Shown here: in pieces, positions 1 to 64,000 of the stretch
Layout: the number at the start of each line of letters is the position of its first letter
Numbering within the stretch: the first letter of the stretch is position 1
From: Microbulbifer pacificus
GTDB lineage: Bacteria > Pseudomonadota > Gammaproteobacteria > Pseudomonadales > Cellvibrionaceae
Length of the DNA: 64,000 nucleotides
Direction of reading: 5' to 3'
Assembly: GCF_033723955.1 (NCBI RefSeq)
Contig: NZ_CP137555.1
Location: 1,322,501 to 1,386,500 of the forward strand
Notes under the pieces: generated by a model
The model's input: the letters and a program-made list of their open reading frames with translations, nothing else
Told to the model about the DNA's origin: nothing
Database searches by the model: none
Program-made: the position numbers and the translations under genes

Positions 1-932
<932 letters not shown>

Positions 933-1012
933 TTACTTCCTGCTTTAAGTACTTTAAAAGGTCATTCCGCGCTGCTTTTTCAGCACAGATGAATTCACTG
1001 TGGGTCCGACGT

Positions 1013-1504
1013 TCAAATACTGAGAACTTTCTCGCCGCGGGCGATTCCCGAGACACCGGTGCGAACCACTTCCATAATGGTGTGCTCTCCCAGCGCCTGT
1101 AAAAAAGCATCCAGTTTGTCGCTGGTACCGGCCACCTGTACCGTGTACATATTGCTGGTGACATCGACGATCTGGCCGCGGAAGATATCCACACTGCGTT
1201 TGACTTCATCCCGCTGGGCACCGGTCGCACGCACTTTAACCAGCAACAACTCGCGCTCAATGTGCGAACCTTCGGTGAGGTCCACCAGCTTCACCACATC
1301 GATCAACTTGTTCAGATTCTTGGTGATCTGTTCGATCTTATGGTCATCCCCAATGGTGGTCAGCGTCAGACGCGACAGGGTTGCATCCTCGGTAGGCGCC
1401 ACAGTGAGGCTTTCAATGTTGTAGCCTCGCTGGGAAAACAGGCCCACTACCCGCGACAACGCACCGGGTTCGTTCTCCATCAGAACTGAAATGATTCTGC
1501 GCAT
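1013..1504 (-). CDS. ilvH: Acetolactate synthase small (regulatory) subunit
   Basis: Regulatory partner of the large subunit encoded just upstream; in this family it confers valine feedback inhibition. The 163-residue product starts MRRIISVLMENEPGALSRV, the N-terminal ACT domain (residues 1 to about 75), followed by the typical C-terminal ALS small-subunit domain. The length equals E. coli IlvH (163). The start at 1504 has a strong GGGAGG ribosome site, and the gene lies 15 bp after the ilvI stop, so the two subunits are made from one transcript. ilvC follows. Confidence 0.97.
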   Translation of the reverse strand: MRRIISVLMENEPGALSRVVGLFSQRGYNIESLTVAPTEDATLSRLTLTTIGDDHKIEQITKNLNKLIDVVKLVDLTEGSHIERELLLVKVRATGAQRDEVKRSVDIFRGQIVDVTSNMYTVQVAGTSDKLDAFLQALGEHTIMEVVRTGVSGIARGEKVLSI

Positions 1505-1519
1505 TTTGTCTACCTCCCT

Positions 1520-3256
1520 TTACGTCCGTTCCGTCTTGCTGAGCCACATATCCCGCATGGAGCCATTCGGCATTACCTGCATGGGATAGACGTGCTCGGA
1601 CGGATCGACGTAAACGTCGATAAACACGGTGCGATCCTTGATCGCGAAGGCCTCGGCCAGCTTGCCGTGCAGCTCATCGCGATGCTCGATCTTCATACCC
1701 AGATGGCCGTACGCTTCGGCCAGCTTGATGAAGTCCGGCAGGGACTCTTCATACACGCTGTTGGACAGACGGCCTTCGTACTGCATTTCCTGCCACTGCT
1801 TCACCATACCCAATGCCTGGTTGTTCAGACACAGAATCTTTACCGGCAAACGGTACTGGGTCGCAGTGGACAGCTCCTGGATACACATCTGGATACTGCC
1901 TTCCCCGGTAACGCACACAACTTCGGAATCCGGGAATGCCATTTTCACCCCCAGTGCCGCCGGCAGGCCGAAACCCATGGTGCCGAGGCCACCGGAGTTG
2001 ATCCAGCGACGGGGCTTGTCGAACAGATAGTACTGCGCGGCAAACATCTGGTGCTGACCGACATCGGAGGTTACGTACGCATCCCCCTTGGTTATCTCGT
2101 GCACCGCACGGATCACTTCCTGCGGCATGATCATGTCGCCATCGGTGCGGTAACGAGAGGCCGTGTAGAGACCATGGCGCTCGCGCCAGTCGTCGATCTG
2201 GCGCCACCAGTCGACAATGGCAGACTGGTCCGGCATTTCCCGGGAAGCCTTGAGCATTTCCAGCATTTCTTTCAAAACAGACTGCACTGTGCCCACAATT
2301 GGTACATCGGCAGTGATGGTTTTGGAAATGGATGCAGGATCCACATCGATGTGGATAACTTTGGCACCGGGGCAAAATTTCCCTGGGGTATTGGTAACCC
2401 GGTCATCAAAGCGCGCGCCCACCGCAAGAATCACGTCCGCGTGATGCATTGCGGTATTCGCCTCGAAGGTACCGTGCATGCCGAGCATGCCGAGGAAGCG
2501 CTTGTCGGTACCAGGATAGGCACCGAGCCCCATCAGAGTATTGGTTACCGGGAAGTTCAGGTACTGCGCAAGCGCGGTCAGCAGATCCGCACCATCCCCC
2601 TGCACCACACCACCGCCGGCATAAATAACCGGGCGCTTGGCGGACAACAGCAGCGCAACCGCCTTGCGGATCTGGCCGGTGTGGCCTTTACCCGCCGGGG
2701 TATAGGAGCGCATGCGGAGTTTTTCCGGATATTTGTACGGAAAACGATCCACCGGGTTGGTGACATCCTTGGGGATATCGATCACTACCGGACCGGGGCG
2801 GCCAGTGGAAGCGATATAGAAAGCCTTCTTTACGACTTCAGGAATGTCTTCTGCATTCTTGACCAGGAAACTGTGCTTCACGATCGGCCGCGAGCAACCG
2901 ACCATGTCGGTTTCCTGGAATGCATCCTCACCAATTTTGTCGGAAGGCACCTGACCGGAAATCACCACCATCGGGATGGAATCCATGTAGGCGGTGGCGA
3001 TGCCGGTGATGGCATTGGTGGCACCGGGGCCGGAGGTCACCAGCACCACACCGGTCTTGCCGGTAGCGCGGGCATAGCCGTCCGCAGCGTGCGTGGCGCC
3101 CTGTTCGTGACGCACCAGCACATGCTTGATGCCCTTCTGACGAAAGATGGCATCGTAAATATGCAGTGCCGAACCGCCGGGGTAACCGAATATCAGGTCT
3201 ACCCCTTCATCCTGCAGCGCGCGAACCAACATATCGCCGCCGGAGAGTAATTCCAC
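1520..3256 (-). CDS. ilvI: Acetolactate synthase large (catalytic) subunit
   Basis: Thiamine-diphosphate enzyme condensing pyruvate with pyruvate or 2-oxobutyrate, the entry step to branched-chain amino acids. Visible are [13 protein letters not shown], the catalytic-Glu region [15 protein letters not shown], the FAD-binding middle region, and the TPP-binding stretch GEGSIQM followed by [11 protein letters not shown]. The longest frame opens with TTG at 3280, but GTG at 3256 gives [14 protein letters not shown], which lines up with E. coli IlvI (MEMLSGAEMVVRSL). That GTG has GAGGGGG placed just upstream, so I prefer it (578 residues; E. coli IlvI 574). Expression is probably controlled through the structured leader at 3461-3577. 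Confidence 0.96.
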
Positions 3257-3460
3257 TTGAGCCCCCTCAAAATTTCCCAATTCTTAGGACCTGCATCATC
3301 CACAGGCCACAGAAAACCATATAGCGCGAAAGCCAGACGGCGATTCTAAAGGAAAAGCGTGATAAATATCAGCCTTAAACGCAGATTTAGCCCGTTTTTT
3401 AGGATAGCTTCACGGGAACACCAAATTGCGCGGAACCCGACCGGCAGAAATCATAAGAGA

Positions 3461-3577
3461 GATACCGGGGTGCAGGTTCCAAGGCCTCCAGATGGGGAGG
3501 GCCTCCTCGACAGGAGGTGGTGGGCGCTTAACCCACCGGAGAGCGCATGCGCACCACAGGGGTGTTGTGGTGGCATC
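3461..3577 (-). ncRNA. Structured leader RNA of ilvIHC (candidate cis-regulatory element)
   Basis: Seen on the minus strand: a closing helix GAUGCC (3577-3572) with GGUAUC (3466-3461) encloses consecutive hairpins. These are ACCACA/UGUGGU (stems 3571-3566 and 3557-3552), GGUGGG/CCCACC (3537-3532 and 3524-3519), CCUCCU/AGGAGG with a 4-nt loop (3517-3512 and 3507-3502), and a GGCC(C)UCC/GGAGGCC stem (3503-3496 and 3489-3483). The closing helix contains a G-U pair that is valid only in the minus-strand RNA, fixing the orientation toward ilvI. GGAACC (3480-3475) can alternatively pair with GGUUCC (3437-3432), enclosing one side of the closing helix, as in a switch. It starts about 16 nt after the predicted transcript start. 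A structured RNA upstream of ilvB (ilvB-OMG motif) has been reported from marine gammaproteobacteria; identity with it is untested here. No leader peptide rich in Ile/Val/Leu codons was seen. Confidence 0.6.
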
Positions 3578-3599
3578 TACTTAGCCGAGTGAACAACAA

Positions 3600-3627
3600 A
3601 TTGTCCAGCTTGAGCCTTGAGTGTCAA
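3600..3627 (-). promoter_or_regulatory. Sigma70-type promoter of the ilvIHC leader
   Basis: On the minus strand TTGACA (3627-3622) is a perfect -35 box, followed after 16 bp by GACAAT (3605-3600), four of six matches to the -10 box. The predicted start is near 3593, giving a leader of roughly 335 nt before ilvI. A second, weaker candidate (CTGATA, 18 bp, TAGAAT with -10 at 3348-3343) lies between the structured RNA and the gene and could bypass it. Confidence 0.55.
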
Positions 3628-3643
3628 TAGAAGATGAGAGTTT

Positions 3644-3660
3644 TGCTCCATTATGGAGCA
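3644..3660. promoter_or_regulatory. 17-bp perfect palindrome upstream of the ilv promoter
   Basis: TGCTCCAT-T-ATGGAGCA reads identically on both strands around one central base. It lies 16 bp upstream of the ilv -35 box, a usual place for an activator or repressor operator. It has no U-tract, so it is not an obvious terminator. The binding protein cannot be named from the sequence. Confidence 0.4.
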
Positions 3661-3832
3661 GTGTTTTGAGCACAGTTCAGACTTTAAGCCTGGATCCTGT
3701 AGAACAAACTGTTAACCTCGTCGCGAGTTATCCCCCGCAGCCCGTTACAATCGGGACTTACAAGTTGCGCGCAATACGGTAGTGTTAGCCTCTGCGGGCA
3801 CAATACAGAAAACAACACAAGGCAGTTCTTTC

Positions 3833-4330
3833 ATGCGCAGCGTCATCGCAACCCTCGTCCTCGGCATAGGATTGGCGGCAACGGTTCAGGCCGACGGCAT
3901 CTACAAATGGGTGGATGAAAACGGGGTAGTACACTTTGGCTCGCAACCGCCGAAGCAGGAACAGGTGGAAGTCGTCAAGCCACCCAAGTCCGACCGCTTT
4001 AAGCAGTGGCAGCAGGAGCAGAATGCACTGGTAGCCGAGCGCAAACTGGCCACTGGCGCAGAAGCGGGTGATAGCGACAATTCGGAAAGTACACCCGCAT
4101 CGCAGTCGAAAACCGACGAAGATCAATCGGCAAAGCAAGCGGATGCCCGTGCCGCAGAGATGGCAGCCCGCGATCTGCGTTGTCGCAATGCCCAGGCCCG
4201 CCTGCAGGAACTCCAGTCGCGCCCACGGGTGCGCGAAGTGGATGCAAAAGGAAACTACCGCGTGCTTCCAGAGGAAGAGCGCCAGCAGCGTATCCGGCAG
4301 ACCAAAGACCTGCTGCAGAACGACTGTTAA
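3833..4330 (+). CDS. DUF4124-domain secreted/periplasmic protein
   Basis: A 165-residue protein of unknown function. It begins MRSVIATLVLGIGLAATVQA, a clear Sec signal peptide with AQA-like cleavage before DGIYKWVDENGVVHFG; that DG-x-Y-K-W-V-D-x-x-G motif defines the DUF4124 family common in gammaproteobacterial envelopes. The middle is charged and low-complexity (about 55-110), and the C-terminal part has a helix with RCRNAQARLQELQ, ending in a Cys. The longer frame from 3782 adds residues before the signal peptide; ATG 3833 was chosen because it starts the signal directly. It converges on the RND permease gene, 8 bp away. Confidence 0.8.
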   Translation: MRSVIATLVLGIGLAATVQADGIYKWVDENGVVHFGSQPPKQEQVEVVKPPKSDRFKQWQQEQNALVAERKLATGAEAGDSDNSESTPASQSKTDEDQSAKQADARAAEMAARDLRCRNAQARLQELQSRPRVREVDAKGNYRVLPEEERQQRIRQTKDLLQNDC

Positions 4331-4338
4331 GACCGGAA

Positions 4339-7300
4339 TTACTCTGTTGCCGGTGGGCCTCCAGTGCCCGCCGCTCCCTCACTCACAGAACTCTCGCTCC
4401 GCTTCTCCCGCGCATAATCCCGTCCCAACAATAGATACATTGCCGGCACCACAAACAGGGTAAACATGGTGCCGATGGTCATTCCCGAGGCCACCACAAG
4501 CCCCATGGCAAAACGCGCCCCGCCGCCGGGCCCCGCGGCAATAAGCAGCGGGACCATGGCGAGCACCAGCGAAGCGGTGGTCATCAGTATGGGTCGCAGG
4601 CGGATACTGGATGCCTCCTCGATGGCCTCTCGCTTACTCCTGCCCTGCAACTGCAACTGGTTGGCAAATTCCACGATCAAAATGCCGTGCTTGGAGATCA
4701 CACCGATCAGGGTGACCAATCCCACCTGGGTATAGATATTCAGGGTGGTGAGACCGAGACTCACGAAGATCATCGCCCCGCATACACTCATGGGCACGGT
4801 AACCAGCATGATCAACGGGTCCCGCCAGGATTCGAACTGGGCCGCCAGCACCAGATAGATCACGATCAGGGCGAAGAAAAAAGTCACCAGTAGGTCAGAG
4901 CCCTCATTTTTGAACTGCCGCGACTGCCCCGAATAGTCCGTGGAATATTCTCGCGGCAAAATCTCCTTCGCCGCATTTTCTAGAATACCCAGCGCCTCAC
5001 CGAGGGGCACCCCGGGGCGCGGGACCCCGGCAATGGTCACCGCGTTTAATTGCTGGAACCGCTTCAATTGTTGGGGCTCTACCGTTTCCTCCAGTCGTAC
5101 CAACGTAGATAGCGGCACAAGGGTGCCGTCCCCGGCGCGGATGTAATACTGCTCCAACTGATCGCCGGTGAGGCGCTCCGCGCGCACCACCTGTGGGATC
5201 ACCTTGTAGCTGCGGTTTTCCAGAGAAAAGCGATTGGTATAGCCCCCCGACAGCATCCCCCCGAGTTCCCGGGCCAGGTCGGCCATGGTGACACCGATGG
5301 AGGCCGCCTTGTCCCGGTCAATGACCACCGATAACCGCGGTTTATCCAGTTTCAGATCCGCGTCGAGAAAGATAAACCGCTTGCTGGCCAGCGCCCGCCC
5401 CATGATGTCATCGGCAAAGCTCGCCAGGGTGGAGACCGGTTCGGTGGTGCCAATGACAAACTCTACCGGCAACCGCCCCCCCGCTGTCGGCAGACTGGGC
5501 GGGACAAAGGTGGCAATTTTCAGACCGGCGATCTGCGAAACCTCATCGTTGATCACCGCCTGCATTTCCTGGGTATTCTTGTCGCGCTTATTCCAGGACG
5601 ACAGCACGAAGCCGGCAATAGCACTGTTACTGCTGTTGCCAACGCCCCCCACGCCATTCAACAAAAACAGGTTCTCCACCTCCGGGTGCCGGTCGCGCAC
5701 ACCGTTGATTTCCTCGGTGTACTGCTCCATGTAATCCAGCGTGGCAAACGAATCACCACTGGCGATACCAAGTACGAAACCGCGATCCTCCTTGGGCTCA
5801 AGCTCACTGGGCGAGGTGGCAAACAAAAAATAGCAACTCACCAGCACGATCAAACCGAAGACTAGAATCACCAGCCGTTCATCCAGAGCCCGATGCAGCC
5901 ACCGCGCGTACCCTGTCTCCAGCCGATGCAACTGCCGCGACAGCCAGACCTCGAGGCGGTTGCTGCGCTCCCCGTCCTTCGCCCGCAACACCTTTGCCGC
6001 CATCATCGGCGACAGGGTCAGCGCCACCACACCGGAAAGCAGCACCGCACCAGCAAGTGAAAACGCAAACTCCACGAACAGCGTGCCGGTGAGCCCGCCG
6101 AGAAAACCAATCGGGAGATACACGGCGATCAGTGTGGTGGTCATGGCCACGATGGGCCAGGCCAACTCGCGCGCGCCTTTTATGGCCGCATCCTGTGGCG
6201 TCATGCCCTCTTCAATATGTCGGTGGACGTTTTCCAGCACGATAATTGCATCGTCCACCACAATGCCGATGGCGAGCACCATCGCCAGCAGGGTCAACAG
6301 GTTGATGGAGAAGCCCATCAACAACATCAGGAACAGCGCCCCCACCATGGACAGGGGTACCGCAACCGCCGGGATGATTACGCTGCGCAGGGAGCCGAGA
6401 AAAAGGTAGATGACCAGAATGACGATCAGCACCGCCTCGACAATGGTTTTCACCACCTCGTTGATGGAATCCTGGATATATTCGGTGCTGTCGTAAGGAA
6501 TTTCCCCCAGCATGCCTTCCGGTAATTGCGGGAAAATTTCACCATCCAGCTTGTCACGCACATCCGCAATCACATCCAGTGTGTTCGCATCCGGCGCCAC
6601 TTCCACCGCGACAAAGGTTGCCGAACGCCCATTAAAGGTGACCGAGGTGTCGTAAGATTCCGACCCCAGCTCGACCTCCGCCACATCCTCCAGGCGCACC
6701 AACTGATCGCCATCGGCGCGCACCACCAGCTTGCGAAATGCATACTCAGAAAAGATATCCGTATCCGCGCGGATATCCATTGCTACTCGCGTACCCTTGG
6801 TACTGCCCACGGCAGCCAGTACATTATTCTGGCGCAACGCACTGGTGATATCCCCGGCCGTCACCCCCTGCGCCGCCATCTCGGCCGGCTTCAGCCATAT
6901 ACGCATGGCGAAGGTACGATTGCCCAGCAGCCGCGCGCGTTGTACACCGGCAATGGTGGACAGTTTGGGCTGCACCACGCGGGTGATGTAGTCGGTGATC
7001 TGGTTGTTAGTGAGAATCTCCGAGGAAAAGGACAGGTACATGGCGGCAATGGTTTGCCCTACCGCCAGATCCACCGTGGAGTCTTCCGATTCCAGTGGCA
7101 ATTCGTTGCGCAGTTTGTTGACCTTGGCTACCACCTGGGTGAGCACTTCGTTGGGGTCGTAATCCAGACGCACATAGGCCTGGATTACAGAAATGCCCTG
7201 AATACTGGTAGAGACGATGTAGTCGAGGCCATCGGCGCTGGCGATTTCCTGCTCCAGCGGTGTGGTGATAAACCCCTGTACCAGATCCGAATCCGCCCCC

Positions 7301-7455
7301 ACGTACACGGTGCTCACGGTGATCACCGCATTTTCCAGTTTTGGATACTGGCGTACGTTCAATTCGGAACTGGAACGCAGCCCCAGCAGGAAAATAAACA
7401 GGCTGACCACGCAGGCCAACACCGGTTTGTGAATGAAGATATCGGTAAATTTCAC
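4339..7455 (-). CDS. RND efflux permease (HAE1 / AcrB-MexF-like)
   Basis: Inner-membrane proton-driven pump subunit of a tripartite exporter, 1038 residues, the usual size. It starts MKFTDIFIHKPVLACVVSLFIFLLG (TM1) from a GTG codon. The second TM block carries GIVVDDAIIVLENVHRH, with the paired Asp of the proton relay; the C-terminal half carries ISKHGILIVEFANQL and GLVVASGMTIGTMFTLF. Two periplasmic porter loops separate the membrane blocks. The adaptor gene ends 29 bp upstream on the same strand, so the two are one operon. No outer-membrane channel gene is present, so a TolC-type partner would have to come from elsewhere. The substrate cannot be told from sequence. Confidence 0.93.
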   Translation of the reverse strand: MKFTDIFIHKPVLACVVSLFIFLLGLRSSSELNVRQYPKLENAVITVSTVYVGADSDLVQGFITTPLEQEIASADGLDYIVSTSIQGISVIQAYVRLDYDPNEVLTQVVAKVNKLRNELPLESEDSTVDLAVGQTIAAMYLSFSSEILTNNQITDYITRVVQPKLSTIAGVQRARLLGNRTFAMRIWLKPAEMAAQGVTAGDITSALRQNNVLAAVGSTKGTRVAMDIRADTDIFSEYAFRKLVVRADGDQLVRLEDVAEVELGSESYDTSVTFNGRSATFVAVEVAPDANTLDVIADVRDKLDGEIFPQLPEGMLGEIPYDSTEYIQDSINEVVKTIVEAVLIVILVIYLFLGSLRSVIIPAVAVPLSMVGALFLMLLMGFSINLLTLLAMVLAIGIVVDDAIIVLENVHRHIEEGMTPQDAAIKGARELAWPIVAMTTTLIAVYLPIGFLGGLTGTLFVEFAFSLAGAVLLSGVVALTLSPMMAAKVLRAKDGERSNRLEVWLSRQLHRLETGYARWLHRALDERLVILVFGLIVLVSCYFLFATSPSELEPKEDRGFVLGIASGDSFATLDYMEQYTEEINGVRDRHPEVENLFLLNGVGGVGNSSNSAIAGFVLSSWNKRDKNTQEMQAVINDEVSQIAGLKIATFVPPSLPTAGGRLPVEFVIGTTEPVSTLASFADDIMGRALASKRFIFLDADLKLDKPRLSVVIDRDKAASIGVTMADLARELGGMLSGGYTNRFSLENRSYKVIPQVVRAERLTGDQLEQYYIRAGDGTLVPLSTLVRLEETVEPQQLKRFQQLNAVTIAGVPRPGVPLGEALGILENAAKEILPREYSTDYSGQSRQFKNEGSDLLVTFFFALIVIYLVLAAQFESWRDPLIMLVTVPMSVCGAMIFVSLGLTTLNIYTQVGLVTLIGVISKHGILIVEFANQLQLQGRSKREAIEEASSIRLRPILMTTASLVLAMVPLLIAAGPGGGARFAMGLVVASGMTIGTMFTLFVVPAMYLLLGRDYAREKRSESSVSEGAAGTGGPPATE

Positions 7456-7484
7456 CCGGCGTCCCTGCCTGCGATGTTCATGCG

Positions 7485-8684
7485 CTAACTGTTGTCGGGT
7501 TTGGGGGCCAATTGATCCGGTGGCGGGTTGTCATTGTTGATGATGACTCCGCCCTCGTTGCGCAGTTTCAACAGACCGGTCGTCGCCACCTGCTCCCCCG
7601 CCTGTACACCTTCGATAATCTCAATCAGGTCACCACGCTCCTCGCCGGTCTTTACAAAGCGCTTGACCGCGACCCACTCTGGTTGCGGCTGGGGCTGCGC
7701 ACCCTTTCCGTCTTTCTGACCTCCTCGGCCTCGTTGCTGATCTTTGTTCTGCGATTTTCGGATCACAAATACGGCATTGCCATAAGGCGCAAAACTGATG
7801 GCAGTGCGGGGTACCACCAGCACGCTGCGAAATTTCTCCACCTTTACCGCGACATCGGCAAACATACCGGGGCGCAGCTTGCGCTTGGCATTCTCCAGTG
7901 TCGCCTGCAGGAGGAAAGTGCGATTGCGTGGATCGATGGCAGGATCTATGGCAGTGATGCGCCCCTGGAAAACCTGTTCGGGGATGGCCGCTGCGGTGAG
8001 TTCAACGCCCTGCCCCTCCCTGACCCGGGAAAAATCCCGCTCCGATAGCGAGAAATCCACAAAGATGGGCTGCAGTTGCTGCAGGGAAACCACCGCATCT
8101 CCGGGCGCCACATTCTGCCCGAGGTCGACCTGGCGTATGCCCAGCTGGCCGGAGAAAGGCGCGGTGATGATGCGTTCATTGATGGTGGCGCGCTGCACGC
8201 TGAGATTGGCAACGACCTGATCGAGAATGGCCTGGGCCTGATCCAGTTCCCGCAGCGTGGCCACACCTTTTTTATACAGTTCGGCAATCCGTTTGTAGTC
8301 ACGCTCCGCCAGCCGGTGCTCCGCTTCCAGCACTTCGATCTGCGCGGTTTCCGGCGCCGCAGCGAGCTCTGCCAGCACCGCGCCCCTGTCGACCGATTGG
8401 CCGGATTCAAAATAAATGGCTTTGACTTCGCCCTGGGCTTGGGTGGTGACGTTGACACCATTCACCGCGCGCAGGCTGCCTACGGCACTGAGTCGGGTCT
8501 GCCAGCGCTGCTGTTCAACGCGGGCGGTGGTGACGGTGGCGGGCGGCAGCGACATGTTGTCCATATGCTGGTTCATCATGTAGCGGCCGAAAAATTTGAA
8601 GCCAAAGATACCGCCAAACACGACAAGGCAGCCCAGCAGCATCCACAACATGCGCCGGTTAAACAGCTGCCTTGCCAGTGTCAT
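7485..8684 (-). CDS. RND efflux periplasmic adaptor (HlyD/MFP family)
   Basis: Membrane-fusion subunit linking the RND permease to an outer-membrane channel; 399 residues. There is one N-terminal anchor (LWMLLGCLVVFGGIFGFKFF, about residues 13-32). It is followed by the barrel-sandwich half-motif (GEVKAIYFESGQSVDRGAVLAEL), an alpha-hairpin of about 60 residues, the second lipoyl half (ITAPFSGQLGIRQVDLGQNV), and a beta-barrel with RNRTFLLQATLEN and LRPGMFADV. A Lys/Gln/Gly-rich insertion (about residues 308-330) interrupts the C-terminal membrane-proximal domain. It is 57 bp downstream of clpB on the same strand, so some readthrough from the heat-shock gene is possible. Confidence 0.93.
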   Translation of the reverse strand: MTLARQLFNRRMLWMLLGCLVVFGGIFGFKFFGRYMMNQHMDNMSLPPATVTTARVEQQRWQTRLSAVGSLRAVNGVNVTTQAQGEVKAIYFESGQSVDRGAVLAELAAAPETAQIEVLEAEHRLAERDYKRIAELYKKGVATLRELDQAQAILDQVVANLSVQRATINERIITAPFSGQLGIRQVDLGQNVAPGDAVVSLQQLQPIFVDFSLSERDFSRVREGQGVELTAAAIPEQVFQGRITAIDPAIDPRNRTFLLQATLENAKRKLRPGMFADVAVKVEKFRSVLVVPRTAISFAPYGNAVFVIRKSQNKDQQRGRGGQKDGKGAQPQPQPEWVAVKRFVKTGEERGDLIEIIEGVQAGEQVATTGLLKLRNEGGVIINNDNPPPDQLAPKPDNS

Positions 8685-8741
8685 ACATCAATTCCATTGA
8701 AACCTGCCCATCCGTGGGACTCAGGTACTACCGATACGGTG

Positions 8742-11348
8742 CTACCTGTTGAATACCGCTTTGTCTCCTTCCAGTGTCGCGTGGATAGTATCGCCGGGGG
8801 CAAATTTTCCGGAGAGTACATCCTGGGCCAGCGGGTTTTCCAGCCACATCTGGATGGCGCGTTTCAGCGGGCGCGCGCCGTAGACGGGATCGAAACCGAC
8901 GTCTGCCAGCTTGTTCAACAGTTCCTCGGAAACGTCCAGTTTCAGATCGCGATCCGCCAGGCGTTTGCGCAGGTTCTGCAGCTGGATTTCGGCAATGGAG
9001 CGGACTTCCGCACGATTCAGCGGGTGGAATACCACCACCTCGTCGATACGGTTGATCAGTTCCGGTCGGAAATGCTCGCCCACCACATTCATTACCGCGG
9101 CTTTCATCTGACGATAGTGGATCTCACTGTCGATCTCGTCGTCATCACGCGCGCTGGCATACTTCTGGATCAGGTCCGATCCAAGGTTAGAGGTCATCAC
9201 CACCACGGTGTTACGGAAATCGACCGTGCGACCCTGGCCGTCGGTGAGTCGACCATCTTCCAGCACCTGCAGCAGGATGTTGAACACATCCGGGTGTGCC
9301 TTTTCCACCTCATCCAGCAGCAGCACAGAGTAGGGTCGGCGCCGCACCGCTTCGGTGAGATAGCCGCCCTCCTCGTAACCGACATAGCCGGGTGGAGCAC
9401 CAATCAGGCGGGCAACAGAGTGCTTCTCCATAAACTCCGACATGTCGATGCGCACCATGGCGTCTTCGGTATCGAACAGGAAACCCGCCAGCGCCTTGCA
9501 CAGTTCGGTCTTGCCCACACCGGTGGGACCGAGGAACAGGAAGGAACCGTTCGGGCGATTGGGGTCGGACAACCCAGCGCGGGAGCGGCGCACCGCGTTC
9601 GACACGGCTTCCACCGCCTCATCCTGACCGATAACGCGGTGGTGCAGCGCATCTTCCATCTTCAGCAGCTTTTCGCGCTCGCCTTCCAGCATTTTCGATA
9701 CCGGGATTCCGGTCCAGCGGGAAACCACCTCCGCCACTTCCTCATCGGTAACGCGGTTGCGCAGCAACTGGTTTTCACTGGTATCGGAGGTATCCGAGGC
9801 AATCTTCAGCTGCTTTTCCAGCTGCGGAATCACACCGTATTGGATTTCCGACATGCGGGTGAGATCGCCGGCGCGGCGCGCAGCGTCCATATCCAGCTTG
9901 GCCTGTTCCAGCTTGTTCTTGATATCCGCACTGCCGGCGAGCTTGGCTTTTTCCGCTTTCCAGATTTCCTCCAGGTCCGCGTACTCTTTCTCGATCTTGT
10001 CGATATCCTCTTCCAGCTTCTGCAGGCGCTTTTTCGCGGCTTCGTCGTCCTTGTCTTTTTTAACCGCTTCGCGCTCGATCTTGAGCTGGATCAGGCGGCG
10101 CTCGAGTTTGTCCATCTCCTCCGGCTTGGAGTCGATTTCCATACGGATACGGCTCGCGGCCTCGTCGATCAGGTCGATGGCCTTGTCCGGCAGCTGGCGG
10201 TCGGTGATGTAGCGCTGGGACAGTTTGGTGGCGGCAATGATTGCGGAGTCGGTAATGTCCACACCGTGGTGGACTTCATAGCGCTCCTTCAATCCGCGCA
10301 GGATGGCAATGGTGTCCTCTTCGGTGGGTTCATCGACCAGCACCTTCTGGAAACGCCGCTCCAGCGCCGCATCCTTTTCGATGTACTGGCGGTATTCGTT
10401 GAGCGTGGTCGCGCCAACGCAGTGCAACTCACCGCGGGCCAGTGCGGGCTTCAGCATATTGCCCGCATCCATCGCGCCCTCGGCCTTACCCGCGCCGACC
10501 ATGGTGTGCAGCTCGTCGATAAACAGGATGACGCGTCCTTCCTGCTTGGACAGTTCGTTCAGCACCGCCTTCAGGCGCTCCTCGAACTCACCGCGGAATT
10601 TCGCTCCTGCCAACAGCGAGCCCAAGTCCAGCGACAGCAGACGTTTGTCTTTCAGTCCCTCCGGCACCTCGCCATTGACGATACGTTGGGCGAGGCCCTC
10701 GACGATGGCGGTCTTACCCACGCCGGGTTCGCCGATTAGCACCGGGTTGTTCTTGGTGCGGCGCTGCAGCACCTGGATGGTGCGGCGAATTTCATCGTCA
10801 CGGCCGATCACCGGGTCGAGCTTGCCCGCCTCGGCGCGGGCGGTTAAATCCATGGTGTATTTGTCGAGCGCCTGACGCGCCTCTTCGGCCTGCGGGTCAT
10901 TGACCTTTTCGCTACCGCGCACTTTGGTAATGGCATCCTGCAGGTGTTTTAGATCACCGTGGGCATTCAGGATTTTCGACACTTCACCGGCGGCGGGGTC
11001 GAAGGCGGCGAGCAATACGGTTTCGCTGGCGATATAACTGTCGCCATTTTTCTGGGCCTTTTTATCCGCCAGGTTGAACAGGCGCATCAGCTCCTGCGAC
11101 ATGCCTACATCGCCGGTGGGAGTGCTGACGGTGGGCAGGTGGTCGAGGCGTTTGGCCAAGTCATTGCGCAGGCCGTTAATATTGAAGCCGGCCTGGTTCA
11201 AAAACGCGGTGGTACTGCCATTGGATTGATCCAACAGCGCCTGCAATAAATGTTCGGGATAAATCTGGTTGTGGTCGCGGCCAACGGCGATGGATTGTGC
11301 GTCGGCAATAGCGGCCTGCAGTGGGTTGGTCATCCGATCGATGCGCAT
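8742..11348 (-). CDS. clpB: ClpB disaggregase chaperone
   Basis: Hexameric AAA+ chaperone that extracts polypeptides from aggregates together with DnaK. At 868 residues (E. coli 857) it has the N-domain beginning [19 protein letters not shown], first Walker A GEPGVGKT (206-213), the long coiled-coil middle domain rich in Lys/Glu (about 410-530), second Walker A GPTGVGKT (about 605) and the C-terminal lid. The start matches the family exactly. The upstream sequence carries a sigma32-like promoter. Confidence 0.97.
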
Positions 11349-11444
11349 TGTGCTTATACCCTCTCCTGATCATTGACGCGCCGGACAAGAAAAGAGACGA
11401 CGCGCGGTAATGCAATGACGAATACAGTCTAGTGCTGATCAGTA

Positions 11445-11472
11445 ATTTGCGGGCTCTCGGCGGGTTTTCAAG
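11445..11472 (-). promoter_or_regulatory. Heat-shock (sigma32-like) promoter of clpB
   Basis: Minus strand: CTTGAAA (11472-11466) is a perfect sigma32 -35 element. After 12 bp comes CCCGCAAAT (11453-11445), resembling the CCCCATnT -10 consensus at its C-run and AT end. It lies about 97 bp before the clpB start, as expected for a gene of this regulon. Confidence 0.5.
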
Positions 11473-11560
11473 CTTAACGCGCTTGATCGAGATCAATAGG
11501 ATCTTAAGTTGGTCCGGTGGCGGCCAAGCACTGGACCTGCTTAAGAAGAATAATCAGGGA

Positions 11561-12322
11561 TCACTCGAACCAGATTAAAGTAGCCATGCGCCCGGTATCC
11601 CTATCGCGACGATAAGAGAAAAACTCAGAATCCTCGGTAACGGTACAGCGGTCACCACCAAAAACCTGGGTCACCCCCAACTCCGCAAGCTCCGCACGCC
11701 CAAGGGCATAGATATCCGCCAGGAAATGCAGCGGCTTTTGAGAATGGGGCACGAAACATCTGGCAATGGCCTCCGCATGGGCCTCGCTCATGGACGACTC
11801 GAATGCCGCCTCCAGCACATCCACCCCGCACTCGAATGCCTCAGGGCCGATGGCCGGGCCGAGCCACACCAGCAGATCTTCCGGCGCACTCCCCATGGCG
11901 CGAATGGTCTCGCGGATCACCCCGCCGGTCAGCCCGCGCCAGCCCGCATGAATGGCCGCCACTTCGGAACCTTCGCGATTGCACACCAGCAGTGGCAGAC
12001 AGTCCGCGGTCATCACCGCACACACGACACCCGCTTCACTGGTGTAACTCGCATCCGCGGTACGAACCATGCCATCGCTGTGGGCGACCACCGCCTTGTC
12101 ACTGTGAATCTGCTCCAGCCACTGGGGCTCGCTGGGCAGATTCAGCTCCCGCTTGAGCTGTGCGCGATTCGCCGCTACCGCTTCCGGCGCATCCCCCACA
12201 TGGTCCGCCAGATTGAACGCCTCATAGCCGCCGGTACTTTGACCGCCGCGGCGCAGAGTGACAAAGGCGTGCACCCCGGCAGGAGCGGGCCAGTCGGGCT
12301 TGAGGTAGTGATCGGCAGCCAT
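11561..12322 (-). CDS. pgeF: YfiH/PgeF family protein (peptidoglycan editing factor, laccase domain)
   Basis: Member of the DUF152/YfiH family, reported as a multicopper-oxidase-like or purine-nucleoside enzyme and, in E. coli, as an editing factor that keeps L-Ser out of peptidoglycan stems. The 253-residue product has the metal-site motifs VMTADCLPLLV and AIHAGWRGLTGGV and the early LEQIHSDKAVV His segment. It starts at ATG 12322, 35 bp after the rluD stop on the same strand, the same rluD-pgeF-clpB order as in Pseudomonas. There are 212 bp to clpB, which has its own promoter. Confidence 0.9.
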   Translation of the reverse strand: MAADHYLKPDWPAPAGVHAFVTLRRGGQSTGGYEAFNLADHVGDAPEAVAANRAQLKRELNLPSEPQWLEQIHSDKAVVAHSDGMVRTADASYTSEAGVVCAVMTADCLPLLVCNREGSEVAAIHAGWRGLTGGVIRETIRAMGSAPEDLLVWLGPAIGPEAFECGVDVLEAAFESSMSEAHAEAIARCFVPHSQKPLHFLADIYALGRAELAELGVTQVFGGDRCTVTEDSEFFSYRRDRDTGRMATLIWFE

Positions 12323-12357
12323 GGGATGTCCTGTGCAATAAGCGGTGTATGTAAACG

Positions 12358-13323
12358 TTATAGCGGGTGAGCGGCGCTGTCCGCGCGCAGTAGCGCCAAC
12401 AAGTGCAGCATATCTTCCGGCATCGGCCTCACCCAGTGCATGGGTTCACCGGTTTCCGGGTGGAACAGTGCGAGCTCCGCCGCATGCAAGGCCTGGCGAG
12501 GGAATTGCTGCAGTGCCCGAATAAGCTCCGGATCGGCACCGGTTGGCAGTTTGCCGCGAGTGCAATAAAGCGTGTCCCCCACCAGAGGGTGGCGGATATG
12601 TGCCATATGTACACGGATCTGGTGGGTGCGACCAGTTTCCAGCTGACAGCGCACCAGGGTGTGTGCGCGGAAGCGCTCCTGCAGCCGGAAATGAGTGATC
12701 GCTTCCTTACCGCCCTGATTAAGTACTGCCATCTTCAGACGGTTGGTACGGTGCCGTCCCATCGGCGCATTTACCTTGCCGCCGCCACTCAGGTTGCCCT
12801 GCACTATCGCGTCATACAGACGGGTCACCGTGCGCTCCTTGAGCTGGTCCACCAGATCGGCCTGGGCTTGCAGGGTCTTGGCCACCACCATCAGGCCGCT
12901 GGTGTCCTTGTCCAGGCGGTGCACGATGCCGGCTCGGGGAATGTTCTGTTGCCCTGGGCAATGGGCCAGCAGGCCGTTCAGCAGGGTGCCGTCCGGGTTG
13001 CCGGCGGCGGGGTGAACCACCAGTCCGGCGGGTTTGTTGATGACCAGGATGGCGTCGTCTTCATAGACGATATCCAGTGCCATATCCTGTGCCACCCACT
13101 CACCCTGAGGCTCCAGTTCGGCGCGCAGGCTCAGCTTTTCACCGCCAAACAGCTTGTCCTTGGGCTTGGCGGTGCGGCCATCCACGGTGAGTTGGCCGCC
13201 TTTTATCCAGGCCTGCAGTCGCGCCCGGGAATAGTCAGGGATCAAATCCGCTGCGGCCTGGTCAAACCTGTGCCCGGCGTACTCCGCGGGGACTTCGATA
13301 TCGAGTTGTATTTGATTGCTCAT
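12358..13323 (-). CDS. rluD: 23S rRNA pseudouridine synthase RluD
   Basis: Converts U1911, U1915 and U1917 in helix 69 of 23S rRNA to pseudouridine (E. coli numbering). The 321-residue protein has an N-terminal S4 RNA-binding domain (about 20-90, SRARLQAWIKGGQLTVDG) and the catalytic motif HRLDKDTSGLMVVAK with the nucleophilic Asp; RTHQIRVHMAHI is the second family motif. The open frame runs back to 13566 but would overlap divergent bamD. MSNQIQLDIEVPAEYAGHRFDQ at ATG 13323 matches the family N-terminus (E. coli 326 residues). Confidence 0.95.
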   Translation of the reverse strand: MSNQIQLDIEVPAEYAGHRFDQAAADLIPDYSRARLQAWIKGGQLTVDGRTAKPKDKLFGGEKLSLRAELEPQGEWVAQDMALDIVYEDDAILVINKPAGLVVHPAAGNPDGTLLNGLLAHCPGQQNIPRAGIVHRLDKDTSGLMVVAKTLQAQADLVDQLKERTVTRLYDAIVQGNLSGGGKVNAPMGRHRTNRLKMAVLNQGGKEAITHFRLQERFRAHTLVRCQLETGRTHQIRVHMAHIRHPLVGDTLYCTRGKLPTGADPELIRALQQFPRQALHAAELALFHPETGEPMHWVRPMPEDMLHLLALLRADSAAHPL

Positions 13324-13447
13324 CTGAGAGGGTCTAATACTTTGGGCTGGCGGGGCGCTGTGGTTAAATAGCTGCCCTTCAGCCCCCGGTGATTTTTGGG
13401 CGGCTAGTTTAATAAGGTTGAGACAAATAATGATAGAGCGAGGGGCA

Positions 13448-14392
13448 ATGCAGTCGTGGAATAAGCAGGCCTGGAAAACGCTGTTACTGGCAATGCTGGC
13501 GGTTTTCGTGGCCTCGTGCGCCAGCACCGACGAAGAGGAAGAGGGCCTGCCCTCCGGCAATCGCACCGAACAGGCCTTCTACGAAGCGGCACAGCGGCAG
13601 CTCAGATCCAGTCAGTGGGAGATGGCGATCAAGAACCTGCGGGCGCTGGAAGACAACTTTCCCTTCGGCAACTACGCCGAACAGGCCCAGCTGGAGCTGA
13701 TTTACGCCTACTACCGCGACTATCAGAACGACGCCGCCATCTCTGCGGCAGACCGTTTTATCCGCCTGCACCCGCAGCACCGCAATGTGGACTACGCCTA
13801 TTACATGAAAGGGCTGGCCTCTTTCACCGAGGGCAGCGGTCTGTTCGAGCGATTCCTGCCTACAGACATGACCCGCCGCGATCCGGGCTCTGCCCGCGAA
13901 TCCTTCGCTTATTTCGCCCAGCTGATGGCGCGCTACCCCGACAGCCGCTATGCCCCGGATGCGCAGAAGCGCATGATCCACCTGCGCAACCTGCTGGCGC
14001 GCTACGAAATCAACGTGGCCAACTACTACTTCAAGCGCGGTGCCTACCTGGCTTCTGCCAACCGCGGCCGCTTTGTGGTGGAGAACTTCCAGCAGACCCC
14101 GGCGGTGCCGGACGCGCTGGCGGTCATGGTGCAGTCCTACCACCTGCTGGAGATGTCGCAGCTGGAGAACACTTCACTCGAGGTACTGCGCACCAACTAC
14201 CCTGACCATCCCGCCTTCGAGAAGGACGGCAGCTTCAACTACAAATACTACGCCGGTGCCAAGGGCCGCAGCCTGGTCCACCGCGTGACCCTCGGCCTGT
14301 TCGAGAAGTCCGACCCGCGCGGCTTTGACAGCCGCGAGATCTACAACGCCGAATACCGTCCGGAAACGGCACCGCTGCCGCCCGAGCTGTAA
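13448..14392 (+). CDS. bamD: Outer-membrane assembly lipoprotein BamD
   Basis: TPR lipoprotein of the BAM complex that folds beta-barrel proteins into the outer membrane. ATG 13448 follows an AGGGG ribosome site and begins [20 protein letters not shown], then the lipobox VASC with Cys as lipidation site. TPR-like repeats follow ([59 protein letters not shown]). At 314 residues it is longer than E. coli BamD (245), with an extended C-terminal tail. Earlier in-frame starts at 13418 and 13430 would lengthen the signal peptide. It is divergent from rluD, and a strong terminator follows. Confidence 0.94.
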
Positions 14393-14411
14393 GCCTCGGC
14401 GACAGGCAAAC

Positions 14412-14447
14412 AAAAAGGCCCCGCTGTGGAAGCAGCGGGGCCTTTTT
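14412..14447. terminator. Bidirectional intrinsic terminator between bamD and nadE
   Basis: GGCCCCGCTG pairs with CAGCGGGGCC around a short loop, flanked by AAAAA on the left and TTTTT on the right, so it can stop both the bamD (+) and nadE (-) transcripts. Confidence 0.9.
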
Positions 14448-14485
14448 GTTTTGGGCAATCTCGTTGCCTGCGCAATCTGCCGGGG

Positions 14486-16114
14486 TTACTCCCCGGCCTT
14501 CCAGCCATTGGTGATGGGATATCGGCGGTCACGGCCGAAACCGCGCTCGGAAATCCGTACCCCCACGGCCGCCTGCCGGCGCTTGTATTCATTGCGATCC
14601 ACCAATCGCACCACCCGCGTCACGGTTTCACTGTCGAATCCCAGCGCGATGATATCCGCGGCACTGTGGTCGAGATCGATATATTGTCGCAGGATCTCAT
14701 CCAGTATCTCGTAGGGTGGCAGGCTGTCGGAGTCCACCTGATCCGGCGCCAGCTCCGCACTGGGCTCGCGGGTGATAACGGTTTCCGGAATCACATCGGA
14801 CACCGTGTTGCGGTAGCGGGACAATTCGTAGACCAGAATCTTGGGCACATCCTTCAGCGCGTTGTAGCCGCCAACCATGTCCCCGTACAGGGTGGCGTAG
14901 CCCACAGACATCTCGCTCTTGTTGCCAGTGGTCAGCACCATAAAGCCCTTCTTGTTGGAGATGGCCATCAGCAGCATGCCGCGCGAGCGCGCCTGGAGGT
15001 TTTCCTCGGTGGTATCGCGCTCGCTACCGGCAAACTCACTCGCCAGCGCCGTCATCGCCGCGTCGAAAATACCCTCGATGCTGATGACGCGGTAGTGGAT
15101 TCCCATGCGCTTGGCCTGATCCGCCGCGTCATTCTTCGACAGATCCGAGGTGTAGCGGAACGGCATCATCACCGCCTCCACCCGATCCGGGCCCAGTGCA
15201 TCAACCGCAATGGCCAGGGTCAGGGCCGAGTCGATACCGCCGGACAACCCTAGTACTACGCCCTTGAATCCATTCTTGTTCACATAGTCGCGCACTCCCA
15301 GCACCAGCGCCTGATACACGGAGGCGAGTTCCTCCAGGGGTGCCGCGTCATTGCCCTGCACCAGGGACACGTCGTCGCCATCGACCTGCACGGTCACCGG
15401 CAACAGGCTCTCCACGAACTCGGGCGCCCGCGCGCGCAGCTCGCCATGCTTGTCCACCGCGAAGGAGCCGCCGTCGAACACCAGTTCATCCTGGCCGCCC
15501 ACGGTATTGACGTAGACGATCGGCATTTTTCCCGCCTGGGCCTGGCGCCCCAGCAGCGCCAAGCGCTCCTCCGCCTTGCCGCGATGGAAGGGAGACGCGT
15601 TGATATTGAGCATCAACTTGGCCCCCGCGCGCTCCGCCTGTACCACCGGCTCCGGGTGCCAGATGTCCTCACAGATGGTGATGGCCGTGGGAATACCTTT
15701 TATATCCACCACACACGGTTGGTCCCCGGGCACGAAGTAGCGCAGCTCGTCGAACACCTGGTAGTTGGGGAGCTTCTGCTTGGCGTATTCCGCCACCAGT
15801 TCGCCATCCCGGATCAGCCCGGCCATGTTGAGCACCCGGCCAGCCACTACCCGCGGATAACCGATCAGCACCGCACAGGGCAGCGCGGCCTGCTTGAGCT
15901 TTTCCAGCGCGGCGTCGATGCGCTTTTGCATACTGGGGCGCAGCAGCAAATCTTCCGGTGGATAACCGCACAGGGTCAGCTCCGGAAACAGCACCAGGTC
16001 GGCCTCGTGCTCGCGGTGGGCTCTGCGGGCGACCTCGACCACCTGGTCGGTATTGCCGGGGATATCCCCCACCAGCAGATTGATTTGCGCCAGCACTAGC
16101 TGCAAAGTAGACAT
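14486..16114 (-). CDS. nadE: Glutamine-dependent NAD+ synthetase
   Basis: Last step of NAD synthesis: amidation of nicotinic acid adenine dinucleotide with ammonia from glutamine. It has an N-terminal nitrilase-type glutaminase domain (FPELTLCGYPPEDLL with Glu; KQKLPNYQVFDE with Lys; TICEDIWHPE with Cys). The C-terminal ATP-pyrophosphatase domain starts at GLSGGIDSALTLAI and ends with NEYKRRQAAVGVRIS. The open frame extends to 16894, but that extension is low-complexity, unlike the family and antisense to pilS; MSTLQLVLAQINLLVGD at ATG 16114 is the normal N-terminus (542 residues). The gene is monocistronic between the shared terminator and divergent pilS. Confidence 0.95.
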   Translation of the reverse strand: MSTLQLVLAQINLLVGDIPGNTDQVVEVARRAHREHEADLVLFPELTLCGYPPEDLLLRPSMQKRIDAALEKLKQAALPCAVLIGYPRVVAGRVLNMAGLIRDGELVAEYAKQKLPNYQVFDELRYFVPGDQPCVVDIKGIPTAITICEDIWHPEPVVQAERAGAKLMLNINASPFHRGKAEERLALLGRQAQAGKMPIVYVNTVGGQDELVFDGGSFAVDKHGELRARAPEFVESLLPVTVQVDGDDVSLVQGNDAAPLEELASVYQALVLGVRDYVNKNGFKGVVLGLSGGIDSALTLAIAVDALGPDRVEAVMMPFRYTSDLSKNDAADQAKRMGIHYRVISIEGIFDAAMTALASEFAGSERDTTEENLQARSRGMLLMAISNKKGFMVLTTGNKSEMSVGYATLYGDMVGGYNALKDVPKILVYELSRYRNTVSDVIPETVITREPSAELAPDQVDSDSLPPYEILDEILRQYIDLDHSAADIIALGFDSETVTRVVRLVDRNEYKRRQAAVGVRISERGFGRDRRYPITNGWKAGE

Positions 16115-16216
16115 CGTTTTACCCCGTTGGACTGAGGCGGCTATTGTAGCCACGCCACCCGGGGGCACAACATCTGCCCGAAAACAGTCCCACTCACCCG
16201 CAAATGAGAATAAAAA

Positions 16217-17896
16217 GTGAGCAGCCCCCCTCTGGCCAGCACAGCGCCGAAAGACGTACCGCAAAAAGTGCCACAAGATGCGGCAGCACGCAGCAGTGCC
16301 ACCGCTCAGCCATATTCCACCCTCAATGGCCCGCGCCTGCGACAGCGCGACCTGCTGAAAATCTACGCCTGGTACCGGGTCGCCATCGCCTTGGTACTGC
16401 TCGGGCTGTTCGCCTCGGGCATCAGCCGCGGAGCCGTTGGCACCCTGCACCCCGCGCTCTACCTGAATACAGCCATTATCTATGCGGTGCTCACCGTCGC
16501 CTGGCTGCTGTTTCTCTACCCGGGCGGCTTCCAGACCACCCCATTGCGCATCGGCAGCATTCTCGGTAGCGACATTCTCGCGTTTCTGCTGCTGATTCAG
16601 GCCAGCGGCGGACTCAATTCCGGTGTCGGCTACCTGATGCTCACGACCTGTGCCATAGGTTCGCTGTTGCTTGACCGGCGCATGGGCGCCTTCCTGGCCG
16701 CGATTGCCAGTATCGCGGTCATCGGCCAACAGCTGTTCGGCATTCTGGTGGGCCACGCGGATACCCAGGATATCGTCTCCGCCGGAAGCCTCGGTATCCT
16801 GCTGTTTACCTGTGTGACCGCCCTGCAATATCTCTCCACCCATATCCGCCTCGCCAACCAGAAAGCAGAGCAGGAGCGCCGGCAGGCACAGCACCTGCAG
16901 CGGCTGACCCAGCAGATTGTTGCTCAGATGCGCACCGGGGTACTGGTGCTGGACGGCGATAACCGACCGGAACTGGTCAACCGCGCGGCGCAGCAGTTAC
17001 TGGGAATGAAATGGGGGAAAGCCGGTGAACTGGGCGCGGAACTGCAAAAGGCACTGGATGCGCTGAAGTCAAAGACCGATAGAAACAGCCGCATCATCAG
17101 GGGCGCCGGGCATAACGAGCTGCGCGCAAGCATCACTACCCTGGCAAACGACAACCGCACCAGCTCGCTGGTATTTCTTGAAGACAACCGCAAGCTGGTG
17201 CAACAGGCCCAGCAGCTGAAGCTCGCCTCGCTCGGGCGTCTCACCGGCTCCATTGCGCATGAAATACGCAACCCGCTCTCTGCCATCAGTCACGCCGCGG
17301 AACTCCTGGGGGAGTCCTCCGGTATTTCAGGGGAAGACAAACAGCTGACCGAAATCATCTGCCGCCACAGCCAGCGGGTAAACCAGATTGTAGAGAATGT
17401 CATGCAGCTCTCGCGCCGCCGTGTAACGGAACCGCAAAGAATGGATTTGTGCCGGTGGGCGGAAGACTTCCTGCAGGATTACCGCGCCGGTTCCGCACAG
17501 CAAACAGAAATTGTCCTCACCCTGCCCCCGGCATCGGTGTATGCACGTTTCGACCCGGACCAAATGGCGCAGGTCGTGACCAATCTCTGTAACAATGCTG
17601 TGCGACACTCACGGATTGCCACGGGGCGAGCCGATGCAGAACTTGCGATCCGCTACAACCGTGAGCGCGAGTGCGCCGAGCTTGATGTACTCGATCTGGG
17701 CACTGGTGTTCCCGAAGAGCACAAAGAGCAGATGTTCGAGCCATTTTTCACTACCGAAATCTCTGGCGCAGGCCTCGGGCTGTATATCGCCAGAGAATTA
17801 TGCGAATCCAATCGCGCCAATCTTTATTACTGTCGCGGTCAAGACAGCCGCAGCTGCTTCAGAGTAGAATTTGCCCACGCCGAACAGATTTTCTGA
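16217..17896 (+). CDS. pilS: Sensor histidine kinase PilS
   Basis: Membrane sensor of the PilSR pair controlling pilin transcription; in Pseudomonas it reads pilin levels in the inner membrane. The 559-residue protein has about six N-terminal membrane helices (about residues 50-215), a PAS-like segment (VLVLDGDNRPELVNRAAQQ), the HisKA box SIAHEIRNPLSAISHAAEL (His near 346), the N box NLCNNAVRHS, and the G boxes DLGTGVPEE and GAGLGLYIARELC. Translation starts at GTG 16217; an Ala/Gln/Ser-rich stretch of about 40 residues precedes the first helix. It lies 44 bp upstream of pilR, same strand, the conserved order. The kinase motifs look intact, unlike the partner regulator. Confidence 0.92.
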   Translation: MSSPPLASTAPKDVPQKVPQDAAARSSATAQPYSTLNGPRLRQRDLLKIYAWYRVAIALVLLGLFASGISRGAVGTLHPALYLNTAIIYAVLTVAWLLFLYPGGFQTTPLRIGSILGSDILAFLLLIQASGGLNSGVGYLMLTTCAIGSLLLDRRMGAFLAAIASIAVIGQQLFGILVGHADTQDIVSAGSLGILLFTCVTALQYLSTHIRLANQKAEQERRQAQHLQRLTQQIVAQMRTGVLVLDGDNRPELVNRAAQQLLGMKWGKAGELGAELQKALDALKSKTDRNSRIIRGAGHNELRASITTLANDNRTSSLVFLEDNRKLVQQAQQLKLASLGRLTGSIAHEIRNPLSAISHAAELLGESSGISGEDKQLTEIICRHSQRVNQIVENVMQLSRRRVTEPQRMDLCRWAEDFLQDYRAGSAQQTEIVLTLPPASVYARFDPDQMAQVVTNLCNNAVRHSRIATGRADAELAIRYNRERECAELDVLDLGTGVPEEHKEQMFEPFFTTEISGAGLGLYIARELCESNRANLYYCRGQDSRSCFRVEFAHAEQIF

Positions 17897-17940
17897 TAGC
17901 CACTAAACCAATAAGCTCGATAACAATAAGCTCGATCGCT

Positions 17941-19359
17941 ATGGCCGACCGACAACCCATTGCCCTGGTGGTGGATGACGAGCCCGACATCTGCAACCTG
18001 ATTTCAATGACCCTGCAACGCATGGACGTGCGCGCGGATATCGCCATGTCTGTTGCCGAGGCGCGGCGTCGCCTTGCGGAAAAACATTACGATTTCTGCC
18101 TCACTGATATGCGCTTACCGGACGGTGACGGCCTGCAGGTCGTGGAAGCCATTCAGGAACTACCCGCCGATCGCGCACTCCCGGTCGCCGTCATCACCGC
18201 CCACGGCAATATGGATACGGCCATTGCCGCGCTCAAACTCGGCGCTTTCGATTTTGTTAGTAAACCCGTCAATTTGGAGCGCCTGCGCAACCTCGTGCAG
18301 CTGGCACTGCGCCTCAACGAAGGTCGCTTTCTGGCACGCCAGGAATTCCCGGCGCTGTTTCAAGGCCAGTCGGATGCCATCCAGGCACTCCGGGTACAGA
18401 TTGAAAAAATTGCACGCAGCGATGCACCGGTGCATATCACCGGCGAGGCGGGCTCAGGCAAGGAACTGGCCGCAAGGTGCATCCACGATCAGGGCCCCCG
18501 CTGTAATCGCGCGTTCGTCCCGGTGCACTGCGCAACCATCCCCGCCGAACAACTTGAGCCGCTGCTGTTTGGCGGCCCGATACAATCCGAGCGTGCCTCG
18601 GGGCTGCTGCAGACCGCAAACGGCGGCACTCTCTACTTCGATGATGTGACAGAGCTGCCGCAGGATATTCAGGTCAAACTGTTGCGCGCCATTCAGGAAA
18701 AAGGCTTTCGCTCTGCTGCCACCGGTGAAAATATAAAGCTGGACATTCGTATACTGACAGGTTCACGCAAACCGCTCACCGACGAAGTCCGCGCAGGCCG
18801 TTTTCGCAGCGACCTTTACTATCTGATCAATGTCATCGAACTCGCCATACCACCACTGCGCGAGAGACGCGAAGATATCCCGCTGTTAACACGCAATGTG
18901 TTGCGGCGTATAAGCAGCGAATCCCGAGGTGCGGCAGCAAAGGCATCCCAGGATGCCGTCCTCGCCCTGCAGACCTATTCCTTTCCGGGCAATCTGCGGG
19001 AGCTGGAAAATATACTCGAGCGCGCTGTCACCCTGGGGGAGAGCAGTACACTCTATGCGCGGGATCTTGTCATTCCTGCGGCGTCGCCAATTCCCTGCAA
19101 TACGGGCACAAGGCAAAATGATCTTTCCCCATTGATTCCGCCCAGTGTATCCACAGGTACTCTCCTTGCGGCTTACCCCGGACAGTTTTCCTCTTCAGAC
19201 TTTGAAACACTGGATGACTTCTTACAATCCATCGAACGGGAAGCGATTGAAAGCGCCCTCGGTGAAACCGGCGGGAACAAGACTGCAGCGGCGGAGAAGC
19301 TGGGAATCAGTTTTCGCTCCCTGCGCTACCGGCTGAAAAAGCTCAATATGGAAGAGTAA
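17941..19359 (+). CDS. pilR: PilR-type response regulator lacking the GAFTGA motif
   Basis: NtrC-family regulator: receiver (1-120; DDE at 12-14, phospho-acceptor D56, K108), AAA+ domain (about 140-370) and a Fis-type helix-turn-helix (NKTAAAEKLGISFRSLRYRL). Walker A GEAGSGKE (168-175) is good. The loop that normally carries GSFTGA or GAFTGA for sigma54 contact is replaced by FGGPIQSERASG (210-221), about five residues shorter than in Pseudomonas PilR. Walker B reads YFDDV where most members have FLDE. The Arg-finger side (GRFRSDLYYLINVIEL) is kept. Start chosen at ATG 17941 (MADRQPIALVVDDEPD), not the longer frame overlapping pilS. I infer that it may not activate sigma54 in the standard way; DNA binding should remain. 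Confidence 0.88.
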   Translation: MADRQPIALVVDDEPDICNLISMTLQRMDVRADIAMSVAEARRRLAEKHYDFCLTDMRLPDGDGLQVVEAIQELPADRALPVAVITAHGNMDTAIAALKLGAFDFVSKPVNLERLRNLVQLALRLNEGRFLARQEFPALFQGQSDAIQALRVQIEKIARSDAPVHITGEAGSGKELAARCIHDQGPRCNRAFVPVHCATIPAEQLEPLLFGGPIQSERASGLLQTANGGTLYFDDVTELPQDIQVKLLRAIQEKGFRSAATGENIKLDIRILTGSRKPLTDEVRAGRFRSDLYYLINVIELAIPPLRERREDIPLLTRNVLRRISSESRGAAAKASQDAVLALQTYSFPGNLRELENILERAVTLGESSTLYARDLVIPAASPIPCNTGTRQNDLSPLIPPSVSTGTLLAAYPGQFSSSDFETLDDFLQSIEREAIESALGETGGNKTAAAEKLGISFRSLRYRLKKLNMEE

Positions 19360-19428
19360 AAAACTGGCATTTAGTACGAAAGTACTGTAATGCCGTGTGA
19401 TTGGCTTTTGAAGCTCAATCTGTATGCT

Positions 19429-19456
19429 GGTGTAAATTGTAAAAGGAATTTACACC
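19429..19456 (+). promoter_or_regulatory. Inverted repeat directly abutting the fimT start, ribosome site in loop
   Basis: GGTGTAAATT (19429-19438) and AATTTACACC (19447-19456) are perfect 10-bp complements separated by GTAAAAGG, which holds the Shine-Dalgarno bases. The stem ends exactly one base before ATG 19457. In mRNA it would present the ribosome site in a hairpin loop; in DNA it could be an operator. Just upstream, GGCAT/ATGCC with AGTAC-GAAA-GTACT (about 19365-19394) forms another hairpin. Confidence 0.55.
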
Positions 19457-20026
19457 ATGCAAATACAACGCGGAATCACTTTGATAGAGCTAATCTTGGC
19501 TCTCGCGATACTGGCCATAATTTCATCTATCGCAATTCCCGGTATGGCCGATTTTTTTAAGCGCTATCGCTATGAATCCATCCGACACCATCTGTTTGAC
19601 TTAATCGCACTTGGTCGTGGAAAAGCGTACGGCTACGGAAAAATTTATACTCTCTGCCCTCGCGGTGTGGGAGATACCTGCGATTCGAGCTGGGAGCAAG
19701 GAGCAATACTTTTTATAGATAATAACGGGGACGGCAGCAGAGATACCGATGATGTGATTGAGCGAGTATTACCGGCACTACCAAATGGCGCATCGCTGAC
19801 CTGGAACAGTTTCGGCAATAAAAATTACCTTCAGTACCGCCCGAATGGTCGCACGCGCTCACAGAGTGGAAATTTTTCATTTTGCCCACCAGGAGATACA
19901 GCGGCAAACGGGTGGATCATTGTACTAAATGCGAGCGGTCGCCCTTATTTCGGCAAGGACCGCAACGGCGATGGTATCGTAGAAAACGGAAGCGGCCAGA
20001 ATCTTACCTGCACCGCTGGTCAGTAA
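19457..20026 (+). CDS. fimT: FimT/GspH-like type IV pseudopilin
   Basis: A 189-residue pseudopilin probably secreted into the pilus tip complex. The short leader MQIQRG precedes ITLIELILALAILAII: Gly at -1, Glu at +5, then the hydrophobic assembly helix, the class III signal cut by PilD. The globular part has Cys pairs (LCPRGVGDTC and late CPP/CTAG) and two Ca-binding-like loops, DNNGDGSRDTDD (88-99) and DRNGDGIVENG near the end; such loops are frequent in FimT proteins. It follows pilR by 97 bp and converges on pilE with one base between the stops. Its leader carries the inverted repeat described at 19429. Confidence 0.8.
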   Translation: MQIQRGITLIELILALAILAIISSIAIPGMADFFKRYRYESIRHHLFDLIALGRGKAYGYGKIYTLCPRGVGDTCDSSWEQGAILFIDNNGDGSRDTDDVIERVLPALPNGASLTWNSFGNKNYLQYRPNGRTRSQSGNFSFCPPGDTAANGWIIVLNASGRPYFGKDRNGDGIVENGSGQNLTCTAGQ

Positions 20027-20027
20027 A

Positions 20028-20483
20028 TCAACTACAGGTCTTGTTCCAGCAAAGGTCGCTTGCCTCTGTCAGATTTCCATCTCCATCTCGGTCCCAGACC
20101 TTTTCGCCACTGGATGACAACTGCAAAACTCCATCTCCAGCCTGACTACCTTTGGGCTGAGCCTGCAATGTGTAGGATGAATCGTCCGCAGCGGTGATTA
20201 TCAAGTTATAGGCCTTGTTGTTACCATCCAGTGGTGACTCAGTGGGGAAAATTTGCGGAGCACCGGTATCTGCGTCAGCAGCAGCTGCCTCTTTATATGT
20301 ACCATTTTCGGTAAAATGCCGCTCCATTGCCTGTGCCAGACCTAAAAGCGCTCCCTGCGCATCGGCACGATTTGTGGAGCGAACATGATTCTGATACGAG
20401 GGCCAAGCCACCGCGGTCAAGATCGCAATAATTGCGACCACGATCATTAGTTCGATTAGGGTAAAACCACGCTGTTGTTTCAT
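20028..20483 (-). CDS. pilE: Type IV minor pilin PilE
   Basis: A 151-residue pilin: leader MKQQRG, then FTLIELMIVVAIIAILTAVAWP with Phe +1 and Glu +5, the canonical N-methylated pilin helix. It continues SYQNHVRSTNRADAQGALLGLAQAMERH, characteristic of PilE minor pilins encoded after pilY1. The C-terminal D-region has two Cys (LCWNKTC) near the end. It is the last gene of the fimU-pilVWXY1-E block, which supplies the priming tip complex of the pilus. A plus-oriented terminator lies between it and pilY1, and the convergent fimT stop is one base away. Confidence 0.9.
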   Translation of the reverse strand: MKQQRGFTLIELMIVVAIIAILTAVAWPSYQNHVRSTNRADAQGALLGLAQAMERHFTENGTYKEAAAADADTGAPQIFPTESPLDGNNKAYNLIITAADDSSYTLQAQPKGSQAGDGVLQLSSSGEKVWDRDGDGNLTEASDLCWNKTCS

Positions 20484-20509
20484 TATTAACTCAATATATT
20501 AATTGATCA

Positions 20510-20533
20510 GGGCCGTGGCAAACGGCCCTTTTT
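20510..20533 (+). terminator. Plus-oriented intrinsic terminator inside the minus-strand pil operon
   Basis: GGGCCGT pairs with ACGGCCC and is followed by TTTTT reading rightwards only. In the minus direction the hairpin is followed by TGATCAATT, not a U-tract, so it should stop rightward rather than pil transcription. Confidence 0.6.
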
Positions 20534-20558
20534 ACTTACATCGCACCTGGAAGTTGGG

Positions 20559-23500
20559 CTACCTAGGTGAGAATTCCTCCCACGACAAACGCCCCTCGCG
20601 CTCCTCGTTACCCACATCGATATCATCGCAGATCACATCACCACTGCTACCTGGGGTACAGCGCACATCACCAATAAAGCCCGATTGCCCCGGCATGCCT
20701 GGGTCACCGCCTGAAGCACCATCCTCTCCGCAATTTTTTGTACACGCAACAAATTGCTTGCCGATATACCCGTGATCCTGGGCATTGATTTCTCCATCGT
20801 TGTTGAAATCCGCTACGGCCTTATCATTAGCTTGCCCAGTCCGGAAGTCCAGACTCATCAGGTAGCCACTACCACTAGAAGCACAAGGCTGGGGGTTCGG
20901 GCTGACAGTGCTGAAAAATAGCGTGTTACGTCGCAACGATGGAGACGAAATTATCCGCTCGCCGGCGTATCCGCTACTTTCGACATTCCCTGTTGCCAGA
21001 GTCATCATCCAGCCTTTATGTTTACTCCAGTCCACAACAACACTATTTTCGTCATCGATAACACGATTGGCGCCTTCGGTTTTTAACATCTGGTTGGCCA
21101 GGTTATCAGTAACAACGGACGCACCAGCCACCGTTGTTCCGTTATCCCAAACAGCGTAAAAGGCCCCTGCGTTATTATCAGTAAGGTCACCACCGTTTAA
21201 ATACTGACCAGTACCGAACATCACCAAAACATTAGCACCACTTGCGCTGGTTACAGCAGTATTGCGTGCAACCAAGGGAGCGGACAGGATAGCCGCACTC
21301 GGTTGACCGGCTTTACTATCTGAACTAAATAGGGGCTTGCCTCCATAAATACCCCAACTAGTATCCGTAGTAGCAGACAGGTCAAAAGACCACATATTCC
21401 CCATAAGGTCGCCGGCATACACCCGGTCTACTTTGCGGTCGCCATTCAGGTCAATCAGACGCGGGGAAGACAGGCCATTCTGTCTTACTGTTGTATCAGC
21501 GGTGCCAACACCGGTAGAAATAAATTTCCAGTCACCCGCATCCCAGGTGCCATCTACCCCTCGCTCAAGGTAAACAACAAATAAGCCAGCGATACCGTTC
21601 TTGCTGTTATAGCCGTTACCGAAGATCACGGCCCACTCATCGTTATTCAGCTTGGCGATTTGTGCCTCGGAATATGAGTAACCTAGATAATCCGAGTCTG
21701 TGGCACCATCAAATTCCCACATGGAAACCAGATCCGCATTGGCTTCGTCGAACTTGGTTGGATCGGTAATATTCAGCGCAAAATAACCCTTACCGCCGCC
21801 GCGCAGACCGCCGACCAACACCGAAACCCACTCATCTTTTTTACTACCATTCGGGTCAATGTAAACATCGGATACCGTCGGCGTCAGATCCACATAATAG
21901 TTATGCGGGTAATCCTTGTGGGTAAACGCGTGGAGGCCTTTATAGCGGTCACTATTCAGGACCAGCGCGGGAAGGTAGGCAAACTCTTCTTCGCCAGTTT
22001 TGGCATTGAAGCCGTGCAGCATGCCGTCATTTGCCCCCACGTAGACCATCGGGTCGCGACTCGCCTTGTCGATCTTGAATTGATCGTATGTCTCTGTGCT
22101 TTTATTTCCACCAAAGCTCGACGGCCAGTTGAGCTCCGGCTTACCCACGTAGATAGGGGTTGAATGCACTATGTCACCGAGCAGCTTGGGCCCGGTCATG
22201 TTATCGAGCAGAGAGGAGAAAGCACCGCGCTGACGGAAATCACCTTTTGTGTCGTTATCGGTGTTACCCCGCACATATTGCAGGCGGTCAACGGACAAAG
22301 TGTCAGTCGTATTATCCGTGGTATCGAGTACACTCAAATCCTCTTCGTGGGAAGAGCCCATCGCGGACGGGTCCCCATCCACTGCAACCCCCGTTGCGGT
22401 AAAAGGCACGCCCTTCCCGCCTCTGTAGGTAATGATTTCACGACTATTCGAGGATTCGTCGGCCAGCTTTTCAGACGCCTCCCACAATGTACTGGCGATA
22501 CGCCCGGTATCCGGATCCAGAGAACGGGCATAGAGGCGGCCACTGAAATCGGAGGTATCGAACTTGGCCGAATAGATGACCGAACCAATATCCAGTGAGG
22601 TGGAGTTGAAAGCTACCGATGCCTGGGTGCCCACGGAATTGGAAATCGCGTTCACCGCATCATTGAGTGAGCTCAACAAAGTCGCCGCACTGTCGGCATA
22701 TTTGTAACTGCCACCACCCTGCGCACCCGCGTTTTTCAATAACTGATTATTTGCCAACGCCGGATCGGCAAAGCCGATAAAGTGGCTGACAATATTATTC
22801 TTGTGACTGGAATTCTTCGGGTCGACCAGATACGGGCGCCAATTGATGTCGTAAAGCGCTGTTGCCACATCATCTAAATAGTCGGAACCATCGTCACTGT
22901 AGGAAAAACAACTGGCGTCGTCATCAGAGGCAGCGCAGTCATCGTCATAGTCCTTCAGCGTACTGCTAACCTCCTTATCCTCCGTGGGAAGGCCGTCGGT
23001 CAACGTGAGAATAAAATTCTTTTGACAATACTGCTGAATCGCCGGATTTGACGTCGTTGGTTTATCCCCAGCTGAAGCGTATGCTGGCTCATAGGAAAGC
23101 ACACTACTGGCCAACACGTTGGCTTCACCGGCTTGCCCAGGATGAATGGTTACCTCATCCCCCTGGTATCCTTCGATATAATAGCGGCCGAGTTCGGATA
23201 CGGCTTCAGCCAATGGAGTTTTACCACCGGCGTCGATCGCTTCAATTTTTGTAATCAAGTCATCCCTGACACCAGGCTCCGAAATACTGGTGAGACCTTT
23301 TAGCACTTTGGCGCCACTTGAGCCGTTAAATTGCGCCAGGCCGACCCGCAAATCACCAAGCCCCTTGACCACCGTGGTTGCGGCCACTTTTGCAATACCC
23401 AGTCGGCTGTCATCCTCGTTTGCTGGCTTGGAATTGGAATCGACTTCCCAAGCCATCGAGCCGGATGAATCCATCAGGATCATCAGATTCGGCTCCACCT

Positions 23501-23636
23501 TACCCGTGGCCTGTAACGGCACATTGGACAGGGTCAGCGGATCGGCACTGACACAGGTAGAATACGCAAATGAAAAGCCAAACAGTCCATACAGCAGCGG
23601 CTTCGGCGAGAATTTCTTAATCAGCTTATTGTTCAT
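20559..23636 (-). CDS. pilY1: PilY1, type IV pilus tip adhesin/biogenesis factor
   Basis: Large secreted pilus-tip protein with roles in pilus extension, adhesion and surface sensing. The 1025-residue sequence has a Sec-type signal (LLYGLFGFSFAYSTCVSA) and an N-terminal von Willebrand A domain with the MIDAS motif DSSGSM (about 56-61). The middle region is followed by the C-terminal beta-propeller (PilY1_C) beginning around IYVGKPELNWPSSFGG. It contains DLNGDRKVDRVYAGDLMGNMWSFD, whose Asp/Asn ladder matches the calcium site that governs pilus retraction in Pseudomonas. A further dockerin-like loop DFNNDGEINAQD lies near the C-terminus. It is 9 bp after pilX, same operon; no pilY2 was seen. 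Confidence 0.93.
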   Translation of the reverse strand: MNNKLIKKFSPKPLLYGLFGFSFAYSTCVSADPLTLSNVPLQATGKVEPNLMILMDSSGSMAWEVDSNSKPANEDDSRLGIAKVAATTVVKGLGDLRVGLAQFNGSSGAKVLKGLTSISEPGVRDDLITKIEAIDAGGKTPLAEAVSELGRYYIEGYQGDEVTIHPGQAGEANVLASSVLSYEPAYASAGDKPTTSNPAIQQYCQKNFILTLTDGLPTEDKEVSSTLKDYDDDCAASDDDASCFSYSDDGSDYLDDVATALYDINWRPYLVDPKNSSHKNNIVSHFIGFADPALANNQLLKNAGAQGGGSYKYADSAATLLSSLNDAVNAISNSVGTQASVAFNSTSLDIGSVIYSAKFDTSDFSGRLYARSLDPDTGRIASTLWEASEKLADESSNSREIITYRGGKGVPFTATGVAVDGDPSAMGSSHEEDLSVLDTTDNTTDTLSVDRLQYVRGNTDNDTKGDFRQRGAFSSLLDNMTGPKLLGDIVHSTPIYVGKPELNWPSSFGGNKSTETYDQFKIDKASRDPMVYVGANDGMLHGFNAKTGEEEFAYLPALVLNSDRYKGLHAFTHKDYPHNYYVDLTPTVSDVYIDPNGSKKDEWVSVLVGGLRGGGKGYFALNITDPTKFDEANADLVSMWEFDGATDSDYLGYSYSEAQIAKLNNDEWAVIFGNGYNSKNGIAGLFVVYLERGVDGTWDAGDWKFISTGVGTADTTVRQNGLSSPRLIDLNGDRKVDRVYAGDLMGNMWSFDLSATTDTSWGIYGGKPLFSSDSKAGQPSAAILSAPLVARNTAVTSASGANVLVMFGTGQYLNGGDLTDNNAGAFYAVWDNGTTVAGASVVTDNLANQMLKTEGANRVIDDENSVVVDWSKHKGWMMTLATGNVESSGYAGERIISSPSLRRNTLFFSTVSPNPQPCASSGSGYLMSLDFRTGQANDKAVADFNNDGEINAQDHGYIGKQFVACTKNCGEDGASGGDPGMPGQSGFIGDVRCTPGSSGDVICDDIDVGNEEREGRLSWEEFSPR

Positions 23637-23645
23637 TTTTCTATC

Positions 23646-24197
23646 CTAGAAGCGCTTGCCATAGTGGCTGATGATGGTGCGGGTTGTGGTATCAGTTAGC
23701 CCACGCCCCTGGGCAACGATACGAAATACCCTGATTTCACCACCGCCCGTGGTCTGCCCATAACCACCAACGGTAATGTCGTTAGCAGGGTCTTCTTTAT
23801 CGGCCAAGCCGGCAAGCTCGATGTAGTAGCGCCCGGAAAGTGCCGTTCCATCCGGCTTCTTCATGCTGACCACTTTCGCAGTGGAATCCCCGGAATCCCA
23901 TGTTGTAGAGTCAAGCAAACTGTCGGGCCCTTCCCCCTCGGGATGCAGGTAGCTGACCACGCCAAAGTTACCGGTATTGGACATTCCTTCTACTTCTGCC
24001 TCGGCAGCTCTCACCAATGCTTCGGCAACCTCAAGTGCCACCTTCGCATCGCGCGAGGCGAAGGTCATTTTTTCTTCCAACTGTACCGTCCGTGCGGCCG
24101 ACACGCCGATCAACGTCAGTACCAGCAGCACAATCAAGCTAATGACCAGCACTGCGCCGCGCTGTTGAGCAATCGATATCTGTAATTGCTTTCTCAT
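23646..24197 (-). CDS. pilX: Type IV minor pilin PilX
   Basis: A 183-residue PilX_N protein: MRKQLQISIAQQRGAVLVIS then VLLVLTLIGVSAARTVQLEEKM. As usual for PilX, +5 is not Glu but the leader/helix architecture is conserved, and the ARTVQLEEKMTFASRD block is diagnostic. It is probably part of the tip minor-pilin complex with PilV, PilW, FimU and PilE, recruiting PilY1. The ATG overlaps the pilW stop by one base (TAATG), indicating translational coupling. Confidence 0.9.
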   Translation of the reverse strand: MRKQLQISIAQQRGAVLVISLIVLLVLTLIGVSAARTVQLEEKMTFASRDAKVALEVAEALVRAAEAEVEGMSNTGNFGVVSYLHPEGEGPDSLLDSTTWDSGDSTAKVVSMKKPDGTALSGRYYIELAGLADKEDPANDITVGGYGQTTGGGEIRVFRIVAQGRGLTDTTTRTIISHYGKRF

Positions 24198-25279
24198 TAC
24201 AGCCGCCCCCGATTGCGTACCTTGGCCGTAGTTAGATAAACCTTGCGTAATTTACCGTCACTGTAAGTCGTGGTTACTCCATCCAGGTCAATTACATCAA
24301 AGCCATCAGCCCGAACATTGCTGTCACTCGCCGCCACAAGTTGTACCTTGATCGCAATTACCTGCTCCATTTGTGCCGCCGACAACCCTGCGGATGAGCT
24401 CCAGGTGTCCACTACCTCATCGTCATCAGTGTCGCGCCCGTAAAAAACCTGCATATCTTCAACGCCCGGAACCAGCTCCATGGCAGCACTACCTGTTTCG
24501 GTAACGTAAAGTGAAAACTCTCCACTGACGCTACTGGCGGCCACAAAATAGGTTTTTTGGTAGGGTTTTAGAATTCGCGCATCGGCGCCGTACTCTCTCT
24601 GCAAAGCTTTCGTGGCGTTGTTGACTGCACCGACGAGATTACAGCTGCCAGTATTGTGAGTGATCGTCTTTTTATCGGAGTTAGAATTGCTATCACCACC
24701 AGTGGTGTTACAGCCGCCCTCGCCCTGCACCGAGGTGATGGTCATCAGTTCGCCACTCTGGCAATTCGTCAGCAGCACAATATCCCCTGGATGTACATCG
24801 CACTGGGCACTCACGTGTAGGGCAGCGGCCTGGATACTAGGCACCATACGCCCGGTTCCAGCACAGGCATCATCGGCTCCACGAAGCGTCAGGGTATCGG
24901 TACCATCGAGAACATCGATCGCACCCAGCTTAATACCACTGGCATTGTCGATACCGCTCACACCATCCGCACCGATTTGGTCGTACAACTCCTTGGCAGA
25001 TGAGCCGCTGTAGTCCGGATCAGCTGGATCGAGATGGTTTTGGATACTGTCTTTGTCCGGCGCACAACCCCAGTAATCCGCCATGCGAATTTCTTTGGTC
25101 AGCAGGTCAGTGGCGAAACGGCCGCTTTCCTGCACTCGCGCAAACGCTGTCTGCATTTGCATCGTATTGCGATTGCCATCAAATATTTGTAAAACTCCCC
25201 ACAACAGCGTCGCACTGAGCACCAGAGCGATCATCAATTCGATTAGGGAGAGCCCGCGCTGTTTCGCAAAAGGTTTCAT
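24197..25279 (-). CDS. pilW: Type IV minor pilin PilW
   Basis: A PilW-family pseudopilin: leader MKPFAKQRG then LSLIELMIALVLSATLLWGV with Glu +5, followed by a long globular domain with several Cys (WGCAPDK, ADDACAG, SAQCDVH, NCQSG, GGCNTTG). ATG 25279 (360 residues) was chosen over GTG 25285, which overlaps the pilV stop. The C-terminal part (QVIAIKVQLVAASDSN, VYLTTAKVRNRG) is typical of the PilW domain. It lies 2 bp after pilV and overlaps pilX. Confidence 0.9.
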   Translation of the reverse strand: MKPFAKQRGLSLIELMIALVLSATLLWGVLQIFDGNRNTMQMQTAFARVQESGRFATDLLTKEIRMADYWGCAPDKDSIQNHLDPADPDYSGSSAKELYDQIGADGVSGIDNASGIKLGAIDVLDGTDTLTLRGADDACAGTGRMVPSIQAAALHVSAQCDVHPGDIVLLTNCQSGELMTITSVQGEGGCNTTGGDSNSNSDKKTITHNTGSCNLVGAVNNATKALQREYGADARILKPYQKTYFVAASSVSGEFSLYVTETGSAAMELVPGVEDMQVFYGRDTDDDEVVDTWSSSAGLSAAQMEQVIAIKVQLVAASDSNVRADGFDVIDLDGVTTTYSDGKLRKVYLTTAKVRNRGRL

Positions 25280-25281
25280 AT

Positions 25282-25749
25282 TCACAGCTCTACCACCATC
25301 TCGAATTCCGACTCTTCTGTGCCGCCTGCGGCAGTGCCGCGATTTTCGCCCGTGTGTTGCTCATTCCAAGTAATGGTAAGGGTAACGGTTCGCCCCACGC
25401 GCTCGATCTCACCCTCTCCTCCCGGAAGATTATTTGAGATCACTTGACCCCAGTCATATAGATCCAAATCGGCAAGACTTGCTGCAGAGCATTTGGAGCT
25501 GCAGTCGACGCTGCTTTCAGACCCATCCACCGTCTTGCCGTCATAGCTTGCCAGTTCAAGACCATCAGGATTTGCCCGCATACGCTCAGCCATTTCATGG
25601 GCGGCTAGCGCGGCCAGATACCGATGATGGGAATTATTGCCATTCTTAAGGCTCATCACTTGCGTCGCTGCGAGCCCCAAAAGTCCAACGGCCAGCACCA
25701 GTATGGTAACCAGCACCTCAATCATGGTTGCACCCAGCTGCTTCTTCAT
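25282..25749 (-). CDS. pilV: Type IV minor pilin PilV
   Basis: About 155 residues: leader MKKQLG, then ATMIEVLVTILVLAVGLLGLAATQ with Glu +5, and the PilV-specific HHRYLAALAAHEMAERMRANPDG. ATG 25749 follows a GGGGGG-type ribosome site and gives a normal six-residue leader; the ATG at 25767 would overlap the fimU stop. It is the second gene of the minor pilin operon. Confidence 0.9.
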   Translation of the reverse strand: MKKQLGATMIEVLVTILVLAVGLLGLAATQVMSLKNGNNSHHRYLAALAAHEMAERMRANPDGLELASYDGKTVDGSESSVDCSSKCSAASLADLDLYDWGQVISNNLPGGEGEIERVGRTVTLTITWNEQHTGENRGTAAGGTEESEFEMVVEL

Positions 25750-25757
25750 CCGCCCCC

Positions 25758-26264
25758 CTAATTGCATGCGACCCCCGAAGACGTGCGCAGCATACCTGAG
25801 GCAAGTAGGCGAAGCTCCTTGCCATGGCTCCCGCTGCGGTCATCGCACAACGTGATTTTCAATTCATTGCCCGCGCCGCTAACCGAGCCCCGTGCGCTAT
25901 ACGTCATATTTAAGTTCGTAACACCAGCAGTGGCTGTAATCCCCGATGTCCCCGCAAGGCGTACCACGCGCATTTCCTCGCCGTCGTTGAAACTGCTATT
26001 TGAGTTCGTATCAAACCAAACCCGCAATCCATTGGCGATATCGTTATTCAGGGCCTGGACCTGAACCGAGCGACCGCGCCTAACCGCCTCGGCACGCGCA
26101 AAATGTAACGCGCCAGCCAGGTCGTTCACCGCGGCAGTAAGGCGGTTGTTCTTGATCATGGTGGTAAACGAGGGGATACCGATCGCCATTACAATGGCCA
26201 GTATCGTCACGACTATCATCAGTTCGATCAGCGTGAAACCCGCCTCTCGTCTAAGAAGGTTCAT
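25758..26264 (-). CDS. fimU: FimU/FimT-type minor pilin (GspH family)
   Basis: A 168-residue pseudopilin with leader MNLLRREAG and helix FTLIELMIVVTILAIVMAIGIPSF, then ALHFARAEAVRRGRSVQV, the GspH/FimT signature. An acidic DTNSNSSFNDGEE loop resembles the metal-binding loops of its relatives. Position at the head of a fimU-pilVWXY1-E block supports FimU, the tip-complex member that primes pilus assembly; FimT is the alternative name by domain. About 180 bp of AT-rich sequence precedes it, where the operon promoter should lie, but no convincing -35/-10 pair could be fixed. Confidence 0.85.
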   Translation of the reverse strand: MNLLRREAGFTLIELMIVVTILAIVMAIGIPSFTTMIKNNRLTAAVNDLAGALHFARAEAVRRGRSVQVQALNNDIANGLRVWFDTNSNSSFNDGEEMRVVRLAGTSGITATAGVTNLNMTYSARGSVSGAGNELKITLCDDRSGSHGKELRLLASGMLRTSSGVACN

Positions 26265-26448
26265 TTTGTTTTGCCCTAATACGTAATTGGCAGAATCACA
26301 GCCGGATTCTAATAACTGGGCATATATACCAATTTCCTACACGGATTAAAGCGAAATCAGTGTTGGATTTGGTGGATACCGATGGACGGTAGGGAGAAGG
26401 CGACAAGCGGGCTTATCCCGCTTGCTCACCAGAGAGGAGAGGAATTAG

Positions 26449-27384
26449 CTACTGACGCAGCTCTTTCGGCAGGCTGAAACTGATATTTTCCGGGATGCCC
26501 GCCACCTCGTTCGGCGCCTCAGCGCCCAGGTCGCGCAGCTTCTGGATCACCCGCTCCACCAGTACTTCCGGAGCCGAGGCACCCGCGGTAATGCCGATGG
26601 TCTTTTTGCCATTCAGCCATGCGGGATCAACACATTCCGGGCCGTCGATCAGATAAGCTTCGGTGCCACAGCGTTCCGCCAGTTCCCGCAGGCGGTTGGA
26701 ATTGGAGCTGTTGGGGCTGCCCACCACCAATACCAGGTCGCACTCCAGCGCCAGCTGGCGCACGGCGTCCTGACGGTTCTGGGTGGCATAGCAGATATCG
26801 TCTTTGCGCGGACCACGGATATTGGGGAATTTGGCCCGCAGGGCGTCGATCACCCGAGAGGTGTCGTCCACGGAGAGCGTGGTCTGGGTGACGAAGGTGA
26901 GATTGTCCGGATCTTTGACTTCGAGCCTGGCCACATCCTGCTCGTCTTCCACCAGATAGATGGCACCGCCATTACCGGTGTCGTACTGACCCATGGTGCC
27001 TTCCACTTCCGGGTGGCCCTCGTGGCCAATCAGGATGCACTCGCTGCCGTCGCTGCTGAACTTGCTCACCTCCATGTGCACTTTGGTCACCAGCGGGCAG
27101 GTGGCATCGAAGACCTTGAGGCCGCGGTTCTCTGCTTCCAGCTGTACCGCTTTGGATACCCCGTGGGCACTGAAAATGACGATGACATCGTCCGGCACTT
27201 CATCCAGTTCGTCGACAAATACAGCACCGCGTTCACGCAGGCTGTCGACCACAAATTTGTTGTGCACCACTTCGTGGCGCACATAGATGGGCGCGCCGAA
27301 CACGTCGAGGGCGCGGTTGACGATATCGATGGCTCGGTCGACGCCGGCACAGAAACCGCGGGGATTGGCGAGGCGAATTTGCAT
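26449..27384 (-). CDS. ispH: 4-hydroxy-3-methylbut-2-enyl diphosphate reductase
   Basis: Final enzyme of the MEP pathway, giving IPP and DMAPP through a [4Fe-4S] cluster. The 311-residue product shows the three cluster Cys in [24 protein letters not shown] and [11 protein letters not shown], plus [14 protein letters not shown] and the substrate-contacting HEVVHNKFV. It is the terminal gene of the murJ-ribF-ileS-lspA-fkpB-ispH minus-strand series, 17 bp after fkpB. Downstream, CAAGCGGG/CCCGCTTG (about 26403-26423) can form a hairpin without a U-tract. Confidence 0.97.
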
Positions 27385-27401
27385 GCTGTTCTTTCCCTGA
27401 C

Positions 27402-27842
27402 CTAGTTGATCGAGGCCACTTCGAGAATTTTTACGTGGAAAAACACGGTCTGCCCGGCGAGCGGGTGATTGAAATCCACCTCCACCTCGTCTTCGCCAAT
27501 CTCGCGAATGATGCCGGGAAGTTCACCACTACCGTTGTCGAAAGAGACTACCAGCCCCTCTTCCAGTTCCATGTCCGGGGAAAAGGTATCCCGGCGCACA
27601 GTCTGAATATTGGCGGGATTGCGCTGACCAAAGGCCCCTTCCGGGGGAATCTCGATCTCCGCTTCGTCGCCGGCTTTCAGTCCGAACAGGGCGTGTTCGA
27701 AGCCCGGCAGCAGGTTGCCGTCGCCGACAATAAAGGTGGCGGGCTCACCGTCGAAATTGGAGTCCACTTCGGAGCCGTCATCCAGCTTGAGACTGAAGTG
27801 CAGGGTGACGCGGCTGTGTTCGCCGATAACGTTGTTGCTCAT
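27402..27842 (-). CDS. fkpB: FKBP-type peptidyl-prolyl isomerase (SlpA/FkpB)
   Basis: A 146-residue SlyD-like cytoplasmic prolyl isomerase/chaperone. FKBP half-domains flank an IF (chaperone) insertion: [40 protein letters not shown], then [17 protein letters not shown] and [16 protein letters not shown]. The His/Cys-rich metal tail of SlyD is absent, as expected for FkpB. Position between lspA and ispH is conserved across gammaproteobacteria. Confidence 0.93.
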
Positions 27843-27889
27843 ATTACTGCTCTAAATGGTACTGCTTTAAACGGTACCGTTCTGAAACC

Positions 27890-28408
27890 TTACACTTCCG
27901 CGCCGTCTTTGCCGGTCACTTCGCCTTTGTCTTTGAAAAACAGCAGCTCGATCACCAGCATGGCGGCGCCGATGGAGATGGCCATGTCGGCCACGTTGAA
28001 TACAGGAAAATGCCAGCTGCCGTAGTACACGGAAATAAAATCGCGCACATACCCAAGCAGCATGCGATCCCAAAAGTTACCCAGTGCACCGCCGAGAATC
28101 AGGGCCAGCGCGGCAGGCTCCCAGCGCTTAGCCACAGGGAGTCGCTTGATCCACATGACGACCACGACACTGAAGACCAGTGCGATGGCGCCGAAGAACC
28201 AACGCTGCCAGCCGCCGGCATCGGCGAGAAAACTGAATGCGGCCCCGTAGTTTTCCGCATAGGTAAACTGCAGCAGTCCGGGAATGATCTGCAGCGCGGG
28301 GCCGTACATAAAGCGCTCCACCGCCCACACCTTGGTGGCGATATCCACCAGAATCACCAGCAGCGCCAGCAGATACCAGCGCACCGGCGAGGACAGGAGT
28401 TTAGGCAT
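27890..28408 (-). CDS. lspA: Lipoprotein signal peptidase II
   Basis: Inner-membrane aspartyl protease that removes lipoprotein signal peptides after lipidation. The 172-residue form from ATG 28408 ([19 protein letters not shown]) was chosen. That ATG overlaps the ileS stop by eight bases, whereas the upstream in-frame start lies deeper within ileS. Four TM helices; the catalytic Asp motifs are [16 protein letters not shown] and [11 protein letters not shown]. The ileS-lspA order is conserved and translationally coupled. Confidence 0.95.
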
Positions 28409-31205
28409 AGTGGCGCACCTCGCCATCGCCGCTCACGTTCTCCACACAACGGCCGCAGAGTTCCGGGTGCTCGCTGTTGCTGCCCACATCTTCACGGTAG
28501 TGCCAGCAGCGTCCGCACTTGGGCGCGTCCACCTTGTGCACCGCCACCCGCAGGCCGGCGAGCTCGGTCTTCTCGGCACCCGCGGCATCGGTCAGAGCCT
28601 GTACGGAAGTCGAGGAGCAGATCAGCACGAAGCGCAGTTCGTCCTTGAGCGCCTCCAGCTTCTGCTGCAGCGCTTCATCGGCGAACAGGGTGACGGAGGC
28701 CTGCAGGGATCCGCCGATGTGGCCGGCCGCACGCTGTTCTTCCAGCACCTTGTTCACCGCGGTTTTCACATCGGCGATGGCATCCCAGAATTCCGCGTCC
28801 ATCGCATTGTCCAGCGGCAGCTCGGGGAACTCGTGCCACTCGGCCAGCATTACACTGTCTTCGGTGTTGCCGGGAATAAACTGCCACAGCTCTTCCGCGG
28901 TAAAGCTCAGGATCGGCGCAACCCAGCGCACGAAGGCCTGCACGATGTGGTACAGCGCGGTCTGCGCGGAGCGACGGGCGACACTGTCGGCCTGGGTGGT
29001 GTACTGGCGATCCTTGATGATATCGAGGTAGAAACCGCCCATCTCCACCACGCAGAAGTTGTGCAGCTTCTGGTAGATCTGGTGGAACTGGTAGCGATCG
29101 TAGGCGGCGATGATTTCCTGCTGCAGTTTCGCGGCCTGCTCGATGGCCCAGCGGTCCAGTGCCAGTAGTTCTTCTGCCGGCAGCAGGTCGGTGGCCGGAT
29201 CGAAGCCTGCCAGGTTGGACAGGAAGAAGCGCGCGGTATTGCGCAGGCGGCGATAGGAGTCCGCAGTGCGCTTCAGGATTTCGTCGGAAACCGCCATCTC
29301 GCCACTGAAGTCGGTGGCAGAAACCCACAGACGCAGCACATCCGCACCCAGCTTGTTGATCACATCCTGGGGCGCCACGGTATTGCCGATGGACTTGGAC
29401 ATCTTACGGCCCTGGGCGTCCACGGTGAAACCGTGCGTGAGCACCTGCTTATAGGGTGCGCAGTCGTTGATGGCGATGGACGTTTTCAGGGAGGACTGGA
29501 ACCAGCCGCGGTGCTGGTCGGAACCTTCCAGATACAGATCCGCCGGGAAACGCAGGGCTTCGCGACGCTTCAGCACCGCGTGGTGGGTCACGCCGGAATC
29601 GAACCACACATCCAGAGTGTCGGTAACTTTCTGATAGCTGTCCGCATCGTCGCCGAGCAGCTCTTTGGCGTCCAGTTCAAACCAGACATCCATACCCGCC
29701 TTTTCCACCTGCTGCGCGACTTTTTCCATCAGCGCCGGGGTGTCCGGGTGAATTTCGTGGGTCTCTTTGTGCACGAACAGCGCGATGGGCACACCCCAGG
29801 TGCGCTGACGGGAAATACACCAGTCCGGGCTAGCGTTAAGCATGGAATCAATGCGCGCCTTGCCCCAGCCGGGGATCCACTGTACTTCGTCGGCGGCTTT
29901 CTGCGCGTGATCCAGCAGGTCGTTCTGTTGCATGCTGATAAACCACTGCGGGGTGGCGCGGTAGATCAGCGGGGTCTTGGTGCGCCAGCAGTGCGGGTAG
30001 CTGTGCACCAGCTTGCCCTGGTGCAGCAGCACGTTGTTGTCCTTCAGCAGTTCGACAATCTTGTCGTCTACTTTGTACACGTGTTCGCCGGCAACCAGCG
30101 GCGTGCTGTCGCGGTAGACACCGTTGTCGTCGACATAATTCAGCGTATCGATGCCGTAGCGCTTGCCCACATTGAAGTCGTCCGGACCGTGGTCGGGCGC
30201 GGTGTGCACGCAGCCGGTACCGGCATCGGTGGTGACGTGGTCACCGAGGATGATCGGCAGCTCTTTTGCGTAGAAGGGGTGGCTGACTTTCAGGTGTTCC
30301 AGTGCAGCACCGCGGATATGGCCAACCACTTTGCCTTCGAGGCCGGTCTGCGCCAGCACCGCATCTTTCAAGGCTTCCGCCAGCAGCAGGCGCTTATCGC
30401 CGACCTGCACCACCACGTATTCCAGTTCACCATTTACAGAAACTGCCTGGGAAGACGGCAGGGTCCAGGGTGTGGTGGTCCAGATCACCACGGACAACTG
30501 GCCCTCACCAGCATGCCCGCCAGCTGCATCGGCGATGGCAAGTGCGGTTTCTTCGGTAGCTGGGTAATTCACATAGATGGAGTAGGAGGTCTTGTCCTGG
30601 TACTCCACTTCCGCTTCCGCCAGCGCGGAGCCGCCCACCACACTCCAGTACACGGGCTTGAAGCCGCGAGACAGGTGGCCATTCTTCACCACGCCAGCGA
30701 GGGCGCGGATGATGTCGGCTTCAAACTCGAAGTCCATGGTGCGATAGGGGTTTTCCCAGTCGCCGAACACGCCGAGACGGATAAAGTCTTTCTTCTGACC
30801 TTCTACCTGCTTGGCGGCGTATTCGCGGCACTTCTGTCGGAAGGTTTTGTGGTCCACTTTGGTACCGGCCTTGCCGACCTTCTGCTCCACCTTGTGTTCG
30901 ATGGGCAGGCCGTGGCAGTCCCAGCCGGGCACGTAGGGGGCATCTAAACCACTCAGGGTTTTAGACTTGACGATGATGTCTTTGAGAATCTTGTTAACCG
31001 AGTGACCGATATGAATATCGCCGTTGGCGTAGGGAGGGCCATCGTGCAGGATAAACTGTTCGCGACCGGCGCGGGCCTCGCGAATTTTTTCGTAGAGCTT
31101 GCCTTCTTGCCATTGTTTCAGAATTTCCGGCTCCCGACTCGGCAGGTTGCCGCGCATGGGGAAGTCGGTTTCGGGCAGGTTCAGGGTCGCTTTGTAGTCG
31201 GTCAT
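28401..31205 (-). CDS. ileS: Isoleucyl-tRNA synthetase
   Basis: Class I synthetase charging tRNA-Ile; 934 residues (E. coli 938). HIGH-like motif [19 protein letters not shown] near residue 60, the editing CP1 domain ([26 protein letters not shown] follows), KMSKS in [10 protein letters not shown], and the C-terminal zinc finger with CGRCWHY and CGRCVEN. It starts at ATG 31205. The 430-bp gap to ribF holds repeat units A and B, so ileS may need its own promoter downstream of them; none was clear. Confidence 0.97.
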
Positions 31206-31312
31206 TGGTTATCTACTTCGGTTGTAGCGCTAAAACAATTCATAGTTCGTGCAGCTGAACTTCGAAACCCAAAGGCTTACGAAGCACAGAAATAACATTT
31301 GAAGCGGGAGTA

Positions 31313-31406
31313 ATGGGGATCAGGTTTCAAAACCGTCGGTGACAGGGACGTCACCGACGGAGCGTACATGGATGTACTCGCAGCGATTTTGAAACCTGAT
31401 ACCCAT
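31313..31406 (-). repeat. Three-way-junction intergenic repeat, unit A
   Basis: The outer arms 31313-31332 and 31387-31406 are complementary over 20 bp with one mismatch. Inside are a perfect 11-bp hairpin (31333-31343 with 31350-31360, loop AGGGAC) and a perfect 6-bp hairpin GTACAT-GG-ATGTAC (31364-31377). The orientation is minus relative to units B and D. On the right flank GGTGGCG reads on the minus strand, as at the other units. Confidence 0.85.
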
Positions 31407-31481
31407 TGCTTCCGCGCCACCGGACTTAGAACAGAGCTCCGTTACCAAATATCGGGGACCCTATGAAGCTGGTCTGGTGGC

Positions 31482-31593
31482 GGCAGAGCACCGGGTACGA
31501 GTTTTCAGGACCGCTGTGAATACGTCCCTGTAAGCTGCGTCGGCAACATCCCTGTTGCCGACGCTCCTGAAAACTCGTACCCGATGCTCTGCC
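31482..31593 (+). repeat. Three-way-junction intergenic repeat, unit B
   Basis: The outer arms 31482-31510 and 31565-31593 pair over 29 bp with one mismatch. The short inner stem TAC-GTCCCT-GTA is at 31521-31532; the long inner stem 31538-31548 with 31553-31563 has 11 perfect pairs with loop TCCC. It is preceded by GGTGGCGG and followed by CCTTCGC. It shares the inner linker CCGCTGTGAA with unit D. Confidence 0.85.
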
Positions 31594-31635
31594 TTCGCAT
31601 CTGGGTTTTGTGCCATTCAGATGCGAAGGAGTAAC

Positions 31636-32613
31636 TTAATTTGGTTTGCAGTTGGCAAACCACGCTTTCGCGTTTTCGATGTCTTCGGCGATTTTCTGTT
31701 TGAGGACGTCGAGGGACTCAAACTTTTCTTCGTCGCGCAATTTATGGTGGAAGGTGACGGCGATTTCGCGGCCGTACAGGTCGCCGCTGAAATCGAATAG
31801 GTGCACTTCCAGCAGTGGTTTTGCACCCTCGCCTTCCACCGTGGGGCGGAAGCCCACATTGGCCACACCCGCCACTTCCATACAGCTGCCGCTCATGGGG
31901 CTGCCATTGGTGCGCTTTGCGGTCACCGTGTACACCCCCACCAGCGGAGAGCGGTAGCGGTGTAGTCGAACATTCGCCGTGGGTGCACCCAGCTGCCGGC
32001 CAAGAGCTCGGCCTCGTGCCACCAGGCCGGTAATTCTATAGGGCTTGCCCAATAACTGTTGTGCCAGGGCAAAGTCCGCGTTCTGTAAGGCCTCGCGGAT
32101 GCGGGTACTGCTCACTCGCTCACCGGCGATTTCCAGGGTGGCCGTGTCTTCAACACTAAAGCCCGCCTCCGCACCAGCTTTCTGCAGCAGCACATAGTCG
32201 CCACTGCGATCGCAACCGAAACGGAAATCGTCTCCCACCACAAGATGGCGCACCCCGAGGCCGTCTACCAGCACCTGCCGGATAAACGCCTCCGCACTCA
32301 GGCTGCGCAAGCGCTCGTTGAACTGCAGGCACAACACACGGTCGACACCCGCCGCAAACAGCGCCAGTACCTTCTCCTTGAAACGCATCAGTCGCGCCGG
32401 CGCTTTTTCGCCGGAGAAGTACTCATGGGGCTGGGGTTCGAAGATGATCGCCACCGAGGGCAGCTTGCGCTCGGCCGCGCGCGCCCGTAACTGGGTGATG
32501 ATGGCCTGATGCCCCAGGTGCACGCCGTCGAATGAACCGATAGTCGCCACGCATCCGTGGTGGCGCGGCCGCAGGTTATGCAACCCGCGAATCAGCTCCC
32601 GTTGCTCGGTCAC
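31636..32613 (-). CDS. ribF: Bifunctional riboflavin kinase / FAD synthetase
   Basis: Makes FMN and then FAD. The 325-residue protein has the N-terminal nucleotidyltransferase domain (VATIGSFDGVHLGHQAII; VVGDDFRFGCDRSGD; RVSSTRIREAL) and the C-terminal kinase domain (YRITGLVARGRALGRQLGAPTANV, GVANVGFRPTVEG, EVHLFDFSGDLYG). It starts with GTG at 32613. Conserved position between murJ and ileS. Confidence 0.95.
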   Translation of the reverse strand: MTEQRELIRGLHNLRPRHHGCVATIGSFDGVHLGHQAIITQLRARAAERKLPSVAIIFEPQPHEYFSGEKAPARLMRFKEKVLALFAAGVDRVLCLQFNERLRSLSAEAFIRQVLVDGLGVRHLVVGDDFRFGCDRSGDYVLLQKAGAEAGFSVEDTATLEIAGERVSSTRIREALQNADFALAQQLLGKPYRITGLVARGRALGRQLGAPTANVRLHRYRSPLVGVYTVTAKRTNGSPMSGSCMEVAGVANVGFRPTVEGEGAKPLLEVHLFDFSGDLYGREIAVTFHHKLRDEEKFESLDVLKQKIAEDIENAKAWFANCKPN

Positions 32614-32710
32614 AGTGCTTCACTCACCCTTCTAGTCACCCTTGATTGCCCTTGCAAAATCAAGCGGCGCAGTATAACGGATTTGGCCGCCTTCTGGGGA
32701 TTTCGGTCAT

Positions 32711-34375
32711 TCATGAGGTGGCGCGGAAATGGCGCGGGCGCAGACCGCTGGCCAGCAGTACCAATCCGTAGGTGGCGCCACCGGCGGCGACCAGCGCGCT
32801 CATGCGCCAGGCCCGCTGCCACCAGGGCCAGTCGTGCCAGCTCGGCCAGTAGTGGAGTACCGCCAGCAACACCGCCGCCATAGCCAGGTTGGCCAGCAAC
32901 AGCCGCGTAAGGAAAGAGCGCCACCCCGCTTCGGGCGCGTAGACCCCGCCCTGGCGCAACCCCCGGTACAGCAGCCAGGCATTGATTGCCGCCTGCCCGG
33001 CGGTGGCCATGGCGAGCCCCATATGGCCGAGCTGGAAATACATATGCAGTGGCACCACGAACAACAGGCTCAGCACCATCTTTGAGGCAATGGCGATCAG
33101 CCCGAAGCGCACCGGTGTCGTCGTATCCTGGCGGGCGAAGTAGCCCGGCGCCAGCACCTTGATCAACATGAACGCCAGCAGGCCGAAGGTATAGGCTCGT
33201 AGTGACCAGGCCGCCATCTGCATATCGCGGGAGGTCATGTTTCCATATTCAAACAGGCTGGTGAGCAGCGGCTCCGCCAGTACGAACAGCGCCACTGCCG
33301 CCGGCAGCGCGATCAGGGTGACACTGCGCAGCGCCCAGTCGATGGTGTGGCGGAAGCGTTTCGGGTCGCCACCGGCATGCTGCCGCGACAGGTTCGGCAG
33401 GATCACCGTGGCCACGGCGACACCAAACACCCCAAGGGGCAGCTCGGTGAGGCGATCGGAAAAATACAGCCAGGTCACCGACCCGGTAGGCAGGAAAGAC
33501 GCCAGTACCGTGTCCAGCACCAGGCTGATCTGGGTGACCGAGACACCAAAGATCGCCGGCGCCATCAATCGCAGGATCTTGCGCACCCCCGGGTGCTGCC
33601 AATCCCACCTGGGTCGTGGCAGCAAGCCCTCCCGCACCAGAAACGGAATCTGGAACAGCAGCTGAACCATTCCCGCAACAAGCACCCCCCAGGCCAGGGA
33701 CATGACCGCCGGCTCAAACCAGCCAGCGGCCACCGTGGCCGCACCGATCAGTACCAGATTCAGAAAGATCGGCGTCAGCGCCGGGATGGCAAATCGGTCG
33801 AAACTGTTGAGAATGGCACCGGCAAACCCGGTCAGGGAAATCAGCATCAGGTAGGGAAAGGTGATGCGCAGCATATCCGTCGCCATGGCGAACTTCTGCG
33901 GCTCATTGCCGCCCCACCACCAGCCGAAGGCAAAGATGCCCGTCACGAGCGGTGCGCACAGTACGCCGAACAGGGTCACCAGCAGCAGCGTACCGCCAAG
34001 CGCTCCGGCTACCCGGTCATTCAACTCTTTTACCGCTGCCAGCCCGCCATTCTGACGGTATTCCGCCAGCACCGGCACAAACGCCTGGGAAAAGGCCCCT
34101 TCCGCAAACAGGCGACGGAAGAAATTCGGAATCTTGAAGGCTACGAAGAAGGCGTCGGCAGCATCGCCAGCACCGGTGAGTCGCGCAAATACCACATCCC
34201 GTGCCAACCCCATAATCCGCGACAACAGAGTGGCGCCGCCGACTACCGATGTTCCGCGCAGCAGCCCCCGCTGCGGACTATCTTTCTTTGCTTGTGATTG
34301 GGGGCCTTGCGACTCTGAGCCCTGCCCCTGAGGGACCGGCTTGGACTGTTCCTGTTCGGGCGAAGGTGCTGCCAC
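32711..34375 (-). CDS. murJ: Lipid II flippase MurJ
   Basis: MviN/MurJ polytopic membrane protein moving lipid II across the inner membrane for peptidoglycan synthesis. It has 554 residues with about 14 TM segments; the family hallmarks are LLRGTSVVGGATLLSRIMGLARDVV and FFRRLFAEGAFSQAFVPVLAEY. An N-terminal extension of about 36 residues rich in Gln/Ser/Pro/Lys precedes the first helix and is longer than in E. coli; it follows from the GTG start at 34375 and may be shorter if a later start is used. It is the first gene of the murJ-ribF series. Confidence 0.94.
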   Translation of the reverse strand: MAAPSPEQEQSKPVPQGQGSESQGPQSQAKKDSPQRGLLRGTSVVGGATLLSRIMGLARDVVFARLTGAGDAADAFFVAFKIPNFFRRLFAEGAFSQAFVPVLAEYRQNGGLAAVKELNDRVAGALGGTLLLVTLFGVLCAPLVTGIFAFGWWWGGNEPQKFAMATDMLRITFPYLMLISLTGFAGAILNSFDRFAIPALTPIFLNLVLIGAATVAAGWFEPAVMSLAWGVLVAGMVQLLFQIPFLVREGLLPRPRWDWQHPGVRKILRLMAPAIFGVSVTQISLVLDTVLASFLPTGSVTWLYFSDRLTELPLGVFGVAVATVILPNLSRQHAGGDPKRFRHTIDWALRSVTLIALPAAVALFVLAEPLLTSLFEYGNMTSRDMQMAAWSLRAYTFGLLAFMLIKVLAPGYFARQDTTTPVRFGLIAIASKMVLSLLFVVPLHMYFQLGHMGLAMATAGQAAINAWLLYRGLRQGGVYAPEAGWRSFLTRLLLANLAMAAVLLAVLHYWPSWHDWPWWQRAWRMSALVAAGGATYGLVLLASGLRPRHFRATS

Positions 34376-34575
34376 GTCCCTGCTTCCTGATGATCGGCGC
34401 CGGATACCGGCCAGAAGTTTGAATGTAGAAGGAAAGAATGGGCGGCAAGTCTACCTCAAACCGCGACCACGGGGACATGCTAATCCCGCACCCTACGGTT
34501 GGCGCAATACGGAACTATACTCAGTTTAAGCCGTTGGCTAGCCGCAGGGACTGGCGGCCACAGAGGAGAAACGGA

Positions 34576-34716
34576 ATGACCATTAACGCGCTGATCATTG
34601 CGCTGATACTGGCGGCACTGCTGTACGCGGTTGTCGCCATGGGCCCACGCCCCCAGCGAGTGCGGGTGAGGATTGACCAGGCCCGCGACAGCCGCTACCG
34701 GCGGTCGATGGAATGA
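34576..34716 (+). CDS. 46-residue single-pass membrane protein
   Basis: ATG 34576 is preceded by GAGGAGAAACGGA, an excellent ribosome site. The product MTINALIIALILAALLYAVV is one membrane helix followed by a basic tail (PRPQRVRVRIDQARDSRYRR). A longer frame from 34438 exists but its extra part looks noncoding. Not recognised; function unknown. It lies upstream of pdsO on the same strand, separated by about 200 bp containing the hairpin CACTGGCG-CCA-CGCCAGTG (34799-34817). Confidence 0.6.
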   Translation: MTINALIIALILAALLYAVVAMGPRPQRVRVRIDQARDSRYRRSME

Positions 34717-34920
34717 TTGCACAGCGACTTGCGCGGAGGCTGAACTGAGTCACAGGGCGGACCGCCACATTTCGCCATAATTGCTGCGAGATTTGCCCCA
34801 CTGGCGCCACGCCAGTGCCTCCTTGCGGGGTTTAAATGACACTCAACCGAGACGGAAACACCAACCCGATCGGAACCGAAGAGCAGTCATCCAAAACCCG
34901 AAATCGCAAGGAAAATGAGC

Positions 34921-35631
34921 ATGAAAAAGATGTTGTTGGCAGTTACCCTGAGCAGCCTGGCCCTGAATAGCTTCGCCGCCCCCGAGGGCGCCAAAAACAC
35001 CGAGAATAAAGCCCAGGGCTCAGCCCTGACCCCGGCCAAACAGGCCACAGTATTTACCGGCGCCGCAGTTGCAGGTGCCGCCGTAGGTGGCCCGGTCGGA
35101 TTCATTGCCGGCGCCCTCGGTGGAGCCTGGCTGGGCGAACAGATCAAGCAAGCGGAAGAGGCTGACATGCTCGCAACACAACTGACCGATAGTCGCGCGG
35201 AACTCGGCAACCTGGCACAACAACTGGACGCGGCGCGACTTTCCGCCAATGACGCCCGCGAGCTGGCGATGGAAAGCCTGGAGTTCCAGATGCTGTTCAC
35301 CACCGGCGACGACCAGCTGCAGGAAGCGCAGGAGCGCCAGGTAGCGGCGATGGCCGACTTCCTCAACCGCCACCCGCAACTGCAAGTACTCCTTGAAGGT
35401 CACTCCGACCCGCGCGGTAGCGACGGCTACAACAACGTGCTCTCCGACCAGCGCGCCCTCAGTGTGCAGCGCGCCCTGGAAGCCTACGGTGTAGCGCCGG
35501 AACGTATCGCGCGCCGCGCCCTCGGTGCCCGTCGCTCCACGGCCACCAAGGGTGATCTCGACGCCTACGCCCTCGAACGCCGGGTAGACATCCACTTCGG
35601 CCTGCCGGAATCCACGGCCGGTACCTTCTAA
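34921..35631 (+). CDS. pdsO: Sortase-system-associated OmpA-like protein PdsO
   Basis: About 236 residues: Sec signal MKKMLLAVTLSSLALNSFAA, a Gly/Ala-rich segment (VAGAAVGGPVGFIAGALGGA, about 50-70) that could insert in a membrane, a helical region (75-125), and a C-terminal OmpA-like peptidoglycan-binding domain (LLEGHSDPRGSDGYN, LSDQRALSVQRAL). This architecture matches the OmpA-like component of the proteobacterial dedicated sortase system, supported by adjacent pdsR and pdsS. ATG 34921 has AAGGA at good spacing; ATG 34915 is too close. A GC-rich hairpin with a T-tract follows at 35751. Confidence 0.8.
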   Translation: MKKMLLAVTLSSLALNSFAAPEGAKNTENKAQGSALTPAKQATVFTGAAVAGAAVGGPVGFIAGALGGAWLGEQIKQAEEADMLATQLTDSRAELGNLAQQLDAARLSANDARELAMESLEFQMLFTTGDDQLQEAQERQVAAMADFLNRHPQLQVLLEGHSDPRGSDGYNNVLSDQRALSVQRALEAYGVAPERIARRALGARRSTATKGDLDAYALERRVDIHFGLPESTAGTF

Positions 35632-35750
35632 ACCTCAATCCCGCGGCCGCCGCTCCACAAAAGCGGCGGCTGGGCACTCACCGGCGGAAGCCATACACCT
35701 CCGGTAAATGACCTGCCAATTCCCGAGCAACCCCTGTAAGCCGTAACCTT

Positions 35751-35778
35751 GCGCGCGCCAAAAGCAGCGCGCTTTTTT
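35751..35778 (+). terminator. Intrinsic terminator after pdsO
   Basis: GCGCGC (35751-35756) pairs with GCGCGC (35767-35772), followed by TTTTTT. Another strong stem, GCCGCCGCT/AGCGGCGGC (35646-35670), lies just after the pdsO stop but without a T-tract. It separates pdsO from pdsR transcription. Confidence 0.65.
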
Positions 35779-35865
35779 GTATAGGCATCTTTTTTGCCAG
35801 CAGCCCCGATGTTCAGGCATGATTTTCCGCCACACACAAAACAGATAATCGGTGCCGAAGCCCGC

Positions 35866-36558
35866 ATGAACAGCCCCACCATCGCCATCGTCGAAGATGA
35901 AATCGCCATCGCCGAGAACTACCGCGATGCCCTGCGCCGCACCGGTTACCAGGTTCAGCTCTACCACACCCGGCCCGAGGCGCTGGCCGCGTTTCAGCAG
36001 CGGCTGCCGGACCTGGCAGTCATCGACGTTGGACTGGGAGCCGAAATCGAGGGCGGGTTCGACCTGTGCCGCGAGCTGCGCGCCATGGCCCCCACCCTGC
36101 CGATCCTGTTCCTGACCGCGCGGGACTCGGAACTGGACATCATTTCCGGCTTGCGGCTCGGCGCGGACGACTACCTCACCAAGGACATTTCCCTGCCGCA
36201 TATGCAGGCCCGCATCAGCGCCCTACTGCGCCGGGTGAGCATCATGCAATCCAAGAGTGACGACAGCGAAATCCTCACCCAGGGTGACCTGAAGCTGGAC
36301 GTGTCGCGCCTGCACTGCCACTGGAAAGGCGAGCCGGTAGATCTCACGGTGACAGAATTCTGGATAGTGCACGCGCTGGCGAAACGCCCGGGGCATGTCA
36401 AATCCCGCACCCAGTTGATGGAAGCGGCCCGGGTGGTGCTGGATGACAACACCATCACCTCCCATGTGAAGCGCATCCGGCGCAAATTCCAGACCATGGA
36501 CCCCGGCTTCGACGCCATCGGCACCGCCTATGGCATGGGCTACCGCTGGCAGGTTTAA
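35866..36558 (+). CDS. pdsR: Dedicated sortase system response regulator PdsR
   Basis: OmpR-family regulator of 230 residues: receiver (IAIVEDEIAIAENYRDAL; phospho-Asp in LAVIDVGLG; Lys in DDYLTKDISL) and a winged-helix DNA-binding domain (LTVTEFWIVHALAKRPGHVK, AYGMGYRW). The sequence and pairing with pdsS fit the regulator of the proteobacterial dedicated sortase system. ATG 35866 (MNSPTIAIVEDE) was preferred over the longer frame from 35794. It lies 20 bp before pdsS. Confidence 0.82.
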   Translation: MNSPTIAIVEDEIAIAENYRDALRRTGYQVQLYHTRPEALAAFQQRLPDLAVIDVGLGAEIEGGFDLCRELRAMAPTLPILFLTARDSELDIISGLRLGADDYLTKDISLPHMQARISALLRRVSIMQSKSDDSEILTQGDLKLDVSRLHCHWKGEPVDLTVTEFWIVHALAKRPGHVKSRTQLMEAARVVLDDNTITSHVKRIRRKFQTMDPGFDAIGTAYGMGYRWQV

Positions 36559-36578
36559 GAGCGAATTAAGGGCATCTT

Positions 36579-38645
36579 ATGAACCTGCGCCGCCAACTGG
36601 TATTGCTGAGCCTCTGCGCCCTGGCCCTGCCCTGGGCCGGCTGCCAGTATTTGCGCCAGGTCGACCAGGCCCTCGCCCAGGGCCAGATGCAGACGCTGGA
36701 GGCCACTGGCAACGCCATCGCCGCGCGACTCGCCAGCGCGCCAGAACTGATTGCACCAGACCCCCTCCGCAACGGCCGGCCGCCTGGCGCCCAGCTCTAC
36801 CTGAACACCCTGCAACAGGCACCGGTAGTGGACGGCTACGGCGAAGAGTGGCGCGCGCTGCGCCTGCAACCCAGGCAGCTGCTCGATCAGGATGGGGAGC
36901 CCCTCGCCCAGATCACCCTGGGCCACCACGGCAACCAGGTTTACCTGCTGCTAACCGCCAGAGACCGCAGCCCCAGCTACCACGACCCCCGCAGCAGTGG
37001 CATTTCCAGCGGCGATACCGTGGAAATCTACACCGCCAGCCAGCAGTACACACTGCCGGTAGCGAGCCAGGGGCCGGTGCAGGCCATGTGGTACAACCCC
37101 CGCCGCAGCCAGTACGAACGGGAACTGCGTATCCGCGGCCGCTGGACTGCTTCACCACAGGGTTACCAATTGGAACTGAGCCTTCCCGCCGCATTGAGCG
37201 GCGGCGAACTGGGGGTCCGCGTACTGGATCGCACCCACAGCGACGGCGGTGTCCCGGCACGGCTCTCCAGCACCCTCCCCAATGACGGGCGCCCCGGCGC
37301 TTTAGTGGAACCACTGCCGCAACTGCAGCGGGAGCTGGAACACTTCGCCCGCCCGGAGCTGCAGCTGACGGTGGTGGACCAGGAGGGCTTCGTGCTTGCT
37401 CGTACCGGCGGAGACTGGTATGCCGAACGAGAAGAGGTCGAACAACCAGCGGGCGCGGCACAACCCTGGTTGCGGGAATGGTTCTACCGCCAGCTACTGG
37501 CCAACGATACATTACCGCCACTGCCCAGGGACCAATACCCGGAAAATTTGACCCAGAATCGGGAAACCACCGGCCAGTGGTTCAGTGCCCCTGAAAACAA
37601 TGCGCATAGCGCTGGCGACGAGCGTATCGGCGTGGCCAGCGTGCCGGTGGTAACCCGCGCCGACGATATTATCGAGCGACCACTGCTCGGGCGGGTGATC
37701 GCCGCCCAGTCCGCTAGCGCCCTGCAGTCGCTCACCGAATCCGCCGCCCGCCGCCTGTGGCTTACCACTGCCGCTGCCGCAGGCCTGGTACTGCTATTAC
37801 TGCTGGGCTATGCCAGCTGGCTGTCCTGGCGCATCCGCCAGCTGCACCGCGCCGCCAGCAATGCCGTGGATGCCAGCGGCCGCCTGCGGGGGGATTTCCC
37901 ACAACCCTTCATCCACGATGAACTCGGTGCCCTCAACCGGGCCTTTGCCAGCCTGCTGGCGGAGCTGGATCACTATCACCAGTACCTGCGCAGCCTGGCG
38001 AGCAAGTTGTCCCACGAATTGCGCACGCCGCTCGCGGTGATGCGTTCCTCCCTCGACAACCTCGCCGCCGGCGAGCTGGACAGCGACAGTCGCCGCTATG
38101 CCGAGCGCGCTGCCGACGGCGGCGCGCGCCTGTCATCGATCCTGAACGCCCTCTCCGCCGCCAATCACCTGGAGGCGAGTATCAGCCAGGCAGAACGCGA
38201 AGACTTCGACCTGGCAGACCTGATGCAGGCCCTCACCCACAGCTACGCGGACGCCCACCCCGACCACCATTTCGAACTGCAGTGCCCGGAAACGCCACAG
38301 GTATACCACGGTGCGCCGGAACTGCTGGCGCAATTGTTGGACAAGCTGGTGGACAACGCCGTGAGCTTCGCCCCCGAGGGCAGTACCATCCACATGGCGC
38401 TGGCGGCAGAGCGCAGGGAATACCTGCTGAGGGTCAGCAATAGCGGGCCACGGCTACCCCAGGGGTTCGGCCAGAAACTGTTCGACTCCCTGGTCTCCGT
38501 GCGGGACGACGGCGGCAAGGCCGGTCACCTCGGGCTCGGGCTGCATATCGCGCGGCTGATCGCCGACTTCCACCGGGGCGAGCTCAGCGCCGCCAACCGC
38601 GAGGATGGCAGCGGCGTCACTTTCACACTGTGCCTGCCCCGCTGA
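36579..38645 (+). CDS. pdsS: Dedicated sortase system histidine kinase PdsS
   Basis: 688-residue sensor kinase. An N-terminal TM (about 6-24) is followed by a periplasmic domain whose start APVVDGYGEEWRAL and later SSGDTVEIYT resemble CBM9-type carbohydrate-binding modules (about 85-215, inference). A second extracytoplasmic segment leads to TM2 (LWLTTAAAAGLVLLLLLGYA, near 395-415), HAMP, HisKA (SKLSHELRTPLAVMRSS, His near 478), the N box LVDNAVSFAPEG and the G box HLGLGLHIARLIADFHRG. Architecture and adjacency to PdsR and PdsO fit the dedicated sortase system kinase. No sortase or LPXTG-type substrate gene adjoins. Confidence 0.82.
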   Translation: MNLRRQLVLLSLCALALPWAGCQYLRQVDQALAQGQMQTLEATGNAIAARLASAPELIAPDPLRNGRPPGAQLYLNTLQQAPVVDGYGEEWRALRLQPRQLLDQDGEPLAQITLGHHGNQVYLLLTARDRSPSYHDPRSSGISSGDTVEIYTASQQYTLPVASQGPVQAMWYNPRRSQYERELRIRGRWTASPQGYQLELSLPAALSGGELGVRVLDRTHSDGGVPARLSSTLPNDGRPGALVEPLPQLQRELEHFARPELQLTVVDQEGFVLARTGGDWYAEREEVEQPAGAAQPWLREWFYRQLLANDTLPPLPRDQYPENLTQNRETTGQWFSAPENNAHSAGDERIGVASVPVVTRADDIIERPLLGRVIAAQSASALQSLTESAARRLWLTTAAAAGLVLLLLLGYASWLSWRIRQLHRAASNAVDASGRLRGDFPQPFIHDELGALNRAFASLLAELDHYHQYLRSLASKLSHELRTPLAVMRSSLDNLAAGELDSDSRRYAERAADGGARLSSILNALSAANHLEASISQAEREDFDLADLMQALTHSYADAHPDHHFELQCPETPQVYHGAPELLAQLLDKLVDNAVSFAPEGSTIHMALAAERREYLLRVSNSGPRLPQGFGQKLFDSLVSVRDDGGKAGHLGLGLHIARLIADFHRGELSAANREDGSGVTFTLCLPR

Positions 38646-38711
38646 TAGGCCGCTCAATCGAGCGCTGAATCCACCACCGACAGGGCAGTCACAAACTCAC
38701 CGCGCAGGCGG

Positions 38712-38739
38712 TTGACAAACAAACAACGCTGGGGATAAT
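38712..38739 (+). promoter_or_regulatory. Strong sigma70 promoter of rpsT
   Basis: A perfect TTGACA (38712-38717) and GATAAT (38734-38739, five of six) are spaced by 16 bp, placing the start about 60 nt before rpsT. Confidence 0.7.
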
Positions 38740-38804
38740 GTCGCGTCCCAAACGGGCCCCCGGCCCGATTGTTCGAGTTATCAAGATCCAGACAGGAGCA
38801 ACCG

Positions 38805-39071
38805 GTGGCCAACTCACCTCAAGCGAAGAAACGCGCGCGCCAGAACGACAAGCGCCGCAATCACAACGCCAGTCTGCGCTCCATGGTGCGCACCTACATC
38901 AAAAAGGTAGTTGCAGCCATCGATGCAGGTGATACTGAAAAAGCCAAATCCGCTTACGCGGCTGCTGTGCCGGTCATCGACCGCATGGCCGACAAAGGCA
39001 TTATTCACAAGAACAAGGCTGCTCGTCACAAGAGCCGCCTGAACGCCCAGATCAAGAAACTGGCCGCCTAA
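38805..39071 (+). CDS. rpsT: Small ribosomal subunit protein bS20
   Basis: 88-residue basic protein binding 16S rRNA helices 9 and 44: [20 protein letters not shown] then [10 protein letters not shown] and [20 protein letters not shown]. Translation starts at GTG 38805 with AGGAG nine bases upstream. In E. coli rpsT starts at UUG and autoregulates translation, so a non-ATG start is in keeping. It is usually adjacent to murJ; here the small membrane protein and pds genes lie between. Confidence 0.97.
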
Positions 39072-39091
39072 GCCAATTTCTGACTGAGCAT

Positions 39092-39120
39092 AAAAAACCC
39101 CGCACATGCGGGGTTTTTTA
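39092..39120 (+). terminator. Intrinsic terminator of rpsT
   Basis: CCCCGC (39098-39103) and GCGGGG (39108-39113) form a stem with loop ACAT, flanked by A6 and T6. Confidence 0.92.
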
Positions 39121-39162
39121 TTGCTCGAAAAAACCTACTGCCCCTTCTGCGAAGGTTCCGGT

Positions 39163-39258
39163 ATCGGGAATTGCTTTGCGAGACCTTCCGCGAGAGGGAC
39201 CTCGCGGAAGAGCCCCCATGGATGGGTTTACGGCGTGTCTCGCAAAGTAATTCCCGAT
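39163..39258 (-). repeat. Three-way-junction intergenic repeat, unit C
   Basis: The outer arms 39163-39184 and 39237-39258 are 22-bp complements with one mismatch. The long inner stem CTTCCGCGAG/CTCGCGGAAG has loop AGGGAC (39185-39210); the short inner stem is CCCAT-GG-ATGGG (39215-39226). It lies between the rpsT terminator and the proB stop, in minus orientation. Confidence 0.85.
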
Positions 39259-39284
39259 GGCGGGACCGCCACTCAACGACGTAA

Positions 39285-40418
39285 TCAGAGAAGGATTAGG
39301 TTGTCACGGTGGATCAGCTCGTCGTCATCGCGATAGCCCAGTAGCTCCACAATACGCTCCGACGATTGACCGCAGATCCGGGCGGCCTCACCGCTGTCAT
39401 AATTCACCAGTCCGCGCGCAATCTCCTCGCCGCCAGCATTGAAGCAACTCACCAGATCACCGCGATGGAAGCGTCCGTCGATTCCCACCACACCCACCGG
39501 CAGCAGGCTTTTACCCTGACTGCGCAGCGCGCGCTCGGCACCACCATCCAGGTAGAGCTTGCCGCGCACCTGCAGCTGCCCCGCAAGCCAGCGCTTGCGC
39601 GCGGTCAGCGGATCCGCCTCCGGCATCAACAGTGTGCCGAGACACTCACCCGCCGCCACACGCTCGATGACCGCTTCCGTACTGCCGCCAACAATGACCG
39701 TGCGCGCCCCGGAGCGCGCCGCCAGCTGCGCCGCGCGCACCTTGGTGGACATACCGCCGCGACCGAGGCCACTGCGGGAGCCGCCGGCCATCGCCACCAG
39801 CCGCGGATCCGTGGCCACCGCCTCGCGCACCAGCTCGGCATTGGGATTGTCCCGAGGATCTTCGGTAAACAGGCCGTCCGCATCGGTGAGAATCAACAGC
39901 ACGTCGGCCTCCACCAGGTTGGCCACCAGGGCTCCCAGGGTATCGTTGTCGCCGAAGCGGATCTCGTCGGTTACCACCGTGTCGTTTTCATTGATGATCG
40001 GCACCGCCCCCAGCGACAGCAGCGTACGCAGGGTACTGCGGGCATTGAGATAGCGGGTGCGATTGGAGAGGTCGTCGTGGTCCAGCAGGATCTGCGCGGT
40101 GCGGCAGTCATACTGGCCAAAGGCGTGCTCGTACACCTGCACCAGATGGCTCTGGCCGACGGCGGCGGCAGCCTGCAGCTGGTGGATGGACTCCGGGCGC
40201 TTGCGCCAGCCCAGGCGGTCCATGCCCGCAGCCACCGCACCGGAAGAAACCAGCAGCACTTCGATGCCCTGCCGGCGCAGGGTGCCGATCTGCCCCGCCC
40301 AGTTGTGGATCGCGGCGCGATTGACGCCGCGACCGTTGTCAGTGAGCAGAGCACTGCCGATTTTGATCACCCAGCGCTTGCTGGTGGAGAGTTGCTGACG
40401 CGACGAGATGGAATCCAT
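39285..40418 (-). CDS. proB: Glutamate 5-kinase
   Basis: First enzyme of proline synthesis, phosphorylating glutamate; feedback-inhibited by proline in the family. The 377-residue protein has an amino-acid-kinase domain ([55 protein letters not shown]) and a C-terminal PUA domain (about 290-370). It is downstream of obgE on the same strand, the order seen in Pseudomonas, with 73 bp between. Confidence 0.96.
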
Positions 40419-40491
40419 TTCTTCCTCATATCAGGACGCACCCCTGCGGGTCGTACCTGTGCCAGGACAATCCTCTGTAAGGGCGGAAAAC

Positions 40492-41709
<1,218 letters not shown>

Positions 41710-41766
41710 TTACCCGGTCTTCAGTGTAATTTGCCCGGGATCAATCCAAAAAAACGGGCAAGATAC

Positions 41767-41795
41767 AAAAAAGCCCCGCAATTGCGGGGCTTTTT
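41767..41795 (-). terminator. Intrinsic terminator downstream of rpmA
   Basis: GCCCCGCAA/TTGCGGGGC forms a compact stem flanked by A-rich and T-rich runs; the symmetric flanks allow function on either strand, but only rplU-rpmA reads into it from nearby. Confidence 0.88.
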
Positions 41796-41813
41796 ATCGG
41801 ACGCTGTGACCGC

Positions 41814-42071
41814 TTAGGCAGTTTCGATAGAAACAAACTTGCGGTTATTCACGCCTTTCACCTCAAACTTCACTACGCCGTCGGCGGTAGCGAACAGGGT
41901 GTGATCTTTGCCCATACCAACGTTCACACCAGCGTGGAACTTGGTACCGCGCTGACGCACGATGATGCTGCCTGCAGAGACAGCCTGGCCGCCAAAGCGC
42001 TTCACGCCCAGGCGTTTACTTTCGGAATCGCGACCGTTGCGCGTACTACCGCCAGCTTTCTTGTGTGCCAT
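41814..42071 (-). CDS. rpmA: Large ribosomal subunit protein bL27
   Basis: 85 residues, starting [20 protein letters not shown], whose N-terminal tail reaches the peptidyl-transferase centre; then [20 protein letters not shown] and [14 protein letters not shown]. Full length for the family. It lies 17 bp after rplU, one operon. Confidence 0.98.
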
Positions 42072-42088
42072 GAGTCGTTACTCCTCTC

Positions 42089-42400
42089 TTATGCCTTGAT
42101 GCCAGTGATCTTAACTTCGGTGTACCACTGACGGTGACCCTGACGCTTCAGGGAGTGCTTACGACGACGGAACTTGATGATTTTCACCTTGTCACCGCGG
42201 CCGTGGCCCAGAACTTCTGCAGTCACCTTGGCGCCTTCAACAACCGGCGCACCGATGCTGATGGTTTCGCCGTTAACTACCATCAGAACCTTATCGAAAT
42301 CGACAGATTCGCCGGTAGCTACTTCAATTTTTTCCAGGCGCAGAACTTCGCCTTCTACTACACGGTGTTGCTTGCCACCGCTCTCAAAAACAGCGTACAT
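42089..42400 (-). CDS. rplU: Large ribosomal subunit protein bL21
   Basis: 103 residues from ATG 42400: [20 protein letters not shown], then [20 protein letters not shown] and the C-terminal [19 protein letters not shown]. The longer frame to 42454 lacks family similarity at its N-terminus. The leader is about 170 nt if the promoter at 42580-42608 is used. Confidence 0.98.
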
Positions 42401-42713
42401 ATTTCTATGCTCCAACAAAATGGACGACACGAAGCAGCGGCCGGGCCCAATCACCAGTAATTGGTGACCACCTGGCCAGCATTTTGGGAGCTTGCGCCGT
42501 TTGGTTAAAACGTCTTCCCGGCCCGTGGACTACCCCATGATCGAGCATGGCAGGTAAGCCCGGATTGAGCGGGGCGCAGATTCTAATCAATTCGGCCGTC
42601 TGGCACAATAGCGCGTTTTTCGGACAACCTTTGCCTCGCGCCTTTCCGCCCGGGGCCAAAACCGCTAGTCTTGCCGCCGACAGAAAACCAAAGCGCAGTA
42701 TAAGGAATCCTGC
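42401..42713. other. rplU-ispB divergent intergenic region
   Basis: 313 bp without a gene. It holds the rplU promoter (entered separately), a perfect inverted repeat TCACCA-GTAAT-TGGTGA at 42451-42467 within the rplU 5' leader, and the unassigned ispB promoter. The long leader and its hairpin could allow post-transcriptional control of rplU-rpmA; no known leader family was recognised. Confidence 0.6.
42580..42608 (-). promoter_or_regulatory. Sigma70-type promoter of rplU-rpmA
   Basis: Minus strand TTGTGC (42608-42603), 17 bp, TAGAAT (42585-42580): five of six at -10, three of six at -35, ideal spacing. Confidence 0.5.
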
Positions 42714-43676
42714 ATGTTGCCTTTCCACCAGGTAGCCGCCGACGATTTTGCGGCGGTCAATCAGACCATCATCGACCAACTGCACTCGGACGTTCCCCTG
42801 GTGGAGAACATTGGTCACTATCTGGTCGAGGCCGGCGGCAAGCGCCTGCGCCCACTACTGGTGCTGCTGTGTGCCCGCGCGGCGGGATACCAGGGCGGCG
42901 ATCATATCAGTCTGGCGGCGATCATTGAGTTTATCCACACCGCGACCCTGCTGCACGACGATGTGGTGGACACCTCTGACATGCGCCGCGGCCGTATCAC
43001 CGCCAATGCCCAGTGGGGCAATGCGCCGGCGGTGCTCGTTGGTGACTTCCTGTACTCGCGCGCGTTCCAGATGATGGTGGCACTGAAAGACATGGACATC
43101 ATGGCGATCCTGTCTGACACCACCAACACCATTGCCGAGGGCGAGGTGCAGCAGCTGGTGAACGCCGGAGATCCCGCGGTCACGGAGGCCAACTACCTCA
43201 ATGTTATCCACAAGAAGACCGGCGCGCTGTTCGAAGCGGCCTGTGAAACCGCGGCGGTACTCGCCGGCTGCAGCGCGGACGAGCGCGAATCCCTGAAACT
43301 CTACGGTCGCCATCTGGGCTCTGCGTTCCAGCTGGTGGACGATGCGCTGGATTACCGCGGCAATTCGGAAGAGCTGGGCAAGAATGTGGGCGACGACCTC
43401 GCCGAGGGCAAACCCACCCTGCCGCTGATTTACGCTATGGCGAATGGCACCGAAGAACAAGCGGCGCTGGTGCGGGAGGCGATCGAGCAGAAATCGGCGG
43501 ATAAGCTCGCCGAGATTGTTACGGCTATCGAGGCTTGTGGTGCGCTCGATTACACCTTTGACCGCGCCAGGAAAGAAGTAGAACTTGCGTTGGAAAAACT
43601 GGAATTTTTGCCAGATGGGGAGCACAAGACTGCGCTTCGGCAGTTGGCGGAATTTTCGATCCAGCGGACCACTTAA
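42714..43676 (+). CDS. ispB: Octaprenyl (all-trans polyprenyl) diphosphate synthase
   Basis: Makes the isoprenoid side chain of ubiquinone. The 320-residue trans-prenyltransferase has the first Asp-rich motif LLHDDVVDTSDMRRG and the second QLVDDALDYRGN, with GKRLRPLLVLLCARAAGY near the N-terminus. It is divergent from rplU as in most gammaproteobacteria and ends at a strong terminator. Chain length cannot be determined from sequence alone. Confidence 0.95.
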   Translation: MLPFHQVAADDFAAVNQTIIDQLHSDVPLVENIGHYLVEAGGKRLRPLLVLLCARAAGYQGGDHISLAAIIEFIHTATLLHDDVVDTSDMRRGRITANAQWGNAPAVLVGDFLYSRAFQMMVALKDMDIMAILSDTTNTIAEGEVQQLVNAGDPAVTEANYLNVIHKKTGALFEAACETAAVLAGCSADERESLKLYGRHLGSAFQLVDDALDYRGNSEELGKNVGDDLAEGKPTLPLIYAMANGTEEQAALVREAIEQKSADKLAEIVTAIEACGALDYTFDRARKEVELALEKLEFLPDGEHKTALRQLAEFSIQRTT

Positions 43677-43678
43677 TG

Positions 43679-43707
43679 AAAAGCCCCGGAAAATTCCGGG
43701 GCTTTTT
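43679..43707 (+). terminator. Intrinsic terminator of ispB
   Basis: AAAAGCCCCGGAA pairs with TTCCGGGGCTTTT around AA, with a following T-run. Confidence 0.92.
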
Positions 43708-43752
43708 GTTTGTGGTTCTGATTGTTTGTGGTTCTGAAGCAGGTCCTGTGGC

Positions 43753-43863
43753 GGCTGGGTACCGGGTGCGGGTTTTCAGGACCGCTGTGAACCCATCCCT
43801 GGGCGCTGCGGCGCAAACATCCTGTTTGCGACGCTCCTGAAAACCCGCACCCGGCACCCCGCC
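43753..43863 (+). repeat. Three-way-junction intergenic repeat, unit D
   Basis: The outer arms 43753-43781 and 43835-43863 pair over 29 bp with two mismatches. The short inner stem CCC-ATCCCT-GGG is at 43792-43803; the long inner stem CGCAAACA/TGTTTGCG has loop TCC (43812-43830). Closest relative is unit B, sharing GTTTTCAGGACCGCTGTGAA, but its arm and inner-stem bases differ on both sides together. Confidence 0.85.
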
Positions 43864-43929
43864 TTCACATCGCACTTTGGTACTTCGACGCTATTGCCAT
43901 AAACGAAGTGCGAAAGCTCGAAGCGAAGG

Positions 43930-44039
43930 CCCTGATATCGGGGACTGCCTCGCGAGACCTTCTAAAACAGGGATGTTTTAGAAGAGCCCCCATGGATGGG
44001 TTCACGGCGTGTCTCGCGAGGCAGTACCCGATAGCAGGG
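43930..44039 (-). repeat. Three-way-junction intergenic repeat, unit E
   Basis: The outer arms 43930-43958 and 44011-44039 pair over 29 bp with two mismatches. The long inner stem CTTCTAAAACA/TGTTTTAGAAG has loop GGGA (43959-43984); the short inner stem is CCCAT-GG-ATGGG (43989-44000). Minus orientation; closest relative is unit C. Confidence 0.85.
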
Positions 44040-44081
44040 TCGCCACCATTCTCAACTACGAAGTCCCAACCAAAAAACCAC

Positions 44082-45431
44082 TTAACCGCGAATCAGCGCC
44101 AGCAACTCTTCGGTCTTGGCCTTCATCAACGCCTCATCCCCACGGGACTCGACGTTCAAGCGTACAACCGGCTCGGTGTTGGACATACGCAGGTTGAAGC
44201 GCCAGTCGTCAAACGCGATGCTCAGGCCATCCACATGCTCAACGCTGTTGGCGCCGGCCGCGTATTTTTCTTCCGCCGCCTGCAGCAGTGCTTTCGGGTC
44301 TGCGACCTTGGAGTTGATCTCGCCACTGCACGGGAAGGCTTTCATGCGCTCACCCACCAGCTGAGACAGGGACTTGCCGCTGTGGCTCACCAGCTCCGCC
44401 ACCAGCAGCCACGGAATCATGCCGCTGTCACAGTAGGCGAAATCGCGGAAGTAGTGGTGCGCGCTCATTTCGCCGCCGTAGATGGCGTCTTCCTTGCGCA
44501 TGCGCTCCTTGATAAACGCATGGCCAGTTTTGCTCTGTACCGGCTCGCCGCCCGCGGCTTTGACGATATCTTCGGTATTCCATGTCAGGCGCGGGTCGTG
44601 TACCACCTTGGCACCCGGGTGTTTGGCCAGGAAGGCTTCCGCCAGCAGGCCGACCACGTAGTAGCCCTCGATAAATTCACCGCTCTCATCGAAGAAGAAA
44701 CAGCGGTCAAAGTCGCCGTCCCAGGCGATACCGAAGTCCGCGCCGCTTTCACGCACCGCAACTGCGGTGGATTCACGGTTTTCCGGCAGGATCGGGTTGG
44801 GGATACCGTTGGGGAAGTTGCCGTCTGGCTCGTGGTTTACGCGCACGAACTCAAATGGTAGGTGCGGGGCCAGGGCGTCAACAACCGCGCCGGCGCCGCC
44901 GTTACCGGCATTCACCACCAGTTTCAGCGGTTTCAGAGCGGGCACATCCACATAGCCCAGCAGGTGTTTAACGAAGTCGTCGCGGTGCGCGAAGCTGTGC
45001 AATTCACCGCGTTTTTCCACCGCGGCGAAATTGTTGTCTTCCGCGAGTTTTTTGATGTCGAGCAGGCCGGTGTCACCGCTGATAGGACGAGAGCCCGAGC
45101 GCACGAACTTCATGCCGTTGTAATCCATGGGATTGTGGCTTGCAGTCACGCAGATGCCGCCGTCGAAATCGCCATGGAATGTGGAGAAATAGATTTCCTC
45201 GGTACCGCACTCGCCGATATGGTACACATCGGCGCCGGCGTCGCGCAGGCCGTTGGCCAGGGCGTCGGTCAGTTCGCCGCTGGTGAGGCGAATATCGTGT
45301 CCCACCACCACGCGGCGCGCGCCCAGGAACTGCGCGAAGGCGCGGCCTACACGATAGGCCACGTCGGTATTCAGTTCATCCGGCACACGGCCGCGCAGAT
45401 CGTAAGCTTTAAAGCAGGTCAACTCTGTCAT
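44082..45431 (-). CDS. Phosphomannomutase/phosphoglucomutase (CpsG/AlgC-like)
   Basis: Interconverts hexose 6- and 1-phosphates for sugar-nucleotide synthesis. The 449-residue protein has the phosphoserine loop [16 protein letters not shown], metal loop [12 protein letters not shown], sugar loop [10 protein letters not shown] and the C-terminal phosphate site [17 protein letters not shown] 45431 ([14 protein letters not shown]) was chosen; the longer frame reaches into galU. It starts one base after the galU stop, hence translational coupling. With galU and the algA-type gene at 51406 it supplies GDP-mannose and UDP-glucose precursors. manB/cpsG fits better than glmM, since the serine-loop sequence is not GlmM-like. 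Confidence 0.9.
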
Positions 45432-45432
45432 A

Positions 45433-46269
45433 TCAACCTTTTCCCCCAGGTAAATAAATTGTTTTGTATACGTGATTGGTGGCTTCGATAAAGCCGTCGA
45501 CTGAACCGCAGTCGAAACGGCGACCTTTGAATTTATACGCGAGAACACAACCTCTCTGCGCCTGCGTCAGGAGCGCATCGGTGATCTGCACCTCACCGTT
45601 CTTCCCCGGTGGCGTTTCGCGAATCAATTCAAAAATATCTGGCGTGAGAATATAGCGACCGATAATGGCCATATTGCTCGGCGCGTCCTCTGCCGCCGGC
45701 TTTTCCACCATGTCGGTGACCTGAAACAGGCCCGGTTTGATTTCGTTGCCGGCAATGACCCCAAACTTGTGGATCTGGTCCTGTGGCACTTCTTCTACCG
45801 CGACAATGCTGCAGCGGAACTGGTTGAAGAGTTGAACCATCTGCCCGAGAACCCCGAGCTCGTCATTGAGACAGAGGTCGTCTGCAAGGACCACGCCAAA
45901 AGGCTCATCGCCGATCAGGCGCTGCCCCTGTAGGATGGCATCACCCAGTCCGCGCATTTCTCCCTGGCGGGTGTAGGAAAAACTGGCGCTGTCGATGACC
46001 TTGCGCACGCTGTCGAGGTAACGCTCTTTGCCGGTACCGGCAATCTGGTGTTCGAGCTCAAAATTGGTATCGAAATGGTCCTCGATGGCGCGCTTGCCGC
46101 GACCGGTGACAAAGCCGATCTCGGTCAGGCCGGCCTCGATGGCCTCTTCCACCCCGTACTGCACCAATGGCTTGTTGACCAGTGGCAGCATTTCCTTGGG
46201 CATGGCTTTGGTCGCGGGCAGGAAGCGGGTGCCGTAGCCCGCCACCGGGAAAAGACATTTTTTGAGCAT
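45433..46269 (-). CDS. galU: UTP-glucose-1-phosphate uridylyltransferase
   Basis: Forms UDP-glucose. The 278-residue nucleotidyltransferase has the signature [20 protein letters not shown], then [20 protein letters not shown] and [15 protein letters not shown] 46269 has an AGGGAGG ribosome site in the leader; the upstream extension to 46299 is not family-like. It is divergent from fabA and coupled to the following phosphomannomutase. Confidence 0.95.
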
Positions 46270-46475
46270 TACACCTCCCTCACTAGAATTCCGCAGCAAC
46301 GCCCATCATTGCGGTCCGGCCGCAACTTATCACAATTCTATTGCAAGATTCAGGCAATAATCGGTCGACCTCGCCGGACCGGGCAAACTGGCAAGATGTA
46401 CGGAGTTTCGCGCCACAAGCCGAGGGTCAAGGGCCAATTGAGACAGTTTCGGTCACAAAAAGGGGAATGACCGAC

Positions 46476-46503
46476 TGGACAAGCTATCCCCAGACTTTAG
46501 AAT
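46476..46503 (+). promoter_or_regulatory. Sigma70-type promoter of fabA
   Basis: TGGACA (46476-46481) and TAGAAT (46498-46503) with 16-bp spacing lie about 40 bp before the fabA start. No recognisable FabR-type operator was seen. Confidence 0.5.
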
Positions 46504-46541
46504 GCCGGCTCGTGTAAAGAATGCCCAAAATCGGGGACCCA

Positions 46542-47066
46542 ATGAGTAATTTCGTTCAAAAAAGCAGCTACACCCGCGAAGAACTCCTGGCCTGTGGCCG
46601 TGGAGAGATGTTCGGCCCGGGCAATGCCCAGCTGCCCACCCCCAACATGCTGATGCTGGACCGCATCACCCACATCGCTAAAGACGGCGGTGAGTTCGGT
46701 AAAGGCGAGCTGATTGCCGAGCTGGATATCACCCCCGACCTGTGGTTCTTCGACTGCCACTTCCCCGGCGACCCGGTGATGCCTGGCTGCCTCGGCCTCG
46801 ACGCCATGTGGCAGCTGCTGGGCTTCTTCCTGGCATGGAAAGGTAATCCCGGTCGCGGTCGCGCGCTGGGCTGTGGCGAAGTGAAGTTCACCGGCCAGAT
46901 CCTACCGACCAACAAGAAGGTTACTTACCATATCGAGATGAGCCGCCTGGTGGAGCGCAAGCTCGTCATGGGTATCGGCAATGGTTCCGTATCCGTAGAC
47001 GGTCGCGAAATCTACACCGCCAAAGACCTGCGTGTCGGCCTGTTTACGCGCACAGACAACTTTTGA
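46542..47066 (+). CDS. fabA: 3-hydroxydecanoyl-ACP dehydratase/isomerase
   Basis: Introduces the cis double bond at C10 in unsaturated fatty acid synthesis. The 174-residue hot-dog-fold enzyme contains [20 protein letters not shown], carrying the catalytic His and Asp, and [21 protein letters not shown] 46542 ([15 protein letters not shown]) was preferred over 46521. It is followed 60 bp later by fabB, the standard pair. Confidence 0.97.
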
Positions 47067-47126
47067 TCCGACCGTCTGTCACATAAAAAAATAACAATTC
47101 ACCAACAAGTTTTATTGGAGATCACT

Positions 47127-48350
47127 ATGCGCCGGGTAGTCATTACCGGAATGGGCATCACTTCCTGCATCGGCAACAACACGCAGGAAGTGCTGGCCTC
47201 CCTGAAGGCCGGCCGCAGCGGCATCCGCTTTATGGACGAATACGCCGAGCTGGGCCTGCGCAGCCAGGTCGCCGGTGTCGTCGATATCGACTTCAAGGAA
47301 CACATCGACCGCAAGCATCTGCGCTTTATGGGCGACTCCGCCGCCTACGCGTACATTGCCATGGCCGAGGCCATTGCCATGGCAGGCCTGGAAGAGTCGG
47401 ATATTTCCAATCCCCGCACCGGCCTGGTGATGGGCTCCGGCGGCACTTCCACCGCGGCCATCATCGAGTCCGCCGAGATCACCAAGACCCGCGGTGTGCG
47501 CAAGGTCGGGGCCTTCCGCGTGCCCCAGGTGATGGGCAGCACCGTATCTGCGTGTCTCGCCACCCCGTTCAAGATCAAGGGCGTGAACTACTCCATTTCC
47601 TCCGCCTGCGCCACCTCCGCGCACTGTATTGGCAACGGTGCCGAGCTGATCCAGATGGGCAAGCAGGACATCGTGTTTGCCGGCGGCGGCGAGGAACTGG
47701 CCTGGAGTCTGACCCACCTGTTCGACGCCATGGGCGCGCTGTCCTCCAAGTACAACGACACCCCCACCAAGGCCTCCCGCCCCTACGACGCCAACCGCGA
47801 CGGTTTCGTGATCGCCGGCGGCGGCGGCTGTGTGGTACTCGAAGAGTACGAACATGCCAAGGCCCGCGGCGCCAACATCATCGCCGAGCTGGTGGGCTAT
47901 GGCGCCACCTCCGACGGCTATGACATGGTGGCCCCGAGCGGCGAAGGCGCGGCGCGCTGCATGCAGCAGGCACTGGCGGGCATGGACGGCAAGGGCCTGG
48001 AAGGCAAGGTCGATTACATCAATACCCACGGCACCTCCACCCCGGTGGGCGACGTGGCCGAACTGCGCGCGATGAAAGAAGTGTTTGGCGACAAGGTACC
48101 GGCATTCGCCTCCACCAAGTCCCTCACCGGCCACTCCCTGGGTGCCGCCGGCGTGCAGGAAGCCATCTACACCCTGCTGATGATGCAGAACGGCTTTATC
48201 GCCGCCTCGGCCAACGTGGAGACCATCGACGAAGCGGCCGTGGGCCTCGACCTGGTGACCGAGCTGCGGGAGACAGAAGTTCGCCGGGCGCTGTCCAATA
48301 GCTTCGGTTTTGGTGGCACCAACGCCAGCCTGATCTTCGACAAGATCTGA
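47127..48350 (+). CDS. fabB: Beta-ketoacyl-ACP synthase I
   Basis: Elongates cis-unsaturated acyl-ACP after FabA. The 407-residue thiolase-fold enzyme has active-site Cys in [16 protein letters not shown] and the two His in [15 protein letters not shown] and [15 protein letters not shown] 47127 follows TTGGAG. It forms the fabAB operon and ends at a strong terminator. Confidence 0.97.
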
Positions 48351-48372
48351 TCGCTCTGGCTTTCCGCCAAAC

Positions 48373-48412
48373 AAAAAGGGCGAGTCGCACTGCGACTCGC
48401 CCTTTTTGTTTT
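48373..48412 (+). terminator. Intrinsic terminator of fabAB (possibly bidirectional)
   Basis: AAAAAGGGCGAGTCGC pairs with GCGACTCGCCCTTTTT around ACT; the symmetric A/T flanks can also serve the converging SDR gene. Confidence 0.92.
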
Positions 48413-48437
48413 TGACCCGCCTGGATCTCACATGCGA

Positions 48438-49310
48438 TCAGGTCTCTGCCTTCTGCAGTCGTTCCAGCCACAGCTCTACCTGACGCGTCAGCCCCTGGCG
48501 CCAGCTGCGCTGCTGGATACCGAATACGTCCCGCAACCGCGCGCAACTCAGCACTGAAGAGCGGTCTTCCGGCGCGGGATCCACAGGCCGCAGGTCCGCT
48601 GCGTAATCCTCACCGTAGAGGGAGCGCACCCGGTCTACCACTTCGCGACCGAACTCCATGGCGCTGCAGTTATCCGCCGAACCGTAGTGGTAAATACCGG
48701 ATTTCGGTGCACCACTGGCCAGCTGCTGGGCCATGGCCACCACGACCCGCACCAGGTCGGCGACGGTTACCGGGTTGCCGCGGCTCACATCATCCAGGGT
48801 AACCGGCTTGCCGTTGAGCAGGCCGCGGATGACCCGCGCCAGCAGTGCACGCTCACTGCGGTCCACCTGCCAGCCGAGACGCAGGATGCTGACATTGTTT
48901 TCAGCAAGGCTTTCCTCAACGCTCTCGCCGGCCAGAATCTGCTCGCAGGCCAGCCAGTGCCGTCCGATTTCCGAACTGGGCGCGGGTACGGTTTCCTCGT
49001 CGATTTTCTTGCTGCGGGCACGCCCGAACACACCGTAAGAGGAGAGGTGCAGCAGCGCAGTATACGGCTGCCCCCGCAGGGCCTCGCACACCGCACGGGC
49101 CTCGCTCATATGCACGCTGCCAGCACAGCTGGCGGCGTTGATCACGAGGGTACCCGTGCGCGCCGTAAAGGAGGCCGCCGCGAGCTGCTCAAGCCCCAGC
49201 AACTGCACCCGGAAGCCCACCTTCTGCAACCCCTTCTGCAGGGGAGCGTCGATGGCATTGCCGGCACCGATCAGGACCACGGTGTCGGGTTGATAACCCG
49301 TGTGTTGCAT
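48438..49310 (-). CDS. NAD(P)-dependent epimerase/dehydratase-like SDR protein
   Basis: 290-residue extended-SDR-like protein. It begins TVVLIGAGNAIDAPLQKGLQ, a variant of the GxxGxxG nucleotide motif (GAGNAID), then ALLHLSSYGVFGRAR with the Ser/Tyr region and SILRLGWQVDRSE, which resemble RmlD/dTDP-4-dehydrorhamnose reductases. The usual YxxxK is not clear. Substrate unknown. It lies 17 bp downstream of ssb on the same strand, so it is probably cotranscribed. Confidence 0.7.
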   Translation of the reverse strand: MQHTGYQPDTVVLIGAGNAIDAPLQKGLQKVGFRVQLLGLEQLAAASFTARTGTLVINAASCAGSVHMSEARAVCEALRGQPYTALLHLSSYGVFGRARSKKIDEETVPAPSSEIGRHWLACEQILAGESVEESLAENNVSILRLGWQVDRSERALLARVIRGLLNGKPVTLDDVSRGNPVTVADLVRVVVAMAQQLASGAPKSGIYHYGSADNCSAMEFGREVVDRVRSLYGEDYAADLRPVDPAPEDRSSVLSCARLRDVFGIQQRSWRQGLTRQVELWLERLQKAET

Positions 49311-49327
49311 GGAGGAGCCAGCCAGAA

Positions 49328-49906
49328 TCAGAAGGGGATATCGTCGTCGAAGCTGTTATCGAACCCGCCCATAGGCGCCGGATTGTTCGCCGGGCGATTC
49401 TGCGGCTGGCCCTGGGACTGATTGGAATGGTTGGAGGGCGCCATGGGAGAAGGCGCAGAGCGGCCCTGGGCGTATTCGTCCTGATAGCCACCCTGGTTGT
49501 AACCGCCATCCTGCTGCTGGTAGCCGCCGCCCTGGCCGCCCTGCTGGTAACCGCCGCCCTGCTCGCCACGACCGTCCAGCATCTGCATTTCACTGGCGAC
49601 GATCTCGGTGGTGTAGCGGTCCTGGCCAGATTGCTTGTCCTGCCACTTGCGGGTGCGCAGGGAGCCTTCCAGATAGACCTTGCTACCCTTGCGCAGGTAC
49701 TCGCCGGCAATTTCCGCCAGACGGTTGAAGAACACCACGCGGTGCCACTCGGTGCGCTCCTGGTTTTGACCGGTCTGCTTGTCTTTCCAGGTCTCGGAGG
49801 TCGCCAGGGTCACATTGGTGACGGCACCGCCGCTGGGCAGGTAGCGGGTTTCCGGGTCGCCGCCCAGATTGCCAATCAGAATTACTTTGTTAACGCCCCT
49901 GGCCAT
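49328..49906 (-). CDS. ssb: Single-stranded DNA-binding protein
   Basis: 192-residue SSB: OB fold (1-110) with [26 protein letters not shown] and [26 protein letters not shown] Gly/Gln/Tyr-rich linker (about 118-180) and the acidic tip FDDDIPF bind partner proteins in replication and repair. uvrA, the MFS gene and ssb cluster here as in Pseudomonas, although the algA-type gene lies between the MFS gene and uvrA. A weak LexA-like palindrome lies upstream. Confidence 0.97.
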
Positions 49907-50016
49907 ACGCCTCTCCTCTCGCGGCCCGTCGACGGGCCCGTTAAATGGTCAATAGTTCAAATTCGGTAAAGCGACATCGCGACCGGTCATTCGCCGGGGC
50001 GCCTGCATCGCCAGCA

Positions 50017-50032
50017 GTGTATTTTTATCCAG
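50017..50032 (-). promoter_or_regulatory. Weak LexA-box-like palindrome upstream of ssb
   Basis: Minus strand CTGG-ATAAAAAT-ACAC resembles the CTGT-N8-ACAG SOS box, with three of four bases in each half and an A/T-rich centre, 110 bp before ssb. One mismatch in each half makes this tentative. Confidence 0.25.
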
Positions 50033-50105
50033 CAGCATACAACACTCGGGCGGGAGCCGTCACCGCCGCTCCGTATCGCCCGGCGCCTGCGCAAAAAGAT
50101 CCCCT

Positions 50106-51278
50106 TCAGAGGCTTGCAAGCGGTACACGAGTACCGCGCATCTGCCACCAGGCAATGGACCACACCAGCAGAATTCCCAGCGCCAGCGTCGCCACGGCAC
50201 CGGCGCCACCCTGGCCGTATACCAGACCACCGAGGCTGCCGCCGGCGAAGGCGCCGAGGAACTGTAGGGTCGCATAGAGGCCGGTGGCGGCGCCGCGGCA
50301 CTCCGCCGGCGCCACGCGGGTGAGCTGGGCGGGCAGCAGTGCTTCCAGCAGGTTGAACGCGAGGAAGAACACTCCCAGACAGGCGACAATCCAGCGCCCA
50401 TGCACCTGCGGCATCAACGCCACCCCACCGAAGACCAGCCCGAGCAACGCCAGGCGCATGGCCGCGGGAACCCGCTGGCGCTTCTCCGCCGCTCGCATCA
50501 GCGGCAGCATCAGCACAAAGGCGCCCAGCATCAGCGGGCCGTAGAGTTTCCAGTGCTGTTCACTGGGCATATGCAACTGATCCACCAGCAAGTGTGGCAG
50601 CGGCACAAACATCATGGTCAGCAGCAGATGCAGGAAAAATACTCCACTCACCAGCCGCCATACATCCCCCTGGCGCAGAAGGCGGGTGAAGTCCCCCTGC
50701 CCCGGGCCGCGCCTCGCCGAGTGCTGTGGATTCGGTACCAGGCGCCACACCAGTAACATCCCCACCAGCGCCAGCAAAGCGGTCAACCAGAAGATGGCGG
50801 ACAGGCCGCCGAGGCCCGCCACCAGCGGACCCAGCACCACTGCGAGCACAAAGGCGACCCCGATGGAGGCGCCGATCACGGCCATCGCCTTGCCGCGATT
50901 TTCATCCCGGGTCAGGTCCGCCGCCAGCGCCATGGTGGCCGCGGCAATGGCACCGGCACCCTGCAGCATGCGCCCGGCAATCAGGCCGAAGACGGTATCC
51001 GTCAGCGCCGCCACCACGCTGCCGATGGCAAAGACCGACAGCCCGAGAAAGATCACCGGCTTGCGCCCCCAGCGATCGCTCAGTATTCCCAGCGGAATCT
51101 GCAGCAGCGCCTGGCTCAGGCCGTAAGCGCCCAGCGCCAACCCCAGCAGCGCCGGCGTGCTGCCGCTGTAATCGGCGCCGTACAGGGACAGCACCGGCAG
51201 CACCATAAACAGGCCCAGCATGCGGAATACATAGAGGGATGCGAGACCGGCAAGTGCGCGGCGTTCAGTGGAATTCAT
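50106..51278 (-). CDS. MFS transporter (drug:H+ antiporter-like)
   Basis: 390-residue, 12-helix permease. The motif-A loop GILSDRWGRKPVIFLGLSVF follows TM2, and FGLIAGRMLQGAGAIAAATM is the next conserved block. It resembles the YajR/Bcr-type carriers often found beside ssb in pseudomonads, but lacks a C-terminal YAM domain. The substrate cannot be inferred. About 200 bp upstream of ssb, same strand. Confidence 0.85.
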   Translation of the reverse strand: MNSTERRALAGLASLYVFRMLGLFMVLPVLSLYGADYSGSTPALLGLALGAYGLSQALLQIPLGILSDRWGRKPVIFLGLSVFAIGSVVAALTDTVFGLIAGRMLQGAGAIAAATMALAADLTRDENRGKAMAVIGASIGVAFVLAVVLGPLVAGLGGLSAIFWLTALLALVGMLLVWRLVPNPQHSARRGPGQGDFTRLLRQGDVWRLVSGVFFLHLLLTMMFVPLPHLLVDQLHMPSEQHWKLYGPLMLGAFVLMLPLMRAAEKRQRVPAAMRLALLGLVFGGVALMPQVHGRWIVACLGVFFLAFNLLEALLPAQLTRVAPAECRGAATGLYATLQFLGAFAGGSLGGLVYGQGGAGAVATLALGILLVWSIAWWQMRGTRVPLASL

Positions 51279-51405
51279 GCAGGAGGATCCGGAGACGGCA
51301 TAAAACGGGGCGCATTGTAGCAGCGGAAGCGACGGAGTTAGATCCCCCGTCGCCTAACGACCATATAGCGCAGATTTATCGACACATCAATGTCGATTTT
51401 TCCCA

Positions 51406-52809
51406 TCAATTGCGCCCGTATTTGTCCTCGAAGCGGACGATATCGTCCTCGCCGAGATAACTGCCGGACTGCACCTCGATCAGCTCCAGGGGAATCGCGC
51501 CCGGGTTTTCCAGGCGGTGAACCACACCGAGGGGAATGAAGGTGGACTCGTTTTCGGTCAGCAGCAGCTGGTCGTCCCCGCGGGTCACCTTGGCGGTGCC
51601 GCGCACCACAATCCAGTGCTCGGCGCGGTGATGGTGCATCTGCAGGGACAGCTGGCAGCCGGGCTTGACCACAATACGCTTCACCTGGAAGCGCGGGCCG
51701 GCGTCAATGGAGTCGTAGTAACCCCAGGGGCGGAACACCTTGCGGTGATTTTCCGCTTCGCTGCGCGCGCTCTGCTTCAGGCGTTGCACCAGTTTTTTCA
51801 CGTCCTGCACCCGGCCCTTGTGGGCGACCATCAGGGCGTCGTCGGTGTCTACCACCACCAGGTCCTGCACCCCGAGAATACCTACAAGACGATCGCCGCC
51901 GTGCACCAGGCAGCCGCTGGCATCTTCCGCCAGTACATCGCCGCGCAGCAGGTTGTCATTCTCATCCCGCTCCGCCAGTTCCCACAGCGCGGACCAGGAA
52001 CCCACATCGCTCCAGCCCGCCTGCATCGGTACCACGGCGGCGGATTCGGTTTTCTCCATCACCGCGTAGTCAACCGAGACCGAGGGGCAGCGGCCGAAGG
52101 CAGCGGCGTCGATACGGGTGAAATCCAGGTCGCGCGCAGCGCCGGTCAGCGCGGCGCGGCAGGCGTCGAGCATCGCCGGGTTGTGTTGCGCCAGCTCTTC
52201 CAGGTAGCGCGAAGCGCGGAACAGGAACATGCCACTGTTCCAGTTGTAGTCGCCGCTGGCGAGATACTGCTCGGCGGTGGCGAGATCGGGCTTCTCCACG
52301 AACTCCGCCACCTTCCAGCCGCACTCCAGCGCATCACCACTGCGGATGTAGCCGTAGCCGGTCTCGGCGCAGGTGGGCACGATTCCGAAAGTGACCAAGA
52401 GGCCATCTTCCGCCAGTTTCTTTGCCGCACTCACGGACTGCTGGAACGCCGCGGTGTCGGCCACCACGTGATCCGCCGGCAGCACCAGCAGCAGCGGATC
52501 CTGCCCCTGCTCCATGGCACAGAGCGCCGCCAGCGCGATGGCCGGGGCGGTGTTGCGGGCACAGGGTTCCAGCAGAATGGACTGGGCAGCGCGCCCCACT
52601 TCCTGCAACTGCTCGGCCGCGGCAAAGCGATGGGCCTCATTGCAGACCAGAATTGGCGCTTCCACTTCCGGCAGGCCGTCAAGCCGCAGGGCCGTGGCCT
52701 GGAGCATGGTCTGGTTGCCGGCGAGAGAGAGGAACTGCTTGGGGTAGGCTTCGCGGGACAGCGGCCACAGGCGCGAGCCGGTGCCACCGCAGAGAATGAC
52801 GGGAATCAT
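51406..52809 (-). CDS. algA: Mannose-1-phosphate guanylyltransferase / mannose-6-phosphate isomerase
   Basis: Bifunctional enzyme giving GDP-mannose. The N-terminal nucleotidyltransferase has MIPVILCGGTGSRLWPLSRE and YPKQFL, then FVEKPDLATAEQYL. The C-terminal cupin PMI domain has VFRPWGYYDSID, LQMHHHRAEHWIVVRGTAKV and IPLGVVHRLENPG with metal-binding His. ATG 52809 (467 residues, AAGGAAAG site) replaces the upstream GTG at 52824. Type II PMI architecture (AlgA/CpsB/XanB). It is divergent from uvrA; with the phosphomannomutase at 44082 it implies exopolysaccharide or O-antigen supply. Confidence 0.93.
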   Translation of the reverse strand: MIPVILCGGTGSRLWPLSREAYPKQFLSLAGNQTMLQATALRLDGLPEVEAPILVCNEAHRFAAAEQLQEVGRAAQSILLEPCARNTAPAIALAALCAMEQGQDPLLLVLPADHVVADTAAFQQSVSAAKKLAEDGLLVTFGIVPTCAETGYGYIRSGDALECGWKVAEFVEKPDLATAEQYLASGDYNWNSGMFLFRASRYLEELAQHNPAMLDACRAALTGAARDLDFTRIDAAAFGRCPSVSVDYAVMEKTESAAVVPMQAGWSDVGSWSALWELAERDENDNLLRGDVLAEDASGCLVHGGDRLVGILGVQDLVVVDTDDALMVAHKGRVQDVKKLVQRLKQSARSEAENHRKVFRPWGYYDSIDAGPRFQVKRIVVKPGCQLSLQMHHHRAEHWIVVRGTAKVTRGDDQLLLTENESTFIPLGVVHRLENPGAIPLELIEVQSGSYLGEDDIVRFEDKYGRN

Positions 52810-52948
52810 GCTTTCCTTATCCACACTGGGTTATTCAATGGAATTGGGTTGCCGGCATTTTGGCACAATCGCCCACCGGATTATACTTGACCGTTTTCTT
52901 CCGCCCGGTCTTTCCGCCGGGTAAAACCACAGCAGAACAGGACGCCGA

Positions 52949-55783
<2,835 letters not shown>

Positions 55784-56156
55784 ACCCGAGATTCCGACAA
55801 TTCCCTTCCGGTGCGCAATGTTTTTACACTGCGCACCTCGCCATCGCATAGCGGCCCAACCCTGTTGGGCTGATTCGATGGGCCAGTTCCCATTTCCCTC
55901 CCGCTCAATTAATTGTCCGGTTATTCATCGAGAAGTCCGGTGAATCCTCGACCAATACCTATAATTTCCGCGGTAGACCGGATCTCGATCGGATGCAGGA
56001 ATAGGTTTTCCCGCAGCTTCCGAACCAGCAGCAAGATCAAATTCCGGAACAAACCATACGCTTTAGACCTTTATTTCTTACTGCAGCCAAATAAAAGTAA
56101 TTTCCGGCTCAGAAAGGCATTGCTCCAGTATTACCAGAACAAGGAAGTTCCCCGAA
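55784..56156. other. uvrA to biosynthetic locus intergenic region
   Basis: 373 bp. Just after uvrA, GGTGCGCA/TGCGCACC (55810-55817 with 55830-55837) and GCCCAAC/GTTGGGC (55854-55870) form hairpins without T-tracts. The composition becomes AT-richer toward the methyltransferase. TATAAT occurs at 55960-55965 but no good -35 box precedes it, so a promoter there is only possible. An 83-codon frame (55913-56164) lacks a ribosome site and resembles nothing known, so it is not called. Confidence 0.5.
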
Positions 56157-56966
56157 ATGGATAGCCCATCTCGTTTCAAGAATTATTTGCGGCACATGAA
56201 ACATTGGCTCGTCGTAAAAACCACACCCCGTACCAACCGTGTTTACACCCAGTTCTATCGCTTCCCTCACCAGTACCGCGCACTGGTGGAACAGGTGTTA
56301 CCACAGATGATCGGCAATACGGCACCGCCACTGCGCATTCTGGTATTCGGCTGCTGCAGTGGTGCCGAACCCATTTCGCTGTCTGCGGTTCTGCGCCATC
56401 ACTTCCCGAAACTGGACTACCGCATCGAGGCATATGACATCGTTCCGGAAGTCATCGAGCGCGCACAGGATCCGCGTTACAGCCGCGAGGAGGTTTACCA
56501 GGGGCCCTTCGTTACCGAACAGTTTGTCAGCGAAACCTTTGACCTCGCCGGCGACGTCTACCGCGTAAAACCGGAGATATTGCAGCCGATTACGTTCAAG
56601 GTCGGCGACATGCTGGATACCAATTTCATTACCAAGCTCGGACAAGCCGACCTGGTATTTGCACAAAACGTCCTGTTCCACCTACCGGCACCAAATGCAC
56701 GCCGCGCCTTTGCCAATTTGCAGCGGCTGTTGCACCCGGGCGCCGCGCTGTTCGTGAATGGCATGGACATGGGCATGCGCGTGCACCTCACCAAAAAATT
56801 CCATCTCCAGCCGGAAGAATACCTGATCGAGGAAATTCACAACGATGCCCGCCAGGATCGCGGCGATGCCTGGGCCAGCGCTTACTGGGGCAGAAAGCCT
56901 TTCAGCCGTCGTTCCCGCGAATGGATTCGCGAGCATTGCACCATTTACCGTAAGGCCAGCGTATGA
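56157..56966 (+). CDS. CheR-like SAM-dependent methyltransferase
   Basis: 269 residues. The SAM site ILVFGCCSGAEPISLSAVLR closely follows the CheR motif (CSTGEEPYS), with IEAYDIVPEVIERAQDPRYS and, further on, ADLVFAQNVLFHLPAPNARR matching the CheR NVLIYF block. The N-terminal CheR helix bundle and a chemotaxis pentapeptide tether are not evident, and no chemotaxis gene is near. Its stop overlaps the NRPS start (ATGA), so it is made together with the NRPS. It probably acts on the NRPS product or a carrier-bound intermediate (inference). ATG 56157 has AAGGAAG upstream. Confidence 0.8.
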   Translation: MDSPSRFKNYLRHMKHWLVVKTTPRTNRVYTQFYRFPHQYRALVEQVLPQMIGNTAPPLRILVFGCCSGAEPISLSAVLRHHFPKLDYRIEAYDIVPEVIERAQDPRYSREEVYQGPFVTEQFVSETFDLAGDVYRVKPEILQPITFKVGDMLDTNFITKLGQADLVFAQNVLFHLPAPNARRAFANLQRLLHPGAALFVNGMDMGMRVHLTKKFHLQPEEYLIEEIHNDARQDRGDAWASAYWGRKPFSRRSREWIREHCTIYRKASV

Positions 56967-59900
56967 ACACTGTGGAAGAATCCCTGCTGATTTTTAGCGA
57001 CTTCACCCTCGAGGAAACAGAAAAGTCCGTCGCCCAACGATTTGAAAAACTTGTCGCCATCTACGGCGACCGGCTGGCGATCACCGATGCCAACGCATCG
57101 GTCAGTTACAGTGCACTCAACCAGTTGGCCAACCGCATGGCGCGGGAAATTCTCGCGCTGGCACCGGCTCAAGAGCCGGTGCGCATTGCCCTGTATCTGG
57201 AAAAGGGTATCCCCCAGATCGCGGCGATACTCGCCGTGCTGAAATGCGGCCACGCCTATGTTCCCATCGACCCGGCGTTTCCCGCCGAGCGCAACAGCTA
57301 CATATGCCGCGAGTCCGGAGCGGCGCTGATCCTGAGCAATAACGCCAACTACGCCGATGCCCACGCGCTCGCCGATAGCGATGCTCACATTCTCAATCTT
57401 GACACCATTTCCGACCGCACCTCCAGCGACAATCTTGATCTCGAGATAAGCCCCGACGCACTGGCCTACATAATCTACACTTCCGGCTCCACCGGCCGGC
57501 CCAAAGGTGTAGTGCAGAACAACCGCAACCTGTTGCACGGCTGTATGCGTCGCAGCAACCTGCAGAACGTGGTTCCGCAGGATCGCATGACCCTGTTCTA
57601 CTCCTGCAGCGTCATCGCGTCGGTCTACTGTATTTTCGGCGCGCTGTTGAATGGCGCCGCGCTCTTTCCCTACGACTTTCACCGCGACGGCGTGGAAAAA
57701 CTCGCGGACTGGCTCAAGTCCCGGCGCATTACCATTTATCATTCGGTCGCGTCCCTGTTCCGCGAATTTGCCGCACACTATCGTCGTCAACCCGATGACC
57801 ACTTCAGTATCCGCCTGGTGACATTTGGCGGCGAGCGGGTTCTCACCAGCGATGTGGAACTGGCGCGTCTGGTCTTCTCCCCGTTTATCGAGTTCTATAC
57901 CGGGCTCGGTTCCACCGAGACCGGCACCATCCGCTACTTCCACATAGGCCCCGACACCCGCCTCGAGGGCGACGTGGTCCCGATCGGGTACCCGGTGGAA
58001 GGGGTTGAGGTAGTACTGCTGGGTGATGACGGCCGCGAAGTGGCGCAGGGTGAGATCGGCGAGATTACTGTGCGCAGTCGCTATCTGGCCCTGGGTTACT
58101 GGAAAAACCCGCAGGCGAGCGCCAGCGCCTTCAGCCGAGATCACGAAGATCCCTCTATCACCATCTACCATACGGGCGACCTCGGCCAGATGGATGCCGA
58201 TGGGCTGCTGCACCACCGCGGACGCAAGGATTTCCAGGTGAAAATCCGCGGCTTCCGCGTTGAGGTCAGCGAAGTGGAAGCTCGCCTGCTTGCACACCCT
58301 GACATTGCCGAAGCGGTGGTGGTCGCTCGCGATTTCCGCGGAGAAACCCAGCTGGTGGCCTACCTGGTGCCACTGGAGGGTGCTGCGCCCAGTGTGCAGC
58401 AACTGCGCGATTTTCTCGGTGAACAGCTCACTTACTACATGATCCCCACCGTATACGTACGCCTGGATCAACTGCCGAAAACACCCAACAACAAGGTCGA
58501 TCGCAACGCGCTGCCATCACCGGAAAGTGACAACTTGCTGGCGGGAGCCCCACTGGTAGCGCCGAACGGGCACATCGAGGAATCCCTGGTGGGCTTCTGC
58601 CGGGATTTGTTGGCAAGGGACGATATCAGCGTCCGTGAGAATTTTTTTGCCCTCGGTGGCCACTCCCTGAGCGCCGCGCAACTGCTGGCCCGCATCAACG
58701 AACAGTTTCATGTGAATCTGGATATGCGCAGTATTTTCGAGGCAGTGGATCTGCGCGCCCTGGCCCAACGTATCGACGCCGCGGCACCCGCGATATCGCA
58801 GGACGGTCACAGAGCACCACTCGAGCATGCGCCCGCGGGCGCCCGTATCCCACTCAGCTCCGCCCAGAAGCGCATGTGGCTCGCGGAAAAACTGTGGGGC
58901 AACAGCCACGCCTATAAGATTTCCAACACCGTGCTGCTGCGGGGCAAGCTGGAATTTTCCGCGCTGGAGCAGGCCCTCGCCACAATCCTGGCACGCCACG
59001 ACATACTGCGTACCCGCTTCCCAGAAGACGCCGAGGGTCCGTATCAGCAAGTCGTAGCTGCGGGAGAATTCCACCTGCCGGTAATTGACCTGCGCACGCA
59101 ACCGCAGCGCGGGCGCGCCAGTCGTGCCAGCCGCGCCCTGGCCTATTGCCGCAAACTTCTGAACGAGCCGGAGTCTTTGGCGCAGGGCCCCCTGTTTCGC
59201 GCACTGTTAGTTCGCATCGACGATTCGGCGGCCGTGCTCGCCCTGAGCTTCCACCACATCATCTACGACAATATCTGGTCCAGCGGAATTTTCTTTCGCG
59301 AGCTGGGTTTGTGCTATCAGGCATTTGCCCACAACCAGCCTGTGTCACTGGCACCGCTGCCACTGCAGTTCGCCGACTATTCCTACTGGGAGCAGCGGCA
59401 GCTCGAGAGCCCAGAGTATCAGCAGCAGCTGGCTTACTGGCGAAACCAGCTCGCCGATTTGCCTGCACCGCTGGATTTCCCGGCAGATCGCCTACGACCA
59501 CAAACACCAGACTTCAGCGGTGGGATGATCACGTTCAAGTTGCCGGCGGCACTGTCGGCGGCAGTGCGCACCCTCGCGCGGCAAGAGTCCGTGACCAGCT
59601 TCATGCTACTGCTTGCCGCCTGGCAACTGTTCCTGCACCGCTATACCCAGCAGACGGACATTGTTGTCGGCACGCCCAGCGGCCGCCGTCAGTATACGCA
59701 GACCGAGTCGATGATCGGGCTGTTCATCAACACGTTGGTACTGCGCACCGATTTTTCCGGGGAACTGGATTTCCGCACATTGCTACAGCGCGTGCGCGCG
59801 ACCACCATTGACGCCTTTGCCAATGACCGGGTGCCGTTTGAAAACCTGGTGGCGGAACTGAATCCCCCCCGCGGAGCGGGCGAATCACCTTTCTTCCGCC

Positions 59901-62758
59901 ACCTGTTTATTCACCGTAATGAGCGCGCCGATCACTGGAAAATCCCGGGATTGAATGTCACCCCGCTGCATACCCACAGCGGTGGGGCGAAATTCGATCT
60001 CACCCTCTCCGTTCTCGAGGGCGACAAAGGGATTTCCGGCACGCTCGAATATCGTTCCGCCATGTTCGATCGCGAAACTGCCGTCAGCCTGTGTCGTAAC
60101 TTTGAACAACTGCTGACGAGTATTGTGGAAATGCCGGAATGCCCACTGCCGCAACTGCCTCTGGTGGCGGCCGCTGAACGCAAGCTGCTGTGCGAAGAGT
60201 GGAACCACAGTGAAGCGGAATTGCCGCTGCAGTCGACCGCCGCGCAACTGTTCGAGCGACAGGCGCAGGCGTGTGGAGAGCGCACCGCGCTGGTAAGCCA
60301 GGGCGAGCGCCTGAGTTACCGCCAGTTGAATCTGCGAGCCGATGGTCTGGCGCGACAACTGCACGCGCGCGGCCTGCACACCGGCGGACTGGTTGCGGTA
60401 TGCATGGAGCGCTCGGCAAACCTCATCGTCGCACTGCTCGCGGTATGGAAAGCCGGCGGCGCCTATGTGCCGCTGGACCCGATGTTCCCGGAGGATCGCC
60501 TTGCCCACATACTGGAAGACAGCGCTGCAGGTTTTCTGATCACCGATACGGCAAGTAGCGGCAAGCTTGCGAACTTTGCTGGAGAAGTCGTGCTGCTGGA
60601 CGACAGCCGCCACTTTGAAGCCCGTGACGACGCGGAGCTATCGGATCCCGGCACGCCACTGCCAGGTGCGGACTCCAGCAATACCGCCTATGTAATCTAT
60701 ACCTCCGGGTCCACCGGCAAGCCCAAAGGCGTGCAGATTTCACAGCGCAGCCTGGTCAATTTTCTCTGTTCAATGCAGGCCAAGCCCGGTTTCAGCGCAG
60801 ACGACACCCTGCTGGCGGTCACCACCGTCTGCTTCGATATCGCCATGCTGGAGCTGTTCGTACCCCTGCTCAGCGGTGGGCGTCTGGTCATTCAGGACTG
60901 GAAGCAGTCCCGTGATCCGCTGGCACTACAGGAGAGCCTGCGCCGCGAGAACGTGACCGTTATGCAGGCGACCCCCTCAACCTGGAGAATGCTGCTTGAC
61001 CACGGCTGGCAGGGCGACCCCGCTGTGCGCGTCTTGTGCGGCGGCGAGGCCATGGGGCGCGACCTGGCCGCACGCCTGCTGGAGCGCCGCCTGGAGATCT
61101 GGAACCTCTACGGCCCCACAGAAACCACCATCTGGTCGTCCATCAGCCCCATCCTTGCCCCGGAAGATGCCGCATTTATCGGCGAGCCGATCGCCAATAC
61201 CAGCCTGTACGTCCTGGACCCGGCGGCGCAGCTGTTGCCCATAGGCGTTCCCGGCGAGCTGTGTATCGGCGGCGAAGGACTGGCGCAGGGCTACCTCAAC
61301 CGCGAAGAGCTCACCCGCGAAAAATTCTTTGATTGCGCAGCGCTCGACGGCAAACGGCTGTATCGCACCGGAGACCTGGTCGTGCGCCACCGCGATGGCC
61401 GTATTGAGTATCTGGGGCGCATGGACCACCAGGTAAAAATCCGCGGCTTTCGTGTCGAGGTGGGTGAAATTGAAGCACTGCTTACGGAAATACCCGCCGT
61501 GCGCCAGAGTGTGGTCATTGCCCACGACGACGACAGCGGCAGCAAATACCTGGTGGCCTACCTGATTGCAAACGACAGTGGTGAAGAGTGTCGCGTGCCC
61601 GATAGTGAATTACTGCGTCGACACCTGCGGCATTCGCTACCGGAGTACATGGTGCCCTCAGCATTTGTCAGCCTAACGGAGTTTCCGCTTACGCCCAATG
61701 GCAAAGTGGATCGCAAGGCGTTTGCGCCACCTAGCGCAACGACGATCAGCGAAATTCCCGACGATATTACCGCGACGATCCGCGGTGTTTTCGAGGCCCT
61801 GCTGAAAATCCAGGTTTCCTCTTTGGACACCAGCTTTTTTGACCTCGGCGGACATTCACTATCCGCACTGAATGTCATTGCGAGGCTAAATACACTGTTT
61901 GGTATCGAGCTGCCGCCCACCCTGCTGTTCGATTTCCCGAGCGTGAAAGCGCTCGCCCAGGCGGTACAACAGTTCCGCAACGGACAATCGGAACAACAGG
62001 TACTGGCCTCCGCCAGTGTGGATGAAAAAACGGAGCAACAGGTCAATGCGATTCTGAACAAATTGCAGCACCTTAAGCACGCCGATGACCTGCCCAACTT
62101 CCCCCATGGCATGAAGATGCGCCGCTCTTGGCTGGCGTCACGTGTACTCGCGCCGCTGTTCGCCATTCCCCGTCATTTCGTGCGCGAGCGGGTGCAAAAG
62201 CTCATCCTCAAGCTCGAAGGAGGCTCCACATTCAGCCTCACCATGCGCGAACTCTATCGCAAGCACTTCAATATCGAGGTGGGCGATTTCACCAGCGTTA
62301 CCTTTGACAAGTTAAAACTGCGGGCCAACACCCGCGTTGGCAAGTACTGCACAATTTATCGCACGGTGCGCTTTCAGACTGCGGATCACCCGCGCAATAC
62401 CTTGTCGACGCACGGCATCTTTTACTATGCGGGCATGGGCTTTAGCGCCGGGTATGCCCTGGACCGGGTGCGCATCGAGGTGGGCAACGACGTATGGATC
62501 GGCGATGGAGCCAAAATCCTCTACCCAACGAGCAAAATCGGCGACGGTGCCGTGATCGCTGCCGGTGCTATCGTCATTGAAGATGTCCCCCCCTACGCCG
62601 TGGTTGCGGGATATCCCGCGCGGGTGGTGCGCTACCGCTTCTCCCAGGAAACCATCGCCAAACTACTCGATCTCCAGTGGTGGAAAATGTCACCCAATGA
62701 ACTGCACCGCGGCAGGCGCGAGTTCCTGAAACCAGTGGAAGGTGAGCGAATTCGCTGA
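56963..62758 (+). CDS. Two-module NRPS (A-T-C-A-T) fused to a CatB-type hexapeptide acyltransferase
   Basis: 1931 residues. A1 about 20-515 (YTSGSTGRPKG at 172-182, K511); T1 535-605 (GGHSL 565-569); C 625-1065 (SSAQKRMWLAE; HHIIYDN 764-770, so HHxxxD kept but the following Gly is Asn); A2 1085-1595 (YTSGSTGKPKG 1246-1256; K1581); T2 1602-1675 (GGHSL 1629-1633). A linker is followed by a left-handed beta-helix acyltransferase, about 1755-1925 (ADHPRNTLSTHG, GNDVWIGDGAKIL, VIAAGAIVIEDVPPYAVVAG), typical of CatB-related O-acetyltransferases. No thioesterase, reductase or terminal C domain. A2 pocket residues D1292 I1293 L1296 Q1335 L1358 G1360 L1382 I1390 W1391 K1581 read DILQLGLIWK, a published glycine code. 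A1 has no Asp where the amino-group contact should be (no Asp in 211-226) and carries LGSTETGTI, suggesting a non-alpha-amino acid starter. Inference: acyl-glycine-like product transferred or acetylated by the fused domain. Confidence 0.9.
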   Translation: MNTVEESLLIFSDFTLEETEKSVAQRFEKLVAIYGDRLAITDANASVSYSALNQLANRMAREILALAPAQEPVRIALYLEKGIPQIAAILAVLKCGHAYVPIDPAFPAERNSYICRESGAALILSNNANYADAHALADSDAHILNLDTISDRTSSDNLDLEISPDALAYIIYTSGSTGRPKGVVQNNRNLLHGCMRRSNLQNVVPQDRMTLFYSCSVIASVYCIFGALLNGAALFPYDFHRDGVEKLADWLKSRRITIYHSVASLFREFAAHYRRQPDDHFSIRLVTFGGERVLTSDVELARLVFSPFIEFYTGLGSTETGTIRYFHIGPDTRLEGDVVPIGYPVEGVEVVLLGDDGREVAQGEIGEITVRSRYLALGYWKNPQASASAFSRDHEDPSITIYHTGDLGQMDADGLLHHRGRKDFQVKIRGFRVEVSEVEARLLAHPDIAEAVVVARDFRGETQLVAYLVPLEGAAPSVQQLRDFLGEQLTYYMIPTVYVRLDQLPKTPNNKVDRNALPSPESDNLLAGAPLVAPNGHIEESLVGFCRDLLARDDISVRENFFALGGHSLSAAQLLARINEQFHVNLDMRSIFEAVDLRALAQRIDAAAPAISQDGHRAPLEHAPAGARIPLSSAQKRMWLAEKLWGNSHAYKISNTVLLRGKLEFSALEQALATILARHDILRTRFPEDAEGPYQQVVAAGEFHLPVIDLRTQPQRGRASRASRALAYCRKLLNEPESLAQGPLFRALLVRIDDSAAVLALSFHHIIYDNIWSSGIFFRELGLCYQAFAHNQPVSLAPLPLQFADYSYWEQRQLESPEYQQQLAYWRNQLADLPAPLDFPADRLRPQTPDFSGGMITFKLPAALSAAVRTLARQESVTSFMLLLAAWQLFLHRYTQQTDIVVGTPSGRRQYTQTESMIGLFINTLVLRTDFSGELDFRTLLQRVRATTIDAFANDRVPFENLVAELNPPRGAGESPFFRHLFIHRNERADHWKIPGLNVTPLHTHSGGAKFDLTLSVLEGDKGISGTLEYRSAMFDRETAVSLCRNFEQLLTSIVEMPECPLPQLPLVAAAERKLLCEEWNHSEAELPLQSTAAQLFERQAQACGERTALVSQGERLSYRQLNLRADGLARQLHARGLHTGGLVAVCMERSANLIVALLAVWKAGGAYVPLDPMFPEDRLAHILEDSAAGFLITDTASSGKLANFAGEVVLLDDSRHFEARDDAELSDPGTPLPGADSSNTAYVIYTSGSTGKPKGVQISQRSLVNFLCSMQAKPGFSADDTLLAVTTVCFDIAMLELFVPLLSGGRLVIQDWKQSRDPLALQESLRRENVTVMQATPSTWRMLLDHGWQGDPAVRVLCGGEAMGRDLAARLLERRLEIWNLYGPTETTIWSSISPILAPEDAAFIGEPIANTSLYVLDPAAQLLPIGVPGELCIGGEGLAQGYLNREELTREKFFDCAALDGKRLYRTGDLVVRHRDGRIEYLGRMDHQVKIRGFRVEVGEIEALLTEIPAVRQSVVIAHDDDSGSKYLVAYLIANDSGEECRVPDSELLRRHLRHSLPEYMVPSAFVSLTEFPLTPNGKVDRKAFAPPSATTISEIPDDITATIRGVFEALLKIQVSSLDTSFFDLGGHSLSALNVIARLNTLFGIELPPTLLFDFPSVKALAQAVQQFRNGQSEQQVLASASVDEKTEQQVNAILNKLQHLKHADDLPNFPHGMKMRRSWLASRVLAPLFAIPRHFVRERVQKLILKLEGGSTFSLTMRELYRKHFNIEVGDFTSVTFDKLKLRANTRVGKYCTIYRTVRFQTADHPRNTLSTHGIFYYAGMGFSAGYALDRVRIEVGNDVWIGDGAKILYPTSKIGDGAVIAAGAIVIEDVPPYAVVAGYPARVVRYRFSQETIAKLLDLQWWKMSPNELHRGRREFLKPVEGERIR

Positions 62759-62808
62759 ATCCCGGACATCTAGAATAAAAACCGTAAAAAATTAACAAGG
62801 ATCTGTAA

Positions 62809-64000
62809 ATGAACTCGGAATTGGATACCGGAATGGAATCGGATGTCAGTACCGAACTGGAACCATCCAGCAGCACTGCGGCCATTAGCAAAGAACACCG
62901 CAGATCCACTGCTGCGACCACGACCCCGCGGATCGCGGTCACCCCGGAAGGAGCGCGCGACCTGATGCAACTATGGGAGCAGAGTGAGGACAGGCGCACC
63001 CATGCGCCCCGGCCAGCCAATGCATCCCACGACTTTTTCCTGCCATATATCGCGGCCAACGACTGCTACCTGTCGCCACACGTTGCACTGTGGGAGTCCG
63101 CCGGGGAACCCACCGGTATCCTTATCGCGCGCATGGCGATCGCGCGCCCCAAGCGCACAATAGGTCCGCTGTCGGTGCCAATGCCGCAACTGAAAACACT
63201 GGAAGTCATCCACGGCGGACTTGAAGCCAATGACGAGATGACCGCATTGTTACAGCTCGACTATATTCGCGACTTCCTCGCCAGTGGCGATGTCGATGCC
63301 GTATCCATCCACCACCTACCATGTGAAAGTGAAACCGGAAAACTGATTTCCGCTACATTTTCCGGACCTGGTGGTTGCACCCCAGTCATTACCGACCACT
63401 GGTTTACCGAGCTTACCGACGCCAGTGGCAAACCCGTAGTAACGAATACCGCCAAGAATCTGCGCAATTTTCGTCGTCAGGATCGAAAATTCGAGGCAGT
63501 GTTTGAGGGAAAACTCCAAATCCGCGAAATGAACACAGAAAAAGATGTCATTCCGTTCATTGTCGCCGCCACAGCGATCAGCCAGCATACTTACCAGGGT
63601 AGTTTGGGGATAGGCGTACGCAACGATAAACGCTGGCACACAAACCTCAACATCCTCGCCGCAAACGGCCAGTTGCGCGGTTACCTGCTGCAAGCCGACG
63701 ATGTCATCGTCGCTTACGCTGTTGGGGGCACGTGCCGCAACACCTTTAATTACCTCGCCACTTCTTTTTTGCCAGAGTACCGCGAACTCGCACCAGGTGC
63801 TTATCTGATGCGACGAATCATGGAGAGAATGCCGGATGAAGGAGTTTGCTGGTTCGACTTCGGCTTTGGTAATGCCACCTACAAGGAGCGAACCGGCAGC
63901 CTGTGCAGGAAAGAGGCTACGTACTACCTCTATGGAAAATCGCGCGCCGCATGGATCGCGCGACGCCTGGACGGAGTGGTGCAAGGGGCAAATCGTGGGT
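62809..64000 (+). CDS. CelD/BcsL-like acetyltransferase, 3' end beyond window
   Basis: The open frame from ATG 62809 runs 397 codons to the window edge without a stop. After a low-complexity N-terminus (about 45 residues) come FFLPYIAANDCYLSPHVALW and a GNAT_6 (CelD) fold with NLRNFRRQDRKFEAVFEG and GVCWFDFGFGNATYKERTGS; the Phe-Asp-Phe and Tyr-Lys pair is the hallmark of that family. CelD/BcsL proteins are known mostly from exopolysaccharide and cellulose loci and resemble FemAB-type aminoacyl transferases. It lies 50 bp after the NRPS, same strand, with an AAGGATCT ribosome site, so it belongs to the same operon. Function is inferred only at family level. Confidence 0.75.
   Translation, partial: MNSELDTGMESDVSTELEPSSSTAAISKEHRRSTAATTTPRIAVTPEGARDLMQLWEQSEDRRTHAPRPANASHDFFLPYIAANDCYLSPHVALWESAGEPTGILIARMAIARPKRTIGPLSVPMPQLKTLEVIHGGLEANDEMTALLQLDYIRDFLASGDVDAVSIHHLPCESETGKLISATFSGPGGCTPVITDHWFTELTDASGKPVVTNTAKNLRNFRRQDRKFEAVFEGKLQIREMNTEKDVIPFIVAATAISQHTYQGSLGIGVRNDKRWHTNLNILAANGQLRGYLLQADDVIVAYAVGGTCRNTFNYLATSFLPEYRELAPGAYLMRRIMERMPDEGVCWFDFGFGNATYKERTGSLCRKEATYYLYGKSRAAWIARRLDGVVQGANRG

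Follow-up and report, generated by a model that had tools for sequence, protein, structure and literature searches.

A YPAL-type intergenic repeat of Microbulbifer with putative CsrA-binding loops on one strand

The intergenic regions of Microbulbifer pacificus pose the question of what kind of element gives rise to their long, repeated palindromes and which of the two strands is the one that folds. A stretch of 64,000 nucleotides from this genome (the window; NZ_CP137555.1, positions 1,322,501 to 1,386,500) had been predicted to contain five copies of such a repeat, each folding as a three-way junction. Each of the five lies where predicted, between genes, and folds into a long outer stem with two inner hairpins (z-scores between -8.3 and -11.3 relative to 200 shuffles). 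An inverted-repeat search recovered the arm pairs of 5/5 units, 87-94% complementary over 29-38 nt. The unit cores were located with a covariance model (R1) built only from copies of the source Microbulbifer genome (Table 1). Units 1 and 2 form a head-to-head pair in the gap between genes read as ileS and ribF, whereas unit 3 is a single copy between genes read as rpsT and proB, a site for which element-free relatives exist; units 4 and 5 form a tail-to-tail pair between genes read as ispB and algC.

Table 1. Cores and inner hairpin loops of the five units, in window coordinates.
Feature	Position	Strand	Basis
Unit 1 core	31297..31421	model strand -, folding (ANGGAN-loop) strand +	R1 124.7 bits; fold z -9.9
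Unit 1 longer inner hairpin loop AGGGAC (ANGGAN)	31344..31349	+	sequence and predicted fold
Unit 1 shorter inner hairpin loop ATGGAT (ANGGAN)	31368..31373	+	sequence and predicted fold
Unit 2 core	31476..31600	model strand +, folding strand -	R1 138.1 bits; fold z -11.3
Unit 2 shorter inner hairpin loop AGGGAC	31524..31529	-	sequence and predicted fold
Unit 2 longer inner hairpin loop AGGGAT	31548..31553	-	sequence and predicted fold
Unit 3 core	39147..39273	model strand -, folding strand +	R1 99.3 bits; fold z -8.3
Unit 3 longer inner hairpin loop AGGGAC	39195..39200	+	sequence and predicted fold
Unit 3 shorter inner hairpin loop ATGGAT	39218..39223	+	sequence and predicted fold
Unit 4 core	43747..43870	model strand +, folding strand -	R1 141.6 bits; fold z -9.5
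Unit 4 shorter inner hairpin loop AGGGAT	43795..43800	-	sequence and predicted fold
Unit 4 longer inner hairpin loop AGGAT (five-base form)	43819..43823	-	sequence and predicted fold
Unit 5 core	43921..44047	model strand -, folding strand +	R1 102.7 bits; fold z -10.0
Unit 5 longer inner hairpin loop AGGGAT	43969..43974	+	sequence and predicted fold
Unit 5 shorter inner hairpin loop ATGGAT	43992..43997	+	sequence and predicted fold

A dispersed family with maintained pairing

The source genome contains at least 106 copies of the element, hand-picked from 192 R1 matches by keeping the best strand at each place and leaving out five weak places (33-48 bits). Further copies were also found among the relatives, with matches in 46 of the 48 genomes of the genus; they are common to many relatives, in line with the original reading as one dispersed family. 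Every copy number is a minimum, since one search scored 150 of its 2033 candidates, and the values per genome are to be read as at least the number given, both in the genus (up to 73) and in the order (up to 12). A comparison set of 37 copies from elsewhere combines 33 high-scoring R1 matches from 26 loci with four copies from three loci that include a YPAL copy (L164) and an E. coli plasmid copy (L166); because of the 33 high-scoring matches, it leans towards good structure, and two of the 37 lack the helix. A viral origin was considered and rejected, with the exact core pattern present in three stretches of a viral collection. Phage records searched with a YPAL-type query and plasmid records searched with a unit of another genus gave no match.

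There is strong covariation in the stems, as had been claimed from the window. Among 45 aligned copies of the source genome, 32 of 40 pairs have changed on both sides, 91.2% of the alignment cells are paired, and the covariation score amounts to 0.505 (0.161 after shuffling); none of 500 shuffles came as high in any of these three measures. A fifth measure, the number of further pair types, was 60 as compared to 54.4, a value reached by 11 of 500 shuffles. Control structures slid by 1-3 columns scored at most 0.099. The outer arms comprise about 30 nearly perfect pairs, the sequence of which varies between copies, and when arms are swapped among 41 copies, Watson-Crick pairing in the well-paired columns drops from 95% to a mean of 68%, which, together with the covariation, supports the view that pairing is maintained.

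The ends of the element had been placed near GGTGGCG and CCTTCGC. This holds in part, but conservation fades over about 20 nt past both motifs, and the element is therefore about 165 bp long, consisting of a 125-nt core and some 20 conserved nucleotides per side. In the window, the spacing between the rpsT and proB matches is 163 bp longer than in three element-free genomes (G001, G002, and G003). Occupied and empty sites occur at orthologous positions: the rpsT-proB gap holds an element in 3 of 24 loci with both anchors, and the ispB-algC gap, represented by 13 loci, holds the pair in six, one unit in two, and none in five. The flanks of 70 single Microbulbifer copies gave no sign of a target duplication (mean direct-repeat score of 6.29, 6.25 when shuffled); the copies may be too old for a duplication to be visible. 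A doubled terminator hairpin was seen by eye at L164 and L166.

The earlier statement that the units lie only between genes, which are called here with a codon-usage script of our own, holds for the five units and for 87 of the 88 clusters in the source genome. Elements follow stop codons at a median distance of 36 nt and fall into divergent gaps in only 3 of 88 clusters (41 of 163 among gaps over 150 bp). Close pairs are inverted in 18/18 cases, and inverted pairs make up 18 of the 88 clusters. Relative to tandem genes, units point in the same direction in 24 cases and in the opposite direction in 28, a random orientation, which means that roughly every second host transcript covers the "wrong" strand. 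The units had also been described as often lying beside a terminator; this applies, by eye, to two of the three sites in the window. Genome-wide, a strict scan detected no such link, as preceding terminators were not enriched (7 of the 108 gene ends that have an element, 30 of the 247 that lack one).

The scarcity of separate terminators, the short distance to the stop codon, and the very stable folds are what would be expected if the units were ordinary 3'-end RNA hairpins that end or stabilise transcripts in either direction without involvement of CsrA. Moreover, YPAL is described as lying at or near dyad symmetry and as possibly affecting transcript stability (PMC2229807). However, either strand would serve such a function, which leaves the strand bias and the one-strand GGA loops described below unexplained and makes this explanation distinctly improbable.

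Strand bias and paired loops

The mismatches in the arms are distributed unevenly between the strands. On the model strand, the 35 copies from elsewhere have A.C and G.U mismatches in a ratio of 31:2, as compared to 198:23 for the 106 copies of the source genome and 69:12 for orthologous sites, which places the G.U wobbles on the opposite, folding strand. When the two commonest A.C positions are removed, the ratios become 25:2, 93:23, and 25:12, respectively; the bias at orthologous sites is then weak, and 12 G.U come from one fixed pair in unit 1. In the source genome, the remaining mismatches lean the same way where the model strand is sense (28:9), antisense (36:5), or flanked by convergent or divergent genes (29:9). 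One strand is thus kept foldable irrespective of the direction of the neighbouring genes, an observation that looks new. Counting wobbles by strand could be applied at little cost to any palindromic repeat in order to learn on which of its single strands selection has acted.

This asymmetry also bears on the possibility that covariation is produced by mutation, with template switching or gene conversion perfecting palindromes in the absence of selection. At one orthologous site, related arm types recur in a mixed arrangement (by eye; L231 compared to L233 and L235), which fits conversion between copies. However, correction would remove A.C and G.U equally on either strand and should leave strand-even wobble counts, which are not seen (observed ratios of 31:2 and 18:1), nor does it explain the conserved loops. 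A purely mutational origin is therefore very unlikely.

The folding strand carries at least two hairpins with ANGGAN or five-base AGGAN loops in 86 of 106 copies from the source genome, 35 of 37 from elsewhere, and 38 of 42 from orthologous sites (67, 33, and 20 copies, respectively, if only six-base loops are counted). Under the same rule, the model strand has two loops in no copy and one loop in 5 of 185. In the 45 aligned copies, to which no motif filter was applied, the shorter hairpin has the loop ANGGAY in 44, and the loop of the longer hairpin is ANGGAN (31 copies) or AGGAN (14 copies). Variation is found at the second and the last base of the loops, as in the contact pattern of CsrA/RsmE, which recognise ANGGAN. 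The presence of two such loops on the folding strand also looks new. The loops mostly have a C-G closing pair, and the exact SELEX consensus RUACARGGAUGU occurs in 26 of 106 copies on the folding strand and in none on the other. Because the copies of one genome are mutually related, p-values for this count overstate their independence. Among two-loop copies, the loops are spaced by 23-24 nt in 82 of 86, 33 of 35, and 38 of 38 cases (source genome, elsewhere, and orthologous sites), and a CsrA dimer bridges sites that are 10-63 nt apart, with an optimum above 18.

The preferred explanation, to which we assign a probability of about 45%, is a mobile element of the YPAL type in which the folded strand, probably an RNA, is a putative binding platform for a CsrA dimer. 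The units would represent a non-autonomous YPAL/RU-2-type element with a length of about 165 bp that sits shortly after stop codons, either alone or in inverted pairs, and that is spread through the Gammaproteobacteria and amplified to more than 100 copies in the source Microbulbifer. The two loops, 23-24 nt apart on an RNA strand, would accommodate one CsrA/RsmA dimer; transcribed copies may act as CsrA decoys or as protected 3' ends, or CsrA may protect an RNA intermediate of the element. A more far-reaching version, in which the Gammaproteobacteria have acquired a genome-wide CsrA sponge through the spread of an element that brings along its own putative dimer site and the folded strand is a CsrA-shielded RNA intermediate, is doubtful. 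If true, each insertion would couple the 3' end of another gene to the Csr network, and the element would exploit a host regulator for its own propagation. The CsrA reading provides a testable function for the repeats: more than 100 copies with about two sites each could titrate CsrA if they are transcribed.

The distribution of csrA is uneven. The source genome has one csrA, and a CsrA family search found the gene in 42 of the 48 genomes of the genus; the lack of a match in the other six, five of which are rich in elements, at 65 units or more (G017, G022, G031, G032, and G036), reflects either true absence or a miss. Among the 11 genomes with at least five csrA, 10 have no more than 12 R1 matches (5 of the remaining 37), but this is not counted as support because the 11 genomes look like one clade (proB identities). 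CsrA SELEX hairpins have mostly four or fewer pairs, unlike the longer hairpin with its approximately nine pairs, and the folding strand has a conserved junction, TTCACRGCG, for which CsrA has no need. The random orientation, the assignment of the Yersinia RNA Ysr224 to the other strand (see below), the element-rich genomes without a csrA match, the nine-pair hairpin, the conserved junction, the weakened strand bias at orthologous sites, and the lack of a detectable target duplication in Microbulbifer and of RVT_1 in the source genome count against the preferred explanation. The missing csrA matches lower the confidence in this explanation and in its far-reaching version, and they make the 3'-end alternative above and the DNA alternative below somewhat more likely.

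Candidate mobilisers

A partner transposase of the RAYT/Y1 type had been suggested, but the search did not bear this out: the only Y1_Tnp match in the source genome scored 22.3 bits, which is under the Pfam cut-off of 23. Relatives of this Y1-like protein occur in 45 of the 48 genomes of the genus, including element-poor ones, and do not track copy number, and a RAYT/Y1 partner was rejected on these grounds. The same results speak against REP/REPIN elements mobilised by a RAYT transposase. Such elements are likewise palindromic, intergenic, numerous, and arranged in inverted pairs, but REPs are tagged palindromes of only 20-40 bp (PMC3733652), as opposed to a 125-nt core with a three-way junction, so that this identity is hardly credible. 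A resident reverse transcriptase was also rejected; 21 of the 48 genomes are positive, without tracking copy number (by eye), and no RVT_1 was found in the source genome.

The ends of IS200/IS605 and attC sites serve as enzyme substrates in the form of single-stranded DNA, and G.T is better tolerated than A.C also in DNA. The folded strand of the units might likewise be DNA, recognised by a single-strand transposase or recombinase, with the likeness to CsrA sites a matter of coincidence or convergence. Selection during copying should produce a strand bias that is independent of gene direction, as observed, and the tolerance of G.T, the inversion of all close pairs (18/18), and the element-rich genomes without a csrA match are in agreement with this scenario. 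By contrast, the search yielded no enzyme other than the sub-threshold Y1-like protein, and the A-N-G-G-A-N loops, mostly closed by C-G, closely match an RNA-protein code. A DNA substrate is a possible, if somewhat unlikely, alternative to a folded RNA with a putative CsrA dimer site.

Relationship to known elements and RNAs

The repeat YPAL/RU-2 of Yersinia was described by De Gregorio 2006 (as reported in citing papers), and the 168-nt sequence of RU-2 is printed in PMC2759123. Model R1 finds both L164 (44.3 bits, E 3.5e-10), which shares 164 identities with the printed RU-2, and L166 (34.8 bits). Judged by these sequence matches, the units are one family with YPAL/RU-2 and hence not wholly new. 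YPAL/RU-2 is likewise intergenic and dispersed, with a length of about 168 bp, and the printed strand of RU-2 has the same core and two ANGGAN hairpins 24 nt apart. Unlike YPAL, for which PMC2229807 gives a target site duplication of 3-26 bp, the Microbulbifer element has arms of about 30 pairs with copy-specific sequence, more than 100 copies, inverted pairs, and no visible target duplication.

Two Rfam families also come close to the element. L164 matches Ysr224 (Yersinia sRNA 224; RF02770) with 133.9 bits, but at the gathering score this family is absent from the window and from all 369 genomes (best score in the source genome, 33.1 bits). Rfam lists Ysr224 as an expressed, temperature-responsive RNA and models it on the strand without ANGGAN loops, i.e., the model strand of the element. 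TwoAYGGAY (RF01731), which belongs to the same clan as RsmY, resembles the element in having two A-Y-G-G-A-Y hairpins within an outer stem on the same strand; no match reached the gathering score in the window, and among 14 loci tested, only L142 passed (45.6, threshold 43). TwoAYGGAY may be a look-alike of the element. Among the papers listed by a literature search, none combined YPAL with TwoAYGGAY, Ysr224, or CsrA. The repeat and the sRNA of Yersinia, which the papers found treat separately, would be joined, probably together with an orphan RNA motif, as one mobile family present in many Gammaproteobacteria.

REPIN/RAYT and ERIC elements are intergenic palindromic repeats as well but differ in size and core (ERIC is compared from general knowledge). 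The CsrA/RsmA-binding RNAs CsrB, RsmY, and RsmZ share with the element the ANGGAN loops, mostly with C-G closure, and a spacing suited to dimer bridging. However, each of these RNAs is the product of one dedicated gene with many sites, whereas the element consists of dispersed repeats with two putative sites each.

Copy number and genomic setting

The repeat units of the M. pacificus window are copies of a YPAL-type, putatively mobile repeat, which is distributed far beyond Yersinia. All five units of the original prediction are present and intergenic (see table). Their inverted arms (29–38 nt, 87–94% complementary) are recovered in the window by an inverted-repeat search without prior knowledge. 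Unit 3 stands alone; the others form two pairs, one head-to-head (units 1 and 2) and one tail-to-tail (units 4 and 5). The strand with the ANGGAN loops (the folding strand) has fold z-scores of −8.3 to −11.3 in the five units, and its predicted fold is a long outer stem ending in two hairpins.

Positions of repeat units and accompanying features
Feature	Sequence	Position	Strand
Unit 1	window	31297-31421	-
Unit 2	window	31476-31600	+
Unit 3	window	39147-39273	-
Unit 4	window	43747-43870	+
Unit 5	window	43921-44047	-
Inverted repeat	window	14408-14451	
Inverted repeat	window	48369-48411	
Six tandem units	G089:C1	94408-95646	
Two inverted units	L165	10616-13132	
GCTAGGCGCC variant	L100	474-611	
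GCTAGGCGCC variant	L092	417-553	
GCTAGGCGCC variant	L096	487-623	
GCTAGGCGCC variant	L094	619-755	
GCTAGGCGCC variant	L083	283-418	
GCTAGGCGCC variant	L091	207-345	
GGCCGAAGGCGCCG variant	L107	523-675	
GGCCGAAGGCGCCG variant	L116	675-834	
GGCCGAAGGCGCCG variant	L171		
Y1-like protein gene	L101	1129-1866	

A covariance model (R1) trained on 45 copies from the same genome (4.19 Mb; by ileS, its closest named relatives belong to Microbulbifer) detects at least 106 distinct places there (one strand kept per place), a lower bound because scoring covered 150 of 2033 candidates. Grouping these places gives 88 clusters: 70 are single units, 14 are tail-to-tail pairs, 4 are head-to-head pairs, and none is a direct, same-orientation pair. 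The expectation of further copies also holds among relatives: R1 matches occur in 46 of 48 Microbulbifer genomes, in 113 of 293 genomes and 52 of 118 genera of the order, and in 62 of 321 genomes of the class. All 23 matching genomes in a phylum sample of 349, whose out-of-class share is uncounted, are labelled as the same class or closer. One compared genome (G089) carries a direct tandem array of six units that repeats every ~226–229 bp, whereas the pairs of M. pacificus are inverted; on a viral-collection contig (L165), two units in inverted orientation lie 2.4 kb apart. Six variant units have an extra stretch (GCTAGGCGCC) at the junction ahead of the shorter hairpin, and three others a longer hairpin module with GGCCGAAGGCGCCG in place of one GGA loop; this module is found in either inner hairpin.

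According to our own gene caller, 62 clusters lie in tandem, 23 in convergent, and 3 in divergent gaps; the last figure compares with 41 divergent gaps among the 163 gaps >150 bp in the same loci. The median distance from stop codon to unit is 36 nt. The random orientation of units to genes is among the strongest arguments against our reading: single units in tandem gaps face both ways (24 same, 28 opposite). The predicted frequent association with terminators applies to two of three window sites but not genome-wide, where a strict scan finds a separate terminator ahead of the unit at 7 of 108 gene ends vs 30 of 247 control ends. Elsewhere in the window, two perfect inverted repeats of 19–21 bp with flanking A and T runs are likely bidirectional terminators.

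Both occupied and empty sites exist at rpsT–proB, ispB–algC, and ileS–ribF (gene names read from translations, not from database matches). Of the 24 rpsT–proB loci in which both anchors are present, three contain the element; several element-less loci show, by eye, apparent end remnants. Among 13 ispB–algC loci, six have the pair, two have one unit, and five have none. The ileS–ribF pair occurs in 15 of 21 loci; five lack it, and two or three of these seem, by eye, to have undergone internal deletion; the remaining locus (L236) is truncated by the contig end and has a partial unit. At all three sites the copies give the impression of age, and in some cases of loss through deletion, and do not look recent.

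The element would be mobile. The suggested partner transposase (RAYT/Y1 or other) was not found: the sole Y1-like match of the genome is below cut-off, relatives of the Y1-like protein do not track element copy number across the 48 genus genomes, and RVT_1 reverse transcriptases number zero in the M. pacificus genome. Locus L101 encodes a Y1-transposase-like protein of 245 aa with relatives in 45 of the 48 genomes. The sequence of its HUH region, PNMIQI, looks catalytically degenerate.

Covariation and strand bias of the arms

The proposed covariation of the stems withstands testing. In the 45-copy alignment, 91.2% of cells are paired and 32 of 40 pairs have changed on both sides (22.8 on average after shuffling). 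Covariation scores 0.505, compared with 0.161 when shuffled and at most 0.099 when the structure is slid by 1–3 columns. Of the five measures, the number of further pair types is only slightly raised (60 vs 54.4; 11 of 500 shuffles gave at least the observed value). Swapping arms between copies of the genome lowers pairing from 95% to 68%. At the orthologous ileS–ribF site in 15 genomes, unit 2 has compensatory changes at 16 of its 30 arm pairs and unit 1 at 3 of 30. In other genera (L137–L162), the arms (25–36 pairs) are almost perfect, and their sequences vary from copy to copy, even within a single pair of units (e.g., L160).

Arm mismatches are strongly biased on the strand described by R1 (the model strand), with A.C outnumbering G.U by 198 to 23 in the 106 own copies, by 69 to 12 at orthologous sites, and by 31 to 2 in copies from elsewhere (35 of 37, as two gave no helix; the sources are other genera, two viral-collection contigs, and one E. 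coli plasmid). Restricting the count to well-paired columns (41 own copies) gives 18:1. At two arm positions, roughly half of the own copies have A.C; leaving these positions out gives 93:23 (own), 25:12 (orthologous), and 25:2 (elsewhere). Without five positions, own copies retain 69:18, and without seven, those from elsewhere 10:1. An A.C mismatch on the model strand corresponds to G.U on its complement, so the folding strand remains foldable. Transcription from neighboring genes is an unlikely source, because the bias holds in own copies whatever the gene direction (without two positions, 28:9 where the model strand is sense, 36:5 where it is antisense, and 29:9 where the gap is convergent or divergent; 23:6, 24:3, and 22:9 without five). 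This suggests that selection has acted on a single strand, either RNA or DNA, belonging to the element itself.

Twin ANGGAN loops and possible CsrA binding

Both inner hairpins of the folding strand carry ANGGAN or five-base AGGAN loops. At least two such hairpins are present in 86 of the 106 own copies, 35 of the 37 from elsewhere, and 38 of the 42 at orthologous sites (67, 33, and 20 when six-base loops alone are counted), whereas by the same rule the model strand has two loops in none and one in 5 of 185 copies. Without motif filter, the shorter hairpin loop is ANGGAY in 44 of 45 aligned copies, and the longer one ANGGAN in 31 and AGGAN in 14.

RsmE NMR and CsrA SELEX (PMC7652899 and PMC3791407) define a hexaloop ANGGAN and the consensus RUACARGGAUGU with paired AC and GU, and one CsrA dimer bridges sites 10–63 nt apart. 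The exact consensus occurs on the folding strand of 26 of 106 own copies but never on the other, and the loops are 23–24 nt apart in 82 of the 86 two-loop own copies. We infer that the element may act as RNA and bind CsrA. The genome has one csrA, and CsrA family matches occur in 42 of 48 genus genomes. Against CsrA binding stand the long stem of one inner hairpin and, unless the search missed the gene, five unit-rich genomes (G017, G022, G031, G032, and G036) among the six without a match. Eleven genomes (G009, G021, G028, G029, G030, G034, G038, G040, G043, G044, and G045; loci L323 and L324), apparently one clade, have 5–27 csrA matches each, some within 1–3 kb of reverse transcriptases; the other 37 have 0–2.

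Relationship to YPAL, Ysr224, and TwoAYGGAY

The window has no Rfam match at gathering scores. TwoAYGGAY, for which CsrA binding is proposed in PMC4333381, is a probable relative, matched by L142 at 45.6 bits; Ysr224 is matched by viral contig L164 at 133.9 bits. The two matches lie on opposite strands, and the recording of Ysr224 on the model strand, not the folding strand, is a further strong argument against our reading.

PMC2229807 describes YPAL as an element of about 168 bp that contains inverted repeats and has target duplications of 3–26 bp at or near dyad symmetry. By eye, the units of L164 and L166, an E. coli wastewater-plasmid copy, are flanked by two near-identical terminator hairpins, whereas no target duplication is detectable around the Microbulbifer copies. 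YPAL-like copies occur in 5 of 5426 E. coli genomes (four places on plasmids, one chromosomal), and those of L166, L167, and L168 adjoin an alcohol dehydrogenase gene and IS elements.

R1 matches L164 at 44.3 bits and L166 at 34.8 bits, and L164 shares 164 identities with the 168-nt RU-2 (YPAL) of Y. pestis printed in PMC2759123. These sequence comparisons place YPAL, Ysr224, and the Microbulbifer units in one family; like the units, the printed RU-2 strand has two ANGGAN hairpins.
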